The translations under genes and the position numbers were made by a program. 64,000 nt of DNA from Hypericibacter adhaerens (GTDB lineage: Bacteria > Pseudomonadota > Alphaproteobacteria > Dongiales > Dongiaceae), in the NCBI RefSeq assembly GCF_008728835.1, contig NZ_CP042582.1, forward strand, positions 4,204,217 through 4,268,216. Direction: 5' to 3'. The notes below the pieces were generated by a model. The model had not been told where the DNA came from, ran no database searches, and was given only the letters and a program-made list of their open reading frames with translations. Position 1 is the stretch's first letter, and each line of letters opens with the position of its first letter. This document shows positions 1 through 64,000 of this stretch, in pieces.

Positions 1-583
1 GCAGGGTCAGCGACACGATCACGGCGGCGGCCTCGTAATAGACTCCGATGCGGCCATGCGCCTCGAAACCCTGCGGGAAGAGCTCGGGTGCGAAGGTGGC
101 GACCAGGCTGTAGAGGAAAGCCGCGCCCACGCCCGTGCCGATCAGGGTCCACATGTTGGGACTGCGATGACGGATCGACTGCGCCCAGCGGACGAAGAAC
201 GGCCAGCCGGCCCAGAACACGATCGGCAACGACAGAATCATCTCGATCCAGGTTCGCGTCGTGGCGGACAAGCCCGGCAGATAATGTCCCGCCATCGCCA
301 GCACCAGGACGATGACGGTGAGCGGCAACGTCCACCAGAAGCGACGCTGAAAGCTGACCAGCTCCGGATCGGGTCCCTCCTCCAGCGTCGGCATCACCGG
401 TTCGAGCGTCATGCCGCAGATCGGGCAGTTGCCCGGGCCGGGCTGCCGGATCTGCGGATGCATCGGGCAGGTGTAGATCGTTGGTTGCGATGCCGAAGCG
501 GACGACGGCGCCACGGGGGCGGCGTTCTTCACGGCCGCATGATGGGCATGGCCTGCCGGGTGATGATGCTCATGGTCATGCAT
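1..583 (-). CDS. Heavy-metal (probably copper) translocating P-type ATPase, N-terminal part
   Basis: Open from an ATG at 583 to the window edge, about 194 codons, so only the N-terminus is present. The first 15 residues are His-rich (MHDHEHHHPAGHAHH). A heavy-metal-binding segment follows near residues 40-65, with YTCPMHP and CPICGM motifs typical of the YHS-like domain of CopA/SilP-type ATPases. Three hydrophobic stretches follow (around residues 75-100, 105-125 and 140-155), as expected for the first membrane helices. The ATPase, phosphorylation and CPC motifs would lie beyond the edge. The metal cannot be fixed from this part; copper or silver is the family's usual substrate. It is the last gene of a minus-strand run, 103 bp after tlyA. 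Confidence 0.85.
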   Translation of the reverse strand, partial: MHDHEHHHPAGHAHHAAVKNAAPVAPSSASASQPTIYTCPMHPQIRQPGPGNCPICGMTLEPVMPTLEEGPDPELVSFQRRFWWTLPLTVIVLVLAMAGHYLPGLSATTRTWIEMILSLPIVFWAGWPFFVRWAQSIRHRSPNMWTLIGTGVGAAFLYSLVATFAPELFPQGFEAHGRIGVYYEAAAVIVSLTL

Positions 584-686
584 GGCGACGCCTCCAGAGA
601 GGCATCTTGGACGAGCCCGCCGGGTGCCACAATCGCGCGCGCAAACCTTGCCACGTGGGATGGCCGGGCTTGCGGCACAATGTCCG

Positions 687-1460
687 CTACGGTTGGTAGC
701 GCGCGCCGATCAGGAACTCGCGATTCCCCTCGGGACCCGTGATCGGGCTCTCGGTGATGCCGGCCACCTGCCAGCCCGGCCGCCGCTCGAGCCAGCCGCG
801 GATGCGCGCGCAGACCTCCTCATGCAGCGCCGGATCGCGCACCACCCCGCCCTTGCCCACGCGGCTCGCACCGACCTCGAACTGCGGCTTGATCAGCGCG
901 ACCAGCCAGGCGCCGGGTGCCGCCAGCGCCAGTGCTGCCGGCAGCACGGTCTCGAGCCCGATGAAGCTCGCATCGCAAACGATGGCGCCCACAGGCTCGG
1001 GAATCTCCGCGCGCGTGAGATGGCGCGCATTGGTCTTCTCCAGCACGACCACGCGCGGGTCCTGGCGCAGCTTCCAGGCGAGCTGTCCATGGCCGACATC
1101 GACCGCGTAGACGCGGGCCGCCCCGTTCGCGAGCAGCACGTCGGTGAAACCGCCGGTCGAGGCCCCGACATCGATCGCGATGCGCCCCTCGACCGGAAAC
1201 CCGAAATGCGCAAGCCCATGGGCGAGCTTGAGACCGCCGCGCGAGACCCAGGGATGATCCTGGCCGCGCAACTCGAGCGGCACGTCGACGGCGAGGCTGT
1301 CGCCGGGCTTGGCCACGCGTTTCTCACCGCTGAAGACGAGGCCCGCCAGGATCAGCGCCGCCGCCTTGCTGCGGCTCTCGGCGAGCCCCCGGTCCGCGAC
1401 GAGCTGATCGGCCCGCGTCTTCCCGGTCTTGCCGGACTTGCTCGCGGGACCGGCGCCCAT
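687..1460 (-). CDS. tlyA: TlyA-family rRNA 2'-O-methyltransferase / hemolysin-like protein
   Basis: 257 aa. An N-terminal S4 RNA-binding domain (about residues 15-75) precedes a FtsJ-like Rossmann methyltransferase domain. The SAM-binding motif is DVGASTGGFTD, followed by the TlyA-typical elements CDASFI and LIKPQFE. Family members methylate the ribose of specific 16S/23S rRNA cytidines; which site is used here cannot be read from sequence. The ATG at 1460 sits one base after the MATE gene stop with GGAG six bases upstream, so it is the distal gene of the dxs operon, as in many alphaproteobacteria. Confidence 0.9.
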   Translation of the reverse strand: MGAGPASKSGKTGKTRADQLVADRGLAESRSKAAALILAGLVFSGEKRVAKPGDSLAVDVPLELRGQDHPWVSRGGLKLAHGLAHFGFPVEGRIAIDVGASTGGFTDVLLANGAARVYAVDVGHGQLAWKLRQDPRVVVLEKTNARHLTRAEIPEPVGAIVCDASFIGLETVLPAALALAAPGAWLVALIKPQFEVGASRVGKGGVVRDPALHEEVCARIRGWLERRPGWQVAGITESPITGPEGNREFLIGARYQP

Positions 1461-1461
1461 C

Positions 1462-2859
1462 TCAGGCTCCCGCTGGCAGCAGCCGGCGGCTGACCCGTTC
1501 GAAGCGCAGGGTCAGCAGGATCGCCGTCACCGTGAGCCCCAGCGCCATGCCCCACCAGATGCCGATGGGCCCCCAGCCGAACCCGAAGGCGAACAGCGCG
1601 GCGCTGCCGAGGCCCGTCACCCAATAGCCGCAGAGCCCGATCGCCAGCGGCATCACCGTGTCCTTCAGGCCGCGCAGCGCTCCGGTGGCGGCGATCTGCA
1701 TGCCGTCGGCCACCTGATAGATGGCGGCGACGAACAGCAGCTGCACGGCGAGATCGATCACCGCCTCGTTGCCTTCCATCTCCGGATCGAGGAAGAGGTT
1801 GGCGATCGTCACCGGAAAGCTCAGCACGATGGCGGCGGAGAACAGCATGTAGCCGATGACCGTCATCATGGCGACATGGCCCGACCGCCGTCCCGCCCGC
1901 GGATCGCCAAGCCCGATATTGAAGGCGACGCGCGCCGCGGCCGCATGCGAGATCGCGGCCGGCACCATGAACATGGTCGAGAGGAACATGATCGCGATCT
2001 GGTTGGCCGCGAGCGCCGAAGCGCCCAGCACGCCCATGAGCAGCGCACAGGCCGTGAAGAACCCGCCCTCGGCCCCCGCCATGCCGCCCGCGGGCAGGCC
2101 CAGCCGCAGGATCTGGCCGATCGTCTGGGGGTCGATCCGCCGCAGCGCATGAAAGACACGATAGCGGAGATAGCGCTTCGACCAGGCAACCTCCGCCGCC
2201 AATGCCAGCAGCATGGTCCAGCAGACGATCGTCGAGGCCCAGCCGGCACCCGCCACGCCCATCGCGGGCACGCCCAGATGGCCGAACACGAAGACGATAT
2301 TGAGCCCGAGATTGAGCAGGATCGAGGCGACGGTGATGAAGAAGACCGAGCCGGTGGATCCCAGCGCCGTCATCATGCTGCGCAGCACCGAGAACCAGAG
2401 ATAGGGCAGGAAGCACCACATCATGGCGCGCACATAGGCCTCGGCGAAGGGCAGGATCGCCGGATCCTGGCCCAGGAACCGCAGGATCGGCGCGATATAC
2501 CAGCCGATCAGCAGGCCCGGCACCGTCAGCCCGATCGAGACCCAGAAACCCTGGCGGGCCGCATGGGCGACGCCTTCGGGATCGTTCTTGGCATGGGCTT
2601 CCGCGGCCAGGACCGCCACCACCGAGACCACGCTCATGGCGACGAACAGCAGCGAGAAATAAAGATTGGCGGTGATGCCGACGGCCGCGAGCTCGACGCT
2701 GCCGAGCCGGCCGACGATGATCGTGTCGGTGACGCTGATCGCCATCTCGGCGATATAGGCGGCCGCCAGCGGACCCGCGACCCGGACCAGCGCCCCGAAC
2801 TCGCCTCCGGCCGTCTGGGGGGCAACGGCCGAAGCGGCCGTTACCCCCGCTTGGGTCAT
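1462..2859 (-). CDS. MATE family efflux transporter
   Basis: 465 aa, the usual MATE length, with twelve hydrophobic segments in two similar halves. The first helix region includes [16 protein letters not shown], the pattern shared by NorM/DinF-type transporters. It should export cationic drugs or metabolites using an H+ or Na+ gradient; substrate not predictable. The ATG overlaps the dxs stop by 4 bp (ATGA), so it is translationally coupled to dxs. A transporter between dxs and tlyA is an extra member relative to the common dxs-tlyA arrangement. Confidence 0.92.
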
Positions 2860-4781
2860 GCGCGTGCTGAGGCGTGACTGATATCGACGCCCAGGGCCTG
2901 GAGAGCCGTGGCGACGATGTGCTTCGCGTTCAGAGCCGCTTCGTCGTATTGCAGCTCCGGCTTGTTGTGGTCGATGAAGCGGTCCGGCAGCACCATCGGC
3001 CGGATCTTCGGCCCGTTGTCGAGCTGGCCGGTGATCGCCAGGAACTGCAGCACCTGCGAGCCGAAGCCGCCGACCGAACCTTCCTCGATCGTGATCAGCA
3101 CTTCGTGCTCGGCTGCGAGCCGCCGGATCAGGTCCTCGTCGAGCGGCTTGGCGAAGCGCGCATCGGCCACCGTCGTGGACAGGCCGCGCGCGCCCAGCTC
3201 CTCCGCCGCCATGCAGGCATCCTTGAGGCGCGTGCCGAAGGAGAGGATCGCGACCTTGGTGCCCTCGCGGACGATGCGGCCCTTGCCGATCGGCAGGATC
3301 TGGCCCTTAGCCGGCATCTCGACGCCCACGCCGTCGCCGCGCGGATAGCGGAAGGCCGAGGGCCGGTCGTCGATTGCGACCGCGGTGGCGACCATGTGCA
3401 TGAGCTCGGCCTCGTCGGCCGGCGCCATGATCACGAAGCCCGGCAGGCAGCCCAGATAGGCGACGTCATAGGCACCGGCATGGGTGGCGCCGTCGGCTCC
3501 GACCAGGCCGGCGCGGTCCATGGCGAAACGCACCGGCAGCTGCTGGATCGCCACGTCATGGACGACCTGGTCATAGGCGCGCTGCAGGAAGGTCGAGTAG
3601 ATCGTGCAGAAGGGCTTGAAGCCCTCGGTCGCGAGGCCCGCGGCGAAGGTCACGCCATGCTGCTCGGCGATGCCGACATCGAAGCAGCGGTCCGGGAAGC
3701 GCTTGCCGAACTTGTCGAGGCCGGTGCCCGACGGCATGGCCGCCGTGATCGCCACGATCTTGTCGTCCTGCTCGGCTTCCTGGATCAGGGCCTTGGCATA
3801 GACGGCCGTGTAGCTCGGCGCGTTGCTGACGGGCTTCGCCTGCACGCCGGTGATCACGTCGAACTTGGTGACGCCGTGATACTTGTCGGCCGCCTGCTCG
3901 GCCGGCGCATAGCCATGGCCCTTCTGGGTCACGACATGGATCAGGATCGGGCCGCCCTCTTCGTCGTCGCGGGCATTCTTGAGCACCGGCAACAGGTGCT
4001 CGAGATTGTGACCGTCGATGGGCCCGACATAATAGAAGCCCATCTCCTCGAACATGGTGCCGCCGGTCACGAGGCCGCGCGCATATTCCTCGGCGCGCCG
4101 CGCGGTTTCCTTCAGCCGGCGCGGGAAATGCTCGGTGATTTCCTTGCCGAGATTGCGCAAATGCCGGAACGATTTCGACGAGAGCAGCCGCGCCAGATAG
4201 GCGCTCATGGCGCCCACCGGCGGCGCGATCGACATATTGTTGTCATTGAGGATGACGATCAGCCGGCTGTTCATGGCACCGGCATTGTTCATCGCCTCAT
4301 AGGCCATGCCGGCGCTCATGGCGCCGTCGCCGATCACGGCGATGACATGGTTCTTCTTGCCCGCGAGGTCGCGCGCCACGGCCATGCCGAGGCCGGCCGA
4401 GATCGAGGTCGAGCTGTGGGCGGCGCCGAACGGGTCGTAAGGGCTCTCGGAACGCTTGGTGAAGCCCGAAAGCCCGCCGCCCTGGCGCAGCGTGCGGATG
4501 CGGTCGCGCCGGCCGGTCAGGATCTTGTGCGGATAGGCCTGATGGCCGACATCCCAGATCAGCCGGTCGGCCGGCGTGTCGAAGAGATAGTGGATCGCGA
4601 CCGTGAGCTCGACCACGCCCAGGCCCGCACCCAGATGCCCGCCGGTGATCGAGACCGCCTCGATCATCTCCTGGCGCAGCTCGTCGGCGAACTGGCGAAG
4701 CTGGCTCGGATCGAGCTTCTTCAGGTCGGCCGGATTGTCCACTTGGTCGAGCAGCGGCTTTTTGCTGTTAGGAGGGGTCAA
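2856..4781 (-). CDS. dxs: 1-deoxy-D-xylulose-5-phosphate synthase
   Basis: 641 aa, full length. Catalyses thiamine-diphosphate-dependent condensation of pyruvate and glyceraldehyde 3-phosphate, the first step of the MEP isoprenoid pathway. Visible marks are GGHLGAGLG near residue 47, [10 protein letters not shown] near 78, the ThDP motif GDGAMSAG...NN near 152-167, and VGIAEQH near 368 carrying the catalytic Glu. It lies downstream of ispA with a 64-bp gap and upstream of the MATE gene (4-bp overlap), so precursor supply and prenyl-chain synthesis are probably cotranscribed. Confidence 0.97.
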
Positions 4782-4845
4782 CTGATGTCCTTTCGTTTCG
4801 GCACCCGGGCGGGTCGCAAGGCTTTAAAGGCATTGCGCGAAGGCC

Positions 4846-5733
4846 TCAATGCTTACGGTTGACCACGAAGCCGGCCATTTCACGCAAAAGGTCCGCCTTT
4901 TCGTCGAACAAATCAAGATGGGCCGCCGCCTGGCGGGCCAGGAGCTGGGCCTGTTCGCGGGCCCGTTCCACACCGAGAAGGGCGACAAAGGTGGCTTTTC
5001 CCGCCGCGCTGTCGGCGCCCACGGGCTTGCCGATCGTGGCCGCGGTGCCCTCCGTGTCGAGCAGGTCGTCGGCGATCTGGAAGGCCAGCCCGAGGTCGTG
5101 GGCATAGGCCAGGAGCGCGTGGCGCGCCTGTTCCGAAGCTTGCCCCAAGATTGCCCCAGCCACGCAGGCGAAGGCGATGATCTCGCCGGTCTTGAGCCGC
5201 TGCAGGCGGGTGATGGCCCCGATATCGAGGCTCGCCTTCTCGGCCTCCAGATCGATCATCTGGCCGCCGACCATGCCGGCCGCCCCGGCGGCCTTGGCCA
5301 GCGCCAGGACCAGCTCGGCGCGCACCGCCGGATTCGGGTGAGTCTCCGGGTCCGCCAGCACCTCGAAGGCCAGCGTCAGGAGCCCGTCGCCGGCCAGGAT
5401 CGCCACCGCCTCGTCGAACTCCTTGTGCACCGTGGGCCGGCCGCGCCTCAGGTCGCTGTCGTCCATCGCCGGCAGGTCGTCATGGACCAGGCTGTAGCAG
5501 TGCATCATCTCGATGGCGGCCGCGGCCCGGCGCGCGCTGATGTCGTTCACGTCGAACAGGCGCGAGCCCATCATGACCAGGAAGGGACGGATGCGCTTGC
5601 CCCCGCCCAGGCAGGCATAGCGCATGGCCTCCAGCACCCGCCGTTCCGCGCCTTCGGGGGCCGGGAGAAGCTGTTCGAGCGTGCGGGTGATGGTCGTCGC
5701 GACTTCGTTCAGTGCGGCGTCGATGGATGGCAA
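4846..5733 (-). CDS. ispA: Farnesyl/geranyl diphosphate synthase (polyprenyl synthetase)
   Basis: I choose a TTG start at 5733: AAAAGG lies 8 bases upstream, it gives 295 aa (the family norm), and a longer reading would run back into xseB. The first aspartate-rich motif is at residues 85-92 (DDLPAMDD) and the second at 222-226 (DDLLD). LGGGKRIRP (residues 42-50) is the diphosphate-binding segment. It condenses IPP with DMAPP/GPP to make farnesyl diphosphate. It starts 20 bp after the xseB stop. Confidence 0.93.
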   Translation of the reverse strand: MPSIDAALNEVATTITRTLEQLLPAPEGAERRVLEAMRYACLGGGKRIRPFLVMMGSRLFDVNDISARRAAAAIEMMHCYSLVHDDLPAMDDSDLRRGRPTVHKEFDEAVAILAGDGLLTLAFEVLADPETHPNPAVRAELVLALAKAAGAAGMVGGQMIDLEAEKASLDIGAITRLQRLKTGEIIAFACVAGAILGQASEQARHALLAYAHDLGLAFQIADDLLDTEGTAATIGKPVGADSAAGKATFVALLGVERAREQAQLLARQAAAHLDLFDEKADLLREMAGFVVNRKH

Positions 5734-5752
5734 GGAAGCAACCTTTTCTGTT

Positions 5753-6004
5753 TCAGCCCAGATCCACAGGCTCGCTGCCCACGCTCCCATCGGCGCCGAT
5801 GACGATCTTGGCGACCTTTTCCTGGGCATCGCGCAGCTTGGCTTCGCAATGACGCTTCAGGGCGGCACCGCGCTCATAGAATTGCACCGCCTCGTCGAGC
5901 TTGCTTTCGCCCTTCTCGAGTGCACGCACCAGGGCCTGCAACTCGCCGAGCGCCTCCTCGAAGCTCATCTTGGCGATGTCGGCGGGGATCTTGGATTCAG
6001 CCAT
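5753..6004 (-). CDS. xseB: Exodeoxyribonuclease VII small subunit
   Basis: 83 aa. The core MSFEEALGELQALVRALEKG followed by a predicted helical hairpin (EAVQFYERGAALKRHCEAKL) is the XseB signature. With XseA (not in this window) it forms a nuclease that degrades single-stranded DNA to oligonucleotides. The ATG at 6004 is chosen because the longer open frame upstream lacks family similarity. Its position ahead of ispA is the usual proteobacterial arrangement. Confidence 0.93.
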   Translation of the reverse strand: MAESKIPADIAKMSFEEALGELQALVRALEKGESKLDEAVQFYERGAALKRHCEAKLRDAQEKVAKIVIGADGSVGSEPVDLG

Positions 6005-6095
6005 TTCGGATCGGGGACCCCTCGAAAAACGGTGCAGTCTAGTCGGCCGGCCGGCGGCGAACAAGGCCGGGAAAGAGGCAATTTTCACGGCTTTT

Positions 6096-7043
6096 TCAAG
6101 CAGTTCCCCGATTCGTCCCCAGCTCCATTAGGGCCCGGACATGGGCGGCGGCGCTGCGGGCGAGCGCGGCCAGGTCATAGCCGCCCTCGAGCGCCGAGAC
6201 CAGCCGGCCGCGGCAATGGGTCCTGGCGACCTCCGCCAACGCATTGGTGACCCAGGCGTAATCGGCCTCCACCAGCTCGAGCATGGCGAGCGGGTCGGCC
6301 CGGTGGGCGTCGAAGCCGGCCGAGATCATGATCAGGTCGGGCTGGAAGCGGTCGAGCGCCGGCAGCACCCGCTCCGTCATGATCGCGCGGAACTCGGTGG
6401 ATCCGGCGCCAGGCGGCAGCGGCGCATTGACGATGTTGCCGATGCCCCGCTCTTCCAGGGCACCGGTGCCGGGATAGAGCGGCCACTGGTGGGTCGAGGC
6501 GTAGAACAGCCCTGGATCGCGCTCGAACATATGCTGCGTGCCGTTGCCGTGATGCACGTCGAAATCGATCACGGCGATCCGCTCGAGCCCATGAGCCTGG
6601 CGGGCATGGACGGCACCGATCGCGACATTGTTGAAGAGGCAGAAGCCCATCGCCTGGTCGCTCTCGGCATGATGGCCGGGTGGGCGAACGGCGCAGAAGG
6701 CGTTGTCGGCCTCGCCCGCGACCACCGCATCGACGGCGGCGACGAGGGCGCCCGCCGCGCGCAGCGCCGCCTCGCCGGAGCCGGGCGAGGCCGTCGTGTC
6801 GCCATCGAGCAGCACATAGCCCTCGGCCGGGATCGCCTCCATCACCGCCTCGACATAGCGACGGTCATGGACCGCTGCGATCTGGTCGAGCGTCGCGCGC
6901 GGCGCCATCCGCCGCTCCAGGAGCGCGAACTCCTCGGCCTCGAGCGCGCCGATCACGGCGCGCAGCCGGTCGGAACATTCCGGGTGCCCTTCTCCGGTGT
7001 CGTGGTCGAGGCAAGCGGGATGGGTATAGAGCAGGGTGGTCAT
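6096..7043 (-). CDS. Histone deacetylase-family amidohydrolase
   Basis: 315 aa from the ATG at 7043. Class II-like deacetylase marks: RPPGHHAE (catalytic His pair 124-125), DFDVHHGNGTQ (zinc ligands D162 and H164) and AGFDAHRADP (zinc ligand D245). Bacterial members remove acetyl groups from acetylpolyamines or acetyl-lysine; the substrate here is unknown. It is encoded 91 bp upstream of xseB on the same strand, a conserved alphaproteobacterial neighbourhood, and probably heads this operon. Confidence 0.92.
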   Translation of the reverse strand: MTTLLYTHPACLDHDTGEGHPECSDRLRAVIGALEAEEFALLERRMAPRATLDQIAAVHDRRYVEAVMEAIPAEGYVLLDGDTTASPGSGEAALRAAGALVAAVDAVVAGEADNAFCAVRPPGHHAESDQAMGFCLFNNVAIGAVHARQAHGLERIAVIDFDVHHGNGTQHMFERDPGLFYASTHQWPLYPGTGALEERGIGNIVNAPLPPGAGSTEFRAIMTERVLPALDRFQPDLIMISAGFDAHRADPLAMLELVEADYAWVTNALAEVARTHCRGRLVSALEGGYDLAALARSAAAHVRALMELGTNRGTA

Positions 7044-7228
7044 GACGAGGGCCGGACTTCCATGTCTCTGCGCGCCTGAGCGATGGATGCAATTCGGAGC
7101 CTGTCGCATCAATCCCCGGGCTTCTGTCTCGGGGCACGATGCGGCGATGGGACGCTCGCAGGCAAGCGACACCTGCGAGAGCGATGCCCCAGGTCTTAAC
7201 GCATCTTTCAGCCGGCGCCCTCGAAAAA

Positions 7229-7256
7229 TTGACCTGGACCGGAAAGCGACTAAATA
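7229..7256 (+). promoter_or_regulatory. Sigma-70-like promoter for the L,D-transpeptidase gene
   Basis: TTGACC at 7229-7234, a 16-bp spacer, and TAAATA at 7251-7256 inside an unusually AT-rich patch. It lies 80 bp upstream of the start codon at 7337, in the 293-bp divergent region between the HDAC-like gene and the transpeptidase gene. The match is good for a GC-rich genome; no experimental support. Confidence 0.5.
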
Positions 7257-7336
7257 AATTGCGGGAACGTGCGCCTTCTCGCGGGAAGGGCGTCGCGGCG
7301 GTGCCGGGACGGTCCGGGGCGCTTCAGAGAGGACGC

Positions 7337-8983
7337 ATGAGATTTCGCCTGGGCTTATTGGCATTGGCTTTCGCGACCTGTTCGGTTCCGGCTTGGGCCG
7401 AACCGACGGGCGATAGCACCACGCCGAACGTCCCGCCGACGGCGGCGCAGACCGCCGCGCCGACGCCCGCGCTCCCCAGCTTCTCCGGCGACCTGGCGCA
7501 TGCGCTGGAAACGCCCGGCCTGCCGCAAAGCCTGGCCGCGCTCGGCCTCGATCCCGCGAGCCTCGACAGCTTCTACAAGTCTCGCCCGCAGGCTCTCTGG
7601 GTCAGCGACCAGGGGCTCACCCCGAACGGCTTGGCGCTGCTGAACGCCTTGGGGAAGGCGGCGACCGCCGGCTGTCACACGGTCGATGCCGCCGTCGCCC
7701 ATGCCCAGGCGCTGTCACCCGCGGCCACCGGCCCCGAGCGCGTCGAGCTGGAGCTGACCCTGACCGGCGCCTTGGCCGAAGCGGCCTTCGCCGCCGTGGC
7801 GCCGTTCGAGGCCGTGACCAAATCCGAGCTGCTCGATCGCATCGATCAAGCCGACCTTCCCGGCTCGATGGCATCGCTGCTGCCGCAGGAGGCCGGTTAC
7901 TGGGCGCTCGTCGGCAGCTTCTGGAAACATCTCGACCTTGCCAATGAAGGCGGCTGGCCGACGGTCCCGACCGGTCCCAAGCTCGAGCTCGGCATGAAGG
8001 ACCCGCGCGTCGCGGCCTTGCGCGCGCGCCTCGCCGTGACCGACGGCGCCCTGGCCGATGTGGCCGAGCCGGACATGTTCGATGCCGATCTGGTGACGGC
8101 GGTCGAGGCCTTCCAGCGCCGGCATGGGCTCGGGGACGACGGCGTGGTCGGTTTCAAATCGATCGATGCGCTGAACGTGCCGGTCGGCGCCCGGCTTCAG
8201 ACCATCGCCTACAATCTGAAGAAGCGGCATGACGCCGGCGCCGACTGGGGTGACCGCTACATCATGGTCAACATCGCCGCGGCGACGATGGTCTTCGTCG
8301 ATGGCGGGCAGAAGGCCTACGAGACCAACACTGTCGTCGGCCGGACCGATCGCCAGACGCCCGAGCTCGACAGCGCCGTCAACCGGCTCGAGTTCAATCC
8401 CTACTGGACCGTGCCGCCCAAGATCGCGCGCGTCGACCTTCTGCCGAAGATGCAGAAGGATCCGGGTTACTTCGCCGCCCATGGCATCCGGATCTATTCG
8501 GGCTGGGAGGAATCGGCCGAGGAGATCGATCCCGAGAAGATCGACTGGTTCAGTGCCGACGCGAAGGCGATGCGCTACCGCCTGCGCCAGGACCCGGGGC
8601 CCGAGAATGCGCTGGGGCCGGTCAAGTTCCTGTTCCCCAATCAATATGACGTCTATCTGCACGGTACGAACCATCCCGACCTGTTCGTGAAGCCGGCGCG
8701 CTTCTTCAGCTCGGGCTGCATCCGCCTGCCGCGTCCGATCGAGTTCGCCGCGATCGTGCTGCGCGAAGATGCGGGCTGGGACCAGGCGCGCATCGACAGC
8801 GTGCTGCAGAGCGGGATCAACACGCCCGTCCGCTTGGCGCGGCCGATCCCGGTCCATCTGGTCTACCGGACCGCCTGGGTCGACGATGCGGGCAACACCC
8901 AGTTCCGCGACGACATCTACGGCCGCGACAAGCGTGCCCTCGCCAAGGCACCGACCATCACGATCTCCCAGGCCGGCAAATAG
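7337..8983 (+). CDS. Murein L,D-transpeptidase (YcbB/LdtD type)
   Basis: 548 aa from the ATG at 7337, chosen for the AGAGAGGA ribosome site and because it begins a clear signal peptide (MRFRLGLLALAFATCSVPAWA). An N-terminal catalytic-scaffold region comes first. A PG_binding_1 domain follows at about 214-279 (AVEAFQRRHGLGDDGVVG), then a YkuD domain with HGTNHPDLF near 442 and SSGCIRLP near 458-465, catalytic Cys about 461. It forms 3-3 peptide crosslinks in peptidoglycan in the periplasm. The DUF882 gene follows on the same strand, a pairing typical of alphaproteobacteria. Confidence 0.93.
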   Translation: MRFRLGLLALAFATCSVPAWAEPTGDSTTPNVPPTAAQTAAPTPALPSFSGDLAHALETPGLPQSLAALGLDPASLDSFYKSRPQALWVSDQGLTPNGLALLNALGKAATAGCHTVDAAVAHAQALSPAATGPERVELELTLTGALAEAAFAAVAPFEAVTKSELLDRIDQADLPGSMASLLPQEAGYWALVGSFWKHLDLANEGGWPTVPTGPKLELGMKDPRVAALRARLAVTDGALADVAEPDMFDADLVTAVEAFQRRHGLGDDGVVGFKSIDALNVPVGARLQTIAYNLKKRHDAGADWGDRYIMVNIAAATMVFVDGGQKAYETNTVVGRTDRQTPELDSAVNRLEFNPYWTVPPKIARVDLLPKMQKDPGYFAAHGIRIYSGWEESAEEIDPEKIDWFSADAKAMRYRLRQDPGPENALGPVKFLFPNQYDVYLHGTNHPDLFVKPARFFSSGCIRLPRPIEFAAIVLREDAGWDQARIDSVLQSGINTPVRLARPIPVHLVYRTAWVDDAGNTQFRDDIYGRDKRALAKAPTITISQAGK

Positions 8984-9042
8984 CGGGACCGGCCGTCGAT
9001 TCGCAGGCCTTCCAAGGGCTTGCCACAAGCGTTAATCCTGTG

Positions 9043-9075
9043 AACCCGGATTTCCCGGGTTGCACAAGCGCTTGT
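9043..9075. promoter_or_regulatory. Inverted repeats upstream of the DUF882 gene
   Basis: Two adjacent dyads. AACCCGG and CCGGGTT (9043-9061) have a 5-base loop. ACAAGCGCTTGT at 9064-9075 is a perfect 12-bp palindrome. ACAAGCG also occurs once more at 9025-9031. There is no T-run after the first hairpin, so it is not a standard terminator. An operator role for the palindrome, 100 bp before the DUF882 start, is inference. Confidence 0.3.
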
Positions 9076-9174
9076 TAACTGTTTTCATCGCATCGTCCGA
9101 GTCGCACGGAACGGCCCTTCACCGGGCCTTCTCGTGCGGGCGCCATTCGCCACCGTTGATGAAGGGGCAGACGC

Positions 9175-9750
9175 ATGACGAAGCCGGCCGGACGCCAGCC
9201 CGCTTTGGCCCGCAGGCGGTTCCTCGCCTGGGGTGCCGCGAGCATGGCCGTCGCCCTGCCGGCCCTGGCCATGCCCCATATCGCCAACGCCGCGACGCTC
9301 GCCGCCAATCAGCGCCGGCTTGCCTTCGACAATCTCCATACCGGCGAGACCCTGAAGACCGTCTATTGGGAAGGCGGCGATTATGTTCCGGACGCGCTGG
9401 GGCAGATCGATCACATCCTGCGCGATTTCCGCACCGACGACGTGCATCCGATCGACGCCCGGCTTCTGGACCTGCTGAACACGCTGCATCAGAAGCTGGG
9501 TTCCAAGGTCCCCTTCTCGGTCATCTCCGGCTACCGCTCGCCCAAGACCAACGCCGCGCTCGCGGAAGCCAGCAACGGCGTCGCCAAACACAGCCTTCAC
9601 ATGGAAGGCCAGGCGATCGACATCCATCTCGAGGATGTGGCGCTCAAGGACCTGCGCCGCGGCGCCTTGGCGCTGAAGCGCGGCGGGGTGGGCTACTACC
9701 CGGCCTCCGACTTCGTCCATGTCGATGTAGGCCGCGTCCGCACCTGGTAG
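9175..9750 (+). CDS. DUF882 family (YcbK-like) peptidoglycan peptidase, Tat-exported
   Basis: 191 aa. The N-terminus has a twin-arginine-like signal (ARRRFLAWG, then a hydrophobic stretch ending MPHIANA). The M15-like peptidase core shows SGYRSPKTN, HSLHMEGQAIDIH near 138-150 and FVHVDVG near 180, supplying zinc-binding His and Asp. This family is a putative metallopeptidase acting on murein peptides and normally follows the L,D-transpeptidase gene, as here. Confidence 0.88.
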   Translation: MTKPAGRQPALARRRFLAWGAASMAVALPALAMPHIANAATLAANQRRLAFDNLHTGETLKTVYWEGGDYVPDALGQIDHILRDFRTDDVHPIDARLLDLLNTLHQKLGSKVPFSVISGYRSPKTNAALAEASNGVAKHSLHMEGQAIDIHLEDVALKDLRRGALALKRGGVGYYPASDFVHVDVGRVRTW

Positions 9751-9841
9751 CGCCGGACGGCCTTTTCTCCCGACAGCATAGCTGTGGCGGGCCCGGCACC
9801 GGGCCCCTATTCTCCTCGGCGGTCGAGACGAGGAGCAGCCC

Positions 9842-10630
9842 ATGACCGGCTACCGGACCATCTTGTTCGAGCGCAAGGACGCGGTCGCGCGGATCACCCT
9901 CAACCGCCCCGACAAGCTCAACAGCTTCACGGGCGGGATGCTGAGCGAGCTCCAGGCGGCGCTGGCCGAGGTCGCGGCCGATCCCGGTCTCCGCGCCCTC
10001 GTTCTGGCCGGCAGCGGCCGGGCCTTCGGCGCGGGCCAGGATCTGCGCGAGGCGCATGCCGTCGACAGCCCTGCCGCCGTGGGGGAACATCTCGCCCGAT
10101 ACTACGATCCGGCGATGAAAAAGCTGGCGGCCCTGGAGATCCCGACCCTGGCATCCGTCAACGGGATCGCCGCGGGCGCTTCCTGCGGCCTGGCGCTCGG
10201 CTGCGATCTCATCGTCGCCGCACGCTCGGCGACCTTCCTCATGGCCTTCGCCCGCATCGGCCTCGTGCCCGATGGCGGTTCTTCCTACTGGTTGCCGCGG
10301 CGCGTCGGCCTGACGCGGGCGCTCGGCATGACCCTTCTCGCCGAGCCGGTCACCGCCGAGCAGGCGGAACGCTGGGGCCTGATCTGGGAATGCGTCGATG
10401 ACGACGCGCTGGCCTCGCGCACCGAGGCGTTGGCGCAGCAGCTCGCCAACGGCCCGACCCGCGCCTACGCGCTCGCCAAGCGCGCCTTCCACGGCAGCGG
10501 CACCAACAGCTTCGAGCAGCAGCTGGCGCTCGAGGCCGAGCTGCAGGCGCTGGCGGTCGGAACCGCCGACGCGCGCGAGGGCATCGCCGCCTTCCTCGAG
10601 AAACGCACGGCGAAATTTTCCGGCCGCTGA
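9842..10630 (+). CDS. Enoyl-CoA hydratase/isomerase, PaaG-like
   Basis: 262 aa crotonase-fold protein. NRPDKLNSF, the CoA-binding and oxyanion segment SGRAFGAGQDL, GIAAGASCGLALGCDL and RIGLVPDGGSSYWLPR are visible. The Asp in LVPDGG and absence of a second catalytic Glu resemble PaaG-type isomerases (ring-epoxide or 2,3-enoyl isomerase) more than FadB-type hydratases. No phenylacetate genes lie nearby, so the substrate is unknown. GAGGAG precedes the ATG by 6 bases. Confidence 0.85.
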   Translation: MTGYRTILFERKDAVARITLNRPDKLNSFTGGMLSELQAALAEVAADPGLRALVLAGSGRAFGAGQDLREAHAVDSPAAVGEHLARYYDPAMKKLAALEIPTLASVNGIAAGASCGLALGCDLIVAARSATFLMAFARIGLVPDGGSSYWLPRRVGLTRALGMTLLAEPVTAEQAERWGLIWECVDDDALASRTEALAQQLANGPTRAYALAKRAFHGSGTNSFEQQLALEAELQALAVGTADAREGIAAFLEKRTAKFSGR

Positions 10631-10666
10631 AGCCCGCCGGCCGCACCGGTCGGGATCGACACCCCG

Positions 10667-12124
10667 CTAGACCTGGCTCGCGTGAATCGGCGGACGCCGA
10701 TGGGCCCAGGGCCGGGCGATCTCGAGCTGGCCGGCCAGCCGGAAGAGCGTGCTTTCATCCGCCGGCCTGCCGACGAGCTGGACCCCGAGCGGCAGCCCGG
10801 CGGCGCTTTCTCCCAGCGGCAGCGTCATCGCCGGCTGGCCGGAGATGTTGAAGGGCGCCATATAGACATTGTCCTCGCCCATGCAGGTCCCGTTGTAGGT
10901 CTCGATGTCGAGCGACATGTCGTAGAAACCGAGCGGCCGTGTGCCCTGCGGCAGAGCGGGCAGGAGCACGACGTCGTAGCGCGCGGTCATCGTGGCGAAG
11001 TGACGCGAAGCATGCCGCATGGCCTCGATATCGCGCGCATGCTGCGACCCGCCGATCGAACGGCCCTTCTCGACGGTGGTCCAGACGACGTTGCACAGGT
11101 CTTCTTGCGTCACGGGGCGCCCGATCAGCGGCGCGAAGATCTCGAATCCCATGGCCGTCTGCACCGCGATGACATTGTTATAGGTTTGCCAGACCTGCTC
11201 GAAGTCGTAGGCGAACTTGAATTCCTCGACCTGGTGGCCCAGCGCCTCGCAGAGCCGCGCGGCGTTCTCGACCGCGGCGATCACGTCGGGCGCGTTCCTG
11301 TCGCCGCGCGCATTGTGGGTGCTGAAGCCGATGCGCAGGCCCCGCCCGCCGGCCCGCACCTCGTCGAGATAGGACCGTTCGGGGCTCGCCATGTGATAGG
11401 GCTCGCCCGGCAGCGAGCCTTTCAGCGCGTCCAGCATGGCGGCGCTGTCGCGGACCGTCCTCGACACGCAGAAGAACTGTGCCCCGCCATACCAGAAATC
11501 GACGAAATCGGGGCCGAAGGTCATGCGCCCGCGCGATGGCTTGAGGCCGACCAGCCCGTTGATCGCCGCCGGCACGCGGATCGAGCCCGCGCCATCCGAG
11601 GCATCCGCCAGCGGCAGGAGCCCGGCGGCGACCGCCACCGCGCTGCCGCCGCTGGACCCGCCCGGGACGCGGGTGCGGTCCCAGGGATTGTAGGTGGTCC
11701 CGTGCAGCGACGGCTCGGTGCTCAGGCACCAGCCGAATTCCGGCACGTTCGTCTTGCCGACGCAGATGAAGCCCGCCGCCCGGGTGCGCCGCACCGTCTC
11801 GGAATCGGAAGGGGAGACGAAATCCTGGAAATAGCGGCAACTGTTGGTCATCGGCATCCCCTTCCAGGATGTCGACAGATCCTTGGCCAGGAAGGGCACG
11901 CCGTCGAAGGGAGCGCCGCTCAGCGGACGCGCCGCTTCCGCCCGGGCCGCCTCGAAATTCCGGATCGTGACGGCGTTGAGCTTGTCGTGGGTCCGCTCGA
12001 TCCGGGCGATCGCGGTATCGACCAGCTCGCGCGGCGTGACCTCGCGCCGCCGGACCAGTTCGCCCAGGCCGAGCGCGTCATAATCGTCATAGTCGGAAAA
12101 AACGTCCCGAGACGAACCTGCCAT
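10667..12124 (-). CDS. Amidase (amidase-signature family)
   Basis: 485 aa from the ATG at 12124, with GGGAGGG just upstream; a longer open frame exists but has no family match. The Ser-cisSer-Lys triad is visible: K81 in FLAKD, S157/S158 in PGGSSGGS, and S181 in DGAGSIRVPA. Family members hydrolyse linear or aryl amides; the substrate cannot be inferred. It converges on the enoyl-CoA hydratase gene with a 36-bp gap. Confidence 0.92.
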   Translation of the reverse strand: MAGSSRDVFSDYDDYDALGLGELVRRREVTPRELVDTAIARIERTHDKLNAVTIRNFEAARAEAARPLSGAPFDGVPFLAKDLSTSWKGMPMTNSCRYFQDFVSPSDSETVRRTRAAGFICVGKTNVPEFGWCLSTEPSLHGTTYNPWDRTRVPGGSSGGSAVAVAAGLLPLADASDGAGSIRVPAAINGLVGLKPSRGRMTFGPDFVDFWYGGAQFFCVSRTVRDSAAMLDALKGSLPGEPYHMASPERSYLDEVRAGGRGLRIGFSTHNARGDRNAPDVIAAVENAARLCEALGHQVEEFKFAYDFEQVWQTYNNVIAVQTAMGFEIFAPLIGRPVTQEDLCNVVWTTVEKGRSIGGSQHARDIEAMRHASRHFATMTARYDVVLLPALPQGTRPLGFYDMSLDIETYNGTCMGEDNVYMAPFNISGQPAMTLPLGESAAGLPLGVQLVGRPADESTLFRLAGQLEIARPWAHRRPPIHASQV

Positions 12125-12272
12125 GTCCCCCTCCCTGTCTTGAACCGCCGCCGCGCCGGGGAGCCATGCTCCAGGAAACAAGGCCTCCCGCGACGCGGGG
12201 CGATCTCTTATGCGAGTATCCCGCCACCTCGGCCGTTGAACGTCAACCGGAGCGTGGCAGGATGAGGCCCGC

Positions 12273-12437
12273 ATGGAATCGGGTAAGGGGCACCTCGACG
12301 GCAGGGCGGGATTGACGGGAGGCTTGCGCCGGCTTGGCGCAGCGGCCTTGGCCCTGCTGCGCCGGGGCACGCTGCGGGATACGGATATCGAGGCGGTGAT
12401 CGCCTGTTTCACGCGCATCGCCGAGCGGCAACGATGA
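12273..12437 (+). CDS. Possible small protein (54 aa), unassigned
   Basis: A 54-codon frame, ATG at 12273 to TGA at 12435, in the 367-bp stretch between the amidase and the metallo-hydrolase gene. It contains a basic helix-like middle (LRRLGAAALALLRRG) and ends ACFTRIAERQR. A weak GGATGAGG lies upstream. I recognise no family. The rest of this stretch holds only the ribosome site for the amidase and the leader of the next gene. Confidence 0.25.
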   Translation: MESGKGHLDGRAGLTGGLRRLGAAALALLRRGTLRDTDIEAVIACFTRIAERQR

Positions 12438-12491
12438 AGAGTCCCGGAACGCCGCCCGTCGCGGCGTCGGGACAGTGCCAAGGAAACGCTC

Positions 12492-13268
12492 ATGGGCCTT
12501 GCCATTGCCGATCGCTGGTTCGAGACCAAACGCATCGACGACGCGATCACGCTGCTGTGGGAGCCGCATGTGATCCGGCTCATGCGTTGCAACATCTGGC
12601 ATGTCCGGGGCCGCGATCGCGACCTGATCATCGATACCGGCATGGGCATCGTCAGCCTGCGCGAGGCGATGGCGCCCTTGATCGACAAGGCGGCGACGGC
12701 GGTCGCCACCCACACCCATGCCGACCATATCGGCAGCCATCACGAATTCGACGAATGCGCCGCCCATCGGCTGGAGGCGCCCTGGCTCGAGCGCCCCAGC
12801 CCCGAGACCCACCTCGTCACGATGGACGACAGCGGCAATCCCGGCGCCGGCATGAGCATCGCCGGCTACGAGATCGGCGATTCGCTGATCACGGCCCTGC
12901 CCCATGCCGGCTACAGCCTGAAGAGCTACCACATCCGCCCGGCGCGCGTGACCCTTCGCCTCGAGGAAGGCAGCATCATCGACCTGGGCGACCGGCGCTT
13001 CGAGGTGCTGCATCTGCCGGGCCACTCGCCGGGCTCGATCGGCTTGTTCGAGGCCGCGACCGGCACCTTCTTCTCGGGCGACGCGATCTATGACGGCCAG
13101 CTCATCGACGAGCTGCCCCATTCCGACGTCGCCGACTACATCCGCACGATGGAGCGGCTGAGGGCCCTGCCGGTCACGGTCGTCCATGGCGGCCATTGCC
13201 CGAGCTTCGGCCGCGAGCGGCTGATCGCGCTCTGCGACGTCTATCTCACGGCGAAGCGGGTGCGCTAG
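12492..13268 (+). CDS. Metallo-beta-lactamase-fold hydrolase
   Basis: 258 aa. The zinc motif THTHADHIG covers residues 73-81 (H74, H76, D78, H79). Further metal-binding positions are LPGHSPGS, FFSGDAIYDG and VHGGHCPSFG. The overall pattern is the glyoxalase II-like branch of the superfamily. AAGGA lies 7 bases before the ATG. Its last 23 bp overlap the 3' end of the convergent DMT transporter gene. Substrate unknown. Confidence 0.88.
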   Translation: MGLAIADRWFETKRIDDAITLLWEPHVIRLMRCNIWHVRGRDRDLIIDTGMGIVSLREAMAPLIDKAATAVATHTHADHIGSHHEFDECAAHRLEAPWLERPSPETHLVTMDDSGNPGAGMSIAGYEIGDSLITALPHAGYSLKSYHIRPARVTLRLEEGSIIDLGDRRFEVLHLPGHSPGSIGLFEAATGTFFSGDAIYDGQLIDELPHSDVADYIRTMERLRALPVTVVHGGHCPSFGRERLIALCDVYLTAKRVR

Positions 13269-14217
13269 CGACAGCCGCCTTCCGGCTGCGCCGTCGCTCG
13301 GCGATCTGCGTGTAGAGCACGCCCAGCAGAATGACCGCGCCGCCGATCAACTGCTGCCAGTTCGGATAGATCCCGATCCAGATCGTGACCAGCACCGCCG
13401 TGACCGGGATCAGGTTCTGGTACATCGAGGCGACGTTGACGCCGACGCGGCTGATGGACCAGAGCCAGAGATAGTTGCCGAGCCCATTCGGGATGAAGCC
13501 CAGATAGAACACATAGAGCAGCGGCCAGAAGGTCAGCTCGATCCGAACGTCGACGAGGCCCAGAACGTGCAGCACCACCACGATCAGGGTGAGCTGCAAG
13601 GCGCCCGGCAGAATGGTATAGGCGGCGCGCTCCAGATAGCTGCAGTCCTTCAACCGGTGCTGGATCGCGAGCGAGAACCAGGTCCAGATCAGGTTCGCGG
13701 TGATGATCGCGAGCTCGCCCAATCCGAAGCTGAGCCGCCCCTGATGGCCCGCCGTCACGGCGAGGATACCGCCCGCGACCGACAGGGTGGCGCCCACCAG
13801 GATCGCGCGCCGCAGCTTCACGCCATAGAGCACCTGGGCCAAGAGCGCCGAGCCGATCGGGTTGGTGGCGGAGATGATGGCGGCCGAGAGCCCGCTCGAG
13901 AGATAGACGGCGGCGGTGGTGATGAGGCAGCAGACGGTGATGCCGATCGTGCTCATGAGGATGATGGTGCCCCAGGGCAGGCCGCGGCGGAACGGCCAGC
14001 GCCGCTCGACCAGCGCCACCGTCGAGAAGAGCGCGAGGCTGCCCGTCAGCTGGCGTCCCGCCGAGGCGGAGAACATGTCCCAGTGGCGCAGCTGCAGCTC
14101 GAGCACCGGAAAGAAGGTGCCCCAGGTCGTGGTGTTGACGATCAGCGCGAGATTGGCGACCACCAGCTGCTTCAGGCTCATGCCCGACTGCATTTCGCCG
14201 ATGCGCGATTTGTTCAT
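13246..14217 (-). CDS. DMT-superfamily (EamA-like) transporter
   Basis: 323 aa with about ten hydrophobic segments arranged as two EamA-like halves, for example NTTTWGTFFPVLEL at the start of the first helix and GLGNYLWLWSISRVG in the second half. Probably exports or imports a small metabolite. The start lies 18 bp after the stop of the upstream MFS gene, so the two are likely cotranscribed. The 3' end overlaps the convergent hydrolase gene by 23 bp. Confidence 0.85.
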   Translation of the reverse strand: MNKSRIGEMQSGMSLKQLVVANLALIVNTTTWGTFFPVLELQLRHWDMFSASAGRQLTGSLALFSTVALVERRWPFRRGLPWGTIILMSTIGITVCCLITTAAVYLSSGLSAAIISATNPIGSALLAQVLYGVKLRRAILVGATLSVAGGILAVTAGHQGRLSFGLGELAIITANLIWTWFSLAIQHRLKDCSYLERAAYTILPGALQLTLIVVVLHVLGLVDVRIELTFWPLLYVFYLGFIPNGLGNYLWLWSISRVGVNVASMYQNLIPVTAVLVTIWIGIYPNWQQLIGGAVILLGVLYTQIAERRRSRKAAVASAPASP

Positions 14218-14235
14218 GAGATTCCCCGCCGCCCT

Positions 14236-15423
14236 TTACATGCCGCGCGGCACCCAGCGGGCGAGCCAGGCGCAGTAGATCATGAAAATGCCGACGCTGA
14301 TGAAGACCGAGTGCAGATCGAAGAAGGTCAGCAGCAGCGAGAACAGCATCGGCGGCAGCAATCCCGCCAGATCGCGATACATGCTGAAGACCATCGTCAT
14401 CTCCGGCCGCTCGCGCGCCTTGACCGCGCGCAGGAACGGAACCGACACGACCGAATCGAGCGCCACGGCCGCAAGCGCGCTCGCCCCCAGGCAGAGCGTC
14501 GCCCACCAGGGGAAATCGAAGAAGACGGCGACGCCGAGCGTCGCCGTGGCGCCGGCGAGGAAGGCCGCGATCAGATGGCGCCGCGCGCCGAGCTGGCGGC
14601 CGACCCAGCCCATGAGGGGGCTGGCGAAGAGCATCGCCGTGCAGGCCGTCATGACGAGCGCCACGGCGGTATCGCTGCGGCCGACCGCCACCAGATAGAC
14701 CGGACCGTAGACATAGAAGGTGGACCACCAGACCTCGCGGCCGAAGCTCAGGACCCAGGCCAGCCTCAGCCGCGGCTGGCTGACATAGCGGCGGATATTG
14801 GCGATCGGGTTGGTCGAGATCCGCGCATTCATCGGCAGGGCCGGACCATGCTCGGCCCGCATGCGCCGGAAATAGACGAGCAGCAGCACCGCCGAGCTGG
14901 AGCTCAGCAGATAGGTCGCCCAGGGCCCGACCCGGTCATAGAGGATGATCCCGAGGCTCGGCCCGAACGCCCAGCAGGCCGCGGCGAAGAAGGCGCGCAG
15001 CGGCTCCGAGCGCACGAAATCCTGCTTCTTGATATAGGCCATGGTGTAGAGGTTGAGGCCGTTGAGCAGGCAGGCGGCGGCGAAGGCGCGCAACGCCATG
15101 GCGGCCGCCAGTCCCCAGAGCGTCTGGGTCGCGAGCAGCAGCGGCGCCACCACGAGGATGGCGGCGCCCAGCGAGTAGAGCCGCCGCGGCCGGTAGCGCC
15201 GCACGATCCACGGGATCACGAAGCTCACCGCGACCGCGGTCCAGCCGGTCACCGTGTAGAGCAGGCTGACGTCGCGCGCATTGCCGAGCGTGCGCAGCGC
15301 CACCAGCGGAATCACGGTCGTCAGCGAGGCGCGCGCCAGCGAATCGATCGCGAACATCAGCGCGAAGGTGGCGGCGCCGGGCTTTCCGAACTCTCGGATC
15401 CAGGCGGGGGCGGCGAAGGTCAT
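14236..15423 (-). CDS. MFS transporter
   Basis: 395 aa with twelve predicted membrane segments. Typical loop signatures include WIVRRYRPRRLYSLG between helices 2 and 3 and WVGRQLGARRHLIAAFL between helices 8 and 9. First gene of a two-gene minus-strand unit with the DMT transporter. A 286-bp divergent region separates it from the FAD oxidoreductase gene; I see no strong motif there. Substrate unknown. Confidence 0.85.
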   Translation of the reverse strand: MTFAAPAWIREFGKPGAATFALMFAIDSLARASLTTVIPLVALRTLGNARDVSLLYTVTGWTAVAVSFVIPWIVRRYRPRRLYSLGAAILVVAPLLLATQTLWGLAAAMALRAFAAACLLNGLNLYTMAYIKKQDFVRSEPLRAFFAAACWAFGPSLGIILYDRVGPWATYLLSSSSAVLLLVYFRRMRAEHGPALPMNARISTNPIANIRRYVSQPRLRLAWVLSFGREVWWSTFYVYGPVYLVAVGRSDTAVALVMTACTAMLFASPLMGWVGRQLGARRHLIAAFLAGATATLGVAVFFDFPWWATLCLGASALAAVALDSVVSVPFLRAVKARERPEMTMVFSMYRDLAGLLPPMLFSLLLTFFDLHSVFISVGIFMIYCAWLARWVPRGM

Positions 15424-15709
15424 GGAACGGGGACGCGGGGTCTGGCTGAACGCGGGATGCGGACGATGCCGGCGGGTTCAGGGACGCCCTCGGCGAACGC
15501 CACTTGTAGCGCATTGCTGATCGAGCGGCCAGATCGGTGCAGCCCTTTGATCGCATTATAAGAATTCCAACCTGCCGGAACCCCGGCGACACTTTTCCCG
15601 CTGGCGCCCGCCAAGGGCCTTGAGGCATATCTGAGACCCCGATCCGGCGTCCTTGCCGGCCGGGCACCCCAAGCTTTCTTTCCTTCCCCCTTCCCCCCGT
15701 GATCCATCC

Positions 15710-17050
15710 ATGAGCATCAACACCACCGACCTGTCGCGCCCCGGGCAGGCCCATGTCGATTCCTACTGGGCCGCGACCGCCGGCGACGAGGTGACCGGCT
15801 GCGACAAGGTCCAGGCCGACATCGACACCGACATCGCCATCATCGGCGCCGGCTATACCGGCCTTTCCGCCGCCTATCACCTCGGGCGCGATTTCGGCAT
15901 CAAGGCGCATGTGCTGGAAGCGAACCGGATCGGCTGGGGCTGCAGCGGGCGCAACGGCGGCTTCTGCTCGGTCGGGATGGGCAAGGAGGGCGTCGACGCC
16001 TGGGTGCGCCGCTGGGGCCGCGAGCGGGCGCTCGACAGCTACGACCTCACGCGCCAGGCGGTGCGGCTCGTCGCCGACATCCTGGAGCGCGAGAAGATCG
16101 ACGCCGAGCGCACGCCCGAGGGCGGGCTCGAGCTCGCGCACAAGCCCAACCGCGTCGCGGGCATGCGGGCCCATGCCGAGAAGATGCAGCGCGATTTCGG
16201 CATCGCCTCCGAGTTCCTCGACAAGGCGGCCCTCGCCCGAAGCTATCTCGACAGCCGCGAGGCCTATGGCGCCGTGCTGCATCACGAGGGCTTCGCGCTC
16301 CATGCCATGCGCTATGCCCGCGGGTTGGCGCGCGCGGCGCAGAAGCACGGCGCCGTCCTCCACAATGAGTCACCGGTGATCGGCTGGGAGCGCAAGAGCG
16401 GCCAGCATCATCTGCGCACGCCCGGCGGCGTCGTCCGCGCGCGCCAGGTGCTGATCGCCACCAACGGCTATACCAACGACACGCTCAATCCCTGGACCTC
16501 GGGCCGCCTGCTGCCGGTGCTCTCCAACATCATCGTGACGCGGCCCCTGTCCCAGGCCGAGCGCGATTCCGTCGCCTGGCAGACCTACTTCAAGATCTGG
16601 GACACGCGCCGCCTGCTCTTCTATTACCGCCTGCTGCCCGACAACCGCATCCTGTTCGGCGCGCGCGGCGGCGTCGAGGGCACGCCGGCCGAGCATTCCT
16701 TCCGCAAGACCTGGATGGAGCGGCGCCTGCGCGAGATGTTCCCGCCGCTGGCGAAGGTCGAGACCGAGTATTTCTGGTACGGCTGGGTTTGCCTGTCCTA
16801 CGACAAGAACCCGCATATCGGCACCACCGACGACAAAAGCGTGCATTACGTGCTGGGCTGCATCGGCCAGGGCGTGGCGCTCTACAGCCTGGCGGGCCGC
16901 CTCACCGCGCAGCGCATGGCCGGCGACAGCAAGGTCGACTACGGCTCCCTGCTCTCGACCCCGCTGCCGAAATTCCCCTTCCCGGCGCTCCGCCGCATCT
17001 ATCAGCGCATCGCCTACACCTACTACGCCTACGAAGACGAGAAGCGGTGA
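15710..17050 (+). CDS. FAD-dependent amine oxidoreductase (DAO family, PuuB-like)
   Basis: 446 aa from the ATG at 15710; a longer frame to 15653 lacks similarity. The FAD-binding GxGxxG is at 46-51 (GAGYTG), then SGRNGGFC and IATNGYT. The C-terminal region has GQGVALYSLAGRL. This matches the gamma-glutamylputrescine oxidase-like branch of D-amino-acid oxidase-fold enzymes, which deaminate polyamine conjugates or N-methyl amino acids. A similar enzyme lies at 58650-59951. The heme-oxygenase-like gene follows after an intergenic repeat. Confidence 0.88.
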   Translation: MSINTTDLSRPGQAHVDSYWAATAGDEVTGCDKVQADIDTDIAIIGAGYTGLSAAYHLGRDFGIKAHVLEANRIGWGCSGRNGGFCSVGMGKEGVDAWVRRWGRERALDSYDLTRQAVRLVADILEREKIDAERTPEGGLELAHKPNRVAGMRAHAEKMQRDFGIASEFLDKAALARSYLDSREAYGAVLHHEGFALHAMRYARGLARAAQKHGAVLHNESPVIGWERKSGQHHLRTPGGVVRARQVLIATNGYTNDTLNPWTSGRLLPVLSNIIVTRPLSQAERDSVAWQTYFKIWDTRRLLFYYRLLPDNRILFGARGGVEGTPAEHSFRKTWMERRLREMFPPLAKVETEYFWYGWVCLSYDKNPHIGTTDDKSVHYVLGCIGQGVALYSLAGRLTAQRMAGDSKVDYGSLLSTPLPKFPFPALRRIYQRIAYTYYAYEDEKR

Positions 17051-17065
17051 AGGGCCGGAATCATC

Positions 17066-17166
17066 CCCTCCCCCGCACAGCGGGGGAGGGTCAGGGAGGG
17101 GGCTGTTCGGTATCCGACATCGCGTCATCCCCCTTCCTAACCTTCCCCCTCAAGGTGGGGGAAGGG
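17066..17166. repeat. Intergenic palindromic repeat, copy 1 (GGAGGGGGCTG family)
   Basis: An 11-bp perfect stem (CCCTCCCCCGC, loop ACA, positions 17066-17090) is followed by GGAGGGGGCTGTTCGGT (17095-17111). A second hairpin has arms CCTTCCCCC and GGGGGAAGG (17141-17165). The middle 17-mer matches a copy near 63773 at 16 of 17 positions. It fills the gap between the FAD oxidase and the monooxygenase genes. Probably a REP-like dispersed element. Confidence 0.7.
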
Positions 17167-17193
17167 ACCAATAGCAAAGAGGAGTGCCGCCCG

Positions 17194-17517
17194 ATGTACA
17201 TCGCCATGAACCGCTTCAAGGTCCGCAAGGGCGAAGAGAGCGCCTTCGAAGCGCGCTGGCTCGAGCGCGACAGCCATATCCGCGCCGTTCCCGGCTTCAT
17301 CGAGTTCCATCTGCTGAAAGGCCCCGAGCGGGAGGATCATGTCCTCTATGCCTCGCACACGCTGTGGCGGTCCTACGGCGACTTCGAGGCCTGGACCAAA
17401 TCGGAGGCGTTTCGCGCCGCCCATCGCGGCGCCGGCGAAGGCCGGTCGCTGACGATCACCCACCCCGAGTTCGAGGGCTTCGAGGTGTTGCAGGTGGTGA
17501 CGCCGGCGGCAGGCTAG
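17194..17517 (+). CDS. Antibiotic-biosynthesis-monooxygenase domain protein, probable IsdG/HmoA-like heme oxygenase
   Basis: 107 aa, a single ABM ferredoxin-like domain. The residues matching the IsdG catalytic triad are all in place: N6, W67 (DFEAWTKS) and H77 (FRAAH); in S. aureus IsdG they are N7, W67 and H77. That supports heme degradation releasing iron, though some ABM proteins with this triad have other roles. GAGGAG is 11 bases upstream of the ATG. No heme-uptake gene is adjacent. Confidence 0.8.
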   Translation: MYIAMNRFKVRKGEESAFEARWLERDSHIRAVPGFIEFHLLKGPEREDHVLYASHTLWRSYGDFEAWTKSEAFRAAHRGAGEGRSLTITHPEFEGFEVLQVVTPAAG

Positions 17518-17561
17518 CGAGCCCGCAGCCGACCGTCGCGCCATACCGCCGCCCCGACATC

Positions 17562-18494
17562 ATGACCGCTCCCGCCGCGACCGCCACCGTCACCCATGCG
17601 CCCTGGCGGCGCCTGGCAGTGCCGTTGCTGCTGCTGCTCGTCATGGGCGCCTGCTGGGGTGGGAGCTTCTCGCTGCTTCATGTCGCGCGCTTCGACGGCG
17701 CCTCGGGCTTCGGCCTCGCCTTCTGGGAGGGTTTCGGCAGCGGCGTGCCGCTGCTGCTGTTGCTCGTCCTCCTGCGCGAGCGTTTTCCGCTCGACCTTCA
17801 TTCGCTGCGGTTTTATGCCGTGAGCGGCCTTACCGGCATCACCATCCCGGCCTCCACGCTCTTCGTCGCGGCGCTCCACCTGCCGACCGGGATCGTCGCC
17901 ATGTCGAACGCGCTGGTGCCGATGGTGACCTATGCCATCGCGCTCGCGATCCGGCTCGAGCGCTTCGCGAGCTTGCGCGCGCTGGGCCTGGTGGCGGGTC
18001 TCGTCGGCGTGCTCCTCGTGCTGCTGCCCGAAGCGAGCCTGCCCGAGCCCGGCATGGCGCATTGGGCCCTGCTCTGCTTCTCGGCCGCGATCGCCTACGG
18101 CGTGCAGAACGTCTATGTCGCCCGCGACACGCCGCCCGGCATGAGCGCGCTCGCCATGTCGGCCGGAACGCTCCTGGGCGGCGGGATCCTGGTGCTGCCG
18201 CTCATCGTCGCCACGGACGGCTTCGTCTCGCTGCTGCCGCCCTGGCAGCCGGCCCACTACGCCATCATGGGCATGATGGCGATCAATTCGAGCTGCACCG
18301 TGGGTTTCCTCTGGCTGATCCGCACGGCGGGCGCCGTCTTCACGTCGCAGACGGCCTATCTCGTCGTGCTGTTCGGCATGCTCTGGGGCATGCTTTTCTT
18401 CGGCGACCGCCATAGCGGCTGGATCTGGGCCGCGCTCCTCCTGATGGTCGCGGGCGTGCTGCTGGTCAGCCTGCGCCAGCGCAAGGCACCCTGA
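17562..18494 (+). CDS. EamA/DMT-family transporter
   Basis: 310 aa from the ATG at 17562, 44 bp after the monooxygenase gene. Ten hydrophobic segments; the first contains GACWGGSFSLLHVARF and the fourth PTGIVAMSNALVPMVTY, matching the EamA duplication pattern. Ends eight bases before the convergent cobB stop. Substrate unknown. Confidence 0.85.
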   Translation: MTAPAATATVTHAPWRRLAVPLLLLLVMGACWGGSFSLLHVARFDGASGFGLAFWEGFGSGVPLLLLLVLLRERFPLDLHSLRFYAVSGLTGITIPASTLFVAALHLPTGIVAMSNALVPMVTYAIALAIRLERFASLRALGLVAGLVGVLLVLLPEASLPEPGMAHWALLCFSAAIAYGVQNVYVARDTPPGMSALAMSAGTLLGGGILVLPLIVATDGFVSLLPPWQPAHYAIMGMMAINSSCTVGFLWLIRTAGAVFTSQTAYLVVLFGMLWGMLFFGDRHSGWIWAALLLMVAGVLLVSLRQRKAP

Positions 18495-18501
18495 ACGCCG
18501 C

Positions 18502-19839
18502 TCAAGCGGCCCGATCGATCAGATGCACGAAGGAGCCGAAGACGCGGCCGACGCGCTGGCCGGCGGCTCCGAGATCGCGATGGCGGGCGTCGCTCGAAGC
18601 GAACAGCGGCTCCGCCCCGGCCTCGCTCAGGATCCGCGCATAGTGGAATTCATGGCCGCGGAATCCACTGCCGGCGGCGCCCAGCGGCGGCACCTCGCCC
18701 CGCAGCGTCACGGCGCGATAACCCAGATGCAGCTTGCGCTCCGCGAAGGAGGTCTCGAGCGGCAGCAACTCCGTCATCCGCTGCCGCTGGCCTTCGGCAT
18801 CGACCAGCCCTTGCCCCAGCAGCATATAGCCGCCGCATTCGCCATAGATCGCCGCCCCGCGCTGGGCTGCGACCCGGAGACCCGTCATCAGTCGCTCGTT
18901 GTGCGCGAGCCGGCCGGCATGAAGCTCGGGATAGCCGCCCGGCAGATAGACCGCGTCGGCCGCGGGATCGGGTCCTTCGTCCGCCAGCGGCGAGAAGAAG
19001 GAAAGGGCCGCGCCCCGCTCGCGCCAGTCCCGCAGCAGTGCCGGATAGGCGAAAGCGAAAGCCTCGTCGCGCGCGACCGCGATCCGCTGTCCCAAGGGGG
19101 GAATGCCGTTGGCAGGATCGGCGAGCGTCGTCAGGTCGCGCGCCGGGCGCATCAGGCCGGTCAGCGCCGTCAGGTCGAGTTGGCGTCCAACCCGCTCAGC
19201 CGCCTCGGCGATGAAGCGCTCCAGATCGCCATGCTCGGCGGCCTGGACCAACCCCAGATGCCGCCCGGGCAAGGCGAGGCTCTCGTCCCGATGCACCAGG
19301 CCCAGCAGCGGCAGCCCGATCGGCTCCAGCGCCTGCGCCAGGATGGCAGCGTGATCGGCGCTGCCGACGCGGTTGCAGATCACGCCGGCGACATCGACAT
19401 CCCGGCGATGATCGCGAAAGCCGCGTACCAGCGCCGCGATCGAGGCGCCCTGCCCGCGCGCATCCACCACCAGCACCACCGGCCAGCCGGTCAGCGCCGC
19501 CAGGTCCGCCGTGGCGCCGCTGCCATCGGCGGCCCCGTCGAACAGGCCCATCGCCCCTTCGGCAATGACGAGCTCATGCTCGGCCGAGATCCGCTCGACC
19601 AGAGCCGCGACCGTGCCGCGGCGCATGGCCCAGAGATCGAGATTGAGGCAAGGCTCGCCGCAGGCGGCGGCGTGAAAGGCGGGATCGATATAGTCGGGCC
19701 CGGTCTTGATCGCGCCCACGCGGTTGCCCGCGGCCTTCAGTCGGCGGAGCAGCGCCATGGTGAGCACGGTCTTGCCGCTGCCCGACGCCGGCGCCGCCAG
19801 GATCAGGCCGCGCGCGCGAGGAGAACGGGGTTCGGCCAT
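18502..19839 (-). CDS. cobB: Cobyrinate / hydrogenobyrinate a,c-diamide synthase
   Basis: 445 aa. The N-terminal ATP domain has the P-loop-like ASGSGKT (about residues 18-24) and KTGPDYIDPAFH. A C-terminal class I glutamine amidotransferase domain carries the nucleophile Cys in GECGGYMLLG (about 333). It amidates the a and c side chains of the corrin ring using glutamine and ATP. Fourteen bases downstream of cobA on the same strand, so a two-gene unit. Confidence 0.95.
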   Translation of the reverse strand: MAEPRSPRARGLILAAPASGSGKTVLTMALLRRLKAAGNRVGAIKTGPDYIDPAFHAAACGEPCLNLDLWAMRRGTVAALVERISAEHELVIAEGAMGLFDGAADGSGATADLAALTGWPVVLVVDARGQGASIAALVRGFRDHRRDVDVAGVICNRVGSADHAAILAQALEPIGLPLLGLVHRDESLALPGRHLGLVQAAEHGDLERFIAEAAERVGRQLDLTALTGLMRPARDLTTLADPANGIPPLGQRIAVARDEAFAFAYPALLRDWRERGAALSFFSPLADEGPDPAADAVYLPGGYPELHAGRLAHNERLMTGLRVAAQRGAAIYGECGGYMLLGQGLVDAEGQRQRMTELLPLETSFAERKLHLGYRAVTLRGEVPPLGAAGSGFRGHEFHYARILSEAGAEPLFASSDARHRDLGAAGQRVGRVFGSFVHLIDRAA

Positions 19840-19853
19840 GGAAGCGCCGCCGC

Positions 19854-20702
19854 TCAGGCGCTTTCGGTGCGCCGGCGCGTGCCGAGCGGATCGGCCTTGA
19901 GCGCGCGTCCCTGGAGCGCGCCCAGCCAGTCGAGCGCCGCCCGCAGCCGCACCACCTCGCCGATCACGACCATGGCCGGCGGCTCGAGCCCCGCGGCCGC
20001 GGCATCGGCGGCACAGCGCCCGAGCGTGGTCTCGAGCACGCGCTGCTCCGGTAGGGTCGCCTGGCAGACGATCGCGACCGGCTCTTCGGCGCTGCGCCCG
20101 CCCTGGATCAGCAGCGAGGCGATGCGCTCGATATGCTTGAGCGCCATATAGATCACGAGCACCGGCGAGCTTTGCGCCAGCGCCGTCCAGTTCACGGAAT
20201 CGGGCACGTCGCCCGTGGCGTCATGGCCGGTGACGAAGGTCACGGCCGAGTTGGTCTCGCGATGGGTGACCGGAATGCCGGCATAGGCGAGCCCGCCGAT
20301 CCCGGCGGAGATTCCAGGCACGATCCGGAAGGGAACCTTGGCCTCGACCAGCGCCAGCGCCTCTTCGCCGCCGCGACCGAACACCATCGGATCGCCGCCC
20401 TTGAGCCGCAGCACCCGCTTGCCTTCGCGCGCGAGCTGGATCAGCCGCAGCGAGATGTCGGGCTGCTTGATCGAGGGCTTGCCGCCGCGCTTGCCGGCAT
20501 ATTCGAGCTCGGCACCGGGCCGCGCCAGGGCGAGGATCGCCTCACCCACCAGCGCGTCATAGACCACGACATCGGCTTCGCCCAGCGCCTTGGCGGCCAG
20601 GAGCGTGATCAGCCCCGGATCGCCGGGGCCGGCCCCCACGAGCCAGACCCAGCCGGGCTCGAGGCTGGGAAGATCCGGGCGGCGGAGGGGGGTCGATGAC
20701 AT
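19854..20702 (-). CDS. cobA: Uroporphyrinogen-III C-methyltransferase
   Basis: 282 aa. Tetrapyrrole methylase fold with VGAGPGDPGLITL (about 22-34), VVYDALVG, MVFGRGGEEALAL and PGISAGIGGLAYAGIPVTHR. It adds methyl groups at C2 and C7 of uroporphyrinogen III to give precorrin-2, the entry to cobalamin. No CysG oxidase/ferrochelatase domain is fused. A minus-strand TTGACT near 20740 may be its -35. Divergent from cbiD across 121 bp. Confidence 0.95.
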   Translation of the reverse strand: MSSTPLRRPDLPSLEPGWVWLVGAGPGDPGLITLLAAKALGEADVVVYDALVGEAILALARPGAELEYAGKRGGKPSIKQPDISLRLIQLAREGKRVLRLKGGDPMVFGRGGEEALALVEAKVPFRIVPGISAGIGGLAYAGIPVTHRETNSAVTFVTGHDATGDVPDSVNWTALAQSSPVLVIYMALKHIERIASLLIQGGRSAEEPVAIVCQATLPEQRVLETTLGRCAADAAAAGLEPPAMVVIGEVVRLRAALDWLGALQGRALKADPLGTRRRTESA

Positions 20703-20823
20703 GGCGGCATCATGCCGCCCGGGGTCCGCCCGCGACTAGTCAAATCAAGACGCCCATTTCGGGATTAGCGCCCTTAAGATAAGCCCATGCGCCGCCGCCG
20801 GTTTTGCCCGAACCGAGAGTCCC

Positions 20824-21912
20824 ATGGCCCGTAAGCCCGACGGTCCCCTGCGGCGCGGCTGGACCACGGGCGCCTGTGCCACGGCGGCGACCGCGGCCGC
20901 CTTCGAGGCGCTGCTGACGGGCCGCTTTCCCGATCCCGTGCAGATCGCGCTGCCCAAGGGCGAGCATCCCGCCTTCGCGCTCGCCCAGAAGAGCCGCGCC
21001 GGCGACGTCGCCAGCGCCGGCATCGTCAAGGATGCGGGCGACGATCCCGACGTCACCCACGGCGCGCTCGTGCTGGCGAGCGTGCGGGCGCTCGGCCCCC
21101 ATGCCGGCGTGCGTTTCAAGGCCGGCCGCGGCGTCGGCACCGTCACCCGGCCCGGCCTGCCGATCCCGCCGGGCGAGCCCGCGATCAATCCCGTGCCGCG
21201 GCGGATGATGACCGAGGTGGTCCAGGCCATCGCGGCCCGCCTCGGCGGCCGGCCCGATCTCGAGATCACGATCTCCATTCCGCAGGGCGAGGAGATGGCG
21301 CGCCACACCTGGAACCCGCGCCTCGGCATCCTGGGCGGCCTCTCGATCCTCGGCACCACGGGGATCGTCCATCCCTTCTCCTGCTCGGCCTGGATCGCCT
21401 CGATCCATCGCGGCATCGACGTGGCCCGTGCCAGCCAAGCCCGGCATGTCGCCGGCTGCACCGGCTCGACTTCCGAGGCGGGCGTGAAGAAGCTCTACAA
21501 CCTGCCCGACTTCGCCTATCTCGATATGGGGGACTTCGTCGGCGGCATGCTCAAATATCTGCGCGACCATCCGGTGCCGCGGCTGACCATCGGCGGCGGC
21601 TTCGCCAAGCTCGCCAAGCTCGCCGCCGGTGCCATGGATCTCCATTCCGGCCGCAGCCAGCTCGACCGTGCCGCGGTTGCCGCCTGGCTGGTCGAGCTGG
21701 GCGCCGAACCGGCGATGATCGGGATGGCCGAGACCGCCAATACCGGCATCGAGATTCTGGAGGCGGCGCAGGCGCGCGGCCTGGCGCTGGGCGACCTCGT
21801 GGCGCGGCAGGCACGCGACCAGGCCGCCATGGTGGTCGAGGGCAAGGTGGCGGTCGAGGTCGTCGCCTTCGATCGTGCCGGCAACATCGTCGGTCGCGCG
21901 GGGTTCGCATGA
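20824..21912 (+). CDS. cbiD: Cobalt-precorrin-5B C1-methyltransferase
   Basis: 362 aa. The N-terminal RRGWTTGACATAATAAAFEA is the CbiD signature; NPVPRRMM and GCTGSTSEAGVKKLY are also conserved. In the oxygen-independent route CbiD methylates C1 of the ring, the step done by CobF in the classical aerobic route. No cobF is present in this window. Overlaps cobK by 4 bp (ATGA). Confidence 0.95.
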   Translation: MARKPDGPLRRGWTTGACATAATAAAFEALLTGRFPDPVQIALPKGEHPAFALAQKSRAGDVASAGIVKDAGDDPDVTHGALVLASVRALGPHAGVRFKAGRGVGTVTRPGLPIPPGEPAINPVPRRMMTEVVQAIAARLGGRPDLEITISIPQGEEMARHTWNPRLGILGGLSILGTTGIVHPFSCSAWIASIHRGIDVARASQARHVAGCTGSTSEAGVKKLYNLPDFAYLDMGDFVGGMLKYLRDHPVPRLTIGGGFAKLAKLAAGAMDLHSGRSQLDRAAVAAWLVELGAEPAMIGMAETANTGIEILEAAQARGLALGDLVARQARDQAAMVVEGKVAVEVVAFDRAGNIVGRAGFA

Positions 21913-22670
21913 GCGGCAAGGTTCTCATCCTCGGCGGCACGGGCGATGCGGCACGGCTCGCCGCCATCCTCGATCTCGATCCGCGTTTCGCGGTCACGAC
22001 CTCGCTCGCCGGCCGCACCGAGGCCCCCAAGAAGCTGCCCGGCAAGGTCCGCATCGGCGGCTTCGGGGGCATCGAGGGGCTGATCGAGACGCTGCACCGG
22101 GACAAGACCGACATCCTGGTCGACGCCACCCATCCCTTCGCCGCGCAGATCCGCCGCCATGCGATGGCCGCGGCGACCGAAGCGAACGTGCCGTTGCTGC
22201 GGCTCGAGCGGCCCGCCTGGGTCCGGCAGCGCGGCGACCGCTGGCACGAGGTGGACAACCTGGCCGAGGCGGCGAAGCAGGCGCCCAAGCTCGGCCGCCG
22301 CGCCTTCCTCACGGTGGGCCGCAAGGAGCTGGCGGCCTTCGCCGATATCGCCGGCGTCCATTTCCTGGTCCGGCTGGTGGACCCGCCGTCTGCGCCGCTG
22401 CCGCTCGCCGATTTCGAGGTCCTGCTCGAGCGCGGCCCTTTCGACGAGACCGAGGAGCTGCAGCTCCTGCGCGCGCGGCGCGTCGATCTGGTGATCGCCA
22501 AGAACAGCGGCGGCGAGGCCACCTACGGCAAGATCGCCGCCGCCCGCGCGCTCAAGATCCCGGTGCTCCTGCAGCGCCGGCCGCCGCTGCCGCCCGGCTA
22601 CGCGCCGGCCGCGACGGTCGAGACGCCGGAGGCGGCGATGGCGTGGCTCGACAAGGTGGCGAAGGAATAG
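21909..22670 (+). CDS. cobK: Precorrin-6A reductase
   Basis: 253 aa. KVLILGGTGDAARLA (residues 4-18) is the nucleotide-binding start of CobK/CbiJ; VDATHPFAAQI and KNSGGEATYGKI are the other conserved blocks. It reduces the C18-C19 double bond of (cobalt-)precorrin-6A with NADPH. Its start overlaps the cbiD stop, so the two are coupled. Confidence 0.94.
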   Translation: MSGKVLILGGTGDAARLAAILDLDPRFAVTTSLAGRTEAPKKLPGKVRIGGFGGIEGLIETLHRDKTDILVDATHPFAAQIRRHAMAAATEANVPLLRLERPAWVRQRGDRWHEVDNLAEAAKQAPKLGRRAFLTVGRKELAAFADIAGVHFLVRLVDPPSAPLPLADFEVLLERGPFDETEELQLLRARRVDLVIAKNSGGEATYGKIAAARALKIPVLLQRRPPLPPGYAPAATVETPEAAMAWLDKVAKE

Positions 22671-22763
22671 AGCAATTTCACCGCACCCTCATGACGTGAG
22701 GGCACGCACGGCTTTTTCGACACGCATCGCCAGGCAAGGATATATCAGAGGCGGTGCCCCTCC

Positions 22764-23645
22764 CTACCCGTTGGTGAAGAACTCCCGCAGCGTCTTGGCG
22801 CAGGCCTCGGGTTCCTCCTCGGCGATGAAGTGGCCGCAAGCGAGCGGCATCTCGCGCACATCCTTCGCCCATTTCCTCCAGACCTCGACGGGCGAGGCGA
22901 TCTTGTCCTTGAGATAATCGGCGCCCCAGATCACCAGGAGCGGGCACTGGATCTTGCGGCCGGCCTTGCGATCGGCGAGGTCGTGCTCGCGGTCGCAGGA
23001 GGCCCCCGCGCGATAATCCTCGCAGGTCGCCTCGATCACCGAGGGCTTGCTGAAGCTCTGCTCGTAGGCGGCGAGCGCGGCCGGATCGAAGCAATCCTTC
23101 TTGCCCGCCCAGCGCTGCAGCAGATGGTGGAGGTAGAAGAGCGGGTCGCTGCCGATCAATTTCTCCGGGACCGGCGCCGGCACCGCCAGGAACGGCCAGT
23201 GATAGGTGGCGAGCGCCGATTCCCAGCCCATCTGCTCCCAGGTCTCGAGCGTCGGCACGATATCGAGGATGGCGAGCTTCTTGATCCGCTCGGGAAAATC
23301 GAGCGCCAGCCGGTAGGCGACGCGGGCGCCGCGGTCGTGGCCGGCCAGGCGGAAACGCGGCTGCCCCAGCGCATCCATGATCTCGACCATATCGCGCGCC
23401 ATCGCCCGCTTCGAATAGTTCAGATGCTCGGGATCGGGCTTGGGCCCGATGCTGTCGCCATAGCCGCGCAGGTCGGGAATGACCAGCGAGAAGCGGTCTT
23501 GGAGTGCGGGCGCGACCTTGTGCCAGATGGCGTGGGTCTGCGGGTAGCCATGCAGCAGCAGCAGCGCCGGCCCATGGCCGCCGGTCCTGACCGCGATCTC
23601 CGCGTTCGACGTCTTGATCCGCCGCGTCTGGAAGCCTTCGAACAT
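22764..23645 (-). CDS. Alpha/beta hydrolase with fluoroacetate-dehalogenase-type active site
   Basis: 293 aa from the ATG at 23645. The nucleophile elbow is GHDRGARV with D104, R105 and R108. H149-W150 (YHWP), Y211 (EDYRAGAS) and the general-base H272 (GHF) follow. These correspond to the D-R-x-x-R, HW, Tyr and His set that binds carboxylate and halide in fluoroacetate dehalogenases. That specificity is inferred; epoxide-hydrolase-like relatives exist. It lies inside the cobalamin locus without obvious link to it. Confidence 0.8.
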   Translation of the reverse strand: MFEGFQTRRIKTSNAEIAVRTGGHGPALLLLHGYPQTHAIWHKVAPALQDRFSLVIPDLRGYGDSIGPKPDPEHLNYSKRAMARDMVEIMDALGQPRFRLAGHDRGARVAYRLALDFPERIKKLAILDIVPTLETWEQMGWESALATYHWPFLAVPAPVPEKLIGSDPLFYLHHLLQRWAGKKDCFDPAALAAYEQSFSKPSVIEATCEDYRAGASCDREHDLADRKAGRKIQCPLLVIWGADYLKDKIASPVEVWRKWAKDVREMPLACGHFIAEEEPEACAKTLREFFTNG

Positions 23646-23734
23646 GGCAGTCCCCCTGGCGGACGAATCATGCGCCGGACCGGCCTCGCCTTGCAACCTC
23701 GAGGGGTGGGTCGCCTTCGCGGCCGCCCCGGGCG

Positions 23735-24433
23735 TCAGCGCTGCGGACCCAGCAGCTTCTCGCGGCGCTCGTAAGCCTGCTTGATGTGATACATGCGCGC
23801 CGTTCCGTCGCCGCCGCTGGTCGCCATCGAGCCCCAGCCATGCCAGCAATCGAACGCCCTGTCATAAAGCCAGACCGCGGCCCGGCGATGGCGCGGGCAG
23901 ACCTCGGCGGCGAGCCCTTCGAGCGCTTCGGCCAAGCCCGGCAAGCCCTCGCCGTCATATTGGGGGAGCTTGAAGAGTCTCTGCAATTCGGCTTCCGCCT
24001 CCTCGTAGCGCTCATGCCCGGCCAACGCCGACAGGCGTTCGAGGATGGGTATCGGATCGACGCGCTCGACCGCTGCCTCGGGCACCGGCGCCGGCACGGG
24101 TTTCGGTGGCGCCTTCGAGGCGGCCGCTTCCTTCGTCTGCCGCAACCGTGTCAGCCTCGCCTCGCGCAGTTCCGGGCTCTCATCCTCGGCATCGAACCAT
24201 TCCCGCATCTCGCCGTTCTGCGGCCCACACTTGTCGTCGAGATCGAGCGTGAAGCGACCGGCCTTTCCGCCCTGCTCGATATGGAAGGTCGCGTGGTTCT
24301 TCGGATAGTCGAAGTCGATCCGCGTGATCAGCCAGCTCTCGCCGGGCTCGTGCCGCCGCCCCTCGAAATCGGAGAAGGCACGGCGCACCGTCACCTGCCG
24401 CCAGGCCCAGAGATGATCGATCGTGGCGCTCAT
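23735..24433 (-). CDS. Hypothetical protein (232 aa), unrecognised
   Basis: Soluble, no signal peptide or membrane segment. The first 100 residues look like a compact beta-rich domain (VTVRRAFSDFEGRRHEPGESW). An Ala/Pro linker follows (about 108-120), then a helical C-terminal half with repeated helix pairs (AGHERYEEAEAELQRLF). I recognise no family. Its start codon lies two bases after the stop of the next gene upstream, so it forms an operon with the two membrane-anchored proteins. Confidence 0.75.
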   Translation of the reverse strand: MSATIDHLWAWRQVTVRRAFSDFEGRRHEPGESWLITRIDFDYPKNHATFHIEQGGKAGRFTLDLDDKCGPQNGEMREWFDAEDESPELREARLTRLRQTKEAAASKAPPKPVPAPVPEAAVERVDPIPILERLSALAGHERYEEAEAELQRLFKLPQYDGEGLPGLAEALEGLAAEVCPRHRRAAVWLYDRAFDCWHGWGSMATSGGDGTARMYHIKQAYERREKLLGPQR

Positions 24434-24435
24434 CG

Positions 24436-25515
24436 TTACTTCAGCTCGAACACCAGGCTGCCATCGGCGAGCTTCGGCGCCATGAACGGCAACGCCTTCC
24501 AGTAGCGCTCGAGATCGGCGTCGCCGCCGTCCGTCTCGTCCATGGCGATCCCCCGGACCGCATAGAAATAAGCCTTCGACCTGTCGGTGTGGCGCGTCTC
24601 GAGCCAGGGCTTCATCGCCTCGGGCACGAGATAGTCGCCATGGACGCCCTTCGCGGCCCAGCCTTCGCCTTCGCGCCAGCTGTAATAGATCATGTCGGGC
24701 CATTGATGGACACCCTCGGGCGGCGGGGGCCAGCGGTGGCGATAGGGGCGCGGCGTGGCCGGCAGGGTTCCGATCGGCGCCATGGCGAAGAGCCACGGAC
24801 CCCTGACCGAGGGCCAGTCGCTCTGGATCACGTAGGCGACGCCGTCCTGCTCGACCGGCGGCCGATCGGGCTCGATCGCCAGGTTCCGGCTCGCGAGCTG
24901 CTTCGCCAGCGCCTCGTGCCGGGCGGCCAGCCGCTTGCCCGGGCGCTCGCGCACGATCTGGAAGAAGGCCGGCAGATCGAGCTTCGGCTTGAAAGAGGCG
25001 GCGACGCGCTCGACCATCGCCTTGGCCTGGTCCAGGGAGGCATCCTTCTTCCAGATCATGTAGCCCAGCGCCAGATGGCGTTCCGGCCAGTATCGAACCA
25101 GGACCCAACTCGGCGTCTCGTGCGTATTGACGCGGTGGATTCCTTCGCCGATCCGGAAATCGCTCTCTTGCCGCCAGGCGATGCCTTCCACCCGGTCGGT
25201 CGCCAGGGACAGGAACTCGCGCTCCCAGCCTGAGTCCGGCCCCGCGCTTCCGCCTTCGGGCCAGACCGCCACCGTCAGCGCCTCGCGATAGGGCGTGTTG
25301 CTGCCCATCCAGAGAAAGCTGTCCTTGACCCGGTGGAAGCGGAACAGGACCCGCTCGGGGCTTTCGTCCGGGGCGTACGGGGTGAGGCGGGCCGGGGCCT
25401 CGATGCTGCCCAGCTCCAGGAGCTCGCGGGTTGCGAGCTTCGCGTTCGCGACCGCACGCCCGACGACGAAGAGCGCGACCAGGATCACGGCGGCGACGAG
25501 AAGGATCAGCAGCAC
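24436..25515 (-). CDS. Hypothetical membrane-anchored protein (359 aa)
   Basis: I prefer the GTG start at 25515 (AGGAGA six bases upstream) over the TTG at 25533. One N-terminal membrane helix (VLLILLVAAVILVALFVVG) anchors a large domain that should face the periplasm. That domain is rich in Trp and Tyr, with WVLVRYWPERHLALGYMIW and PDMIYYSWREGEGW. No catalytic motif is evident and I recognise no family. Middle gene of a three-gene unit of unknown function inside the cobalamin locus. Confidence 0.75.
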   Translation of the reverse strand: MLLILLVAAVILVALFVVGRAVANAKLATRELLELGSIEAPARLTPYAPDESPERVLFRFHRVKDSFLWMGSNTPYREALTVAVWPEGGSAGPDSGWEREFLSLATDRVEGIAWRQESDFRIGEGIHRVNTHETPSWVLVRYWPERHLALGYMIWKKDASLDQAKAMVERVAASFKPKLDLPAFFQIVRERPGKRLAARHEALAKQLASRNLAIEPDRPPVEQDGVAYVIQSDWPSVRGPWLFAMAPIGTLPATPRPYRHRWPPPPEGVHQWPDMIYYSWREGEGWAAKGVHGDYLVPEAMKPWLETRHTDRSKAYFYAVRGIAMDETDGGDADLERYWKALPFMAPKLADGSLVFELK

Positions 25516-25546
25516 ACGGTTTCTCCTGCGCAAAGCACCCGCGTCC

Positions 25547-26665
25547 TCAGCCGCCGAACGGGCGCCAGAAGCTCACCACCGGCCGCCAGTTCCAACCGCT
25601 GCCGACGATGAGCGCGATGATCGGCGCCTTCATCTCGTCGAGATCGAAGCGGTACTCGTAGGAGGGCGCCAACTTCAGCGTGCCGTTCTCGAAGAACTGG
25701 CCGTAGGCCTTCTCGTACTCGTATTTGAAGAAGGTGATGCCGAGATTGCCGCTCCAGGAAAGATCGGCCCCGCCGGCGCCCGCCGACCACGCCATCTCGG
25801 ATTCATAGTCGCGCGAACGCGCGGTGTGATCGCCCGGGTCCAGCCGCAGCACCAAGCGATGGCTCTTCTCCATCCCGTGAGCCCGCATGAGATCGGCCCA
25901 TTTCGCATCGGCATAGCGCCAATCCACGACCAGCATGTTGGGCTCGTCACCCGGCGTGACGGTGAAAGGCACGTCCTGCTGGTTCAGCGCCAGGATCTTG
26001 CCGGCCAGCATATCCGACGCCACGGGCGGCACGTTCCCGGGCGCATTCTCGCCGCCGACCCAGGCCGCCATGCGCCCGAACTGGGCCGCCACCAGCAGGC
26101 ACCAGATCAGAAGCGCCCCCAGCACATAGGGCAGATATTCGCGATCGATCTTGTTGCCCAGCGTGCGCTTCGGATTGTCGCGGAACCCGGGCAGCGCCGC
26201 CCGGCGTGCCTCCATCGCCTCGCGCGTCGGCCCCAGCACGGCCACCCCGACATCGTCCTGGAGCGCGATCCAACCCACCTCCCCGCTGCGCGCGGTGAAG
26301 CGCGAACCGGAATGCGACCGCGTGGTGTTGCCCGCACCCAGCGACTGGAAGAAATCGGCCATCACTAGCTTGGAGCGTGCCTTGTCGGGGCCGCGTGCGA
26401 TCAGCACGCGCGTTCCGTCCGGATAGACCGCCGCGGAAGCAACGATCGCCAGCGGGAACATCGAGCGCGCATCGACCGGCGCGCTCGCCGTGTCGCGCCC
26501 GAAAACCCGCTGAGGATCCTTGAACCGCCCCTCGCCGACAGCGACGGCATCGCGGTCGATCGCGAAATCCGGCTGCGCGCCGCGCTTGATCAGCCCCAGC
26601 ACCAACGCCGGCAGGCCGATGGCCACGCCGAAGAACCAGAGAAAGAAGACAAGGATTTTCAGCAC
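25547..26665 (-). CDS. Hypothetical membrane protein (372 aa)
   Basis: The likely start is GTG at 26665, directly before the first membrane helix (VLKILVFFLWFFGVAIGLP); an upstream GTG at 26707 is possible. A second helix lies near residues 185-205 (LGALLIWCLLVAAQFG). The C-terminal third is beta-rich and ends in another hydrophobic segment (PIIALIVGSGW). No family recognised. It heads the three-gene minus-strand unit. Confidence 0.72.
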   Translation of the reverse strand: MLKILVFFLWFFGVAIGLPALVLGLIKRGAQPDFAIDRDAVAVGEGRFKDPQRVFGRDTASAPVDARSMFPLAIVASAAVYPDGTRVLIARGPDKARSKLVMADFFQSLGAGNTTRSHSGSRFTARSGEVGWIALQDDVGVAVLGPTREAMEARRAALPGFRDNPKRTLGNKIDREYLPYVLGALLIWCLLVAAQFGRMAAWVGGENAPGNVPPVASDMLAGKILALNQQDVPFTVTPGDEPNMLVVDWRYADAKWADLMRAHGMEKSHRLVLRLDPGDHTARSRDYESEMAWSAGAGGADLSWSGNLGITFFKYEYEKAYGQFFENGTLKLAPSYEYRFDLDEMKAPIIALIVGSGWNWRPVVSFWRPFGG

Positions 26666-26743
26666 GCCCAGCCCCCAACGCCCTTGGGCGCGCAAGCCCC
26701 CCCGCACGCCGGGCGGGAGATTAAGCGGAGCGGCGGAGATTCG

Positions 26744-27571
26744 TCACTCGGGAATTGGTGATTCTTTTCCTGAGGCGCCGGATCGGTCCTTAACCTTCCC
26801 GCTCGATTTCGCCTTCTTGCCGGGCCGGAGGATATGCTGGTGATCGGGGTGGTAGAGCCGGCTCTCCGAGAAGCTCCCGTTCTCGAGCACCCGGCCGACG
26901 AAGATCAAGGCCGTGCGCGTGATCTTGCTGGCCTTCACCCGCTCGCGGATGGTGGCGAGCGTGCCCCGGATGACCGCCTGATCGGGCCAGCCCACGCGAT
27001 AGACCACCACGACCGGACAATCGGCGCCGTAATGCGGCGTCAGGGCGGCCGCCACGAGATGGATGTTGCGCACCGAGAGATGGATCGCGAGCGTCGCGCG
27101 CGAGGCGCCCAGCGCCGCCAGTTCCTCGCCCTTGGGCATGGGCGAGGCCTTGCCCTCGGTGCGGGTGATGATGATGGTCTGGCTGACCTCGGGGAGGGTC
27201 AGCTCGGTCTTGAGCAGAGCGGCCGCGGCCGCGAAGGCCGGCACGCCCGGCGTCACGTCATAGTCGATCCCGAGCGCATCGAGCCGGCGCATCTGCTCGG
27301 CGATGGCGCCATAGATCGAGGGATCGCCCGAATGGACCCGGGCCACGGACTGTCCCTTGCCATGGGCCGCCGCCATGTGCGCGACGATCTCATCCAGCGT
27401 CAGCGGCGCCGTGTCGATCACGAGCGCATCCTGGGGCGCGCAGGCGACGACCGCCTCGGGCACCAGCGAGCCCGCATAGAGCAGCACCGGGCATTGCTCG
27501 ATCAGGCGCCGGCCCTTGACCGTGATGAGATCGGGATCGCCGGGACCGGCGCCGATGAAATGCACCGTCAT
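26744..27571 (-). CDS. cobM: Precorrin-4 C11-methyltransferase
   Basis: 275 aa from the ATG at 27571. Tetrapyrrole methylase marks: HFIGAGPGDPDLITVKG (4-20), LLYAGSLVP, RVHSGDPSIYGAIAEQ and VTPGVPAFAAAAA. It methylates C11 of (cobalt-)precorrin-4. The basic, Ser/Lys-rich tail after residue 250 is an extension. The start overlaps the cbiG-cobJ stop by 4 bp. Last gene of the cbiX-to-cobM operon. Confidence 0.94.
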   Translation of the reverse strand: MTVHFIGAGPGDPDLITVKGRRLIEQCPVLLYAGSLVPEAVVACAPQDALVIDTAPLTLDEIVAHMAAAHGKGQSVARVHSGDPSIYGAIAEQMRRLDALGIDYDVTPGVPAFAAAAALLKTELTLPEVSQTIIITRTEGKASPMPKGEELAALGASRATLAIHLSVRNIHLVAAALTPHYGADCPVVVVYRVGWPDQAVIRGTLATIRERVKASKITRTALIFVGRVLENGSFSESRLYHPDHQHILRPGKKAKSSGKVKDRSGASGKESPIPE

Positions 27572-29421
27572 GGGCCGACACCCTCCTTGCGGATCAAGGG
27601 CGGGGCGTCGGGAATCCCGGCTGCGTGCTTGGCGGCATAGCCGCGCGGAGTATAGACCCACTGCCCGCCATCCGGCCGCGCCACGGCACGGCTTTGGCTC
27701 GAGCCGATCAGCACCACGGTCAGCATATCGACCTGGTCGGGCGTGAGCGCGCCGAGGGTCGTGACCGCGACCGTCTCGCCTTCCCGCCCCAGATTGCGCG
27801 CGAGGACCACCGGCGTGGGCTCGGGCCGCCCTTCGAGCAGGAGAGCCCGCGCCTTCACCAGCTGGTCGCGCCGCCGCTGCGAGACCGGATTATAGAGGGC
27901 GACCACGAAATCGCCGGCCGCGGCCGCCTTCAAGCGCCGCTCGATCACCGCCCAGGGCGTCAGCAGATCGCTCAAGGAGATCGCGCAGAAATCATGACCC
28001 AGCGGTGCGCCGGCCAGGGCCGCCGCCGCCTGCATCGCCGAGACGCCGGGCAGGCCCCTTATCTCGATCCGCTCCCAATCGGGATTGCCGCCGGTCTCGA
28101 CCAGCTCGAACACCAAGGCACCCATCGCATAGATGCCGGCATCGCCCGAGCTCACCAGCGCCACGGATTTCCCTTCGGCCGCGAGATCGAGCGCCTTGCG
28201 CACGCGCTCCGTCTCCTCGCCCAGCGGAAAATCGTGGCGCGTCTTCCCCGCGATCAGCGGCGCCACCAGATCGAGATAGAGTCCATAGCCGACGATCTCC
28301 TCGGCCTCGCGCAAGGCCGCATCCGCGCCCGCGGTCCGTCCCTCGGCCGAGCCCGGCCCGATCCCGACGATGGCGAGCCGCCCGCGCCCGCGGCCGATCT
28401 GCAGCGGATCGAGCAGCCGCGGCGCTTCGGCGATGGCGCAGGTCACGCGCTCGGTCTTGCGCTTGGGCATGAGCAGGCGTCCGCTCTCGCCGACGGCGGC
28501 CAACGCCGCCCCCTCGGCCACGCCATGGCAGCCGGTTTCCTTGAAGACGATGCCCGATGGGTTCGCCAAACGTGGCGTCTCGGCCTCGAGGCGCTCGGCG
28601 CCGAAGAAGCGCGCCGGCACGCCCAGGGCCTCCGCCACCGCATGGACGGCGGGCTCGCCCGCCTTGAGCGCGATCGAGGCGACGCAGGCGACCGAAGCGG
28701 CGGCGACCCCGGCGGCCGAGAGGCTCTGGCGCGCCAGCCTCACCGCTTCCTCGGGCGGGGCGCCGCGATCACAGCCGATCCCCATGACCAGCGTCGCCGG
28801 GTGGACCAGCAGCGTGTCGCCGCGCGGGCTCTCGGCGCGCGTCGTGGCGCGGATCGCGAGCTGCCCGCGCGCATCGAAGGGCAAGCGCTTCAGCCAATCC
28901 GCATCGTCGCGCGCGGCATCGATCTCGAGCCGCACCGGCTCGCCCGCGAGCAGGCCCGCCATGACGCGCTTGGCCATCTCCGGATTGCCCAGCCGCCAGC
29001 CGGCCGGCGGCTCGTCGATGCCGATGCCGAAGCGCAGATCGCCGGCCGTGGTCACGGCCGCATGGCCGCCCAGTGCCGATGCGATCCGCCGCGCCATCTC
29101 GTTGGCGCCGTGATGGCCGCCCAGGAGCGGCACGGCGCTGCTGCCATCCTCGGCGACCGCGATCACCGGCGGCTCCGTCCGCTTGTCGTCGAGCAAGGGC
29201 GCCAGCTTGCGGATCAGGATGCCCGCGGCGCAGATGCCGATGATGGGACGTCCGCTCTCGAACAGCTCGGCCAGCTGCAGCTCCAGGTCGCTGAAGGTGA
29301 CATCGACCGCCTCAACGCGCGGCGCATAGCCGAAAAGTTCGGCCCCGCCCAGCGCGTCGCGGATGCGATGGGCGACGCCCAGCGCCTTCGCCGTCAGCAG
29401 CAGGATCGCCGGCTGGTTCAC
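27568..29421 (-). CDS. cobJ: Fused CbiG - precorrin-3B C17-methyltransferase
   Basis: 617 aa, two proteins in one. Residues 1 to about 335 are CbiG: an N-terminal domain with GICAAGILIRKLAPLLDDK, a central GDLRFG block and a C-terminal CobE-like segment with GIGCDRGAP. From about 347 to 585 it is CobJ/CbiH, with IVGIGPGSAEGRT, VGYGLYLDLV, VSSGDAGIYAMG and LPGVSAMQAAAA. CobJ methylates C17 and contracts the ring; CbiG opens the lactone and removes C20 as acetaldehyde. Joining them couples consecutive steps. CbiG is a marker of the oxygen-independent route. 4-bp overlaps on both sides. Confidence 0.93.
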   Translation of the reverse strand: MNQPAILLLTAKALGVAHRIRDALGGAELFGYAPRVEAVDVTFSDLELQLAELFESGRPIIGICAAGILIRKLAPLLDDKRTEPPVIAVAEDGSSAVPLLGGHHGANEMARRIASALGGHAAVTTAGDLRFGIGIDEPPAGWRLGNPEMAKRVMAGLLAGEPVRLEIDAARDDADWLKRLPFDARGQLAIRATTRAESPRGDTLLVHPATLVMGIGCDRGAPPEEAVRLARQSLSAAGVAAASVACVASIALKAGEPAVHAVAEALGVPARFFGAERLEAETPRLANPSGIVFKETGCHGVAEGAALAAVGESGRLLMPKRKTERVTCAIAEAPRLLDPLQIGRGRGRLAIVGIGPGSAEGRTAGADAALREAEEIVGYGLYLDLVAPLIAGKTRHDFPLGEETERVRKALDLAAEGKSVALVSSGDAGIYAMGALVFELVETGGNPDWERIEIRGLPGVSAMQAAAALAGAPLGHDFCAISLSDLLTPWAVIERRLKAAAAGDFVVALYNPVSQRRRDQLVKARALLLEGRPEPTPVVLARNLGREGETVAVTTLGALTPDQVDMLTVVLIGSSQSRAVARPDGGQWVYTPRGYAAKHAAGIPDAPPLIRKEGVGP

Positions 29422-30179
29422 GAAGCCTCTCCCCGCATGGATCGTCCCGAGCCCGAGCGATTGCTCCAGGCTTCGGCCCGCCTATGGACCAGCAACATGG
29501 AGAAATAGGGCGCGCTTTCGCCATGCAATTCCGCCAGTGCCATCACTTTCTCACTGCCGAGCGTGGCGCGCTCGACATAGCGCGTCCGCTCGACGAGGCC
29601 CGCCGCCTGCAGCACCCGGCGGACTTTGCCCAGATGGCGCCCGAGCTTCATGATCGCGGCCGCATCGCAATCCTCGAGCCGGCGCGCGATCTCCGTCTCC
29701 GGCAAAGGAGCAGGGATGACGCTCAGCACGTCGTTGCGCGCGGTGAGTGGCATGCCGGCGGCATCCGCGCAGGCCATCAGCGAGGAGACGCCCGGCACGA
29801 TCCTGACCGGGCATCGGCCGGCGAGACGCGCATAGAGATACTGGAACGAGCCGTAGAAGAAGGGGTCGCCCTCGCAGAGCACGGCAACCTCGCGGCCGGC
29901 CGCGGATTCGGCCAGAATGGCCGCCGCCGCGCCGTCATAGATATCCTCCTTCGGGAAGGCGCCATCGCCCAGCGGCATGCGGATCGCGATCTCCCTCTGC
30001 TGCCCGGAGAGATGAGGGGCGGCGATCATGCGCGCGAAGCTGTCGCCTTCCTCCGGCGCCGGATAGGCGATCACGGCCGCGCGCTTCAGGATCGCCGCCG
30101 CCTTGAGCGTTACCAGCTCCGGATCGCCGGGCCCGAGCCCCAGCCCCCAGACCGTGCCGAATTGGCCTCCGCCGCTCAC
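29418..30179 (-). CDS. cobI: Precorrin-2 C20-methyltransferase
   Basis: 253 aa. GLGLGPGDPELVTLKA (12-27), CEGDPFFYGSFQYLYARL and PGVSSLMACADAAGMPL are the CobI/CbiL marks. It adds the C20 methyl group to (cobalt-)precorrin-2. The overlap with cobL upstream (ATGA) and with cbiG-cobJ downstream shows a tightly coupled operon. Confidence 0.94.
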   Translation of the reverse strand: MSGGGQFGTVWGLGLGPGDPELVTLKAAAILKRAAVIAYPAPEEGDSFARMIAAPHLSGQQREIAIRMPLGDGAFPKEDIYDGAAAAILAESAAGREVAVLCEGDPFFYGSFQYLYARLAGRCPVRIVPGVSSLMACADAAGMPLTARNDVLSVIPAPLPETEIARRLEDCDAAAIMKLGRHLGKVRRVLQAAGLVERTRYVERATLGSEKVMALAELHGESAPYFSMLLVHRRAEAWSNRSGSGRSMRGEAS

Positions 30180-31381
30180 GGCTTCACCGCCGCCAATTGC
30201 GTCACCGGCCGCAAGGGCCGCCAGGCCAGGTGCGGCCCGATCGGCTCGGCGCGCTGCACCGAGATCCGCGTGAGGTCGCCATTGCAGGCGGCGCGGAAGC
30301 CCGCGAGCCGCGTCTCGCTTTCGACCGTCACCGCATGGGCCACCAGCCGGCCGCCCGAGGGCAGGGCCTCCCAGCAGCGCTCGATCAGCCCGGCGGTCGC
30401 CACGCCGCCGCCGAGAAAGACGGCATCGGGCTGCGCCAGCCCGTCGAGAGCCGCGGGCGCCTCGCCGGCGACGATGGCGAGCTTCGGCGTGCCGAGCGCC
30501 CGCCTGTTCATCTCGATCAGGGTGACGCGCTCAGGCTCGCTCTCGATCGCGATCGCCCGGCTTCCGCGCGCCGCCCGCATCCACTCGATCGCGATCGAGC
30601 CGCAACCGGCGCCGACATCCCAGAGCAGCGCGCCCGGCAGCGGCATGAGCTTCGCCAGCGCCGCCGCGCGGATCTCTCGCTTGGTGAGCTGACCGTCATG
30701 CTGGAAGGCGTCGTCGGGAAGCCCCGGCACCCGGGCCCTAACCGCAGCGCCAGGTTCGGCGCGGCATTCGACCGCGACCGTGTTGAGATCGGCCGTCCGG
30801 CGCTGGCCCCATTCGGCCGCGGCATGTTCGACCGCCGCCTCGGTGGGCCCGTCCATATGTTCGAGCGCCATGACACGGCTCGAGCCATAGCCGAGTTCGG
30901 TCAAACGGCGCGCGATGAGAGCCGGCGCCGCGCCATCGTCGGTCAGCAGCAGCAGCCGCGCGCCCGGAAAGACGGCGCCGTTCAGGAGCTCGAGCGGCCT
31001 GCCATGCAGCGTCAGGCAATCCGTATCGGCAAGCGACCAGCCGAGCCGGGCGGCCGCAAGCGTGAAGGCCGAGACCTGCGGCAGGATCCGCATCTCCTCG
31101 CGCGCCACATGGCGCGCGAGGGTCACGCCCACCCCGAACCACATCGGGTCGCCCGAGGCCAGCACCACCACGGGACGGCCGCGCCAGCGCAGGATCTCCT
31201 CGACGGTGAGCCGGAGCGGGCTCGCCCAGCTCTGGCGTTCGGCCTTGCCGGCCGGGACCAGCGCCAGATGCCGCTCGCCGCCGATCAGGAGCTCCGCCTG
31301 GTCGATGAGCTGGCGCGCCTCGGCGCTGAGGCCCGCGAGCCCGCGCTCCGTCAGCCCGATAACCGAGAGCCAGCGGCTCAT
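30176..31381 (-). CDS. cobL: Precorrin-6Y C5,15-methyltransferase (decarboxylating)
   Basis: 401 aa. The N-terminal CbiE-like methylase (about 1-200) has VIGLTERGL, LASGDPMWFGVG and PQVSAFTLAAARLGW. The C-terminal CbiT-like SAM domain (about 220-400) has LWDVGAGCGSIAIEWMR and FLGGGVA. It methylates C5 and C15 and decarboxylates the ring-C acetate. The fused CobL form is the usual alphaproteobacterial arrangement. 4-bp overlaps with cobH and cobI. Confidence 0.94.
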   Translation of the reverse strand: MSRWLSVIGLTERGLAGLSAEARQLIDQAELLIGGERHLALVPAGKAERQSWASPLRLTVEEILRWRGRPVVVLASGDPMWFGVGVTLARHVAREEMRILPQVSAFTLAAARLGWSLADTDCLTLHGRPLELLNGAVFPGARLLLLTDDGAAPALIARRLTELGYGSSRVMALEHMDGPTEAAVEHAAAEWGQRRTADLNTVAVECRAEPGAAVRARVPGLPDDAFQHDGQLTKREIRAAALAKLMPLPGALLWDVGAGCGSIAIEWMRAARGSRAIAIESEPERVTLIEMNRRALGTPKLAIVAGEAPAALDGLAQPDAVFLGGGVATAGLIERCWEALPSGGRLVAHAVTVESETRLAGFRAACNGDLTRISVQRAEPIGPHLAWRPLRPVTQLAAVKP

Positions 31382-32025
31382 GACACCTCTCCTTCCGGCA
31401 GGATCAGCGCGTTGACGGCGGCGGCGGCGAGCGCCGAGCCGCCGCGCCGTCCGCGCAGGGTCAGGTAGGGAATGCCCAGATCGGCCGCGATCAGCGCGTC
31501 CTTGGATTCGGCGGCCCCGACGAAACCGACCGGAAAGGCCAGGATCGCCGCCGGCCTCATGCCATCGAGCTCGATCATCTCCAGCAGGCGGAAGAGCGCC
31601 GTCGGCGCATTGCCGATCGCGACCACGCTGCCCTCGATCCGATCCCCCAGCAGCTCCATCGCCGCGGCCGAGCGCGTATTGCCGATCTCGGCCGCGCGCG
31701 CCGCCACGCCCGGCAGCTCGATCGCGGCCACGATCTCCCCGCCGGCCGGCAGGTGGCGGCGCATGATGCCCGATGCCACCATGGCGGCATCGCAGAGGAT
31801 CGGCGCGCCACGGTTCAGTGCCGCTCGTCCCGCTTCGACCAGGTCCGGGCTCGCCGCCAGATCCGCGACCAGGTCGGTCATGCCGCAGGCATGGATGAGC
31901 CGTACCGCCACGCGCGCGAGGCCCGGCGGCAACGCCGCCAAGGTCGCTCCTGCTTCGGCTTCGATCCGGGCGAAGGACTCCCGATAGATCGCCTTCGGAT
32001 CGCGCTCATAGCGATAGATCGCCAT
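31378..32025 (-). CDS. cobH: Precorrin-8X methylmutase
   Basis: 215 aa from the ATG at 32025. The catalytic His is in RLIHACGMTDL (about 42-52). Conserved NRGAPILCDAAMVASGI and AILAFPVGFVGAAESK follow. It moves the C11 methyl to C12, giving hydrogenobyrinate or cobyrinate. It lies 22 bp after cbiX. Confidence 0.94.
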   Translation of the reverse strand: MAIYRYERDPKAIYRESFARIEAEAGATLAALPPGLARVAVRLIHACGMTDLVADLAASPDLVEAGRAALNRGAPILCDAAMVASGIMRRHLPAGGEIVAAIELPGVAARAAEIGNTRSAAAMELLGDRIEGSVVAIGNAPTALFRLLEMIELDGMRPAAILAFPVGFVGAAESKDALIAADLGIPYLTLRGRRGGSALAAAAVNALILPEGEVS

Positions 32026-32047
32026 CGACGGGCTCCGGCCCTTCCGC

Positions 32048-33151
32048 TCAGTCCAGCGATTCCGGATTGCGCCGCTGCGGCCCGTGCCGGTGATTGGCAT
32101 GGGGATGCGGCACATGGGTATGGCCGTGGTCATGGTCGTGACCGTGATCATGGTGGTGATGCCCATGGTCATGATCATGGTGATGATGGTGGCCATCGCC
32201 ATGGTGATGAGAGCCGTCGGCCGCCTTCAGCGGCAGCAGGCTGGCGGTGCTCTCCGCTCCGTTGGAGGCATCCTTGTTGGTGCCGATGCCTTCCACGTGA
32301 TGGTGATGGCTCTGCTGCGGCAGCCCGACCTCGGCCTCGAAGCCCAGCACCTGCTCGCGATATTTGCAGAGGCCGCAATTCATGTTGTTCAGCCCGACCA
32401 GGATCTCCTCGACCCGCTCGGCGAAGCAGTCGAGCACGAAGGGATGGTCGTTGAGATAGCCCGCCTTGAGGAACTCGATCTCCGGGTGGCGCTCGGCCAT
32501 CTGGTCGGTCACGTGATAGATCCGCTTCACCAGCACGCCGGTGAAGAGGAAATAGGGGAACACGATGATCCGCTTGTAGCCGAGCTTGACCGCATGCTCG
32601 AGCCCCGGCCCCACCAGCGGGAAAGTCACGCCGCTATAGCAGACCTCGGCCCAGCCGAAGCCCATGCCTTCCCACAGCATGCGCGCGACCTTGGTGATGT
32701 TGGAGTTGGCGTCGGAATCCGAGGTGCCGCGCCCGACCACCATGAGCAGCGTGTCCTCGCGCGCGACCTGACGGGGCGATCGACGCTCCGCCTCCTCGAT
32801 GCGCTGGCCCGCCGCCTGGAGCAGCTTGGTCTCGACCGCGAGCTCGCGGCCATAGTCGATGGTGAGGCCCGGATGGCGCGCCGCATATTCGTTGAGCACC
32901 GACGGCACGTCGTTCTTCACATGGCCGGCGGCGAAGAGCATGCCCGGAATCGCGAGAATCCGGTCGCAGCCCCGGCCGCGCAGCTCATCGAGCCCGTCGC
33001 GGATCACCGGCCGCGCGAATTCCAGGAATCCGCTGCTTACCGGGTATTGCGGCAGGCGCTGGGCGATCCCGGCCGCGACCGAGGCGAATTCGGTGATCGC
33101 CTCGTCGTCGCGGCTGCCATGGCCGCATACCATCACGCCAATCTTGCTCAT
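32048..33151 (-). CDS. cbiX: Sirohydrochlorin cobaltochelatase with Fe-S motif and His-rich tail
   Basis: 367 aa, the long two-domain CbiX. Metal-binding His are H11 (CGHGSRD) and H77 (AAGHVKND). A CxxC motif at C259/C262 (NCGLCKYR) matches the redox Fe-S site reported for long CbiX. Residues 315-356 form a His/Asp/Gly tail with about two dozen histidines, likely a cobalt or nickel store. It inserts cobalt into sirohydrochlorin at the start of the early-cobalt route. First gene of the operon running to cobM. No cobalamin riboswitch precedes it; a palindromic repeat does. Confidence 0.93.
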   Translation of the reverse strand: MSKIGVMVCGHGSRDDEAITEFASVAAGIAQRLPQYPVSSGFLEFARPVIRDGLDELRGRGCDRILAIPGMLFAAGHVKNDVPSVLNEYAARHPGLTIDYGRELAVETKLLQAAGQRIEEAERRSPRQVAREDTLLMVVGRGTSDSDANSNITKVARMLWEGMGFGWAEVCYSGVTFPLVGPGLEHAVKLGYKRIIVFPYFLFTGVLVKRIYHVTDQMAERHPEIEFLKAGYLNDHPFVLDCFAERVEEILVGLNNMNCGLCKYREQVLGFEAEVGLPQQSHHHHVEGIGTNKDASNGAESTASLLPLKAADGSHHHGDGHHHHHDHDHGHHHHDHGHDHDHGHTHVPHPHANHRHGPQRRNPESLD

Positions 33152-33244
33152 CGTCCCTCTCCCGACCGGCGGCCGGCCGCGGCCGCCTTCGTTACACTCA
33201 GGCTGTCAATCCTCATGCACGCTGTCATCCTCGCGACCCATACT

Positions 33245-33324
33245 GTCATCCCCGCGAAAGCGGGGATCCAACTCGAAGCGCGGCGCGCTGGATCGGGATG
33301 GATCCCCGCTTTCGCGGGGATGAC
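33245..33324. repeat. Large inverted repeat (REP/MITE-like), 25-bp perfect arms
   Basis: Arms at 33245-33269 and 33300-33324 are perfect inverse complements of 25 bp, each containing its own small dyad (CCCCGCGAAAGCGGGG). They are separated by 30 bases. A degenerate half-copy precedes it. This GTCATCCCCGCGAAAGCGGG type is common between genes in many proteobacteria. It lies in the 248-bp divergent region of cbiX and cobD. Confidence 0.8.
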
Positions 33325-33399
33325 GACGGGAGCGCAAAGCACCGGCAGGCTCGCGCACCGCGTTGACAGGCCGCCGTCCCTGCCCCCACTTTCCTCGCC

Positions 33400-34368
33400 A
33401 TGATCCTGGGGTCCCTGAACCTGCTGCCGGCGCTGCTCCTGGCGCTGGCGCTCGATGCCGCGCTGGGCGATCCCGCCTGGCTCTGGCAGCAGGTCCGCCA
33501 TCCCGTGGTGCTGGCCGGCCAGGCCATCGAGCGGCTCGACCGCTCGCTCAATCGCGACGAGGCGCCGGACCTGCACCGGCGCATCGCCGGCGTGGCCGCG
33601 CTCTCGATCCTGCTGGCGGCGAGCTTCGGCATCGGCATGATCCTCCACCTCTTCCTGGTCCAGTTCGCCTGGGGCTGGATGATCGAGGGCGTGCTGATGG
33701 CGACGCTGCTCGCCCAGAACAGCCTCTACCACCATGTGGAGGCGGTCGCCCGCGCGCTCGCCACCGGCGATCTCTACGAAGCGCGCGAGGCGGTCAGCCA
33801 TATCGTCGGCCGCGATCCCGAAAGCCTCGACCGGCCGGCCGTGGCGCGCGCCGCCATCGAATCGCTGGCGGAGAACTTCGCCGACGGCGTGGTGGCGCCG
33901 CTCTTCTGGGGCCTGCTGCTGGGCCTGCCCGGCATGATGCTCTACAAGGCCGCCAACACCGCCGACAGCATGATCGGCCACCGCACCCAGCGCCACGAGG
34001 CCTTCGGCTGGGCCGCGGCCCGTTTCGACGATCTGCTCAACTACCTGCCGGCGCGGCTCGCGGGGCTGCTGATCGCGCTGGTCTCGTTCAGCAGCCTCCG
34101 CCATGCGATCGCGGTCATGCTCCGGGACGCGCCCCGCCACCGCTCGCCCAATGCGGGCTGGCCGGAAGCGGCCATGGCCGGGGCGCTGGAGATCGCGCTG
34201 GCGGGTCCGCGCACCTACTACGGCGGGCGCGTCGGCGACAGCCACTGGGTCAACGAGGAAGGCAAGCGCGAGTTGGGGCCGACCGACATCCGCAACGCGC
34301 TGGCGCTCTACCTGCGCGCCTGCCTGCTGCAGGCGGCCCTGGTGGCGCTGCTCTGGGTCCTGCTCTGA
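33400..34368 (+). CDS. cobD: Adenosylcobinamide-phosphate synthase
   Basis: 322 aa CbiB/CobD membrane protein with about five hydrophobic segments. Family marks: LDAALGDPAWLWQ near the N-terminus, SLAENFADGVVAPLFW near the centre, KAANTADSMIGH and GPRTYYGGRVGD. It attaches aminopropanol (phosphate) to cobyric acid at the inner membrane. The only plus-strand gene between the two long minus-strand cob operons. No cobC partner is seen. Confidence 0.94.
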   Translation: MILGSLNLLPALLLALALDAALGDPAWLWQQVRHPVVLAGQAIERLDRSLNRDEAPDLHRRIAGVAALSILLAASFGIGMILHLFLVQFAWGWMIEGVLMATLLAQNSLYHHVEAVARALATGDLYEAREAVSHIVGRDPESLDRPAVARAAIESLAENFADGVVAPLFWGLLLGLPGMMLYKAANTADSMIGHRTQRHEAFGWAAARFDDLLNYLPARLAGLLIALVSFSSLRHAIAVMLRDAPRHRSPNAGWPEAAMAGALEIALAGPRTYYGGRVGDSHWVNEEGKRELGPTDIRNALALYLRACLLQAALVALLWVLL

Positions 34369-34387
34369 GCCCTTGCGGATCGCGGCG

Positions 34388-35860
34388 TCACGTGCCACGG
34401 GCGATCTCCCAGATGCGGTCGAGATCGACATGCGCCGAGATATGCTCGGCCAGCGCGTCGAGCGTGCTTTCCAGCTCGACATCGAAATCGGGACCCAGCG
34501 CCACATTGCCGCCGACCAGCCGGCGCAGCAGCGCGCGGCGATAGCCGTCGGCGGCGAACAGGCCGTGCAGATAGCAGCCCATGACGCGGCCGTCGGCGGA
34601 GACGGCGCCGTCGGCCCGGCCCTCGAGCTCGAGCATCGGATGCGCGGTGGCGCTGCCTTCGGTGGCCCCGACATGCATCTCGTAGCCCCTGACCAACTCG
34701 CCGGTGGAGCGCTCGCGGCCCTTGGCTTCGGTCAGGGTCTTGCTGCGGCCGAGCTCGGTCGCGAGATCGAGCAGCCCCAGCCCCTCCTCCTCGCCCGGTG
34801 GGCCCTCGATCCCGTAAGGATCGGCCACGCGCCGCCCCAGCATCTGATAGCCGCCGCAGATCCCGATCACGCGCCCGCCGCGGCGGATATGCGCCTTGAG
34901 ATCGGTGTCCCAGCCCTCGGCCTTGAGCATACGCAGATCGGCGATGGTGGATTTCGAGCCCGGCAGCACCACCAGGTCGGCATTGCCCGGCAGCGCCTCG
35001 CCCGGCGGCACGATCACCAGCCGCACCGACGGCTCGGCGCGCAAGGGATCGAGATCGTCGAAATTGGCGATGCGGTTCAGCATCGGTACCGCGACCGTGA
35101 CGAAGGCCCCGGCCTCGCTGGCACCGTAGCGCGGCAGCGCCACCGCATCCTCGGCCGGCAGCCTCATCGCGCGCGGCCAATAGGGGATGAGGCCCAGCGC
35201 CGGCAGGCCGGTGCGTTCGGCGATGATCGTCATTCCCTCGGCGAAGAGCGCGGGGTCGCCGCGGAACTTGTTGACGACGAAGCCCTTGATCCGCTCCCGC
35301 TCGGCCGGCGGCAGCAGTGCCGTCGTGCCCACCAGGCTCGCGATCACGCCGCCGCGGTCGATATCGCCGATCAGCAGCACCGGCAGGTCCGCCGCTTCGG
35401 CGAAGCCCATATTGGCGATGTCGCCCCGGCGCAAATTGATCTCGGCGGGGCTCCCGGCGCCCTCGACCAGCACCAGGTCGGCCTCGGCCGACAGGATCCC
35501 GAAGCTCTCGAGCACCGCCGCCAGCAGGGTCGGCTTGAGGTCGTGATAGTCGCGGGCGCTGGCCTTGCCATAGACGCGACCCTGCACCACGATCTGCGCG
35601 CCCACCTCGCTCTGCGGCTTCAGCAGCACCGGGTTCATATGGACCGAGGGCTTCACCCCGCAGGCGCGCGCCTGCAGCGCCTGAGCGCGGCCGATCTCCC
35701 CGCCCTCCTCGGTCACGGCCGCGTTGTTCGACATGTTCTGCGGCTTGAACGGCCGCACCTTGAGCCCGCGCTTCGTGAAGGCACGCGCCAGCCCCGCCGT
35801 CAGCAGCGACTTGCCGACATCGGACCCCGTGCCCTGGAGCATGATGGCCGGGGTCTTCAA
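34388..35860 (-). CDS. cobQ: Cobyric acid synthase
   Basis: 490 aa with a TTG start at 35860 that overlaps the cobO stop (TTGA), in line with the coupled starts nearby; an ATG six codons further in (35842) is the alternative. N-terminal ATP site GTGSDVGKS (10-18), then KPQNMSNNA and [10 protein letters not shown]. The GATase domain has its Cys in [10 protein letters not shown] (about 334) and His in GCYLHGLF. It amidates side chains b, d, e and g of adenosylcobyrinate diamide. Confidence 0.94.
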
Positions 35861-36474
35861 AACTCCACCCCCGCCTGCGCCTTCACGCCGTCGCGGAACG
35901 GATGCTTCACCATCGTCATCTCCGTCACGAGGTCGGCCGCCTCGATCAGGGCCTCGGGCGCGTTGCGGCCGGTCACGATGATATGGAGATCGGGACGCTT
36001 GCGTTTCAGCGTCTCGACCACCTCGGCCACCGGCAGATGGTCGTAGCGCAGGCAGATATTGAGCTCGTCCAGCAGCAGCATCCTGAGCTCCGGATCCGCC
36101 ATCAGCCGCTTGGCCTCGGCCCAGGCGGCCTCGGCCGCGCGGATGTCGCGCGCGCGGTCCTGCGTGTCCCAGGTGAAGCCCTCGCCCATCGCCTTGATGG
36201 TGACGAGCTCGGGGAAGCGCTCCAGCACCGTGCGCTCGCCCGTGTCCCATTTGCCCTTCACGAACTGCACCACGGCGCTCTTCATGCCATGGCCGACGCA
36301 GCGCATGATCATGCCGAAGGCCGCACTCGACTTGCCCTTGCCCTTGCCGGTATGGACGATGAGCAGGCCCTTCGAGACGGTCTTGGTCGCCATCATCCGC
36401 TCGCGCGCTTCCTTGCGCTTGGCCGATTTCTCGTTCGCCTGCCGGATCGCATCGGGATTCTCGACGCCGCTCAT
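35857..36474 (-). CDS. cobO: Cob(I)yrinate a,c-diamide adenosyltransferase
   Basis: 205 aa, CobA/CobO/BtuR type. Charged N-terminal helix, then the modified P-loop [10 protein letters not shown] (41-50). [33 protein letters not shown] and VTGRNAP are conserved. It transfers the adenosyl group of ATP to reduced corrinoid. It overlaps cobN by 4 bp upstream and cobQ downstream. Confidence 0.95.
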
Positions 36475-39400
36475 GTCCTACCCTCCCTGATCGCGTCCAG
36501 CCGCGCATGGATGCTGTTGGCCCGCGGCCGCCACAGGCCCCGCTCGATCGCCTCGTTGAAGCGCTCGGCCATCTCGCGGCCCGCCGCGGGATTGGCCTCG
36601 CGGATGAAACCCGCCACCGTCTCGTCGGCCAGATAGGCCTCGTAGAGCGCCTCGAAATGATGGTCGCCCACGGCCCCCGTGGTGGCGGCGAAGGCGAAGA
36701 GATAATCGACCGTGGCCGCCATCTCGAAGGCGCCCTTATAGCCATGGCGCATCACGCCGGCGATCCATTTGGGATTGGCGGCGCGCCCGCGCACGATGCG
36801 CGCGATCTCCTCCTCGAGCCGGCGCACCTTCGGCGTCTCGGGGCGCGAATGATCGTTGTGATAGACCACCGGCTTGCGGCCGGAGAATGCCGCCACCGCC
36901 GCCGCGAGCCCGCCTTCGAACTGGTAATAGTCGTCGCTGTCGAGCAGGTCGTGCTCGCGATTGTCCTGGTTGTGCAGCACGCCCTCGACCTGCGAGAGCC
37001 GCGTCTCGAACAGGCGATGCGCCGCCTCGCCCTCGCCGCCGGCGCCATAGGCATAGCCGCCCCAGGCGACGTAAGCGCGCGCGAGGTCGCCGCTGTCGCG
37101 CCAGCCGCGCTCGTCGATCAGGGCCTGCAATCCCGCCCCATAGGCGCCGGGCTTGGAGCCGAAGACGCGGAAGCCCGCACGTCGTTCCGCGGCCTCCGGC
37201 GCGGCGCCTTCGGCGAGCAGCCGGCGATACTCGGCCGCGACCCGCGCCGCCAATGGATTTTCAGCCGGTGTTTCTTCAAGCGCCGCCACCGCGCGCGCCG
37301 CGCTGTCGAGGAGATCGACCTGCGCCGGAAAGGCGTCGCGGAAGAAGCCCGAGATGCGGAAGGTCACGTCGACGCGCGGACGGCCCAGGAGCGAGACCGG
37401 CAGGATCTCGAAGCCGGCGACGCGCCCCGAGCCCGTATCCCAGCGCGGCCGCACGCCCATGAGGGCCAGCGCCTGCGCGATATCGTCGCCGCCCGTGCGC
37501 ATATTGGCGGTGCCCCAGGCCGAGAGCGCCAGCGTCGTCGGCCAGGCGCCATGCTCCTGGCGATAGCGCTCGATCAGCATCGAGGCCGATTTCCAGCCGA
37601 GTTGCCAGGCGGCCGGCGTGGGCACGCAGCGCGTATCGACCGAGTAGAAGTTCCGCCCCGTCGGCAGCACCTCGAGCCGGCCGCGCGTGGGCGCACCCGA
37701 AGGACCCGGCGCCACGAAACGGCCCTCGAGACCGGCGAGCAGCGCCTCGGTCTCGGCGCGGCCACAGGCCTCGACCCGCGACGCCAGAGTCTCGCGCATG
37801 AAATCGAGAACGGCGCGCGTCCGCCGCCATTCGGGCGCCGGCGCCAGTTCGCCCGAGGCCAGTTTCAGGGCCAGGGCCTCCAGCCGCTCGACCGTGTCGC
37901 CCTGGTGCCGCCAGCTTCCAGCACCATCGAGGATCGCGGGCCGTGGACCCGTCCAGGCCTTCGCCCAGTCGGCATCGAGCGGATCGAAGCCCTCGCCCAG
38001 CTCGAGATCCTTGGCCAGCGCACGCAGGATCGACTGGTCGGCGCCCTCGCCGGACCCGCGCGGCACTCGCGCCAGCGCCACCAGCAGCGCGTCGCGCAAG
38101 CCTCCCTCGGGGCTGCGGCCGAACACATGCAGCCCGTCGCGGATCTGCAGCTCCTTGATCTCGCAGAGATGGCTGTCGAGCTTGACGAGCGCGCTGTCGG
38201 CCGCCTCGTCGGGGGCGATGGCGCAATCCTTGTCGAGGCCGAGCCTTCGCGTGAGCTCGAGGATCTGGTCGCGCAGCAGCCGGCAGCGGCGCGGATCGAG
38301 GCCCGAGGCCTCGTAATATTCGTCGACGAGCCGTTCCAGCTCCTCGAGCTGGCCGTAGCTCTCCGCCCGCGCCAAAGGCGGCGTCAGATGATCGACGATG
38401 ACGGCGGCGCTGCGCCGCTTGGCCTGGCTGCCCTCGCCCGGATCGTTGACGATGAAGGGATAGAGCTGCGGCAGCGGCCCCAGCACCGCCTCGGGCCAGC
38501 ATTCGGCCGAGAGCGCCAGCGCCTTGCCCGGCAGCCATTCGAGATTGCCGTGCTTGCCGAGATGGATGACGGCATGGGCGCCGAAGCCGCGGCGCAGCCA
38601 GCCATAGAAGGCGAGATAGCCATGCGGCGGCACCAGCGCCGGATCGTGATAGCTCGCGACCGGATCGATGTTGTAGCCGCGCGCCGGCTGCACCGCGACG
38701 ACGAGATGGCCCGCCGCGAATCCGGGCAGGTGGAAGGCGCCCTCGACGAAGAAGGGGTCGCGCTCGGCTGCGCCCCAGCGGGCGATGACGGCCTCGCGCA
38801 CCGCACCGGGCAGGCTCTCGAAGAAAGCCCGATAATCGGCGAGCGGCCAACGGATCGACGCCGCGCCGCGAAGACCGCTGTTGGTCGGACCTTGCAGAAG
38901 CCGCGCCATCAGTCCGGCGCCATCGCGCGGCGCATCGCCGACCTCGTAGTTCGCCTTCGCCAGAGACGCGATCACGCCGGCGGCGCTCGCCGGCGTATCG
39001 AGCCCGACGCCGTTGCCGATGCGGCCATCGCGGTTGGGATAGTTGGCGAGAATGAGGGCCACGCGGCGCGACGCCGGTTGGGCGCGCCGGAGCCGCGCCC
39101 AACCGGCCGCGAGGTCGGCCACAAAATCGAGCCGGTCCTTGACCGGGCGCTGGGCGACGATGCCGCATTGGGTGGCCGCATCGCGCCGCGCCTCGGCCTT
39201 GAAGGCGACCGCGCGCGTCAGGATGCGGCCATCGACCTCGGGCAGCGCCACATGCATCGCGATGTCGCGCGCCGAGAGCCCGTTCGTGCCCTCCCGCCAT
39301 TCCGCCTCGCCGCCCGAGGACAGCACCACCTGGAAGACCGGACAATCCGCGGCGTCGAAGGGTGTAACCGCACGCTCGGCACCCGGTTGCGACAGCGCGA

Positions 39401-40202
39401 AGGCGGTGGCATTCAGGATCGCATCAGGCTTCGCCTCGGCCAGAAGCTCTTCGATCAGGGCCGCCGCCATCGGCTCCTTGAGGCTCGCCACAGGTACCGG
39501 CAGCGCGTCGAGCCCGGCACGGTCGAGCGCCGCGATCAGCCCGTCGATGGCGTCGAGCTGGCCCGCCTGCAGCAGCGCCCGATAGAACGCGATGAGCGCG
39601 ACGGGCCGCCGCCCCTTCCAGTGCCGGCGCAGATCCTCCAGCCCCGGCTCGCTCAGGCCCGGCCAATAAAGCCCGGCCTTCAGCAGGGGCTTCGGCTCGC
39701 GCCAGTCCCGCGCATGGCCGACGAGGCTTGCCGCGTATTCCAGCATCTGACCGGCATTCTCGATGCCGCCCTCGACCAGATAGCGCCAGAGCCGGTCTTG
39801 CGCTTCGGCCGGCAGGGTCGAACGGCGCGCCAGCTCGGGATCGGGCCTGTCGTCGCCCGGCAGGAAGGCGAGCGCGATCCCGCGCTCGCGGGCGAGGCCC
39901 GCGAGCTGTTCCACGCCATAGGGCCAATAGCGCTCGCCGCCGAGCAGGCGGACGATCACGAGGCGCGCCGCGGCGACCGTGTTCTCGAGATAAAGATCGA
40001 CCGAGAGGTTGTGGCCCAGGAACAGCAGATTGGCGAGCCTCAGGCTGGGCGCTCCCGGCGCCTGCCGGCGATGCGCCTCGGCGAGGCAGGCGAGCTCGGT
40101 GTCGGCCGCCGACAAGAAGACGATCTCGCCCGGCGTCTGCTGCAGGTCGATCGCCGACTGGCCGTCGGCGATCGTCCCGGGACGTGCGGCGAGAAGATGC
40201 AT
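36471..40202 (-). CDS. cobN: Cobaltochelatase large subunit CobN
   Basis: 1243 aa, a typical CobN length, related to Mg-chelatase BchH. Recognisable blocks include [38 protein letters not shown] and [14 protein letters not shown]-like segments, with [20 protein letters not shown] in the C-terminal part. With CobS and CobT it inserts cobalt into hydrogenobyrinate a,c-diamide, the late-cobalt step. Neither cobS nor cobT is here. AGGA lies 8 bases before the ATG. Its presence beside CbiX is notable. Confidence 0.94.
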
Positions 40203-40232
40203 GGAGGGTTCCTGCGGGCGGGCGCCGAAGGC

Positions 40233-41309
40233 TCAGGCGGCGCCCAGCGCCGCCGCGATGGCGGCGCGGTCGAGCCCCTTGAGGCCGATCACGACCAGGC
40301 GGCTGTCGCGCGCCTCGCCTGCTTCCCAGGGCCGGTCGTAATGATGCTGCAGACGCGCGCCCACGCCCTGCAGCAGCAGGCGCATCTCCTTGCCGGCGAC
40401 GGCGAGGAAGCCCTTCACCCGCAGGATGTCGTGCCGCTCGATCACCGGTGTCAGCCGCGCCACCAGCTCCTCGGGCGAGCGCAGCACCGGCAGCCTCAGC
40501 GCGAAGCTCTCGAAATCGTCGTGATCGTGGTCCTCGCCCTCGAGCTCGTGATGGGAGGGACGCGCGGCCAGGTCGTCCTCGGCGGCGGCCTCGATGCCCA
40601 GGAGCGTGCGGGCATCGATGCGCCCGAAGCTCGCCGGCAGGATCTTCACCCGGCGCCCCAGCTCGGCATTGATCGCGGCCTCGGCTTGGGCGCGCGAGGA
40701 GGCATCCATCAGGTCGGTCTTGTTCAGCACCACGAGATCGGCGCAGGCGATCTGGTCCTCGAACACCTCGGCCAGCGGGCTCTCGTGATCGAGCGCCGCG
40801 TCGGCCGCGCGCTGGCGCTCGACTGCGACCGGATCCTCGGCGAAGCGGCCCGCCGCCACCGCCGGGCCGTCCACCACCGCGATCACGCCATCGACCGTGA
40901 CACGCGCGCGCACCTCGGGCCAGGCGAAGGCCTTCACCAGCGGCTTCGGCAGCGCCAGCCCCGAGGTCTCGATCACGATATGCTCGGGCGGTTCCGGGCG
41001 GTCGAGCAGCGCCTCGATCGTCGGCAGGAAATCGTCGGCGACCGTGCAGCAGATGCAGCCATTGGCGAGCTCGACGATGTTCTCCTCGGGACAGCCTTCG
41101 ATCGCGCAGGCCTTGAGAATCCCGCCATCGACGCCGAGCTCGCCGAACTCGTTGATCACCAGCGCCAGCCGCCGGCCGTTGGCCGATTTGACGAGATGCT
41201 GGATCAGCGTGGTCTTGCCCGCTCCCAGGAAGCCGGTGACGATGGTGGCCGGGATGCGGCCGCGGGACTTGTGGGCGGCATCCTTGCGGGCGATCAGGTC
41301 GGCGGTCAT
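40233..41309 (-). CDS. cobW: CobW family GTP-binding metallochaperone
   Basis: 358 aa. Walker A GFLGAGKT (26-33), the metal-binding GCICC (84-88) and NKTD guanine motif are visible. A His/Asp/Glu-rich insertion (HHELEGEDHDHDDFE) separates the GTPase from the C-terminal CobW_C domain. COG0523 proteins deliver metal; next to cobN this one probably supplies cobalt to the chelatase. Overlaps cobU by 4 bp. Confidence 0.94.
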   Translation of the reverse strand: MTADLIARKDAAHKSRGRIPATIVTGFLGAGKTTLIQHLVKSANGRRLALVINEFGELGVDGGILKACAIEGCPEENIVELANGCICCTVADDFLPTIEALLDRPEPPEHIVIETSGLALPKPLVKAFAWPEVRARVTVDGVIAVVDGPAVAAGRFAEDPVAVERQRAADAALDHESPLAEVFEDQIACADLVVLNKTDLMDASSRAQAEAAINAELGRRVKILPASFGRIDARTLLGIEAAAEDDLAARPSHHELEGEDHDHDDFESFALRLPVLRSPEELVARLTPVIERHDILRVKGFLAVAGKEMRLLLQGVGARLQHHYDRPWEAGEARDSRLVVIGLKGLDRAAIAAALGAA

Positions 41310-41863
41310 TGCGGCAAATCTCCCTTGAGGGCCAGTGGCAGGCCTGCGGCGACGAACAGCACGCGGTCGGCGATCGCCGCCACCCGCTGGTTGAGGCGGC
41401 CGGCATGGTCGCGAAAAGCGCGCGCCAGCGCGTTGTCCGGCACGATGCCGAGGCCCACCTCGTTCGATACGAGCACGACCGGGCCGCCGGGTCGCCGGAT
41501 CGCGGCGCAAAGTTGCTCGGTCGCGCCGTCGATGTCGCGGTCCTGCGCCATGAGGTTGCTGAGCCAGAGCGTCAGGCAGTCGACCAGCAGCGCGCCCGTC
41601 TCGGCGCGAATCGCGTCCGGCAGCTCGAGCGGCGCTTCGCGCGTGGTCCAGGCGAGCCCGCGCTGCTCGCGATGGCGGCGGATGCGCTCGGCCATCTCCT
41701 CATCGCCGGCCGCGGCGGTGGCGAGATAGAGACGGGGATGGGCATTGGCGAGAAGGGCTTCGGCATAGCGGCTCTTGCCGGAGCGGGCGCCGCCCAGCAC
41801 CAGCGTGCAGCCGGTCAGGTTCAGGTCGGACGACGATGATTGAAGCCCGGCGGAAACGCGCAT
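41306..41863 (-). CDS. cobU: Adenosylcobinamide kinase / guanylyltransferase
   Basis: 185 aa (CobP/CobU). P-loop GGARSGKS (24-31), YLATAAAGDEEM, RIRRHREQR with the guanylylated His, DCLTLWLSNL and VSNEVGLGIVP. It phosphorylates adenosylcobinamide and transfers GMP to it. First gene after the cobalamin riboswitch, so cobU-cobW-cobN-cobO-cobQ should be repressed by cobalamin. Confidence 0.95.
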   Translation of the reverse strand: MRVSAGLQSSSSDLNLTGCTLVLGGARSGKSRYAEALLANAHPRLYLATAAAGDEEMAERIRRHREQRGLAWTTREAPLELPDAIRAETGALLVDCLTLWLSNLMAQDRDIDGATEQLCAAIRRPGGPVVLVSNEVGLGIVPDNALARAFRDHAGRLNQRVAAIADRVLFVAAGLPLALKGDLPQ

Positions 41864-41897
41864 CAGGCCTCCCCTCCCTCCGAGGATCGGTGTTCTG

Positions 41898-42062
41898 GAT
41901 CGATCGAGCAGGTTTCCTGGCTCGCGGGTTGTCGGCCGACGGCGCCTTCCCAGCTCCCGTCATGGGAACCAGTGGCCTGGATCATGCCGTCGGGCCTCGC
42001 CGCTCACAGTTGCGGGGGCAGCGCCGGATTGGACCGGCTTCCCTGGCCTCGACCGGGGCTGA
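41898..42062 (-). promoter_or_regulatory. Cobalamin (AdoCbl) riboswitch
   Basis: Read on the minus strand, 5' to 3': AGGGAAGCCGGT, the B12-box core GCTGCCCCCGCAACTGT, GCCACTG, GGGAAGGC, and the terminal GAGCCAGGAAACCTGC, all in canonical order. It ends about 35 bases before the cobU start, so it probably controls translation or termination ahead of cobU. The exact 5' boundary is estimated. It is the only copy I find in the cobalamin locus. Confidence 0.95.
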
Positions 42063-42187
42063 AGCTACAGGAAGCCGCGCGCCAAGGCCAGCGCCGATGC
42101 CGGCCCGGAACAAGCCGCGGAGGGGCCTTCGATTCTCGCGATTCGCGGGCCCGCCCGCAGGAAATCGAGCGCTGGCCCGTGGAGACA

Positions 42188-42313
42188 ATGACGGCTTCGG
42201 CGGGAAAGTATGAGCCCAAGGCCGGCTTTCCCGCTTTGTTCCCCGAGGCCCGTCTGGGACTGATAGGCACGGCGTGGCAGGCCGACGCGATCGAACACCA
42301 GTCCAAGGACTGA
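42188..42313 (+). CDS. Possible small protein (41 aa) or sRNA between riboswitch and terminator
   Basis: ATG at 42188 preceded by GTGGAG, ending TGA at 42311, 38 bp before a strong plus-strand terminator. The sequence begins MTASAGKYEPKAGFPALFPE and ends EHQSKD; no signal peptide, no family known to me. Third-position GC is moderately high but lower than in the surrounding genes. The terminator shows that something is transcribed rightwards here; it may equally be a non-coding RNA. The 324 bp from cobU to this ATG hold the riboswitch and its promoter region only. Confidence 0.3.
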   Translation: MTASAGKYEPKAGFPALFPEARLGLIGTAWQADAIEHQSKD

Positions 42314-42351
42314 GCGGCTGCCCCCGCAAGATCGCAAGCCTGCCTTGCTCA

Positions 42352-42395
42352 GGCGGGACCGCTGGTCATCCCCCCGCGGTCCCGCCGCTTTTTTT
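42352..42395 (+). terminator. Rho-independent terminator, orphan
   Basis: Perfect 11-bp stem GGCGGGACCGC / GCGGTCCCGCC (42352-42362 and 42376-42386), 13-base loop, then GC and seven T (42389-42395). It reads rightwards, yet no clear plus-strand gene precedes it. Its stem resembles the one at 43379. Confidence 0.85.
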
Positions 42396-42490
42396 CCACC
42401 GTGAGTCGAACCGTTCAGGGGTGCCCGCTTCGATCCGTCGCGGCGAGCGCACGCCCTGTCATGAAGCGTTCGCCATTTGACTGATCGCGG

Positions 42491-42534
42491 GTGAATTGCG
42501 CGACAGCCGGGCTCTCTCGTCTTGAGACCTCGAC
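42491..42534 (+). promoter_or_regulatory. Conserved upstream motif, copy A (small secreted protein 1)
   Basis: GTGAATTG (42491), GACAG (42502), CTTGAG (42521) and CCTCGAC (42528). The same four blocks with the same spacing (11, 19, then 6-7 bases) occur at 42979-43021 before the paralogous gene. The distance to the start codon is 118 bp versus 115 bp. It could contain a promoter or regulator site; which part is -35 or -10 I cannot tell. Confidence 0.55.
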
Positions 42535-42608
42535 GCGGCATTCCACATTGCCTGGCATGGGGGCCACACCGGTGCCGGAAGATCCGGCAACAACCATCGA
42601 GGTTCATC

Positions 42609-42803
42609 ATGATCCGCGTTTCCGCTCTGCTTCCCGCTTTCGTCGTCGTCTTCGGCATGGCCACCGCCGCCTTCGCCGGCACGCCCAACGCCAACATCAC
42701 CACGCCCGACCATGGCAAGGACAAGGCCGCGCAGACCGCCGCCTGCGGCCAGGCGCCGCGCTATCTGGAGCCGTCCTACTGCGGCCCGAACAACGGTCAC
42801 TGA
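42609..42803 (+). CDS. Small secreted two-cysteine protein 1 (64 aa)
   Basis: Signal peptide MIRVSALLPAFVVVFGMATAAFA, then a mature part of about 40 residues with two Cys eleven residues apart (ACGQAPRYLEPSYCGPNN). GAGG lies 6 bases before the ATG. The paralogue at 43094 shares the leader region, the start-codon context, the signal-peptide pattern and a C-x10/11-C-x-P ending. No family recognised. Probably periplasmic or secreted. A terminator follows. Confidence 0.75.
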   Translation: MIRVSALLPAFVVVFGMATAAFAGTPNANITTPDHGKDKAAQTAACGQAPRYLEPSYCGPNNGH

Positions 42804-42874
42804 TTTCGCCGCCTTGCGGGATCGCTCACCCGCGGTTCTCCGCAAGGACGCTACCGGGTTTTCGCTCCATGACG

Positions 42875-42912
42875 GGACCGGCAGGAAACATCCCTGCCGG
42901 TCCTGTTCCTTT
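42875..42912 (+). terminator. Terminator after small secreted protein 1
   Basis: Perfect 11-bp stem GGACCGGCAGG / CCTGCCGGTCC (42875-42885, 42893-42903) with loop AAACATC, followed by the T-rich TGTTCCTTT. The T-tract is interrupted, so termination may be partial. Confidence 0.7.
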
Positions 42913-42978
42913 GCTCCCTTCCCTCCCTCATGAATGCGCGGGAAAATTCTGGCATCGTTGCAACCTCGTGGCCGGGGC

Positions 42979-43021
42979 GTGAATTGGAGGACAGGCTGAG
43001 CGATCGGCCTTGAGCCTCGAC
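42979..43021 (+). promoter_or_regulatory. Conserved upstream motif, copy B (small secreted protein 2)
   Basis: GTGAATTG (42979), GACAG (42990), CTTGAG (43009) and CCTCGAC (43015), spaced as in copy A while the bases between differ. Conservation of the blocks and not of the spacers suggests the motif is functional. Confidence 0.55.
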
Positions 43022-43093
43022 CGGCGCTCGCCATCTGCAAGAGCGAAGCGAACTTTCTTCGCGCTTTCCCCGCGGCGACAATCGAGGTCAATC

Positions 43094-43318
43094 ATGCTCA
43101 GAGCTTCCCTCCTGCTTTCCACCCTCGTCCTGGTTTCGGGCCTGACGGCGACCGGCATCGCCATGGCCGATTCGTCGGGCGCCGGCAAATCGGCGACCAC
43201 CCATGTCGGGGTCACTCTGCCGAATCAGGTCTGCGCCTCCGGCCCGATGCCGGATCCTCAGGATTGCTACCCGCCCAATCGACAGGGCAAGCGGGGCCTG
43301 GAGCATCACGCCGGCTGA
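43094..43318 (+). CDS. Small secreted two-cysteine protein 2 (74 aa)
   Basis: Signal peptide MLRASLLLSTLVLVSGLTATGIAMA, then a mature part with two Cys (VCASGPMPDPQDCYPPN) and a basic tail ending LEHHAG. The ribosome site ATCGAGGTCAATC matches that of protein 1 (ATCGAGGTTCATC), evidence of tandem duplication. No family recognised. Followed by a strong terminator, so transcribed apart from the sigma-factor operon. Confidence 0.75.
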   Translation: MLRASLLLSTLVLVSGLTATGIAMADSSGAGKSATTHVGVTLPNQVCASGPMPDPQDCYPPNRQGKRGLEHHAG

Positions 43319-43378
43319 CGGGCCGGCCGACGGCGCGGGCCCGGAAGCCCACGCCGGATGACAGACCCGACATGATTA

Positions 43379-43413
43379 ACGGGACCGCGGAGTCATCCCG
43401 CGGTCCCGTTTTT
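43379..43413 (+). terminator. Terminator after small secreted protein 2
   Basis: Stem ACGGGACCGCGG / CCGCGGTCCCGT (43379-43390, 43398-43409), then a run of T to 43413. A strong intrinsic terminator with the same GGGACCGC core as the orphan one at 42352. Confidence 0.85.
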
Positions 43414-43674
43414 CGTGCGATTTTGGGTGCTTGCCTAAATATGGCGAAATCTTGTCCGCAAGGCCGCAGGGCCGGCCGGGTTCGCGCGTGAATAGCTGCG
43501 AGTACCGGTGACTGATGGAGAACGTCCTCGGTGGTCCTGACTTCGCGTTTTGTTCCGGATTCCGAAGATCGGCCTTGCGGGTGAGCGACATTATCCGCCC
43601 AATCGCGAACCGTTGCCGCGCCATGGCGAGTTGATCCCTCCCATCGCGACAGCCCAGCCACTTCCGGAGAGTCG
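43414..43674. other. Intergenic leader of the ECF sigma operon, no clear motif
   Basis: 261 bp between the terminator and the sigma-factor start. GTGAATAG at 43488 resembles the first block of the conserved motif upstream of the small secreted genes, but the other blocks are missing. I see no convincing ECF-type -35/-10 pair. GGAGAG lies 3 bases before the sigma start. Confidence 0.4.
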
Positions 43675-44238
43675 ATGGACCCGGCCGAGGACGAGGAATT
43701 GATGCTGGCAAGCGGGCGTGGCGACCGCGCCGCGTTTGCCGAACTGGTACGCCGCCATCTGGGACGCTCGAACGCGATTGCCGTGCGCATGCTCGGCAGC
43801 GCCGCCGAAGCCGAGGAAGTGGTGCAGGAGGCCTTTCTGCGCGTCTGGCAGAAGGCGCCCTCCTGGCGGAAGGATGGCGGCGCACGCGTTTCGACCTGGC
43901 TGGCGCGCGTGATCGTCAATCTCTGCATCGATCGGCGCCGGCGCGCCCGGTCGGTGCCGTTGGAGGAAGTGCCTGAGATGCCCGATACCGCGCCCGCCGC
44001 CGACGATACCTTGGCTTTGGAAGAGCGCCGCCAGCGCGTCGCGGCGGCGCTGGCCGAACTGCCCGACCGGCAACGCGCGGCGGTGGTGTTGAGCTACTAC
44101 GAAGGACTGAGCAATGCGGAAGTCGCCGGCGCGCTGGAGATCAGCGTCGGCGCCGTGGAATCGCTGCTGGTGCGGGCGCGCCGCAGCCTGGCCGGATTGC
44201 TGGCCGATCTGGCCCGGACGGAAGGAGTTGCGACATGA
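43675..44238 (+). CDS. ECF-family RNA polymerase sigma factor
   Basis: 187 aa. Region 2 covers about 10-85 (AFAELVRRHLGR, EAEEVVQEAFLRVWQKAP, STWLARVIVNLCIDRRRR). Region 4 covers about 118-175 (ALAELPDRQRAAVVLSYYEG, NAEVAGALEISVGAVESLLVRAR). No region 1.1 or 3, so an extracytoplasmic-function sigma. Overlaps the anti-sigma-like gene by 4 bp, the usual coupling. With the CnrX-like sensor downstream it suggests a metal- or envelope-responsive regulon. Confidence 0.93.
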   Translation: MDPAEDEELMLASGRGDRAAFAELVRRHLGRSNAIAVRMLGSAAEAEEVVQEAFLRVWQKAPSWRKDGGARVSTWLARVIVNLCIDRRRRARSVPLEEVPEMPDTAPAADDTLALEERRQRVAAALAELPDRQRAAVVLSYYEGLSNAEVAGALEISVGAVESLLVRARRSLAGLLADLARTEGVAT

Positions 44239-44669
44239 ACGTGAAACGTCTCGAGCAAATTCTCGCAGCCTATGGGGCCCGGCCCGAGCGCTGGCCGGCA
44301 ACGGAGCGCGAAGCGGCGGAGGCGCTCCTGGCACGGGATCCCCATGCACAGCGCCTGCTGCGCGAGGCGCGCCGGCTCGACGGGCTCCTGGACAGCCTGC
44401 CGGCGCAGGAGCTGCAGATCGATGCCTCGAGCCTCGCCGCCAGGTTGAGCGAGCGCCCGCAGGAGCCCACGAACCCACGCGCTGCGCGGGCGGCACGGTC
44501 GCGCTGGTGGCACCTGCCGATCATCATGCCGAACCTGGTGGGGCTGGCAGCCGCGGCCGCGGCCGGTTTCTGGATCGGCTGGAGCGATCCAGGCAATGAC
44601 AGCGCGAGCGTTTCCGATCTCGTGCCCTATATCGCCGATCTCGGCGGAGAGGAGAATTCGTTATGGTAG
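44235..44669 (+). CDS. Probable membrane anti-sigma factor (144 aa)
   Basis: A cytoplasmic N-terminal part with KRLEQILAAYGARPERWP and a helical stretch to about residue 55 precedes a single membrane helix at about 97-116 (MPNLVGLAAAAAAGFWIGW) and a short periplasmic tail. There is no HCC zinc motif. The anti-sigma role is inferred from coupling to the ECF gene and topology. Overlaps the sensor gene by 7 bp. Confidence 0.7.
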   Translation: MNVKRLEQILAAYGARPERWPATEREAAEALLARDPHAQRLLREARRLDGLLDSLPAQELQIDASSLAARLSERPQEPTNPRAARAARSRWWHLPIIMPNLVGLAAAAAAGFWIGWSDPGNDSASVSDLVPYIADLGGEENSLW

Positions 44670-45106
44670 ATTTCCTGCGCCGCAATGCGAACTGGATCGC
44701 GATCGCGCTGGTCCTGTCGCTGGGCGCGAATCTCTTCATGGGCGGCATCATCGCCGGCCGTCTCATGCATGGCGGGTTCGGCCATCACCGCATGGAGAAG
44801 ATAGAGGGCGGCGATCAGGTGGGCTGGATCGTCAGGCGCATCGCCGAGGATATGCCGGAAGGACAGCGCCAGGCCTTTCGCGAGGCCATGGACAGCCGCA
44901 AGGATCAGCTCATCGCGCTGGGCAAGCAGATGCACGATGCCCGCGAAGCGGTGAGGGACGCGATCCGGCAGCGGCCGTTCGACCGTGCCGCGTTCGACAG
45001 CGCCGCCGCGTCCCTCGGCACGACCCAGCAGGCCTTCGGCAAGGAATTCTCCGACGCCATCGGGGACGCCATCGAGCTCGCGGCCGGAAAGCCCGCCAGC
45101 AACTAG
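44663..45106 (+). CDS. Periplasmic metal-sensor-like protein (CnrX / Metal_resist type)
   Basis: 147 aa. N-terminal membrane anchor (about 11-32), then a helical periplasmic domain resembling CnrX/ZraP proteins: RRIAEDMPEGQRQAFREAMD and MHDAREAVRDAIRQRPFD. Candidate metal ligands are H36, H41, H42, M44 and H91. In Cupriavidus the CnrX sensor binds Ni/Co and frees sigma CnrH from anti-sigma CnrY; the same three parts are adjacent here in a different order (H-Y-X). Confidence 0.78.
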   Translation: MVDFLRRNANWIAIALVLSLGANLFMGGIIAGRLMHGGFGHHRMEKIEGGDQVGWIVRRIAEDMPEGQRQAFREAMDSRKDQLIALGKQMHDAREAVRDAIRQRPFDRAAFDSAAASLGTTQQAFGKEFSDAIGDAIELAAGKPASN

Positions 45107-45142
45107 GCGGGGCCTCGGCCTTGAGACCCGAGGAGAGAGGAC

Positions 45143-46468
45143 ATGGCCTCGATCACCGGTTTTCAAGCCGTCTCGCGATTTGGACTGGGTGCCCGCGCCG
45201 GCGAGATCGAGCAGGCCAGCGCCGCGCCTTCGGACTGGGTCCTGGCGCAGCTCCAGGACGATGCGACGCCCTCGGGCCTCGCCGACATGCCGACGGGACA
45301 GACCCTCGCCGCGGACCTGCTGAAGGCCTTCAATCGCGGCGCCGCGGCCGTGCAGGAGAACCTGAAAGGTGCGGCGCGCGCGCAATATCTCGGTGAGATC
45401 GGCGCCCGCACCAAGGCCCAGGTCGAAAGCGAAGCGCCCTTCCGGGAACGGCTGGTCGCCTTCTGGTCGAACCATTTCACGGTCTCGATCGCCAAGCCGG
45501 CGCTGATCGGCCTGGCGGGCGCCTTCGAGCGCGAGGCGATCCGTCCCTTTGTCACCGGCAAGTTTGCCGACATGCTCCTGGCGGTGCTGCGGCACCCCGC
45601 CATGCTGCTCTATCTCGACAATGCGCAATCGGTGGGACCGGGCTCGCGCGCCGGCCAGATCGGCCATCGCGGGCTCAACGAGAATCTGGGCCGCGAGGTC
45701 CTCGAGCTGCATACGCTGGGCGTCGATGGCGGCTATCGCCAGGAAGACGTGCAGGCCTTCGCGAAGATGCTGACCGGCTGGTCGATCGGCGGCAAGCGGG
45801 GCAGCACGCCCGGCGCGTTCCATTTCTATCCGCAGATCCATGAGCCCGGTGCCAAGACGCTCCTCGGCAAGTCCTATCCCGAGGCGGGCGAAGCCGAGGT
45901 CGAGCAGGCGGCGGCCGACCTCGCCCATCACCCCGCCACCGCCCATCACCTGGCGCTGAAGTTCGCCCGGCATTTCGTGGCCGACGAGCCGCCCGCGGAT
46001 TTCGTCGACAGGCTTGCCGGGCGTTATCTCGAGACCGACGGCAGCCTCGGCGCCATGGCGACGTTCGTCGTCCACGAGCCCGACGCCTGGCATGCGCCTT
46101 TGACCAAGGTCAAGACGCCGACGGAACTGGTGGTCTCCACCCTCAGGGCGCTGGGTCGCACGCCTGAACCCAAGGCCATCGTCGCGTCGCTCAAGAGCCT
46201 GGGCCAGGTCCCCTTCGCCGCGCCCTCGCCCGCCGGCTGGCCGGACCGCTCCGAAGACTGGATCGGACCCGAAAGCGTGCTGCGCCGCGCGGATTTCGCC
46301 ATGGCCGTGGCGCAGCGGTTGCCGGCGAGCCTGCAGCCCCGCCAGCTTCTCGACGTCACCCTGGGGCCTGCCGCCAGCGAGACGACGCGCCAGGGCGTGG
46401 AACGCGCGCCCTCGCCGGCCGACGGCTTCGCGCTCGTGCTGGCCGCACCGGAGTTTCAACGCCGATGA
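45143..46468 (+). CDS. DUF1800 family protein
   Basis: 441 aa. Family hallmarks are FWSNHFTVS (about 108-116), MLLYLDNAQS, NENLGREVLELHTLG and a C-terminal helical region. Function unknown in the literature I know; it almost always precedes a DUF1501 gene. It starts 36 bp after the sensor gene and overlaps DUF1501 by 4 bp, so it belongs to the sigma-factor operon. Confidence 0.9.
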   Translation: MASITGFQAVSRFGLGARAGEIEQASAAPSDWVLAQLQDDATPSGLADMPTGQTLAADLLKAFNRGAAAVQENLKGAARAQYLGEIGARTKAQVESEAPFRERLVAFWSNHFTVSIAKPALIGLAGAFEREAIRPFVTGKFADMLLAVLRHPAMLLYLDNAQSVGPGSRAGQIGHRGLNENLGREVLELHTLGVDGGYRQEDVQAFAKMLTGWSIGGKRGSTPGAFHFYPQIHEPGAKTLLGKSYPEAGEAEVEQAAADLAHHPATAHHLALKFARHFVADEPPADFVDRLAGRYLETDGSLGAMATFVVHEPDAWHAPLTKVKTPTELVVSTLRALGRTPEPKAIVASLKSLGQVPFAAPSPAGWPDRSEDWIGPESVLRRADFAMAVAQRLPASLQPRQLLDVTLGPAASETTRQGVERAPSPADGFALVLAAPEFQRR

Positions 46469-47727
46469 AGATCGAGCCGCATTCGAGACTGCCGCGACGC
46501 CGCCTGCTCGGGCTGGCCACGGGCCTGGCCGGGTTCGCCGCCTTCGCACCCGTGAAGCTGGCCTTCGCCGATGCGCCGACCGAAAGCCGCTTCGTCCTGG
46601 TGATCCTGCGCGGCGCTCTCGACGGCCTGGCCGCCGTGCCGCCCTATGCGGATCCCGACTACGCCGCACTGCGGGGGCCGCTTGCCTTCGGTGAACCCGG
46701 CGAGCAGGCGGGCGCGCTCGACCTCGACGGCAAGTTCGGACTCAATCCCGCCCTCGCACCGCTGCTGCCGCTATGGCAGGCCCAGGAGCTGACCATCCTG
46801 CATGCGGCGGCGACGCCCTATCGCGACCGATCGCATTTCGACGGGCAGAACCTGCTGGAGAACGGCACGGCAGTACCCAACGGCGCGCAGGATGGCTGGC
46901 TCAACCGGGCGCTCGGCGTGATCGGCGCCACCGATCGGCGGCTCGGGCTGGCGGTCGGAGAGACGGCGCCCCTGGTGCTGGAAGGATCGGTGCCGGTCGC
47001 GTCCTGGGCGCCGGCCGGAATCCTGCCCGAGGCTTCGCCGGATTTCCTGACGCAGCTGGCCTCGCTCTACCGTGCCGATCCGCTCCTGGGGCCGGCGCTC
47101 GCCACGGGCGTCGATTCGCAGCGTCTCAGCGACGAGATCATGAGCGCGTCCCCGGAACCGGCGCCCAACGAGATGGACGCCGGCAAGAACGGCGCGAAGC
47201 TCCGGGCTGCCGATCTGCTGGCACCGGCGGCCGAAGGCGCGGGCAAGCTCCTGGCCGATGCACGGGGCCCGCGGATCGCCGTGCTCGAGGCCGGCGGCTG
47301 GGACACCCATGCCAATCAGGGCCTCATGACCGGCCGGCTGGCGACCGCGCTCGGCGGCCTCGCCAACGGCATGGTCGCGCTGAAGCGCGGGCTCGGCCCC
47401 GCCTGGCAGGAAACCGTCGTGGCGGTCGTGACCGAGTTCGGCCGCACCGCGGCCCCCAACGGCACGGGCGGCACCGATCACGGCACCGGGACCGTCGCGA
47501 TGCTCGCGGGCGGCCGCATCAGGGGCGGGCGCGTCGTCGCCAGCTGGCCGGGCCTGTCGCCGGAGAAGCTCTATCAAGGGCGCGATCTGGCGCCGACGCT
47601 CGACCTGCGGGCCGCTCTCAAGGCCGCCCTCGCGACGCAGTTCGGGATCGATCGGGCGACGCTGGCACGGCGCGTCTTTCCCGACAGCGATCAGGTCGCC
47701 CCGCTCGAAGGCCTCACCGAAGTCTGA
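46465..47727 (+). CDS. DUF1501 family protein, Tat-exported
   Basis: 420 aa. Twin-arginine signal RLPRRRLLGLATGLAGF ending near AFADA (about residue 33). The body has an alkaline-phosphatase/sulfatase-superfamily look: VLVILRGALDGLA, GGWDTHANQG, VVAVVTEFGRTA and GTDHGTGTVAMLAGG. Enzymatic activity is unproven. Last gene of the operon; its stop lies 33 bp from the convergent histidine kinase stop. Confidence 0.9.
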   Translation: MKIEPHSRLPRRRLLGLATGLAGFAAFAPVKLAFADAPTESRFVLVILRGALDGLAAVPPYADPDYAALRGPLAFGEPGEQAGALDLDGKFGLNPALAPLLPLWQAQELTILHAAATPYRDRSHFDGQNLLENGTAVPNGAQDGWLNRALGVIGATDRRLGLAVGETAPLVLEGSVPVASWAPAGILPEASPDFLTQLASLYRADPLLGPALATGVDSQRLSDEIMSASPEPAPNEMDAGKNGAKLRAADLLAPAAEGAGKLLADARGPRIAVLEAGGWDTHANQGLMTGRLATALGGLANGMVALKRGLGPAWQETVVAVVTEFGRTAAPNGTGGTDHGTGTVAMLAGGRIRGGRVVASWPGLSPEKLYQGRDLAPTLDLRAALKAALATQFGIDRATLARRVFPDSDQVAPLEGLTEV

Positions 47728-47759
47728 CGCAAGCTCGAAGGGAGCGGCACGTCTGCGTC

Positions 47760-49193
47760 TCAGCGGCTGGCCAGGCGGCGCAGCTCGCTCTTGCTTTCCC
47801 GCTCCTCGGTCGCCGGGAAAAGCACCCGGACCCGCAGGCCCGGCGCATTGTCGCCGAGCTCCAGCTCGGCGTTGTGCAGATGGGCGATCGCCTTCACCAG
47901 CGGCAGGCCGAGCCCGATGCCCGGCGTCGTCCGGCTTTCGTCGAGCCGCACGAAGCGCTCGAGCACCCGCTCGCGATCCTGCTCCGGGATGCCGGCGCCG
48001 CGATCGGCGACGACGATCTCGGGCTTGCCGTCGGTGCGGCCGACCTTGATGTCGACGCGGCCGCCATCGGCGCCGTATTTGATCGCGTTGTCGAGCAGGT
48101 TGGCGAGCAGCTGGAACAGAAGCTGCCGGTCGCCTTCCACGGTCGCGGCTTCGTCGATCTCCAGATCGAACGTCACCCCGCGCTCGTCGGCGAGCGGCTC
48201 GTAGAGCTCGACCACGTCGTGGGCGAGCGCCCCCAGCTCGACCGGCTGGCGCTCGATGCGCGAGGCGCCGGCCTCGGCGTCGGCGATGGCGAGCAAGGCG
48301 GAAAAAGTGCGCAGAAGCTGGTCGGATTCGCCGATCGCCCGCTCGATCGCCTGCCGGCGCTCCTCCTCGGTCGCATCGTTGAGCGCCAGCTCGAGACCGT
48401 TCTTGAGCCGCGAGAGCGGCGTGCGCAGATCGTGGGCGATATTGTCGGTGACGGTGCGGATGCCCGCCAGCAGCCGCTGGATGTCGTCCAGCATGGCATT
48501 GAGGTTCTGCGACAGCCGGTCGAACTCGTCGCCGCTGCCGGAGACCGCCATGCGGTGCTCGACCTCGCCCGCCCGGATGCGGTCGGTCGAACGGTTGATG
48601 GCCTCGATGCGGCCGAGGAAATTGCGGCTGGCGATGAATCCCACCGCCAGGCCCAGCCCCACCGTGACGACGATGCCCCAGAGGCTGGCATTGATCAGCG
48701 CCGACCGGAGCCGCGCCTCGGTGCTCATGTCCTGCCCGACCAGCAGGTGGTAATTGTCGGGAAGCAGCACATGGATGGCGCGGGCGCCCAGCACCTTGCG
48801 CTGGCCCGCGACGTTGCGCTCGATCGTGAAATCGAGCCAGGGCCCGTCATGCTCGCCGGACGGCGGCCAGTCCGTCAGGTTGCCGGCAAGCGGCGTGTAG
48901 GTCGGACCCGCCAGGAGATAGATGCCATCGCCGACGCGGTCGGGCCGCACCCGCTCGGCGATGACCAGGCTCAAGCCGCTAGGACCGAAGCGGCGAAACT
49001 GCTCGGCCAGCAGGTTCGCCTCGGCCAGCACCGTCTCGCGCCGTTCGCGGGCGAGCATGAACTCCATCGTCCAGAACGTCACGCCGGCCAGCGAAATGGC
49101 CGAGACACTGAACAGCGCGGCGTACGTCAGCGCCAGCCGGAAGGTGCTGGTCGCGAGGAACCTAGGAAGCGGCACGCAGGGAGTATCCCGCAC
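47760..49193 (-). CDS. Sensor histidine kinase
   Basis: 477 aa. Membrane helices at about 18-40 and 168-188 flank a periplasmic sensor domain; then HAMP (190-245), H-box with H254 (NIAHDLRTPLSRL), N-box NLLDNAIKYG, G1 DRGAGIPEQD and GIGLGLPLVKAI. The start is uncertain: GTG at 49193, overlapping the regulator by 32 bp, or GTG at 49175. Phosphorylates the adjacent regulator. Resembles the degP-ragA-ragB arrangement of Bradyrhizobium. Confidence 0.92.
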   Translation of the reverse strand: MRDTPCVPLPRFLATSTFRLALTYAALFSVSAISLAGVTFWTMEFMLARERRETVLAEANLLAEQFRRFGPSGLSLVIAERVRPDRVGDGIYLLAGPTYTPLAGNLTDWPPSGEHDGPWLDFTIERNVAGQRKVLGARAIHVLLPDNYHLLVGQDMSTEARLRSALINASLWGIVVTVGLGLAVGFIASRNFLGRIEAINRSTDRIRAGEVEHRMAVSGSGDEFDRLSQNLNAMLDDIQRLLAGIRTVTDNIAHDLRTPLSRLKNGLELALNDATEEERRQAIERAIGESDQLLRTFSALLAIADAEAGASRIERQPVELGALAHDVVELYEPLADERGVTFDLEIDEAATVEGDRQLLFQLLANLLDNAIKYGADGGRVDIKVGRTDGKPEIVVADRGAGIPEQDRERVLERFVRLDESRTTPGIGLGLPLVKAIAHLHNAELELGDNAPGLRVRVLFPATEERESKSELRRLASR

Positions 49194-49839
49194 CCCGTAC
49201 GGTGTGCAGCAGCGGCCGGTCGAACCCCTTGTCGATCTTCTGGCGCAAACGGCTCACATGCACATCGATGACATTGGTCTGCGGGTCGAAATGATAGTCC
49301 CAAACGTTCTCGAGCAACATGGTGCGCGTGACGACCTGGTCGGCATGGCGCATCAGGCATTCCAGGAGCTTGAACTCGCGCGGCTGCAGGTCGATCTCGC
49401 GGCCCGCCCGTTTGACCGAGCGCTTGAGCAGGTCCATCTCCAGGTCGGCCACCTTGAGCAGGGTCTCGGCCGTCGAGGCCTTGCGCCGGCGCCCCAGCGC
49501 CTCGAGCCGGGCCAGGAGCTCGGAGAAGGCGAAGGGCTTGGTCAGGTAGTCGTCGCCCCCGGCCTTGAGCCCCTTGACCCGGTCGTCGACCTTGTCCAAG
49601 GCGCTCAGGATCAGGACCGGCGTCTCCACGTCGGCCGCCCGCATCGCCTGCAGGACCGAAAGCCCATCCAGACCGGGAAGCATGCGGTCCAGCACGACCG
49701 CGTCGTAATCGCCGCTCGTGGCCAGATAGAGCCCGTCGCGACCGGTGGCGGCATGATCCACGACGTGTCCGCTCTCGGACAACGCCTTGGAGATGTAGGC
49801 GGCGGCCGCCTGATCGTCCTCGACGAGGAGAATGCGCAT
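49162..49839 (-). CDS. OmpR-family response regulator
   Basis: 225 aa from the ATG at 49839; the open frame runs further upstream into low-similarity Pro/Ala-rich sequence, so I reject the longer start. Receiver domain with phosphoacceptor D51 (VVLDRMLPG) and TKPFAFSELLARL; C-terminal winged helix with PREFKLLECLM and NVIDVHVSRLRQKID. Controls transcription, probably of envelope-stress genes including the degP beside it (inference). Confidence 0.93.
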   Translation of the reverse strand: MRILLVEDDQAAAAYISKALSESGHVVDHAATGRDGLYLATSGDYDAVVLDRMLPGLDGLSVLQAMRAADVETPVLILSALDKVDDRVKGLKAGGDDYLTKPFAFSELLARLEALGRRRKASTAETLLKVADLEMDLLKRSVKRAGREIDLQPREFKLLECLMRHADQVVTRTMLLENVWDYHFDPQTNVIDVHVSRLRQKIDKGFDRPLLHTVRGAGYSLRAAS

Positions 49840-49978
49840 GACCAGTTGGGAGTCTATCAACCGGGCCAAGGCTCCGGAAGGGGTGGGGTAGGGTGGCGTG
49901 ACAGCGGGCGCCGTCGGATCGGCAGGAGCGGACGCCCGGTTCTCGGACAGTCGGTTTTCGGATTCCGGGGCCCCGTTA

Positions 49979-50006
49979 CGGGCCGGGGCGGCATCGCCCC
50001 GGCCCG
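49979..50006. other. Perfect 12-bp hairpin between degP and the regulator gene
   Basis: Arms CGGGCCGGGGCG and CGCCCCGGCCCG with a GCAT loop. No T-run on either strand, so not a standard intrinsic terminator. In the degP transcript it would be a very stable 3' structure and could separate degP from regulator expression. Confidence 0.5.
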
Positions 50007-50060
50007 CGAGGGAGTCCATCGGATCCGGCTTGAAGCCAGATACCGTCATGATGACCTCGT

Positions 50061-51557
50061 TTATGCGTCGGACAGGTCGAGTGCCAGGAACAGATCGTCG
50101 CCCTGGCGGCTGATCAGCATCAGAACGGACTTCTTCTGGTCCTTGCGGGCCTGGTCGACCAGGCGCTCCACGTCGGCCGGGTTCTTGACGCTGCTATCGG
50201 CAACCCGCTCGATGACGTCGCCGGGCCTGAGGCCCTGTTCCGCCGCCTTGCCGTCCTGATCGACATCGACGATCAGGGCGCCTTCGACGGATTCGGGGAC
50301 ATCGAACTGGGCGCGGGCATCGCGATCGAGGGCCGCCAGCCGCAGGCCGAGCAGCTTCTCGGTCGCGGCCGGGGCCGGGTTGTTGTCCTGCGTGTCGGCG
50401 GAAGCGACCCGCTCCTCGCTCGGCAGGCGGCCGATGGTGACATCGATCGTCTGGCGCTCATGGTTGCGCAGGATATCGACCTTGGCCGTGCTGTTCGCCG
50501 CGGCGGCGGCGACCAGACGCGGCAGGTCCCGCATCTTGTCGATCGCCTGGCCGTTGAAGCCCAGCACCACGTCGCCGGCCTGGAGCTTGCCGTTGGCCGG
50601 GCCCTTGGCGTCCACGGCCGCGACCAGGGCGCCCTTGGGCTCGTCGAGGCCCATGGCCTGGGCCAGTTCCGGCGTCACTTCCTGGATGCGGACGCCGAGC
50701 CAGCCGCGCTCGACCTTGCCATGCTCCTTGAGCTCGGCAATGACGGGCTTGGCGAGGTTCGACGGGATCGCGAAGCCGATGCCGACGCTGCCGCCGTTGG
50801 GCGTGGCGATGGCGGCGTTGATGCCGACCACCTGCCCGTCCATGTTGAAGGTCGGACCGCCCGAATTGCCCTGGTTGATCGAGGCGTCGATCTGCAGGAA
50901 ATCGTCGAACGGACCCGAGCGGATATCGCGGCCGCGCGCCGAGATGATGCCGGTCGTGACCGTGCCGCCGAGGCCGAAGGGATTGCCGACCGCCAGCACC
51001 CAGTCGCCGACGCGGGTCTGGTCGGAATCGCCCCAGGACACATAGGGCAGCGGCTTCTTGCTCTCGACCTTGAGCAGCGCCAGGTCGGTCTTCTCGTCGG
51101 TGCCGATCAGCTTGGCTTCGAGCTGCAGGCCGTCGGAGGTCGTGACCTTGATGTCGTTGGCGCTGTCGATGACGTGGTTGTTCGTGACGATGTAGCCCGA
51201 GGGATCGATGATGAAGCCCGAGCCCAGCGCGGTCGCCTTATGCTTGCCGCTATGGTCCTGCTGCTGGGGACCGTTGCGGAACTGCTTGAAGAACTCCTCG
51301 AACGGCGAACCGGGCGGGAAATGGAACGGCATCTCGTCCGGCATGTCGGCGCTCTGGTCGGCGACATCCTCGACCGCGGCGATATTGACGACCGCGGGCG
51401 TCACCTTCGCCGCGAGATCGGCGAAGCTCGATGGCGCTTCGGCATGGGCGATGCCGGACTGCAGCGCGAGCGCCGCGATGCCCGTCGCCAGCATGGCGTT
51501 CCGCAACGCCGGCAGCGCAAAGGGCGCACGGACGTAACGGATCAGGTTTATACTCAT
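50061..51557 (-). CDS. degP: Do-family periplasmic serine protease (DegP/HtrA)
   Basis: 498 aa. Signal peptide ends near ALQSGIAHAEA (residue 39). Catalytic triad H128 (NNHVIDS), D158 (TDLALLKV) and S232 (NQGNSGGP). Two PDZ domains follow (about 265-355 and 390-490). It degrades or refolds misfolded envelope proteins. AGGAGG precedes the ATG. Divergent from the MFS gene over 251 bp; a small dyad CGCGGAAATCCGCG lies there. Confidence 0.96.
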   Translation of the reverse strand: MSINLIRYVRAPFALPALRNAMLATGIAALALQSGIAHAEAPSSFADLAAKVTPAVVNIAAVEDVADQSADMPDEMPFHFPPGSPFEEFFKQFRNGPQQQDHSGKHKATALGSGFIIDPSGYIVTNNHVIDSANDIKVTTSDGLQLEAKLIGTDEKTDLALLKVESKKPLPYVSWGDSDQTRVGDWVLAVGNPFGLGGTVTTGIISARGRDIRSGPFDDFLQIDASINQGNSGGPTFNMDGQVVGINAAIATPNGGSVGIGFAIPSNLAKPVIAELKEHGKVERGWLGVRIQEVTPELAQAMGLDEPKGALVAAVDAKGPANGKLQAGDVVLGFNGQAIDKMRDLPRLVAAAAANSTAKVDILRNHERQTIDVTIGRLPSEERVASADTQDNNPAPAATEKLLGLRLAALDRDARAQFDVPESVEGALIVDVDQDGKAAEQGLRPGDVIERVADSSVKNPADVERLVDQARKDQKKSVLMLISRQGDDLFLALDLSDA

Positions 51558-51808
51558 CCTCCGAACCTCCTCGTGGGTAGTGCCACCCGGAAGGCCTCGA
51601 GGGCCTCCAGGGCGATGGCTGGACTCCAGAAGTAAGGAGGTCGACCTGACAGCCCGATTTCCGCAGGATTAATTCGTGTTCATGTTTAACCCTGGAAAGA
51701 CCGCGGAAATCCGCGATTCTTTCATGAACATCGACCTCCGGAAGGCCCCGAGTTAATGTTTGACCGGCTGGTCAGGCTACCGGCCGGGTCCTAATCTCAC
51801 CGGAAATC

Positions 51809-53212
51809 ATGTCCTCACCATCCTCATCCTGGACGGCGCTGTTCAGTGGCGGGCGCGGCATTTATGTCGTCGCGCTCAACCTGGGCATCGGCCTGCATGC
51901 GATCGACGTTTTCGTGATCTCGACGGTGATGCCGGCCGTCGTGCGCGACCTGGGCGGCGTCGCTTTCTACGCCTGGGCGACGATGCTCTACATGATCGCC
52001 TCGATCATGGGGGCGGCCAGCGGCAACACGCTGCGTGCCGCCGTCGGCGCCCGCAACGGCTACAGCATGGCGGGACTCCTGTTTCTGCTCGGCACCATCG
52101 GCGCCGCGGCGGCGCCGACGATGGCAGCATTGCTGGCGGCGCGCTTCGTGCAGGGCCTGGGCGGCGGGCTCATCGTGTCCCAGTCCATGGGGCTGATCCG
52201 CGAGCTCTTCGACGACAGCATCCGCACCCGGGCACTCGCGACCGTCTCCGGCGTCTGGGGCGTGGCGGCCTTGCTGGGACCGCTTCTGGGCGGCCTCTTC
52301 GGCGAGTTCGGCTGGTGGCGCGGCGCCTTCGTCGCGACCCTGCCGCTGATCGCGCTCTTCGTGATCCTGGCCTGGCGCATGCTGCCGCCCTCGGAACGCG
52401 CGCGCAGCGTGCCTCACCTGCCCTTCCGCCGCCTGCTGCTCCTGGGCGGCGGCGTTCTCGCGGTCGGCGTCGGCGGCACGACCGGCTCGCTGATCCTGGA
52501 GCTCGGCCTCCTGGTGCTGGCGGTGGTGATGGTCTATCTCGCCTTCCGGCTCGATGCCGAAGCCGAGATCCCGCTCTTTCCCTCGCGCGCCATCTCGTTC
52601 AACCACCGCGTCGGCGTGGCCTTCGCGATGTTCTTCCTGATGTCGATCACCCACAGCGCGGCGGGCCTCTTCCTGCCGCTGATCCTGCAGGTGATCCACG
52701 GGGTGGGACCGCTGGGGGCCGGCTATTTCAATGCGATCCTGGCCTTGAGCTGGACCACGGCGTCTTTCATCACCGCGGGCTGGAAGGGCCGTGCCGAGAT
52801 CGTCGCGCTCGCCTGGGGACCCGCCTTCGCCGGCGCCGCGCTCGCCGTCGTCGCGATCGGGCTCACCTGGATGCCGCCGGTCGCGATCGGCATCTGCATG
52901 GCCGTCACGGGGCTCGGCATCGGCAGCTCGAGCCTGCATCTGACCGCGGCGACGATGGCCGGCGCCGTCAGCGGCGAGGAGGCGCGCACCGCCTCGACCA
53001 TCCCCACCGTGCGCATGCTGGGCATCGCCTTCGGTTCGGCGGGGGCCGGCCTGCTCGCCAACCTGGCGGGGCTGGCCAGCGGCATCACGCTGGCCAATGT
53101 CCAGGCGGCGGGCACGATCGTGATCGGCTCCGCGGCGGTCGCCGCGGCGCTGGTGTTCCTGCTGGCACTGCGCTTGCTGGCGCAGCGGCGCGTGGCGGCC
53201 CCCGCCGAATAG
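51809..53212 (+). CDS. MFS transporter, drug-export (DHA2-like) type
   Basis: 467 aa with about fourteen hydrophobic segments, as in EmrB/QacA-type exporters. Motif C-like GVWGVAALLGPLLGGLFGEF and the D-containing first helix (HAIDVFVISTVMPAVVRDLG) support drug:H+ antiport. The ribosome site is weak. Substrate unknown. Ends 36 bp before the convergent GST stop. Confidence 0.88.
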   Translation: MSSPSSSWTALFSGGRGIYVVALNLGIGLHAIDVFVISTVMPAVVRDLGGVAFYAWATMLYMIASIMGAASGNTLRAAVGARNGYSMAGLLFLLGTIGAAAAPTMAALLAARFVQGLGGGLIVSQSMGLIRELFDDSIRTRALATVSGVWGVAALLGPLLGGLFGEFGWWRGAFVATLPLIALFVILAWRMLPPSERARSVPHLPFRRLLLLGGGVLAVGVGGTTGSLILELGLLVLAVVMVYLAFRLDAEAEIPLFPSRAISFNHRVGVAFAMFFLMSITHSAAGLFLPLILQVIHGVGPLGAGYFNAILALSWTTASFITAGWKGRAEIVALAWGPAFAGAALAVVAIGLTWMPPVAIGICMAVTGLGIGSSSLHLTAATMAGAVSGEEARTASTIPTVRMLGIAFGSAGAGLLANLAGLASGITLANVQAAGTIVIGSAAVAAALVFLLALRLLAQRRVAAPAE

Positions 53213-53248
53213 GCGAACGCGCCGCTGCCGCGAGCGGGGGCGCCCTGG

Positions 53249-53890
53249 TCAGGAAATGGGCGGGTTCGTCTCGACGATCGACGGGCGCTTGGCCATGTCC
53301 TGCCACCAGGCGCTGAGCTTGGGCAGCCGCGTCAGAATGGCTTTGCCCTCCGGCGTGTGCGCGAAGTAGGCCATGATGGAAGCGAGGTAGAGGTCGGCGA
53401 GGCTGAGGGCCTTGCTCACCACGAACCCGCCATCGCCGATCATCCCGTCGATCACCTTCAGGCACCGGACCGCCTCGGGAGTCGCCTTCTTGATCCGCTC
53501 GATATCGGGTTGCTGGCCGAGAAAGGCATGTTTGGCGCGCGGCGCCAGGATCTCCGTCACGATCGGCGTATAGCCCTCCGCCTCGATGATCGAGATCAGC
53601 TGATTCATCCGCGCCGCGTCCTTCTTGTCGGTCGGCTGGAGCTTCGGCCCCTTGAACGCCTCGTCCACATAGCGCGCGATCGCGCTCGTTTCATAGAGCG
53701 TGAAATCGTCATGCACCAGGACCGGGACCCTGCCGAAAGGCTGCAGCTTGAGGAAATCCGGCCGGCGATTGGCGCCACGCAAGATGTCGACGGGCCTGGA
53801 CTCGTAGTCGACACCCTTCTCGATCAGGCAGAGCCGGATCATGCGCACATGCGTGCTGTAGTCGGGTCCGTACAGGATCACCTTGGCCAT
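53249..53890 (-). CDS. Glutathione S-transferase family protein
   Basis: 213 aa from the ATG at 53890. N-terminal thioredoxin-like domain with ILYGPDYSTHVRMIRLCLIE, the cis-Pro in GRVPVLVHDDF and the ETSAIARYVDEAF glutathione-contact segment. A helical C-terminal domain has LSLADLYLASIMAYF. The catalytic residue is probably Ser or Tyr near position 12. Conjugates or thiol-transfers glutathione to unknown substrates. Confidence 0.92.
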   Translation of the reverse strand: MAKVILYGPDYSTHVRMIRLCLIEKGVDYESRPVDILRGANRRPDFLKLQPFGRVPVLVHDDFTLYETSAIARYVDEAFKGPKLQPTDKKDAARMNQLISIIEAEGYTPIVTEILAPRAKHAFLGQQPDIERIKKATPEAVRCLKVIDGMIGDGGFVVSKALSLADLYLASIMAYFAHTPEGKAILTRLPKLSAWWQDMAKRPSIVETNPPIS

Positions 53891-54051
53891 GGTCGGATTT
53901 CCCCCTCGGTATCGGCCCACCCCCGGGCCGGTGCCACCGCCGAAATCTGGCGCGCAAAGCCTAAGAAGCTATTGCCATGCCGGTCAATTGCCGATCGGGC
54001 CGGCGGGAATTATCCTGATAGGCACCGTTCCAATCGCGACAAGGGCCGGCG

Positions 54052-54351
54052 ATGGCTGACGATTTCGACTTCCTGGCCGCCGCGTCGGGCGGCATGGCGC
54101 TCCAGACCCGCGATCGCCGCACGGTGCGGATCGACCGGATCGCCGCGGGCGAAGGCCTCATCTTCGGCGAGGTGCCGATGCACGGGGCCTGCTCCTGGCG
54201 TGCGGACGGCCGCTACACGCAGGCGCCCTTCGGCGCGCCCGGACCGCTCGACCTGATGCCGCCCGCGGCCGGCGGCACGACCGCGCAACCCCGCGCCTCG
54301 CTCAAGGATGCGCTCGAGGCCGGCGACGGCCGGCCCTTCTGCTGCGATTAG
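54052..54351 (+). CDS. Hypothetical protein (99 aa)
   Basis: Soluble small protein starting MADDFDFLAAASGGMALQ, with an early beta-rich stretch, then Pro/Gly-rich sequence and a C-terminal GDGRPFCCD with paired Cys. No family recognised. Overlaps the 3' end of the convergent NUDIX gene by 4 bp. GGCGATGG at the start is a poor ribosome site, so it may be expressed weakly. Confidence 0.55.
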   Translation: MADDFDFLAAASGGMALQTRDRRTVRIDRIAAGEGLIFGEVPMHGACSWRADGRYTQAPFGAPGPLDLMPPAAGGTTAQPRASLKDALEAGDGRPFCCD

Positions 54352-54815
54352 CCCGCCGCCGACTCTCGCGGCGGCCAGCCATAGAATCCCAGCCGCTCGC
54401 CGTTCCGGATGCCCGAAAGAGCGTGCGCCGCATAAGGCACCATGTTCGGCGGCAGGCGATCGAGAGGAAACCAGGCCAGCGCTTCGCATTTGTCGGGCTC
54501 GCGGTTCGTGGGCTCTCCGCTCCACCGGCTCGCCGAGAAGAACAATGCCATGCGATCAGAATTCGACCGGTGATGCAGGACATAGTCCAGCCGCAGATCC
54601 GCGGCTCGAAGGCCGACGCCCAGCTCCTCCCGGGCCTCGCGAATGGTTCCTTCCATCACGGTTTCGCCGGCCTCGAGATGACCGGCCGGCAGGTGATACA
54701 TGCCGTCGCAATAGCCTGTGCCTTGCCGCAAGCCCAGCAGGACCTGATCGCTCTTCATCAAGACCAGATGCAGATCGACGACGACGGACGGGCGTGACGG
54801 TTTGTCGGCGGCCAC
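54348..54815 (-). CDS. NUDIX hydrolase
   Basis: 155 aa. A complete Nudix box at residues 45-67 (GHLEAGETVMEGTIREAREE then LGV) fits GX5EX7REUXEEXGU. It hydrolyses a nucleoside diphosphate linked to another moiety; specificity unknown. Starts 13 bp after the glycosyltransferase-like gene, so the two are cotranscribed. Confidence 0.92.
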   Translation of the reverse strand: MAADKPSRPSVVVDLHLVLMKSDQVLLGLRQGTGYCDGMYHLPAGHLEAGETVMEGTIREAREELGVGLRAADLRLDYVLHHRSNSDRMALFFSASRWSGEPTNREPDKCEALAWFPLDRLPPNMVPYAAHALSGIRNGERLGFYGWPPRESAAG

Positions 54816-54828
54816 GATCTCCTCCTGC

Positions 54829-55716
54829 TCAGTCGGCCGGCTTCACCACCTTGAAGCGCCAGGGGGCACCCTCTTCGAATACCACATAGCGCCCGATATA
54901 GCGGCGATGGATATGGCCGATCTCGAGGAAGGCGGCGTTCTCGCGCGCGGGCTTGTAGGTCTCGAAGCAGCGCATGATGCCGAGGGTGGCGGCGCTTTCG
55001 AGCGGGCCGGCGAAGGCGTCGGAACGGTCGAGGAAATAGTCCTGGCTCGCGAATTTCCGCATCTGCGCCTCGCTCAGGAAGAAGCAGCCGGCATGCGGAT
55101 TGTTGACGCGCTGGAAGGCGATGCGCCGGTTGAGGACCTTGCCGTCGATCTTCGGCCGCTTGGTGATGTCCTGGTAGGGCTGGCTCAGCTCGGGCTTGGC
55201 GAGATTGGCGTCGATATAGAGCTTGTGGATCCGGTCGTCGAAGGAGACCTCGTAGCGGTTGGGCTGCAGCAGCGCGCGCTCGCCCGCCAGCGACAGGAAC
55301 CAGGCGAGCTTCTCGAAGAAGGCCGGATCGGCGACCAGGATGTCGTCTTCCATGTAGCAGTACCAGTCGTACCGCCCGAGCCCGTCGCGCAGGACCGCAT
55401 GGGCTTCGTAGCCCAGCAGCAGGGGCTGGGCCGCCGTCTGATGCTGGCGGAACAGGTTTCCCGGCAGGGCGGGGATCAGGTGATCGCTGCCGGTGGTGCA
55501 GAGGACGATGTCGATCTGGGCGCTGTTGGCGTGGTTGGTCTCGTAAAGGCAGCGGCGCGGCGGGTCGAGCAGGCCCTGGCGCGGACCGAACTGCTGATGC
55601 AGCGAGGCCATGCATTGGGTCAAAGCCTCGATGCGCGGCTGCGGATCGGCCCGGTGCGAGCCATAGAAGCCCGAGCTGGGCCTGTAGAAGTGAGGGATCG
55701 CCACCAGGATCCGCAT
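54829..55716 (-). CDS. Putative glycosyltransferase-like protein
   Basis: 295 aa from the ATG at 55716 (GGAAAGAGA about 6 bases upstream). N-terminal MRILVAIPHFYRP followed by a Rossmann-like fold, and the acidic motif YCYMEDDILV at about 137-146 resembles the DxD/EDD metal-nucleotide site of GT-A enzymes. HAGCFFLSEAQM and YIGRYVVFEEG are further blocks. No membrane segment. Assignment rests on the motif and layout; I do not recognise a specific family. Confidence 0.5.
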   Translation of the reverse strand: MRILVAIPHFYRPSSGFYGSHRADPQPRIEALTQCMASLHQQFGPRQGLLDPPRRCLYETNHANSAQIDIVLCTTGSDHLIPALPGNLFRQHQTAAQPLLLGYEAHAVLRDGLGRYDWYCYMEDDILVADPAFFEKLAWFLSLAGERALLQPNRYEVSFDDRIHKLYIDANLAKPELSQPYQDITKRPKIDGKVLNRRIAFQRVNNPHAGCFFLSEAQMRKFASQDYFLDRSDAFAGPLESAATLGIMRCFETYKPARENAAFLEIGHIHRRYIGRYVVFEEGAPWRFKVVKPAD

Positions 55717-56039
55717 GCCGTTCTCTTTCCGGGGAACCATTGCCGAATCGCGCGGGCCCGGCCGGGCCCGCGCCGCACTATAGCTTGCGGCCCGCGACCG
55801 CCCGCAAGAGCGCGGGCGGCGAAGCCGCCGGACGACCGTCCGAGGCGGCACAAATTCCTGCCGCCGGCGAGGAATCGGGTTCGCCGGCCCCGCTTCGGGA
55901 CCGGAAGCAGCCTTGATCGCGGGCGGCGGAGGTCTAGTTGTCTTGGAAAGCACCATGTCGGCGCTGTCCGCCCGGCCGTAGGAACCGGGATTGGCCCGGC
56001 CGCTTGCGAACGACAGCGCCCGGCCCTGGGGAGGGAATC

Positions 56040-56333
56040 ATGGAACAGGTCATCATCAATCTGATCGCCGGCGCCGCCGGCGGTATCGGCGCCGGCAAGG
56101 CATCGCCGAGCTTCGACCTCGGAATGATCGGCAACATCATCGCCGGCGCCGTCGGCGGCGGCGTGCTCGGCCAGATCGTCTCGGCCCTCATCCCCGCCAT
56201 CAGCGCGGCGGCGCAGGGCGGCAATCTCAGCGTCGGCGGGATCGTCGGGCAGATCGTCAGCGGCGGTGCCGGCGGCGCGATCCTCACCATCATCGCCGGC
56301 CTCATCAAGAACAAGATGATGGCCAAGAGCTGA
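56040..56333 (+). CDS. Glycine-rich hydrophobic small protein (97 aa)
   Basis: Strong ribosome site GGGGAGGGAATC before ATG. Sequence is built of alternating Gly/Ala-rich hydrophobic stretches with GxxxG patterns (NLIAGAAGGIGAGKA, IIAGAVGGGVLGQIV, GGIVGQIVSGGAGGAIL) and ends KNKMMAKS. I recall similar short conserved proteins of unknown function in other alphaproteobacteria. Could be membrane-inserting or oligomeric; a bacteriocin-like role is possible but no immunity or export gene is adjacent. Confidence 0.7.
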   Translation: MEQVIINLIAGAAGGIGAGKASPSFDLGMIGNIIAGAVGGGVLGQIVSALIPAISAAAQGGNLSVGGIVGQIVSGGAGGAILTIIAGLIKNKMMAKS

Positions 56334-56343
56334 CCGCCGGCGC

Positions 56344-57282
56344 CTAGCGCGGCAGCTTGCCGGTCTGGCGCAGGCTGATGTGGCCGCCGGCGCTCACGAT
56401 CAGATGGTCGTGGAGCGCGATGCCCAGGGTCTCGGCGGCCCGCATGATCTCGCGCGTGATCTCGATGTCGCCGGGCGAAGGCTTGAGATTGCCGCTGGGA
56501 TGGTTGTGGACGAGCACCAGCCCGACGGCGCCGAGGTTGAGCGCGCGCTGCAGGATCTGGCGCGGATAGGCCGCCACTTCGTTGACCGTGCCGGTCTGCT
56601 GCAGCTCGTCGGCGATGAGCCCGTGGCGCTGGTCGAGGAACAGCACGCGGAACTGCTCGATCGGGCTGTTGCCGATCACGGTGCGGCAATGCTTGGCGAC
56701 CTTGTCGATCGAGTTGAGGATCGCCCGTTCCTTGAGCTCCTCGCGCCCCAGCCGCACCGCCGTCTCGGCGATGGCCCGCAGGTTCACGATGGTCGAATAG
56801 GTGACGAGCTCGAACCCGGCAAGCTCCTCTTCCCGTGCCGCCAGCACGCCACCCAGGCTGCCGAACCGCTCCAGCAGCGCCTTGGCCAGGGGCTTCACGT
56901 CCTTGCGCTCGACCGTGGCGAAGAGCAGCAGCTCCAGCAGCTCATAGTCGGGCAGCGCGCCGAGGCCGCCCGCCATGGCGCGCTTGCGCAACCGCTCGCG
57001 ATGGCCCCAGTAATGCGGCCGGTTGGGCTTTTCCGCCGGCGCCTCGGCCGGAATCGGCAGGACCGCGATCAGCCGCTCGGTCGGGTCCTGGGATTCGAAC
57101 ACCCAGGCGCGGGCGAGCTTGTCCCACTGGCCGCCGATCTCCTGCAGCGCCTGGCGATGGGGATAGGTGTCGCCGCGCACCGCGAACCGCTCGATCCCGC
57201 CGCCCGGCAACGGCTCGACGGTGATGCCGATGCGCTCCAGCGCATCGGCCGCCCCCGCTCCGTCCGGCCGGTCCTGTCCCAT
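56344..57282 (-). CDS. radC: RadC family JAB domain protein with extra N-terminal domain
   Basis: 312 aa from the ATG at 57282. RadC core starts near residue 88 (HYWGHRERLRKRAM, then a helix-hairpin-helix-like part); the JAMM metal motif HNHPSGNLKPSPGD is near 258-271. The first 85 residues are unusual: GDTYPHRQALQEIGGQWDKL and ARAWVF resemble a short domain seen in some replication or mobile-element proteins. Function of RadC proteins is unsettled despite the name. Confidence 0.88.
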   Translation of the reverse strand: MGQDRPDGAGAADALERIGITVEPLPGGGIERFAVRGDTYPHRQALQEIGGQWDKLARAWVFESQDPTERLIAVLPIPAEAPAEKPNRPHYWGHRERLRKRAMAGGLGALPDYELLELLLFATVERKDVKPLAKALLERFGSLGGVLAAREEELAGFELVTYSTIVNLRAIAETAVRLGREELKERAILNSIDKVAKHCRTVIGNSPIEQFRVLFLDQRHGLIADELQQTGTVNEVAAYPRQILQRALNLGAVGLVLVHNHPSGNLKPSPGDIEITREIMRAAETLGIALHDHLIVSAGGHISLRQTGKLPR

Positions 57283-57385
57283 GCCCGCAACGGTTGCGCG
57301 AGCCCCGCACGGGGTCAAGGGCCGCGCCGATGACGGGGGGCAGGCCGGATCTCGGGCGCTTGACGGCTCGCTTCCTTCCCTATAT

Positions 57386-57401
57386 ATAACCATAAGGTTA
57401 T
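57386..57401. promoter_or_regulatory. Palindromic operator candidate upstream of the ArsR-type regulator
   Basis: ATAACC-ATAA-GGTTAT, a 6-4-6 perfect dyad in the only strongly AT-rich patch of this region, 23 bp before the regulator start. TATATAA and TAACTATAG overlapping it could be the -10 element. ArsR-type repressors bind such dyads, so autoregulation is likely (inference). Confidence 0.6.
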
Positions 57402-57423
57402 TTAACTATAGGGTTTTATAGAG

Positions 57424-57780
57424 ATGACGGCGGACGCCCTCTCCCTCACCTTCGCGGCCCTCGCCGATCCCACGCGGCGCGCGATCCTGGCCCGCCTCTC
57501 GCTCGGCCAGGCCACCGTCACCGAGCTGGCGAAGCCCTTCAAGATGAGCGGGCCCGGCGTCACCAAGCATCTGAAGGTGCTGGAGCGGGCGGGCCTGATC
57601 GTGCGCGGCCGCGAGGCGCAATGGCGGCCGAGCCGGCTCGACGCCCGCCCGCTCAAGGACGCCGCCGCCTGGCTCGATCACTACCGGCAGTTCTGGGAGG
57701 CGAGCTTCGACCGCCTCGAGGACTACCTCAACGAGGTGCAGATGAAGGGAGGCAAAGGTGGCCGCACGAAAAGGCGCTGA
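57424..57780 (+). CDS. ArsR-family winged-helix regulator (SRPBCC-partner type)
   Basis: 118 aa. HTH core ALADPTRRAILARLSLGQAT, then VTELAKPFKMSGPGVTKHLK and VLERAGLIVRGREAQWRPSR. No metal-binding Cys cluster, matching the SmtB/ArsR subgroup that pairs with an AHSA1 gene. Lacks a good ribosome site; a leaderless or near-leaderless mRNA is possible. Overlaps the next gene by 23 bp. Confidence 0.9.
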   Translation: MTADALSLTFAALADPTRRAILARLSLGQATVTELAKPFKMSGPGVTKHLKVLERAGLIVRGREAQWRPSRLDARPLKDAAAWLDHYRQFWEASFDRLEDYLNEVQMKGGKGGRTKRR

Positions 57781-58252
57781 GCCGGTGGCCGCGCGGGAGG
57801 CGGAGCCCGCCGACCGCGTGCTCGTCATCTCGCGGCTCTTCGACGCACCGCGCGCGCTCGTCTATCAGGCCTTTGCCGATCCGAAGCAGGCGCTACAATG
57901 GGCCGGTCCGCGCGACTATCCGGCGGTCCATATCGAGGGCGATCTCAGGCCCGGCGGCCCATGGCGCACCTGCCTCAAGGGGATCGAGGACGGCCGCCTG
58001 CTCTGGCAGGGCGGCGTCTATCTCGAGGTGGTGCCGAACGAGAAGCTGGTCTTCACCTTCGCCTGGGACCAGGAGGACGGGAGTGCGGGGCCGGAGACTC
58101 TGGTCACCATCACCTTCGCCGATCGGAACGGCAAGACGCTGATGACCTTCCGGCAGGCGGTCTTCAACACGGTGGCGAACCGCGATGGTCATCGCGGCGG
58201 CTGGAACAGCGCCTTCGACCGGCTGGCGGAGCTTCTGGCCTCGCACCGGTAG
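57758..58252 (+). CDS. SRPBCC / AHSA1-domain protein
   Basis: 164 aa from GTG 57758 (GGGAGG five bases upstream). A START-like fold: LVISRLFDAPRALVYQAFAD, GDLRPGGPWR, GGVYLEVVPNEKLVFTFAW and GHRGGWNSAFDRLAELL are typical AHSA1. Binds small hydrophobic ligands; the pair with ArsR is common, and the ligand is unknown. Confidence 0.9.
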   Translation: MAARKGAEPVAAREAEPADRVLVISRLFDAPRALVYQAFADPKQALQWAGPRDYPAVHIEGDLRPGGPWRTCLKGIEDGRLLWQGGVYLEVVPNEKLVFTFAWDQEDGSAGPETLVTITFADRNGKTLMTFRQAVFNTVANRDGHRGGWNSAFDRLAELLASHR

Positions 58253-58321
58253 CGGCAGGACGAACGGCAACGGGAGGCGAGCTTGCATCGGCCTGATCGC
58301 TTCCCACGGAGGTAGCGCCTC

Positions 58322-58618
58322 ATGTGCTGTGCGTTGGCGGCCCTTCTGATCGCGATGGTCGCGGCCTGCCGCGGCGGCTTCAGGGCCGTCGTCGGCTGGC
58401 GGCCGCCGGTGCGGTGGCTCGCCCTCTCGAGCGCTCTCGCCGTCTTCCTGGTGGAGGGCTCGGCCCTCGCGGCGAAGCATTTCGATCACTATGCCGCGCG
58501 CGCCCGCGCGCATGACCGCTCGGTCCTGGCCGAGATCTGGGCCCAGCCGATCTGCAACGGCGCCGGGTCGACGGCGCTCGCCGCTTCGTCGCACGCCGAA
58601 GTGATCGGCACCGATTGA
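58322..58618 (+). CDS. Hypothetical small membrane protein (98 aa)
   Basis: GGAGG lies 8-12 bases before the ATG. The first helix covers about 4-22 (ALAALLIAMVAACRGGF), a second about 33-50 (LALSSALAVFLVEGSALA). The C-terminal half is soluble with one Cys. No family recognised. Confidence 0.55.
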   Translation: MCCALAALLIAMVAACRGGFRAVVGWRPPVRWLALSSALAVFLVEGSALAAKHFDHYAARARAHDRSVLAEIWAQPICNGAGSTALAASSHAEVIGTD

Positions 58619-58649
58619 GCAAGGCTCCGGGGCGGCTTTCGGGCGCGGT

Positions 58650-59951
58650 TCACAGCCCGCGGCGGTCCTCCCAATCGAACTTCGCCACCGCCAGCGGCCG
58701 GAACCAGGGCCAGCCGCGGTAATAGAACTTCGTCGGGAAACCTTCGGCATCGAACGCGGTGCGGGCATCGTTGGCGCGCAGGATGCGCTGGGCCAGCTTG
58801 TAGCCGAACCAGCTCCCCATCGGCACGCCGGCGAAGCAATAGCCCAGCCCGTAATGCATCCCGTCCTGGCTGCCGATATGCGGCCAGAGATCGAAGGTGG
58901 CGGCGCATTGCCCGGTCCAGACATGGGCGAGCTTCGTGCCCTTGAGATCGGGCAGGATCTGGTCCATCCGCCCCTTGAGCCGCCGCGCCTTGGCCTTGAG
59001 ATCGCGCGTCGGGCTGCCGGTGCGCCAGCCCAGCAGCAGGCGCTCCTGGTCGGGCGCGCGGCGCCAATAGGTGAGGTTGTTGTTCCAGTCGTGATAGGTG
59101 CGGTTGGTGGGCGCCGCGCGGTCGAGGAGCTCGCGCGGCAGGATCTCGGTCGCGACCATGAAACCGTTGAAGGGCACGATGCGGCGCTGCAGCCAGGGCG
59201 TCGCGGATCCCGTATAGCCGTTGGTCGCGATCGCGACCTCGCGCGCCTTGAGCGATCCCCGCGAGGTCGCCACGGTGAAGCCGTCCGTCTCGCGCAGGAT
59301 GCCGGTGACGGCGGTGCGATCGTAGAGCCCGGCGCCCGCGCGTTCGGCGGCCGCGATCAGGCCGTTCACGTAGAGCGCCGGATGGATCGAGCCCATCTCC
59401 GGGATCATGGCGCCGCCCTGGAAGAGATCGGAGCCGGTCTCGCGATGCTGCTCGGCACGCGGCACCATCGCGAACTCGTCGCCCAGATGGCGCTGCTTGA
59501 TCGCGAGCTCGCGCGCCATGCCGTCATAGTGGCGCGGGCTCAAGGCCGCCATGAAGCGGCCGCTGCGCCGGAGATGGCAGGAGATCGCCTCGCGCTCCAC
59601 CAGCTCGTAGACGAAATCATAGGCCGCGCGGGTGTCGCGATAGATCGCGAGCGCACCCTCGAGCCCCCGCGAATCGATCAGCGAGCCGAAGCTGTGCTTG
59701 AGCGTGCGTCCGACATAGCCGGCATTGCGCGAGCTCGCCCCCTCGCCCAGCCGCTGCGCCTCCAGCACCGCCACGCGGCGCCCGGCGCGCGCCAGGGTCA
59801 GGGCCGCGACCAGGCCGGTGAAGCCCGCACCCACGATGGCGACATCCACGGGCGGGGGCAAAGGCTGCGGCGGACGCTCCGGCCGGGGCCCCGCTTCCCA
59901 CCAGTACGGTGTCTCCTTGAATCCCGACGCGAAGATCCCGCCGTCCGCCAT
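58650..59951 (-). CDS. FAD-dependent amine oxidoreductase (DAO family)
   Basis: 433 aa. GAGFTG at 41-46 in the N-terminal Rossmann fold, SSRNAGYVG, IATNGYTGSATPW and the C-terminal HIGSQDGMHYGLGYCFAGVP. Same family as the enzyme at 15710 but clearly diverged. Substrate likely a secondary amine or amino acid; not determinable here. Confidence 0.87.
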   Translation of the reverse strand: MADGGIFASGFKETPYWWEAGPRPERPPQPLPPPVDVAIVGAGFTGLVAALTLARAGRRVAVLEAQRLGEGASSRNAGYVGRTLKHSFGSLIDSRGLEGALAIYRDTRAAYDFVYELVEREAISCHLRRSGRFMAALSPRHYDGMARELAIKQRHLGDEFAMVPRAEQHRETGSDLFQGGAMIPEMGSIHPALYVNGLIAAAERAGAGLYDRTAVTGILRETDGFTVATSRGSLKAREVAIATNGYTGSATPWLQRRIVPFNGFMVATEILPRELLDRAAPTNRTYHDWNNNLTYWRRAPDQERLLLGWRTGSPTRDLKAKARRLKGRMDQILPDLKGTKLAHVWTGQCAATFDLWPHIGSQDGMHYGLGYCFAGVPMGSWFGYKLAQRILRANDARTAFDAEGFPTKFYYRGWPWFRPLAVAKFDWEDRRGL

Positions 59952-60023
59952 GCCCGTCCCCCGATGATCGCCAACCCTTCTAGCAAGGACGCCACCCGAC
60001 CGTCCATTGACCCACTTCCTTTA

Positions 60024-60051
60024 CCCTCCCCCTCATTCATGAGGGGGAGGG
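60024..60051. repeat. Intergenic palindrome (CCCTCCCCCTCA family)
   Basis: Perfect 12-bp arms CCCTCCCCCTCA / TGAGGGGGAGGG with loop TTCA. It shares the CCCTCCCCC arm with the repeats at 17066 and 63751 but lacks their central 17-mer. Lies between two divergent genes. Confidence 0.6.
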
Positions 60052-60159
60052 ACAGGCCCGCAGAGGGAAAGGAGATTTCGCCTGAGCAATCCCGCCCGCG
60101 CATCGCAAGGAAGTCTCTGCTAGAGTGCCGCCAGTGGCTCGGGGGTTCCGGACAAGTTC

Positions 60160-61089
60160 ATGAATGCGATCGGGTTGGGTCGCCGCGACTATGCCAAGGG
60201 CGTCGCGGCCATGTTGCTGGCGACCTTGTTCTGGTCGCTCTCCGGTCTCTTCATGCGGATCATCCCGCAAGACGATGTGTGGCGGATCGCCGCCTGGCGT
60301 TCGGGCTGCATGTCGCTGGGGCTGCTGCTGTTCCTGCTGACGATCTACGGCCGGGGCACGCTGGCGCAGTTCCGCGCCATCGACCGAAGCGCACTGCTGG
60401 GCGCCGCCGGCTTCTTCGCCGTGGGCTCCACCCTCTATATCGTGGCGCTCTCGCTCGCCGGGACGGCCAATGTCGCCTGCCTTTCCAACCTGACGCCGAT
60501 CTTCGCGCCCCTCCTCGCCCGGCTCGTCCTGGGCGAGCGCTCGGGCCCTGCGATCTGGATCGCGACCGCGCTCGCGATCGCCGGGGTCTTCGTCGTCTTC
60601 GGCACCGATTTCGGCCAGGGCAGCGCCATCGGCAACGCCCTCTCGCTCGTGGTGGCCTTCTGCTTCGCGGCCCAGACCGTCTGGCTGCGGCGCTATCGCG
60701 ACATCGACCTGGTGCCGGCCGTCTGTCTCGGCGGGCTCGTGGTGTTCGTCGGGGTGGGGCTGGTGCGCGGCGGCCTCGCGATCTCGTGGGAAGCCTTCGG
60801 CTGGATCCTGCTGATGGGCTTCCTGCAGCTCGCCTTGCCGCTGATCCTCTATACCCGCGCCGCGCGCTGGGTCCCGGCGATCCAGATGACGCTGATCGCG
60901 CTTCTCGACGTGGTGCTCAATCCCTTCTGGACCTGGCTCGTGGTCGACGAGGTGCCGGCGATGAACGCGATCTGGGGCGGGCTGCTGATCCTCGTCGGCG
61001 TGCTCATCAGCGTGATCGCCGGGCGCAAGCCGCAGGCCTCGGCCCCCGCACCGGCGGCCGCGATCCCCGAGCCCGTCGGCGAACGCTGA
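60160..61089 (+). CDS. EamA/DMT-family transporter
   Basis: 309 aa, ten hydrophobic segments in two EamA halves (ATLFWSLSGLFMRIIP; ALSLAGTANVACLSNLTPIFAP; QMTLIALLDVVLNPFWTWL). The start is ATG 60160, with no strong ribosome site. Substrate unknown. Six bases from the convergent sulfatase stop. Confidence 0.85.
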   Translation: MNAIGLGRRDYAKGVAAMLLATLFWSLSGLFMRIIPQDDVWRIAAWRSGCMSLGLLLFLLTIYGRGTLAQFRAIDRSALLGAAGFFAVGSTLYIVALSLAGTANVACLSNLTPIFAPLLARLVLGERSGPAIWIATALAIAGVFVVFGTDFGQGSAIGNALSLVVAFCFAAQTVWLRRYRDIDLVPAVCLGGLVVFVGVGLVRGGLAISWEAFGWILLMGFLQLALPLILYTRAARWVPAIQMTLIALLDVVLNPFWTWLVVDEVPAMNAIWGGLLILVGVLISVIAGRKPQASAPAPAAAIPEPVGER

Positions 61090-61095
61090 GCGCCG

Positions 61096-62634
61096 TCAGG
61101 CGCGAGCCGGCGGCGTCTCCACATGGGGCAGGCGCGAGCGGTATTCGAGATCGTCCAGCACCAGGTGGTTGCGCATATAGCTGGTCGAAGCGTCGCGCAT
61201 CGGCTGGAAGTCCCATGATGCGTGCCGGCCGGTCATGAGCGCTGCCGCCACCATCCGTCGCCGCCGCTGGCTCGCCACCACCTTCTCGCGCAAGCCCGCC
61301 ATGTCCCAGCGCCGCACGGCCTCGGCCCGATAGGCCGCGACCTTGCCGGCTTGCGCCGGATCGGCGGCGGTGTCGCGGCGCTCCTGCGGGTCCGTCGCCA
61401 GATCGAAGAGCTGATCGGGATCGGACGGCGTCGTCACGAACTTCTCGCCGCCGCGCCGGATCATCATCAGAGGCGCCACCACCCCTTCGCCCAGATATTC
61501 GCCGATCACCTCGTCATGGCCGCCATTGCCGGCGAGATGCGGCAGCAGCGAGCGCCCGTCGATCGGGGCGGCATGGTCGGGCTTGCGCCCGTCTCCCGCG
61601 ATCTCGGCCAGGGTCGGCAGCAGGTCGATGAGCGAGGTGGCCTCGCGCACGCGGTGCGGGCGGAACAGGCCGGGCCGCGAGACGATCAGCGGGATGCGGC
61701 AGGCATTCTCGTACCAGCTCATCTTGTACCAGAGCCCGCGCTCGCCCTGCATGTCGCCGTGGTCGGCGGTAAAGAGGATGATGGTGTCGTCGGCGAGCCC
61801 CACCTCCTCGAGCGCCTTGAGCAGCAGGCCCACCTGGTCGTCGACGAACGAGATGGCGCCGTAATAGGCGCGCCGCGCGGCGCGGATATGGGCTTCCGTG
61901 ATCTCGTAGCGATCCATGTCCGAGACATGGCGCAGCCGCTTCGTGTGCGGATCGAGCGGCACGTCGCCCGCTTTCACTATCGGAAGATCGATGTCCTCGT
62001 CGCGATAGCGGTTCCAATGTTCCGGCAGGATCGCATAGGGATCGTGCGGATGCGTCATCGAGACCACGAGGCAGAAAGGCCGCTCGTCGGTCCCGCGCGC
62101 CGCGTCATGGATGTAGCGGCGCGCCGCATAGACCGTCTCCTCGTCGAAATCGAGCTGGTTCGAGCGCACGCAGGGGCCTGCTTGAACGACGGAAAGCATG
62201 TTGTGGTACCAGGAGGGCCGGGTCTCGAAATCCTCCCAATCGGGAAACCAGCCATAGTCGGAAGGATAGATGTCGGTGGTAAGCCGCTCCTCGAAGCCGT
62301 GGAGCTGGTCGGGCCCGCAGAAATGCATCTTGCCCGAAAGCGCGGTACGGTAGCCGGCGAGGCGGAGATAATGGGCGAAGGTCGGGATGTCGGCCGCGAA
62401 ATCGGCCGCGTTGTCATAGGCGCCGATGCGCGAGGGCAGGGCGCCGGCCATCATGCTGAAGCGCGAGGGCGCGCAGAGCGGGCTGTTGCAGTAGAAGTTC
62501 TCGAACAGCACCCCGCGATCGGCCAGCGCCGAGATATGCGGTGCCTTCACCACGCGATGGCCATAGGCCGGCAGGAAGCTCGCCGCCAGCTGGTCGGCCT
62601 GCAGGAACAGGATGTTGGGTCTGCGCTTTGCCAT
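61096..62634 (-). CDS. betC: Choline-sulfatase (type I sulfatase)
   Basis: 512 aa. Sulfatase signature C54-x-P-S-R (CAPSR) needs conversion of Cys54 to formylglycine. Metal ligands D14 and TADHGDMQGERGLWYK are visible, and the C-terminal YEYR-like tail (DLEYRSRLPHVETPP) is typical of BetC. Hydrolyses choline-O-sulfate to choline and sulfate. Divergent LysR gene next to it is the common partner; betAB are not in the window. Confidence 0.9.
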   Translation of the reverse strand: MAKRRPNILFLQADQLAASFLPAYGHRVVKAPHISALADRGVLFENFYCNSPLCAPSRFSMMAGALPSRIGAYDNAADFAADIPTFAHYLRLAGYRTALSGKMHFCGPDQLHGFEERLTTDIYPSDYGWFPDWEDFETRPSWYHNMLSVVQAGPCVRSNQLDFDEETVYAARRYIHDAARGTDERPFCLVVSMTHPHDPYAILPEHWNRYRDEDIDLPIVKAGDVPLDPHTKRLRHVSDMDRYEITEAHIRAARRAYYGAISFVDDQVGLLLKALEEVGLADDTIILFTADHGDMQGERGLWYKMSWYENACRIPLIVSRPGLFRPHRVREATSLIDLLPTLAEIAGDGRKPDHAAPIDGRSLLPHLAGNGGHDEVIGEYLGEGVVAPLMMIRRGGEKFVTTPSDPDQLFDLATDPQERRDTAADPAQAGKVAAYRAEAVRRWDMAGLREKVVASQRRRRMVAAALMTGRHASWDFQPMRDASTSYMRNHLVLDDLEYRSRLPHVETPPARA

Positions 62635-62678
62635 GAGGGTCTCGCTGCGTCGCTTGCCGGCACCGGCCTCCAGCCATC

Positions 62679-62688
62679 AAATGCATTT
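62679..62688. promoter_or_regulatory. Candidate LysR-regulator site in the betC/lysR divergent region
   Basis: AAATGCATTT, a perfect 10-bp palindrome within ATCAAATGCATTTATG, 45 bp upstream of the sulfatase start and the only AT-rich dyad there. LysR proteins bind such sites; assignment is inference. Confidence 0.4.
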
Positions 62689-62775
62689 ATGGGCAGGAGG
62701 ACCGAACGCCGGCCGGAGGGCCAGAGTAGCCTGCGCTCGGCTTGACGCGGGAGCCGGTCTGGAGATGATAAGGCC

Positions 62776-63735
62776 ATGAAAGAAACTAATGCCGAGGGCG
62801 GCGGCCGGCTGCCGCCGCTGCGGGGCCTCGTCACCTTCGAGATGGCGGCGCGCCTGGGCAGCTTCACCAAGGCGGCCGAGGGGCTGGGCCTGACCCAGCC
62901 GGCCGTCAGCCATCAGATCCGGCGTCTCGAGCAGCATCTGGGCCGCCCGCTGTTCCGGCGCGATCATCGCGGCATCGCGCTCACCGAGGCGGGCGCCGCC
63001 CTCTTTGTCGCGGTACAACGCGGCCTCACCGGCATCGGCGAGGCGGTGCGCGAGATCCGCGGCACCACGGCGCAGCGCGTCGTCACCATCGCCGCCGACG
63101 TGGCCTTCTCCGGGCTCTGGCTGGTGCCGCGCCTGGCCGAGATCAAGGCGCTGCTGCCGACCGTCGAGCTCAGGATCATCACCTCGCAATGGACCCAGAA
63201 CATCAACGAGATCGGCGCCGATCTGGGCGTGCTGTTCGGCGACGGCGCCTGGTTCGGCACGCGCGCCGAGCTGCTGGTGCCGGAATATGCCTTCCCGGTC
63301 TGCGCGCCTTCGCTCCTGAAGGACGGCCGGAAATTCACGCTCGAGGAGCTGCAGCGCCTGCCGCTGCTCCATCTCGAGATGCCGAGCCCGGTCAAGGGTG
63401 CCAGCGAGCCCTGGTTCAAATGGGAGAGCTGGTTCGCCGCGGCGGGGCTGCCCTACCGCCCGGCCCAGCCCGGCCTCTCCTTCAACAACTACAACTTCAC
63501 GATCCAGGCGGCGATCGCGGGCCAAGGCATCGCGCTGGGTTGGCGACCGCTGGTGGAACAGATCCTCCTCGCCGGCCAGCTCGTGCCCTGTGCGGACAAA
63601 GCCTGCAGCTCGGCGCGCGGCTATCACCTGCTGCTGCCCGGCCGCGGCGTGCCGGGACCCGAGGTCCAGCGCTTCATCGCCTGGCTCAAGACCGCCATGG
63701 CGAAATCGCCGCCGGTTCCGACGGAGGGCAACTGA
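62776..63735 (+). CDS. LysR-family regulator of choline-sulfate use
   Basis: 319 aa. N-terminal winged HTH (LVTFEMAARLGSFTKAAEGL, LTQPAVSHQIRRLEQHLGRP) and a GcvA-like effector domain. Placement divergent to betC matches the known choline-sulfate-utilisation regulators of alphaproteobacteria. Its effector is probably choline or its sulfate ester (inference). Confidence 0.9.
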   Translation: MKETNAEGGGRLPPLRGLVTFEMAARLGSFTKAAEGLGLTQPAVSHQIRRLEQHLGRPLFRRDHRGIALTEAGAALFVAVQRGLTGIGEAVREIRGTTAQRVVTIAADVAFSGLWLVPRLAEIKALLPTVELRIITSQWTQNINEIGADLGVLFGDGAWFGTRAELLVPEYAFPVCAPSLLKDGRKFTLEELQRLPLLHLEMPSPVKGASEPWFKWESWFAAAGLPYRPAQPGLSFNNYNFTIQAAIAGQGIALGWRPLVEQILLAGQLVPCADKACSSARGYHLLLPGRGVPGPEVQRFIAWLKTAMAKSPPVPTEGN

Positions 63736-63750
63736 CTCGAATATCACCTA

Positions 63751-63834
63751 CCCCCTTGCGGGGGAGGATTAAGGAGGGGGCTGCTCGGTCCATCAGCCCC
63801 CTCCCTCACCCTCCCCCGCGACGCAGGGGAGGGG
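63751..63834. repeat. Intergenic palindromic repeat, copy 2 (GGAGGGGGCTG family)
   Basis: Three hairpins. CCCCC-TTGC-GGGGG is at 63751-63764. GGAGGGGGCTG / CAGCCCCCTCC is a perfect 11-bp stem (63773-63804). CCTCCCC / GGGGAGG follows to 63834. Its central 17-mer matches copy 1 at 17095. Between the LysR gene and the truncated dehydrogenase. Confidence 0.7.
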
Positions 63835-63848
63835 ATACACATTTCATC

Positions 63849-64000
63849 TCACCCGATATCCAGCACCACGCGTCCGACGATCTTCCCGCGGCGCATGCGG
63901 TCGAAGATGCCGTTGACGGCCCGCAGAGGCAGCTTCTCGATCTTCGCCTTGACCAGCCCGTTGGTGGCGAAGGCCACCGCCTCGTTGAGGTCGAGGCGCG
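63849..64000 (-). CDS. Zinc-dependent alcohol dehydrogenase, C-terminal part
   Basis: Last 50 codons only, running off the window edge. The translation LDLNEAVAFATNGLVKAKIE and the ending GKIVGRVVLDIG match the C-terminus of AdhP-like medium-chain alcohol dehydrogenases. Stop TGA at 63851-63849. Catalytic and NAD sites lie outside. Confidence 0.75.
   Translation of the reverse strand, partial: RLDLNEAVAFATNGLVKAKIEKLPLRAVNGIFDRMRRGKIVGRVVLDIG

Follow-up and report, generated by a model that had tools for sequence, protein, structure and literature searches.

Two described systems lie closest to the locus analysed here. In Rhodobacter, the small RNAs CcsR1–4 are co-transcribed with a small-protein gene under the control of RpoH sigma factors, and in Rhodobacter sphaeroides CcaF1 is an RNA-binding small protein, as set out in the portion of PMC8307010 available to us. 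The second system is the CaBP–SigV pair of Caulobacter, in which the gene for the small periplasmic protein CaBP adjoins that of an ECF sigma factor; CaBP is an EF-hand protein according to the available portion of PMC13171946. The locus described here lies in a 64,000-nucleotide stretch ('the window') of the 5.87-Mb single-contig genome of Hypericibacter adhaerens. Between a divergent cobU gene (41306–41863, minus strand), upstream of which lies a cobalamin riboswitch (41890–42087, minus strand; Rfam 85.8 bits), and an ECF sigma factor gene (43675–44238, plus strand) are two small plus-strand genes, gene 1 and gene 2. We regard this array as genuine: a family of small two-cysteine peptides, duplicated and specific to this lineage. 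The reading that we favour for its role, with a confidence somewhat short of even, is that small exported peptides, restricted to the lineage and duplicated as whole units, serve as accessories to an envelope-stress region.

The repeated unit, present twice in the window, runs from an upstream block through a gene to a hairpin with a GGGACC or GGACC core. In unit 1, the block GTGAATTGCGCGACAG (42491–42506) is followed by a putative promoter that in an RpoH-like reading is CTTGAG-N15-TCCACAT (42521–42548), a ribosome-binding context (42596–42603), gene 1 (42609–42803) and a GGACC-core hairpin with a weak T tail, a probable terminator (42875–42903). Unit 2 has the block GTGAATTGGAGGACAG (42979–42994), the putative promoter CTTGAG-N15-GCCATCT in the same reading (43009–43036; 10 of 13 points), a ribosome-binding context (43081–43088), gene 2 (43094–43318) and the hairpin GGGACCGCGG with a T tail, again a probable terminator (43378–43410); all of these elements are on the plus strand. 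Gene 1 encodes a 64-residue protein (P0001) with a signal-peptide-like start, a variable linker and a C-x11-C-G-P tail, and gene 2 a 74-residue protein (P0002) with a signal-peptide-like start, a linker and the tail C-x10-C-Y-P-P-N-R-Q-G-K-R. The two genes therefore share the features that an earlier note on this DNA had listed, namely a signal-peptide pattern, the identical ribosome-site context ATCGAGGT and a C-x10/11-C-x-P C-terminus; the ribosome-site context is common, with variants, to all five copies described below. The signal peptide, with its AxA-type cleavage site, passes a composition and position filter. The peptides are probably exported to the periplasm, and, because each carries two cysteines behind a signal peptide, we infer a disulfide.

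One strict filter for small secreted-like ORFs passes two in the window, gene 1 and gene 2, each with two cysteines, and three in a 400-kb sample of this genome, one of which has two cysteines; by these counts, a side-by-side pair of such ORFs is above chance. Tandem Repeats Finder reported no array at the gene 1/gene 2 locus. The one other genome of the genus in our collection (G001) carries three tandem copies, a, b and c, at the same locus (L006 1199–1417, 1625–1837 and 1990–2217); the sigma gene follows them, and before them comes sequence alignable with the cobU riboswitch region. Counting both genomes there are five copies, all at one locus flanked by the region upstream of cobU and by the ECF sigma gene. 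Gene 2 corresponds to copy c, with 43% identity and an identical PDPQDCYPPNRQGKR. The mature part of gene 1 resembles copy b, but whole-region alignment pairs gene 1 with copy a in the 5' region, a mixed pattern that makes exchange between array copies likely. Copy a is divergent, with a C-x6-C spacing and without the C-x-P tail. An open frame beginning at 42188 has no ATG at that place in G001, and the frame is not carried over from that point.

A BLASTP comparison of the gene 1 and gene 2 proteins gives no alignment at E ≤ 100; we consider the two genes kin on the evidence of their signal peptides, their cis elements and the further copies in G001. The signal peptides of gene 1 and gene 2 align with a score of 41, compared with 20.8 ± 5.6 for a null made from 38 unrelated signal-peptide-like starts in the loci examined, partly loci of sigma relatives in named genomes (the best 80 of 258), and 1.3% of the 76 null comparisons reach 41. 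The signal peptides therefore do align better than unrelated ones, the check that had been proposed for them. All 10 copy pairs exceed this null, with 0 to 1.3% of null comparisons reaching their scores, and the full-length alignment scores of all 10 lie above all 500 shuffles. When the mature part is aligned alone, the gene 1/copy b and gene 2/copy c pairs are clear against shuffles, gene 1/copy c (p 0.024) and gene 2/copy b (p 0.040) are marginal, and the remaining six of the 10, gene 1/gene 2 among them (p 0.11), are not significant. The proposal of a tandem duplication that retained its control is upheld by the five copies in two genomes, by an upstream block present in four of the five and by signal peptides that outscore the 38 unrelated starts.

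The family is restricted to one genus among the genomes searched. The order search comprised 17 genomes, all of one family (two of the genus and 15 others). At E 0.01 the five-copy profile matched three of these, the genus pair along its whole length and G016 in the signal peptide only; this last match (E 0.008, positions 1–26) was rejected. P0002 alone matched four of the 17, two of them outside the genus, and both outside matches were set aside: that in G004 (E 0.00135) falls within a 225-residue open frame that has no small-gene context, and that in G006 (E 0.0094) is a small secreted-like protein without cysteines. In the class search at E 0.001, eight of 385 genomes gave matches, the window's own being strong (1.6e-30) and those of the other seven weak (3.8e-5 to 9.4e-4, at eight places); at most 16 first-look candidates were scored per genome, and misses are possible. 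Two of the seven are look-alikes with no Pfam match at E 0.1, one (G363, L045) having C-x12-C in an otherwise unlike protein and the other (G076, L046) having its own tandem set with C-x21-C. The other five, weighed on their E-values (3.4e-4 to 9.4e-4) and the range aligned, were not convincing. Homologues with conserved cysteines, whose occurrence in other genomes the earlier note had raised, were found in G001 and in no genome beyond that single genus relative. As a separate observation, L046 at about 700–2200 holds tandem tiny secreted-like two-cysteine proteins in a genome of 1.7 Mb that belongs to the same class, with no visible kinship to the array; one stretch of this locus reads N.

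Searches of other collections agree in their outcome. Genome contigs and viral contigs, excluding own or very near records, gave no valid match to gene 2 or copy c, phages no counting match to P0002, plasmids no counting match to P0001 or P0002, and the PDB no counting match to the five-copy profile. Pfam and NCBIfam gave no match for P0001 or P0002 at E 0.1, and no Pfam family matches the array peptides above its cut-off. The AlphaFold2 model of P0002 alone is uninformative (mean pLDDT 58.2), and within the literature searched no paper on the present array was found when we looked for such arrays or peptides. In genus g2 (G002), a gene resembling cobU in sequence and the sigma gene are neighbours without an array. 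The sigma system can thus do without one, and the arrangement suggests that the array was gained in the present genus or lost in g2. A cobalamin riboswitch sequence is visible in G001 and G002 by eye or alignment.

The upstream region contains a conserved two-block element. The arrangement GTGAATTG-N3-GACAG-N14-CTTGAG precedes both genes at equal spacing, and as an exact two-block pattern with gaps of 11–15 nt it occurs at only two places in 5.87 Mb, both of them here; the first block with one mismatch occurs at one further place. In an ungapped alignment of the regions upstream of gene 1, gene 2, copy b and copy c, anchored on CTTGMG, GTGAAWTGNNNGACAG-N14-CTTGAG is conserved in these four of the five copies and its flanks are not. 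Across the four copies from two genomes, 12 of 16 columns are identical in GTGAAWTGNNNGACAG and 8 of 12 around CTTGAG, with the blocks always 14 nt apart, compared with 1 of 39, 1 of 11, 0 of 11 and 1 of 21 columns in the flanks. Copy a has CTTGCG and lacks the upstream block, and in all five copies CTTG stands 83–88 nt from the ATG. The fixed-spacing motif described earlier therefore holds for GTGAATTG, GACAG and CTTGAG; the position of its fourth element, CCTCGAC, differs by one base from one gene to the other, and copies b and c do not retain it.

Since no exact site exists beyond the two of the array, the upstream block is private to the array and not a regulon-wide site. A 400-kb sample of the genome contains neither the first block nor CTTGMG-N15-NCMAYMT. 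The idea of an upstream-block regulon was rejected, there being no third exact site and, at up to three mismatches, eight sites in the window with 14.5 expected. A structured 5' leader was also considered and dropped, as the consensus reaches only -2.94 kcal/mol. Further downstream, at 43415–43520 on the plus strand, the short islands CCTAAATA.GGCGAAATCTTGTCCG and CGTGAATAG upstream of the sigma gene are conserved relative to G001 and are possible regulatory sites.

The second block and the sequence that follows it suggest a putative RpoH-type promoter at the units. The array sequence CTTGMG-N15-nCMAYMT resembles the Sinorhizobium meliloti RpoH promoters in the available portion of PMC4843759, where the consensus is CTTGAA-N15/16-CCTATAT for RpoH1 and CTTGCC-N15/16-CCTATCT for RpoH2. 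Scored against this S. meliloti consensus over 130 nt upstream, the best of 13 possible points are 9 for gene 1, 10 for gene 2 and 9, 10 and 11 for copies a, b and c; in random 130-nt segments, 9 is reached in 34%, 10 in 6% and 11 in 1%, and the best score for gene 1 falls at another site than CTTGAG-N15-TCCACAT. As a positive control, six of 17 heat-shock loci from the two genomes reach 12–13 within 400 nt upstream (3 groES and 3 of 14 hsp20), scores attained by 0.05% of random 400-nt segments. The pattern CTTGAG-N15/17-CCAYMT occurs at 12 places in the genome, two here and 10 elsewhere, and its reversed control at three. A simple promoter scan found none. Because conservation is higher in the two blocks than in the supposed -10, in which three of nine columns are identical in the four copies, the units may instead use another promoter type that has the two blocks as its elements.

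The 3' ends of the units are marked by strong hairpins. Three of these share a GGGACC/GGACC core and carry CATC in the loop; their positions are 42352–42386 (z -5.1), 42875–42903 (z -6.2, -30.3 kcal/mol) and 43378–43410 (z -7.0). Among 60 perfect hairpins of the window with a stem of at least 8, three have a GGGAC core or at least five T in the next eight bases, exactly those of the array region; in the 400-kb sample, none of 108 hairpins with a stem of at least 9 has the core and seven have a T-rich tail. A simple terminator scan gave one site, with 1.6 expected. The earlier note had each gene ending in a terminator, which fits the hairpin at 43378 after gene 2; the one that follows gene 1 is at 42875, which the note did not list, and the one it gave at 42352 precedes gene 1. 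That hairpin, GGGACCGC, closes a conserved plus-strand segment of about 165 nt (42228–42393). The segment and its C-rich-loop hairpin are well conserved in G001, and its ORF has no conserved start codon. It ends neither gene, and may be the end of an upstream transcript, a decayed unit or a small RNA. No Rfam family matches the segment above its cut-off, and a second cobalamin riboswitch considered at 42228–42340 was rejected, as Rfam gives only the minus-strand one at 41890–42087.

These hairpins raise an RNA-centred explanation, in which the key product of each unit would be a hairpin RNA, a small RNA derived from the 3' UTR by analogy with CcsR1–4, and the peptides would be secondary. The shared stem core and CATC loops, the absence of the core from the 400-kb sample and a segment that keeps its hairpin without a start codon all fit such an RNA, and CcsR1 (RF02791) is the sole Rfam match in the segment at E ≤ 1. 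That match, at 16.7 bits (E 0.73), nevertheless lies far below the gathering cut-off of 65.3 and does not place the segment in the CcsR1 family. G001 also has three hairpins of similar stem, but their loops do not keep CATC exactly, and copy b, read by eye, has no hairpin after the gene. The loop segment of gene 2 is, moreover, constrained as protein (see below), and we consider the RNA-centred explanation improbable relative to one in which the exported peptide is the product that matters.

Selection on the product, which had been suggested from the duplication, is seen in one gene and not in the other. For gene 2 and copy c as a whole, dN is 0.53 and dS 1.03. Within residues 47–67, which include the cysteine loop, dN falls to 0.22 with dS 0.79 (dN/dS about 0.28), although the counts are small (9.2 changes over 49.0 non-synonymous sites and 6.8 over 14.0 synonymous sites); in the linker, dN is 1.01 and dS 1.30. 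Constraint thus acts on the C-terminal loop segment of gene 2 and its counterpart. For gene 1 and copy b, dN is 0.61 and dS 0.58, again on small counts, and no constraint is seen in this comparison.

The near-equality of dN and dS for gene 1 is what would be expected of young orphan genes, which might be expressed and exported as units while their peptides have no important function yet, their similarity reflecting recent ancestry. The presence of the family in two genomes only, the divergence of copy a, the difference in copy number (two and three) and the absence of the array from G002 point the same way. The identity of PDPQDCYPPNRQGKR in gene 2 and copy c, with the low dN/dS of that segment, and the conservation of the upstream block far above its flanks argue against it. 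We judge the orphan-gene explanation unlikely on balance, while giving it appreciable weight, and continue to prefer peptides with a role in the envelope.

This preference draws on the neighbourhood of the array. Downstream of the array the ECF sigma gene is followed, in order, by an anti-sigma-like gene (44235–44669, plus strand; NCBIfam match of 26.1 bits, below the cut-off of 100), a Metal_resist gene (PF13801; 44663–45106, plus strand), and DUF1800 and DUF1501 genes. Beyond these, on the opposite strand, are genes for a histidine kinase, a response regulator (49162–50049) and an HtrA-type trypsin/PDZ protease (47760–51557 for the three, minus strand); together with the sigma operon, they form an envelope-stress neighbourhood. 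Because the array adjoins the sigma/anti-sigma-like/Metal_resist operon and is near the two-component pair and the HtrA-type protease, we favour envelope peptides of a lineage-specific response. Elsewhere in the family, other genera have related ECF sigma genes with 45–53% identity. Upstream of these (L014–L024) are encoded proteins that by eye appear EF-hand-like and secreted, an arrangement that recalls the Caulobacter CaBP–SigV pair as described in the available portion of PMC13171946.

Divergence between the two species is uneven across this region. The array proteins have 34–43% identity, compared with 96% for the sigma factor, 69% for the anti-sigma-like protein and 62% for Metal_resist. 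Such rapid change, together with changes in copy number, could indicate antagonistic, bacteriocin-like peptides, fast-changing disulfide-loop products released against competitors. However, the periplasmic neighbours diverge fast too (the 62–69% proteins that follow the sigma gene), and a Pfam scan of the neighbourhood, covering the twelve proteins of 40233–51557, found an immunity or dedicated export gene in none of them. A bacteriocin-like function is therefore, in our estimate, quite improbable, and the envelope-accessory reading is retained.

In the model that we favour, a whole transcription unit would have been tandemly duplicated to give the lineage-restricted family. Each unit would bring its own promoter region and private two-block control element, and most copies also their own GGGACC-type hairpin terminator. 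The signal peptide would take the peptide across the inner membrane, and the two cysteines would close a C-terminal loop of 10–11 residues, the presumed working part, tethered by the variable linker. The peptide would then act in the envelope, most likely in an accessory role to the envelope-stress region next to the array; both its induction by stress and its envelope role are inferred. A more elaborate scheme would have the units make both an exported-peptide mRNA and a terminator small RNA, with the peptide read by the Metal_resist/anti-sigma-like system and the array tuning the ECF sigma factor species-specifically; we think this very improbable. Under the envelope model, the peptides would add to a conserved sigma-factor locus a layer of stress response specific to this lineage. 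The array is in any case a clean example of ongoing change in a small gene family inside a single bacterial genus, with whole control units duplicated together with the gene, and its conserved upstream block offers a direct handle for finding the regulator.

Compared with known families and systems, the array shows partial resemblances. DUF6520 (PF20130) matches copy b and gene 1 weakly over signal peptide and linker, at 12.6–16.7 bits and below its gathering cut-off of 25.4, and New_glue (PF21827) likewise matches copy b over these two parts at 14.2 bits, compared with a cut-off of 31; the cysteine loop of the array lies mostly outside both matches. As far as the available portion of PMC8307010 describes it, the CcaF1–CcsR1–4 system differs in having an RNA-binding protein, whereas here each hairpin goes with a signal-peptide-like ORF and an upstream element. 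The two are alike in combining repeated hairpins with a small ORF, under RpoH control there and possibly under an RpoH-type promoter here. CaBP is an EF-hand protein in the available portion of its source, whereas the array peptides match no Pfam family above its cut-off; what the Caulobacter CaBP–SigV pair shares with the present locus is that an ECF sigma gene has as its neighbour a gene for a small secreted product.
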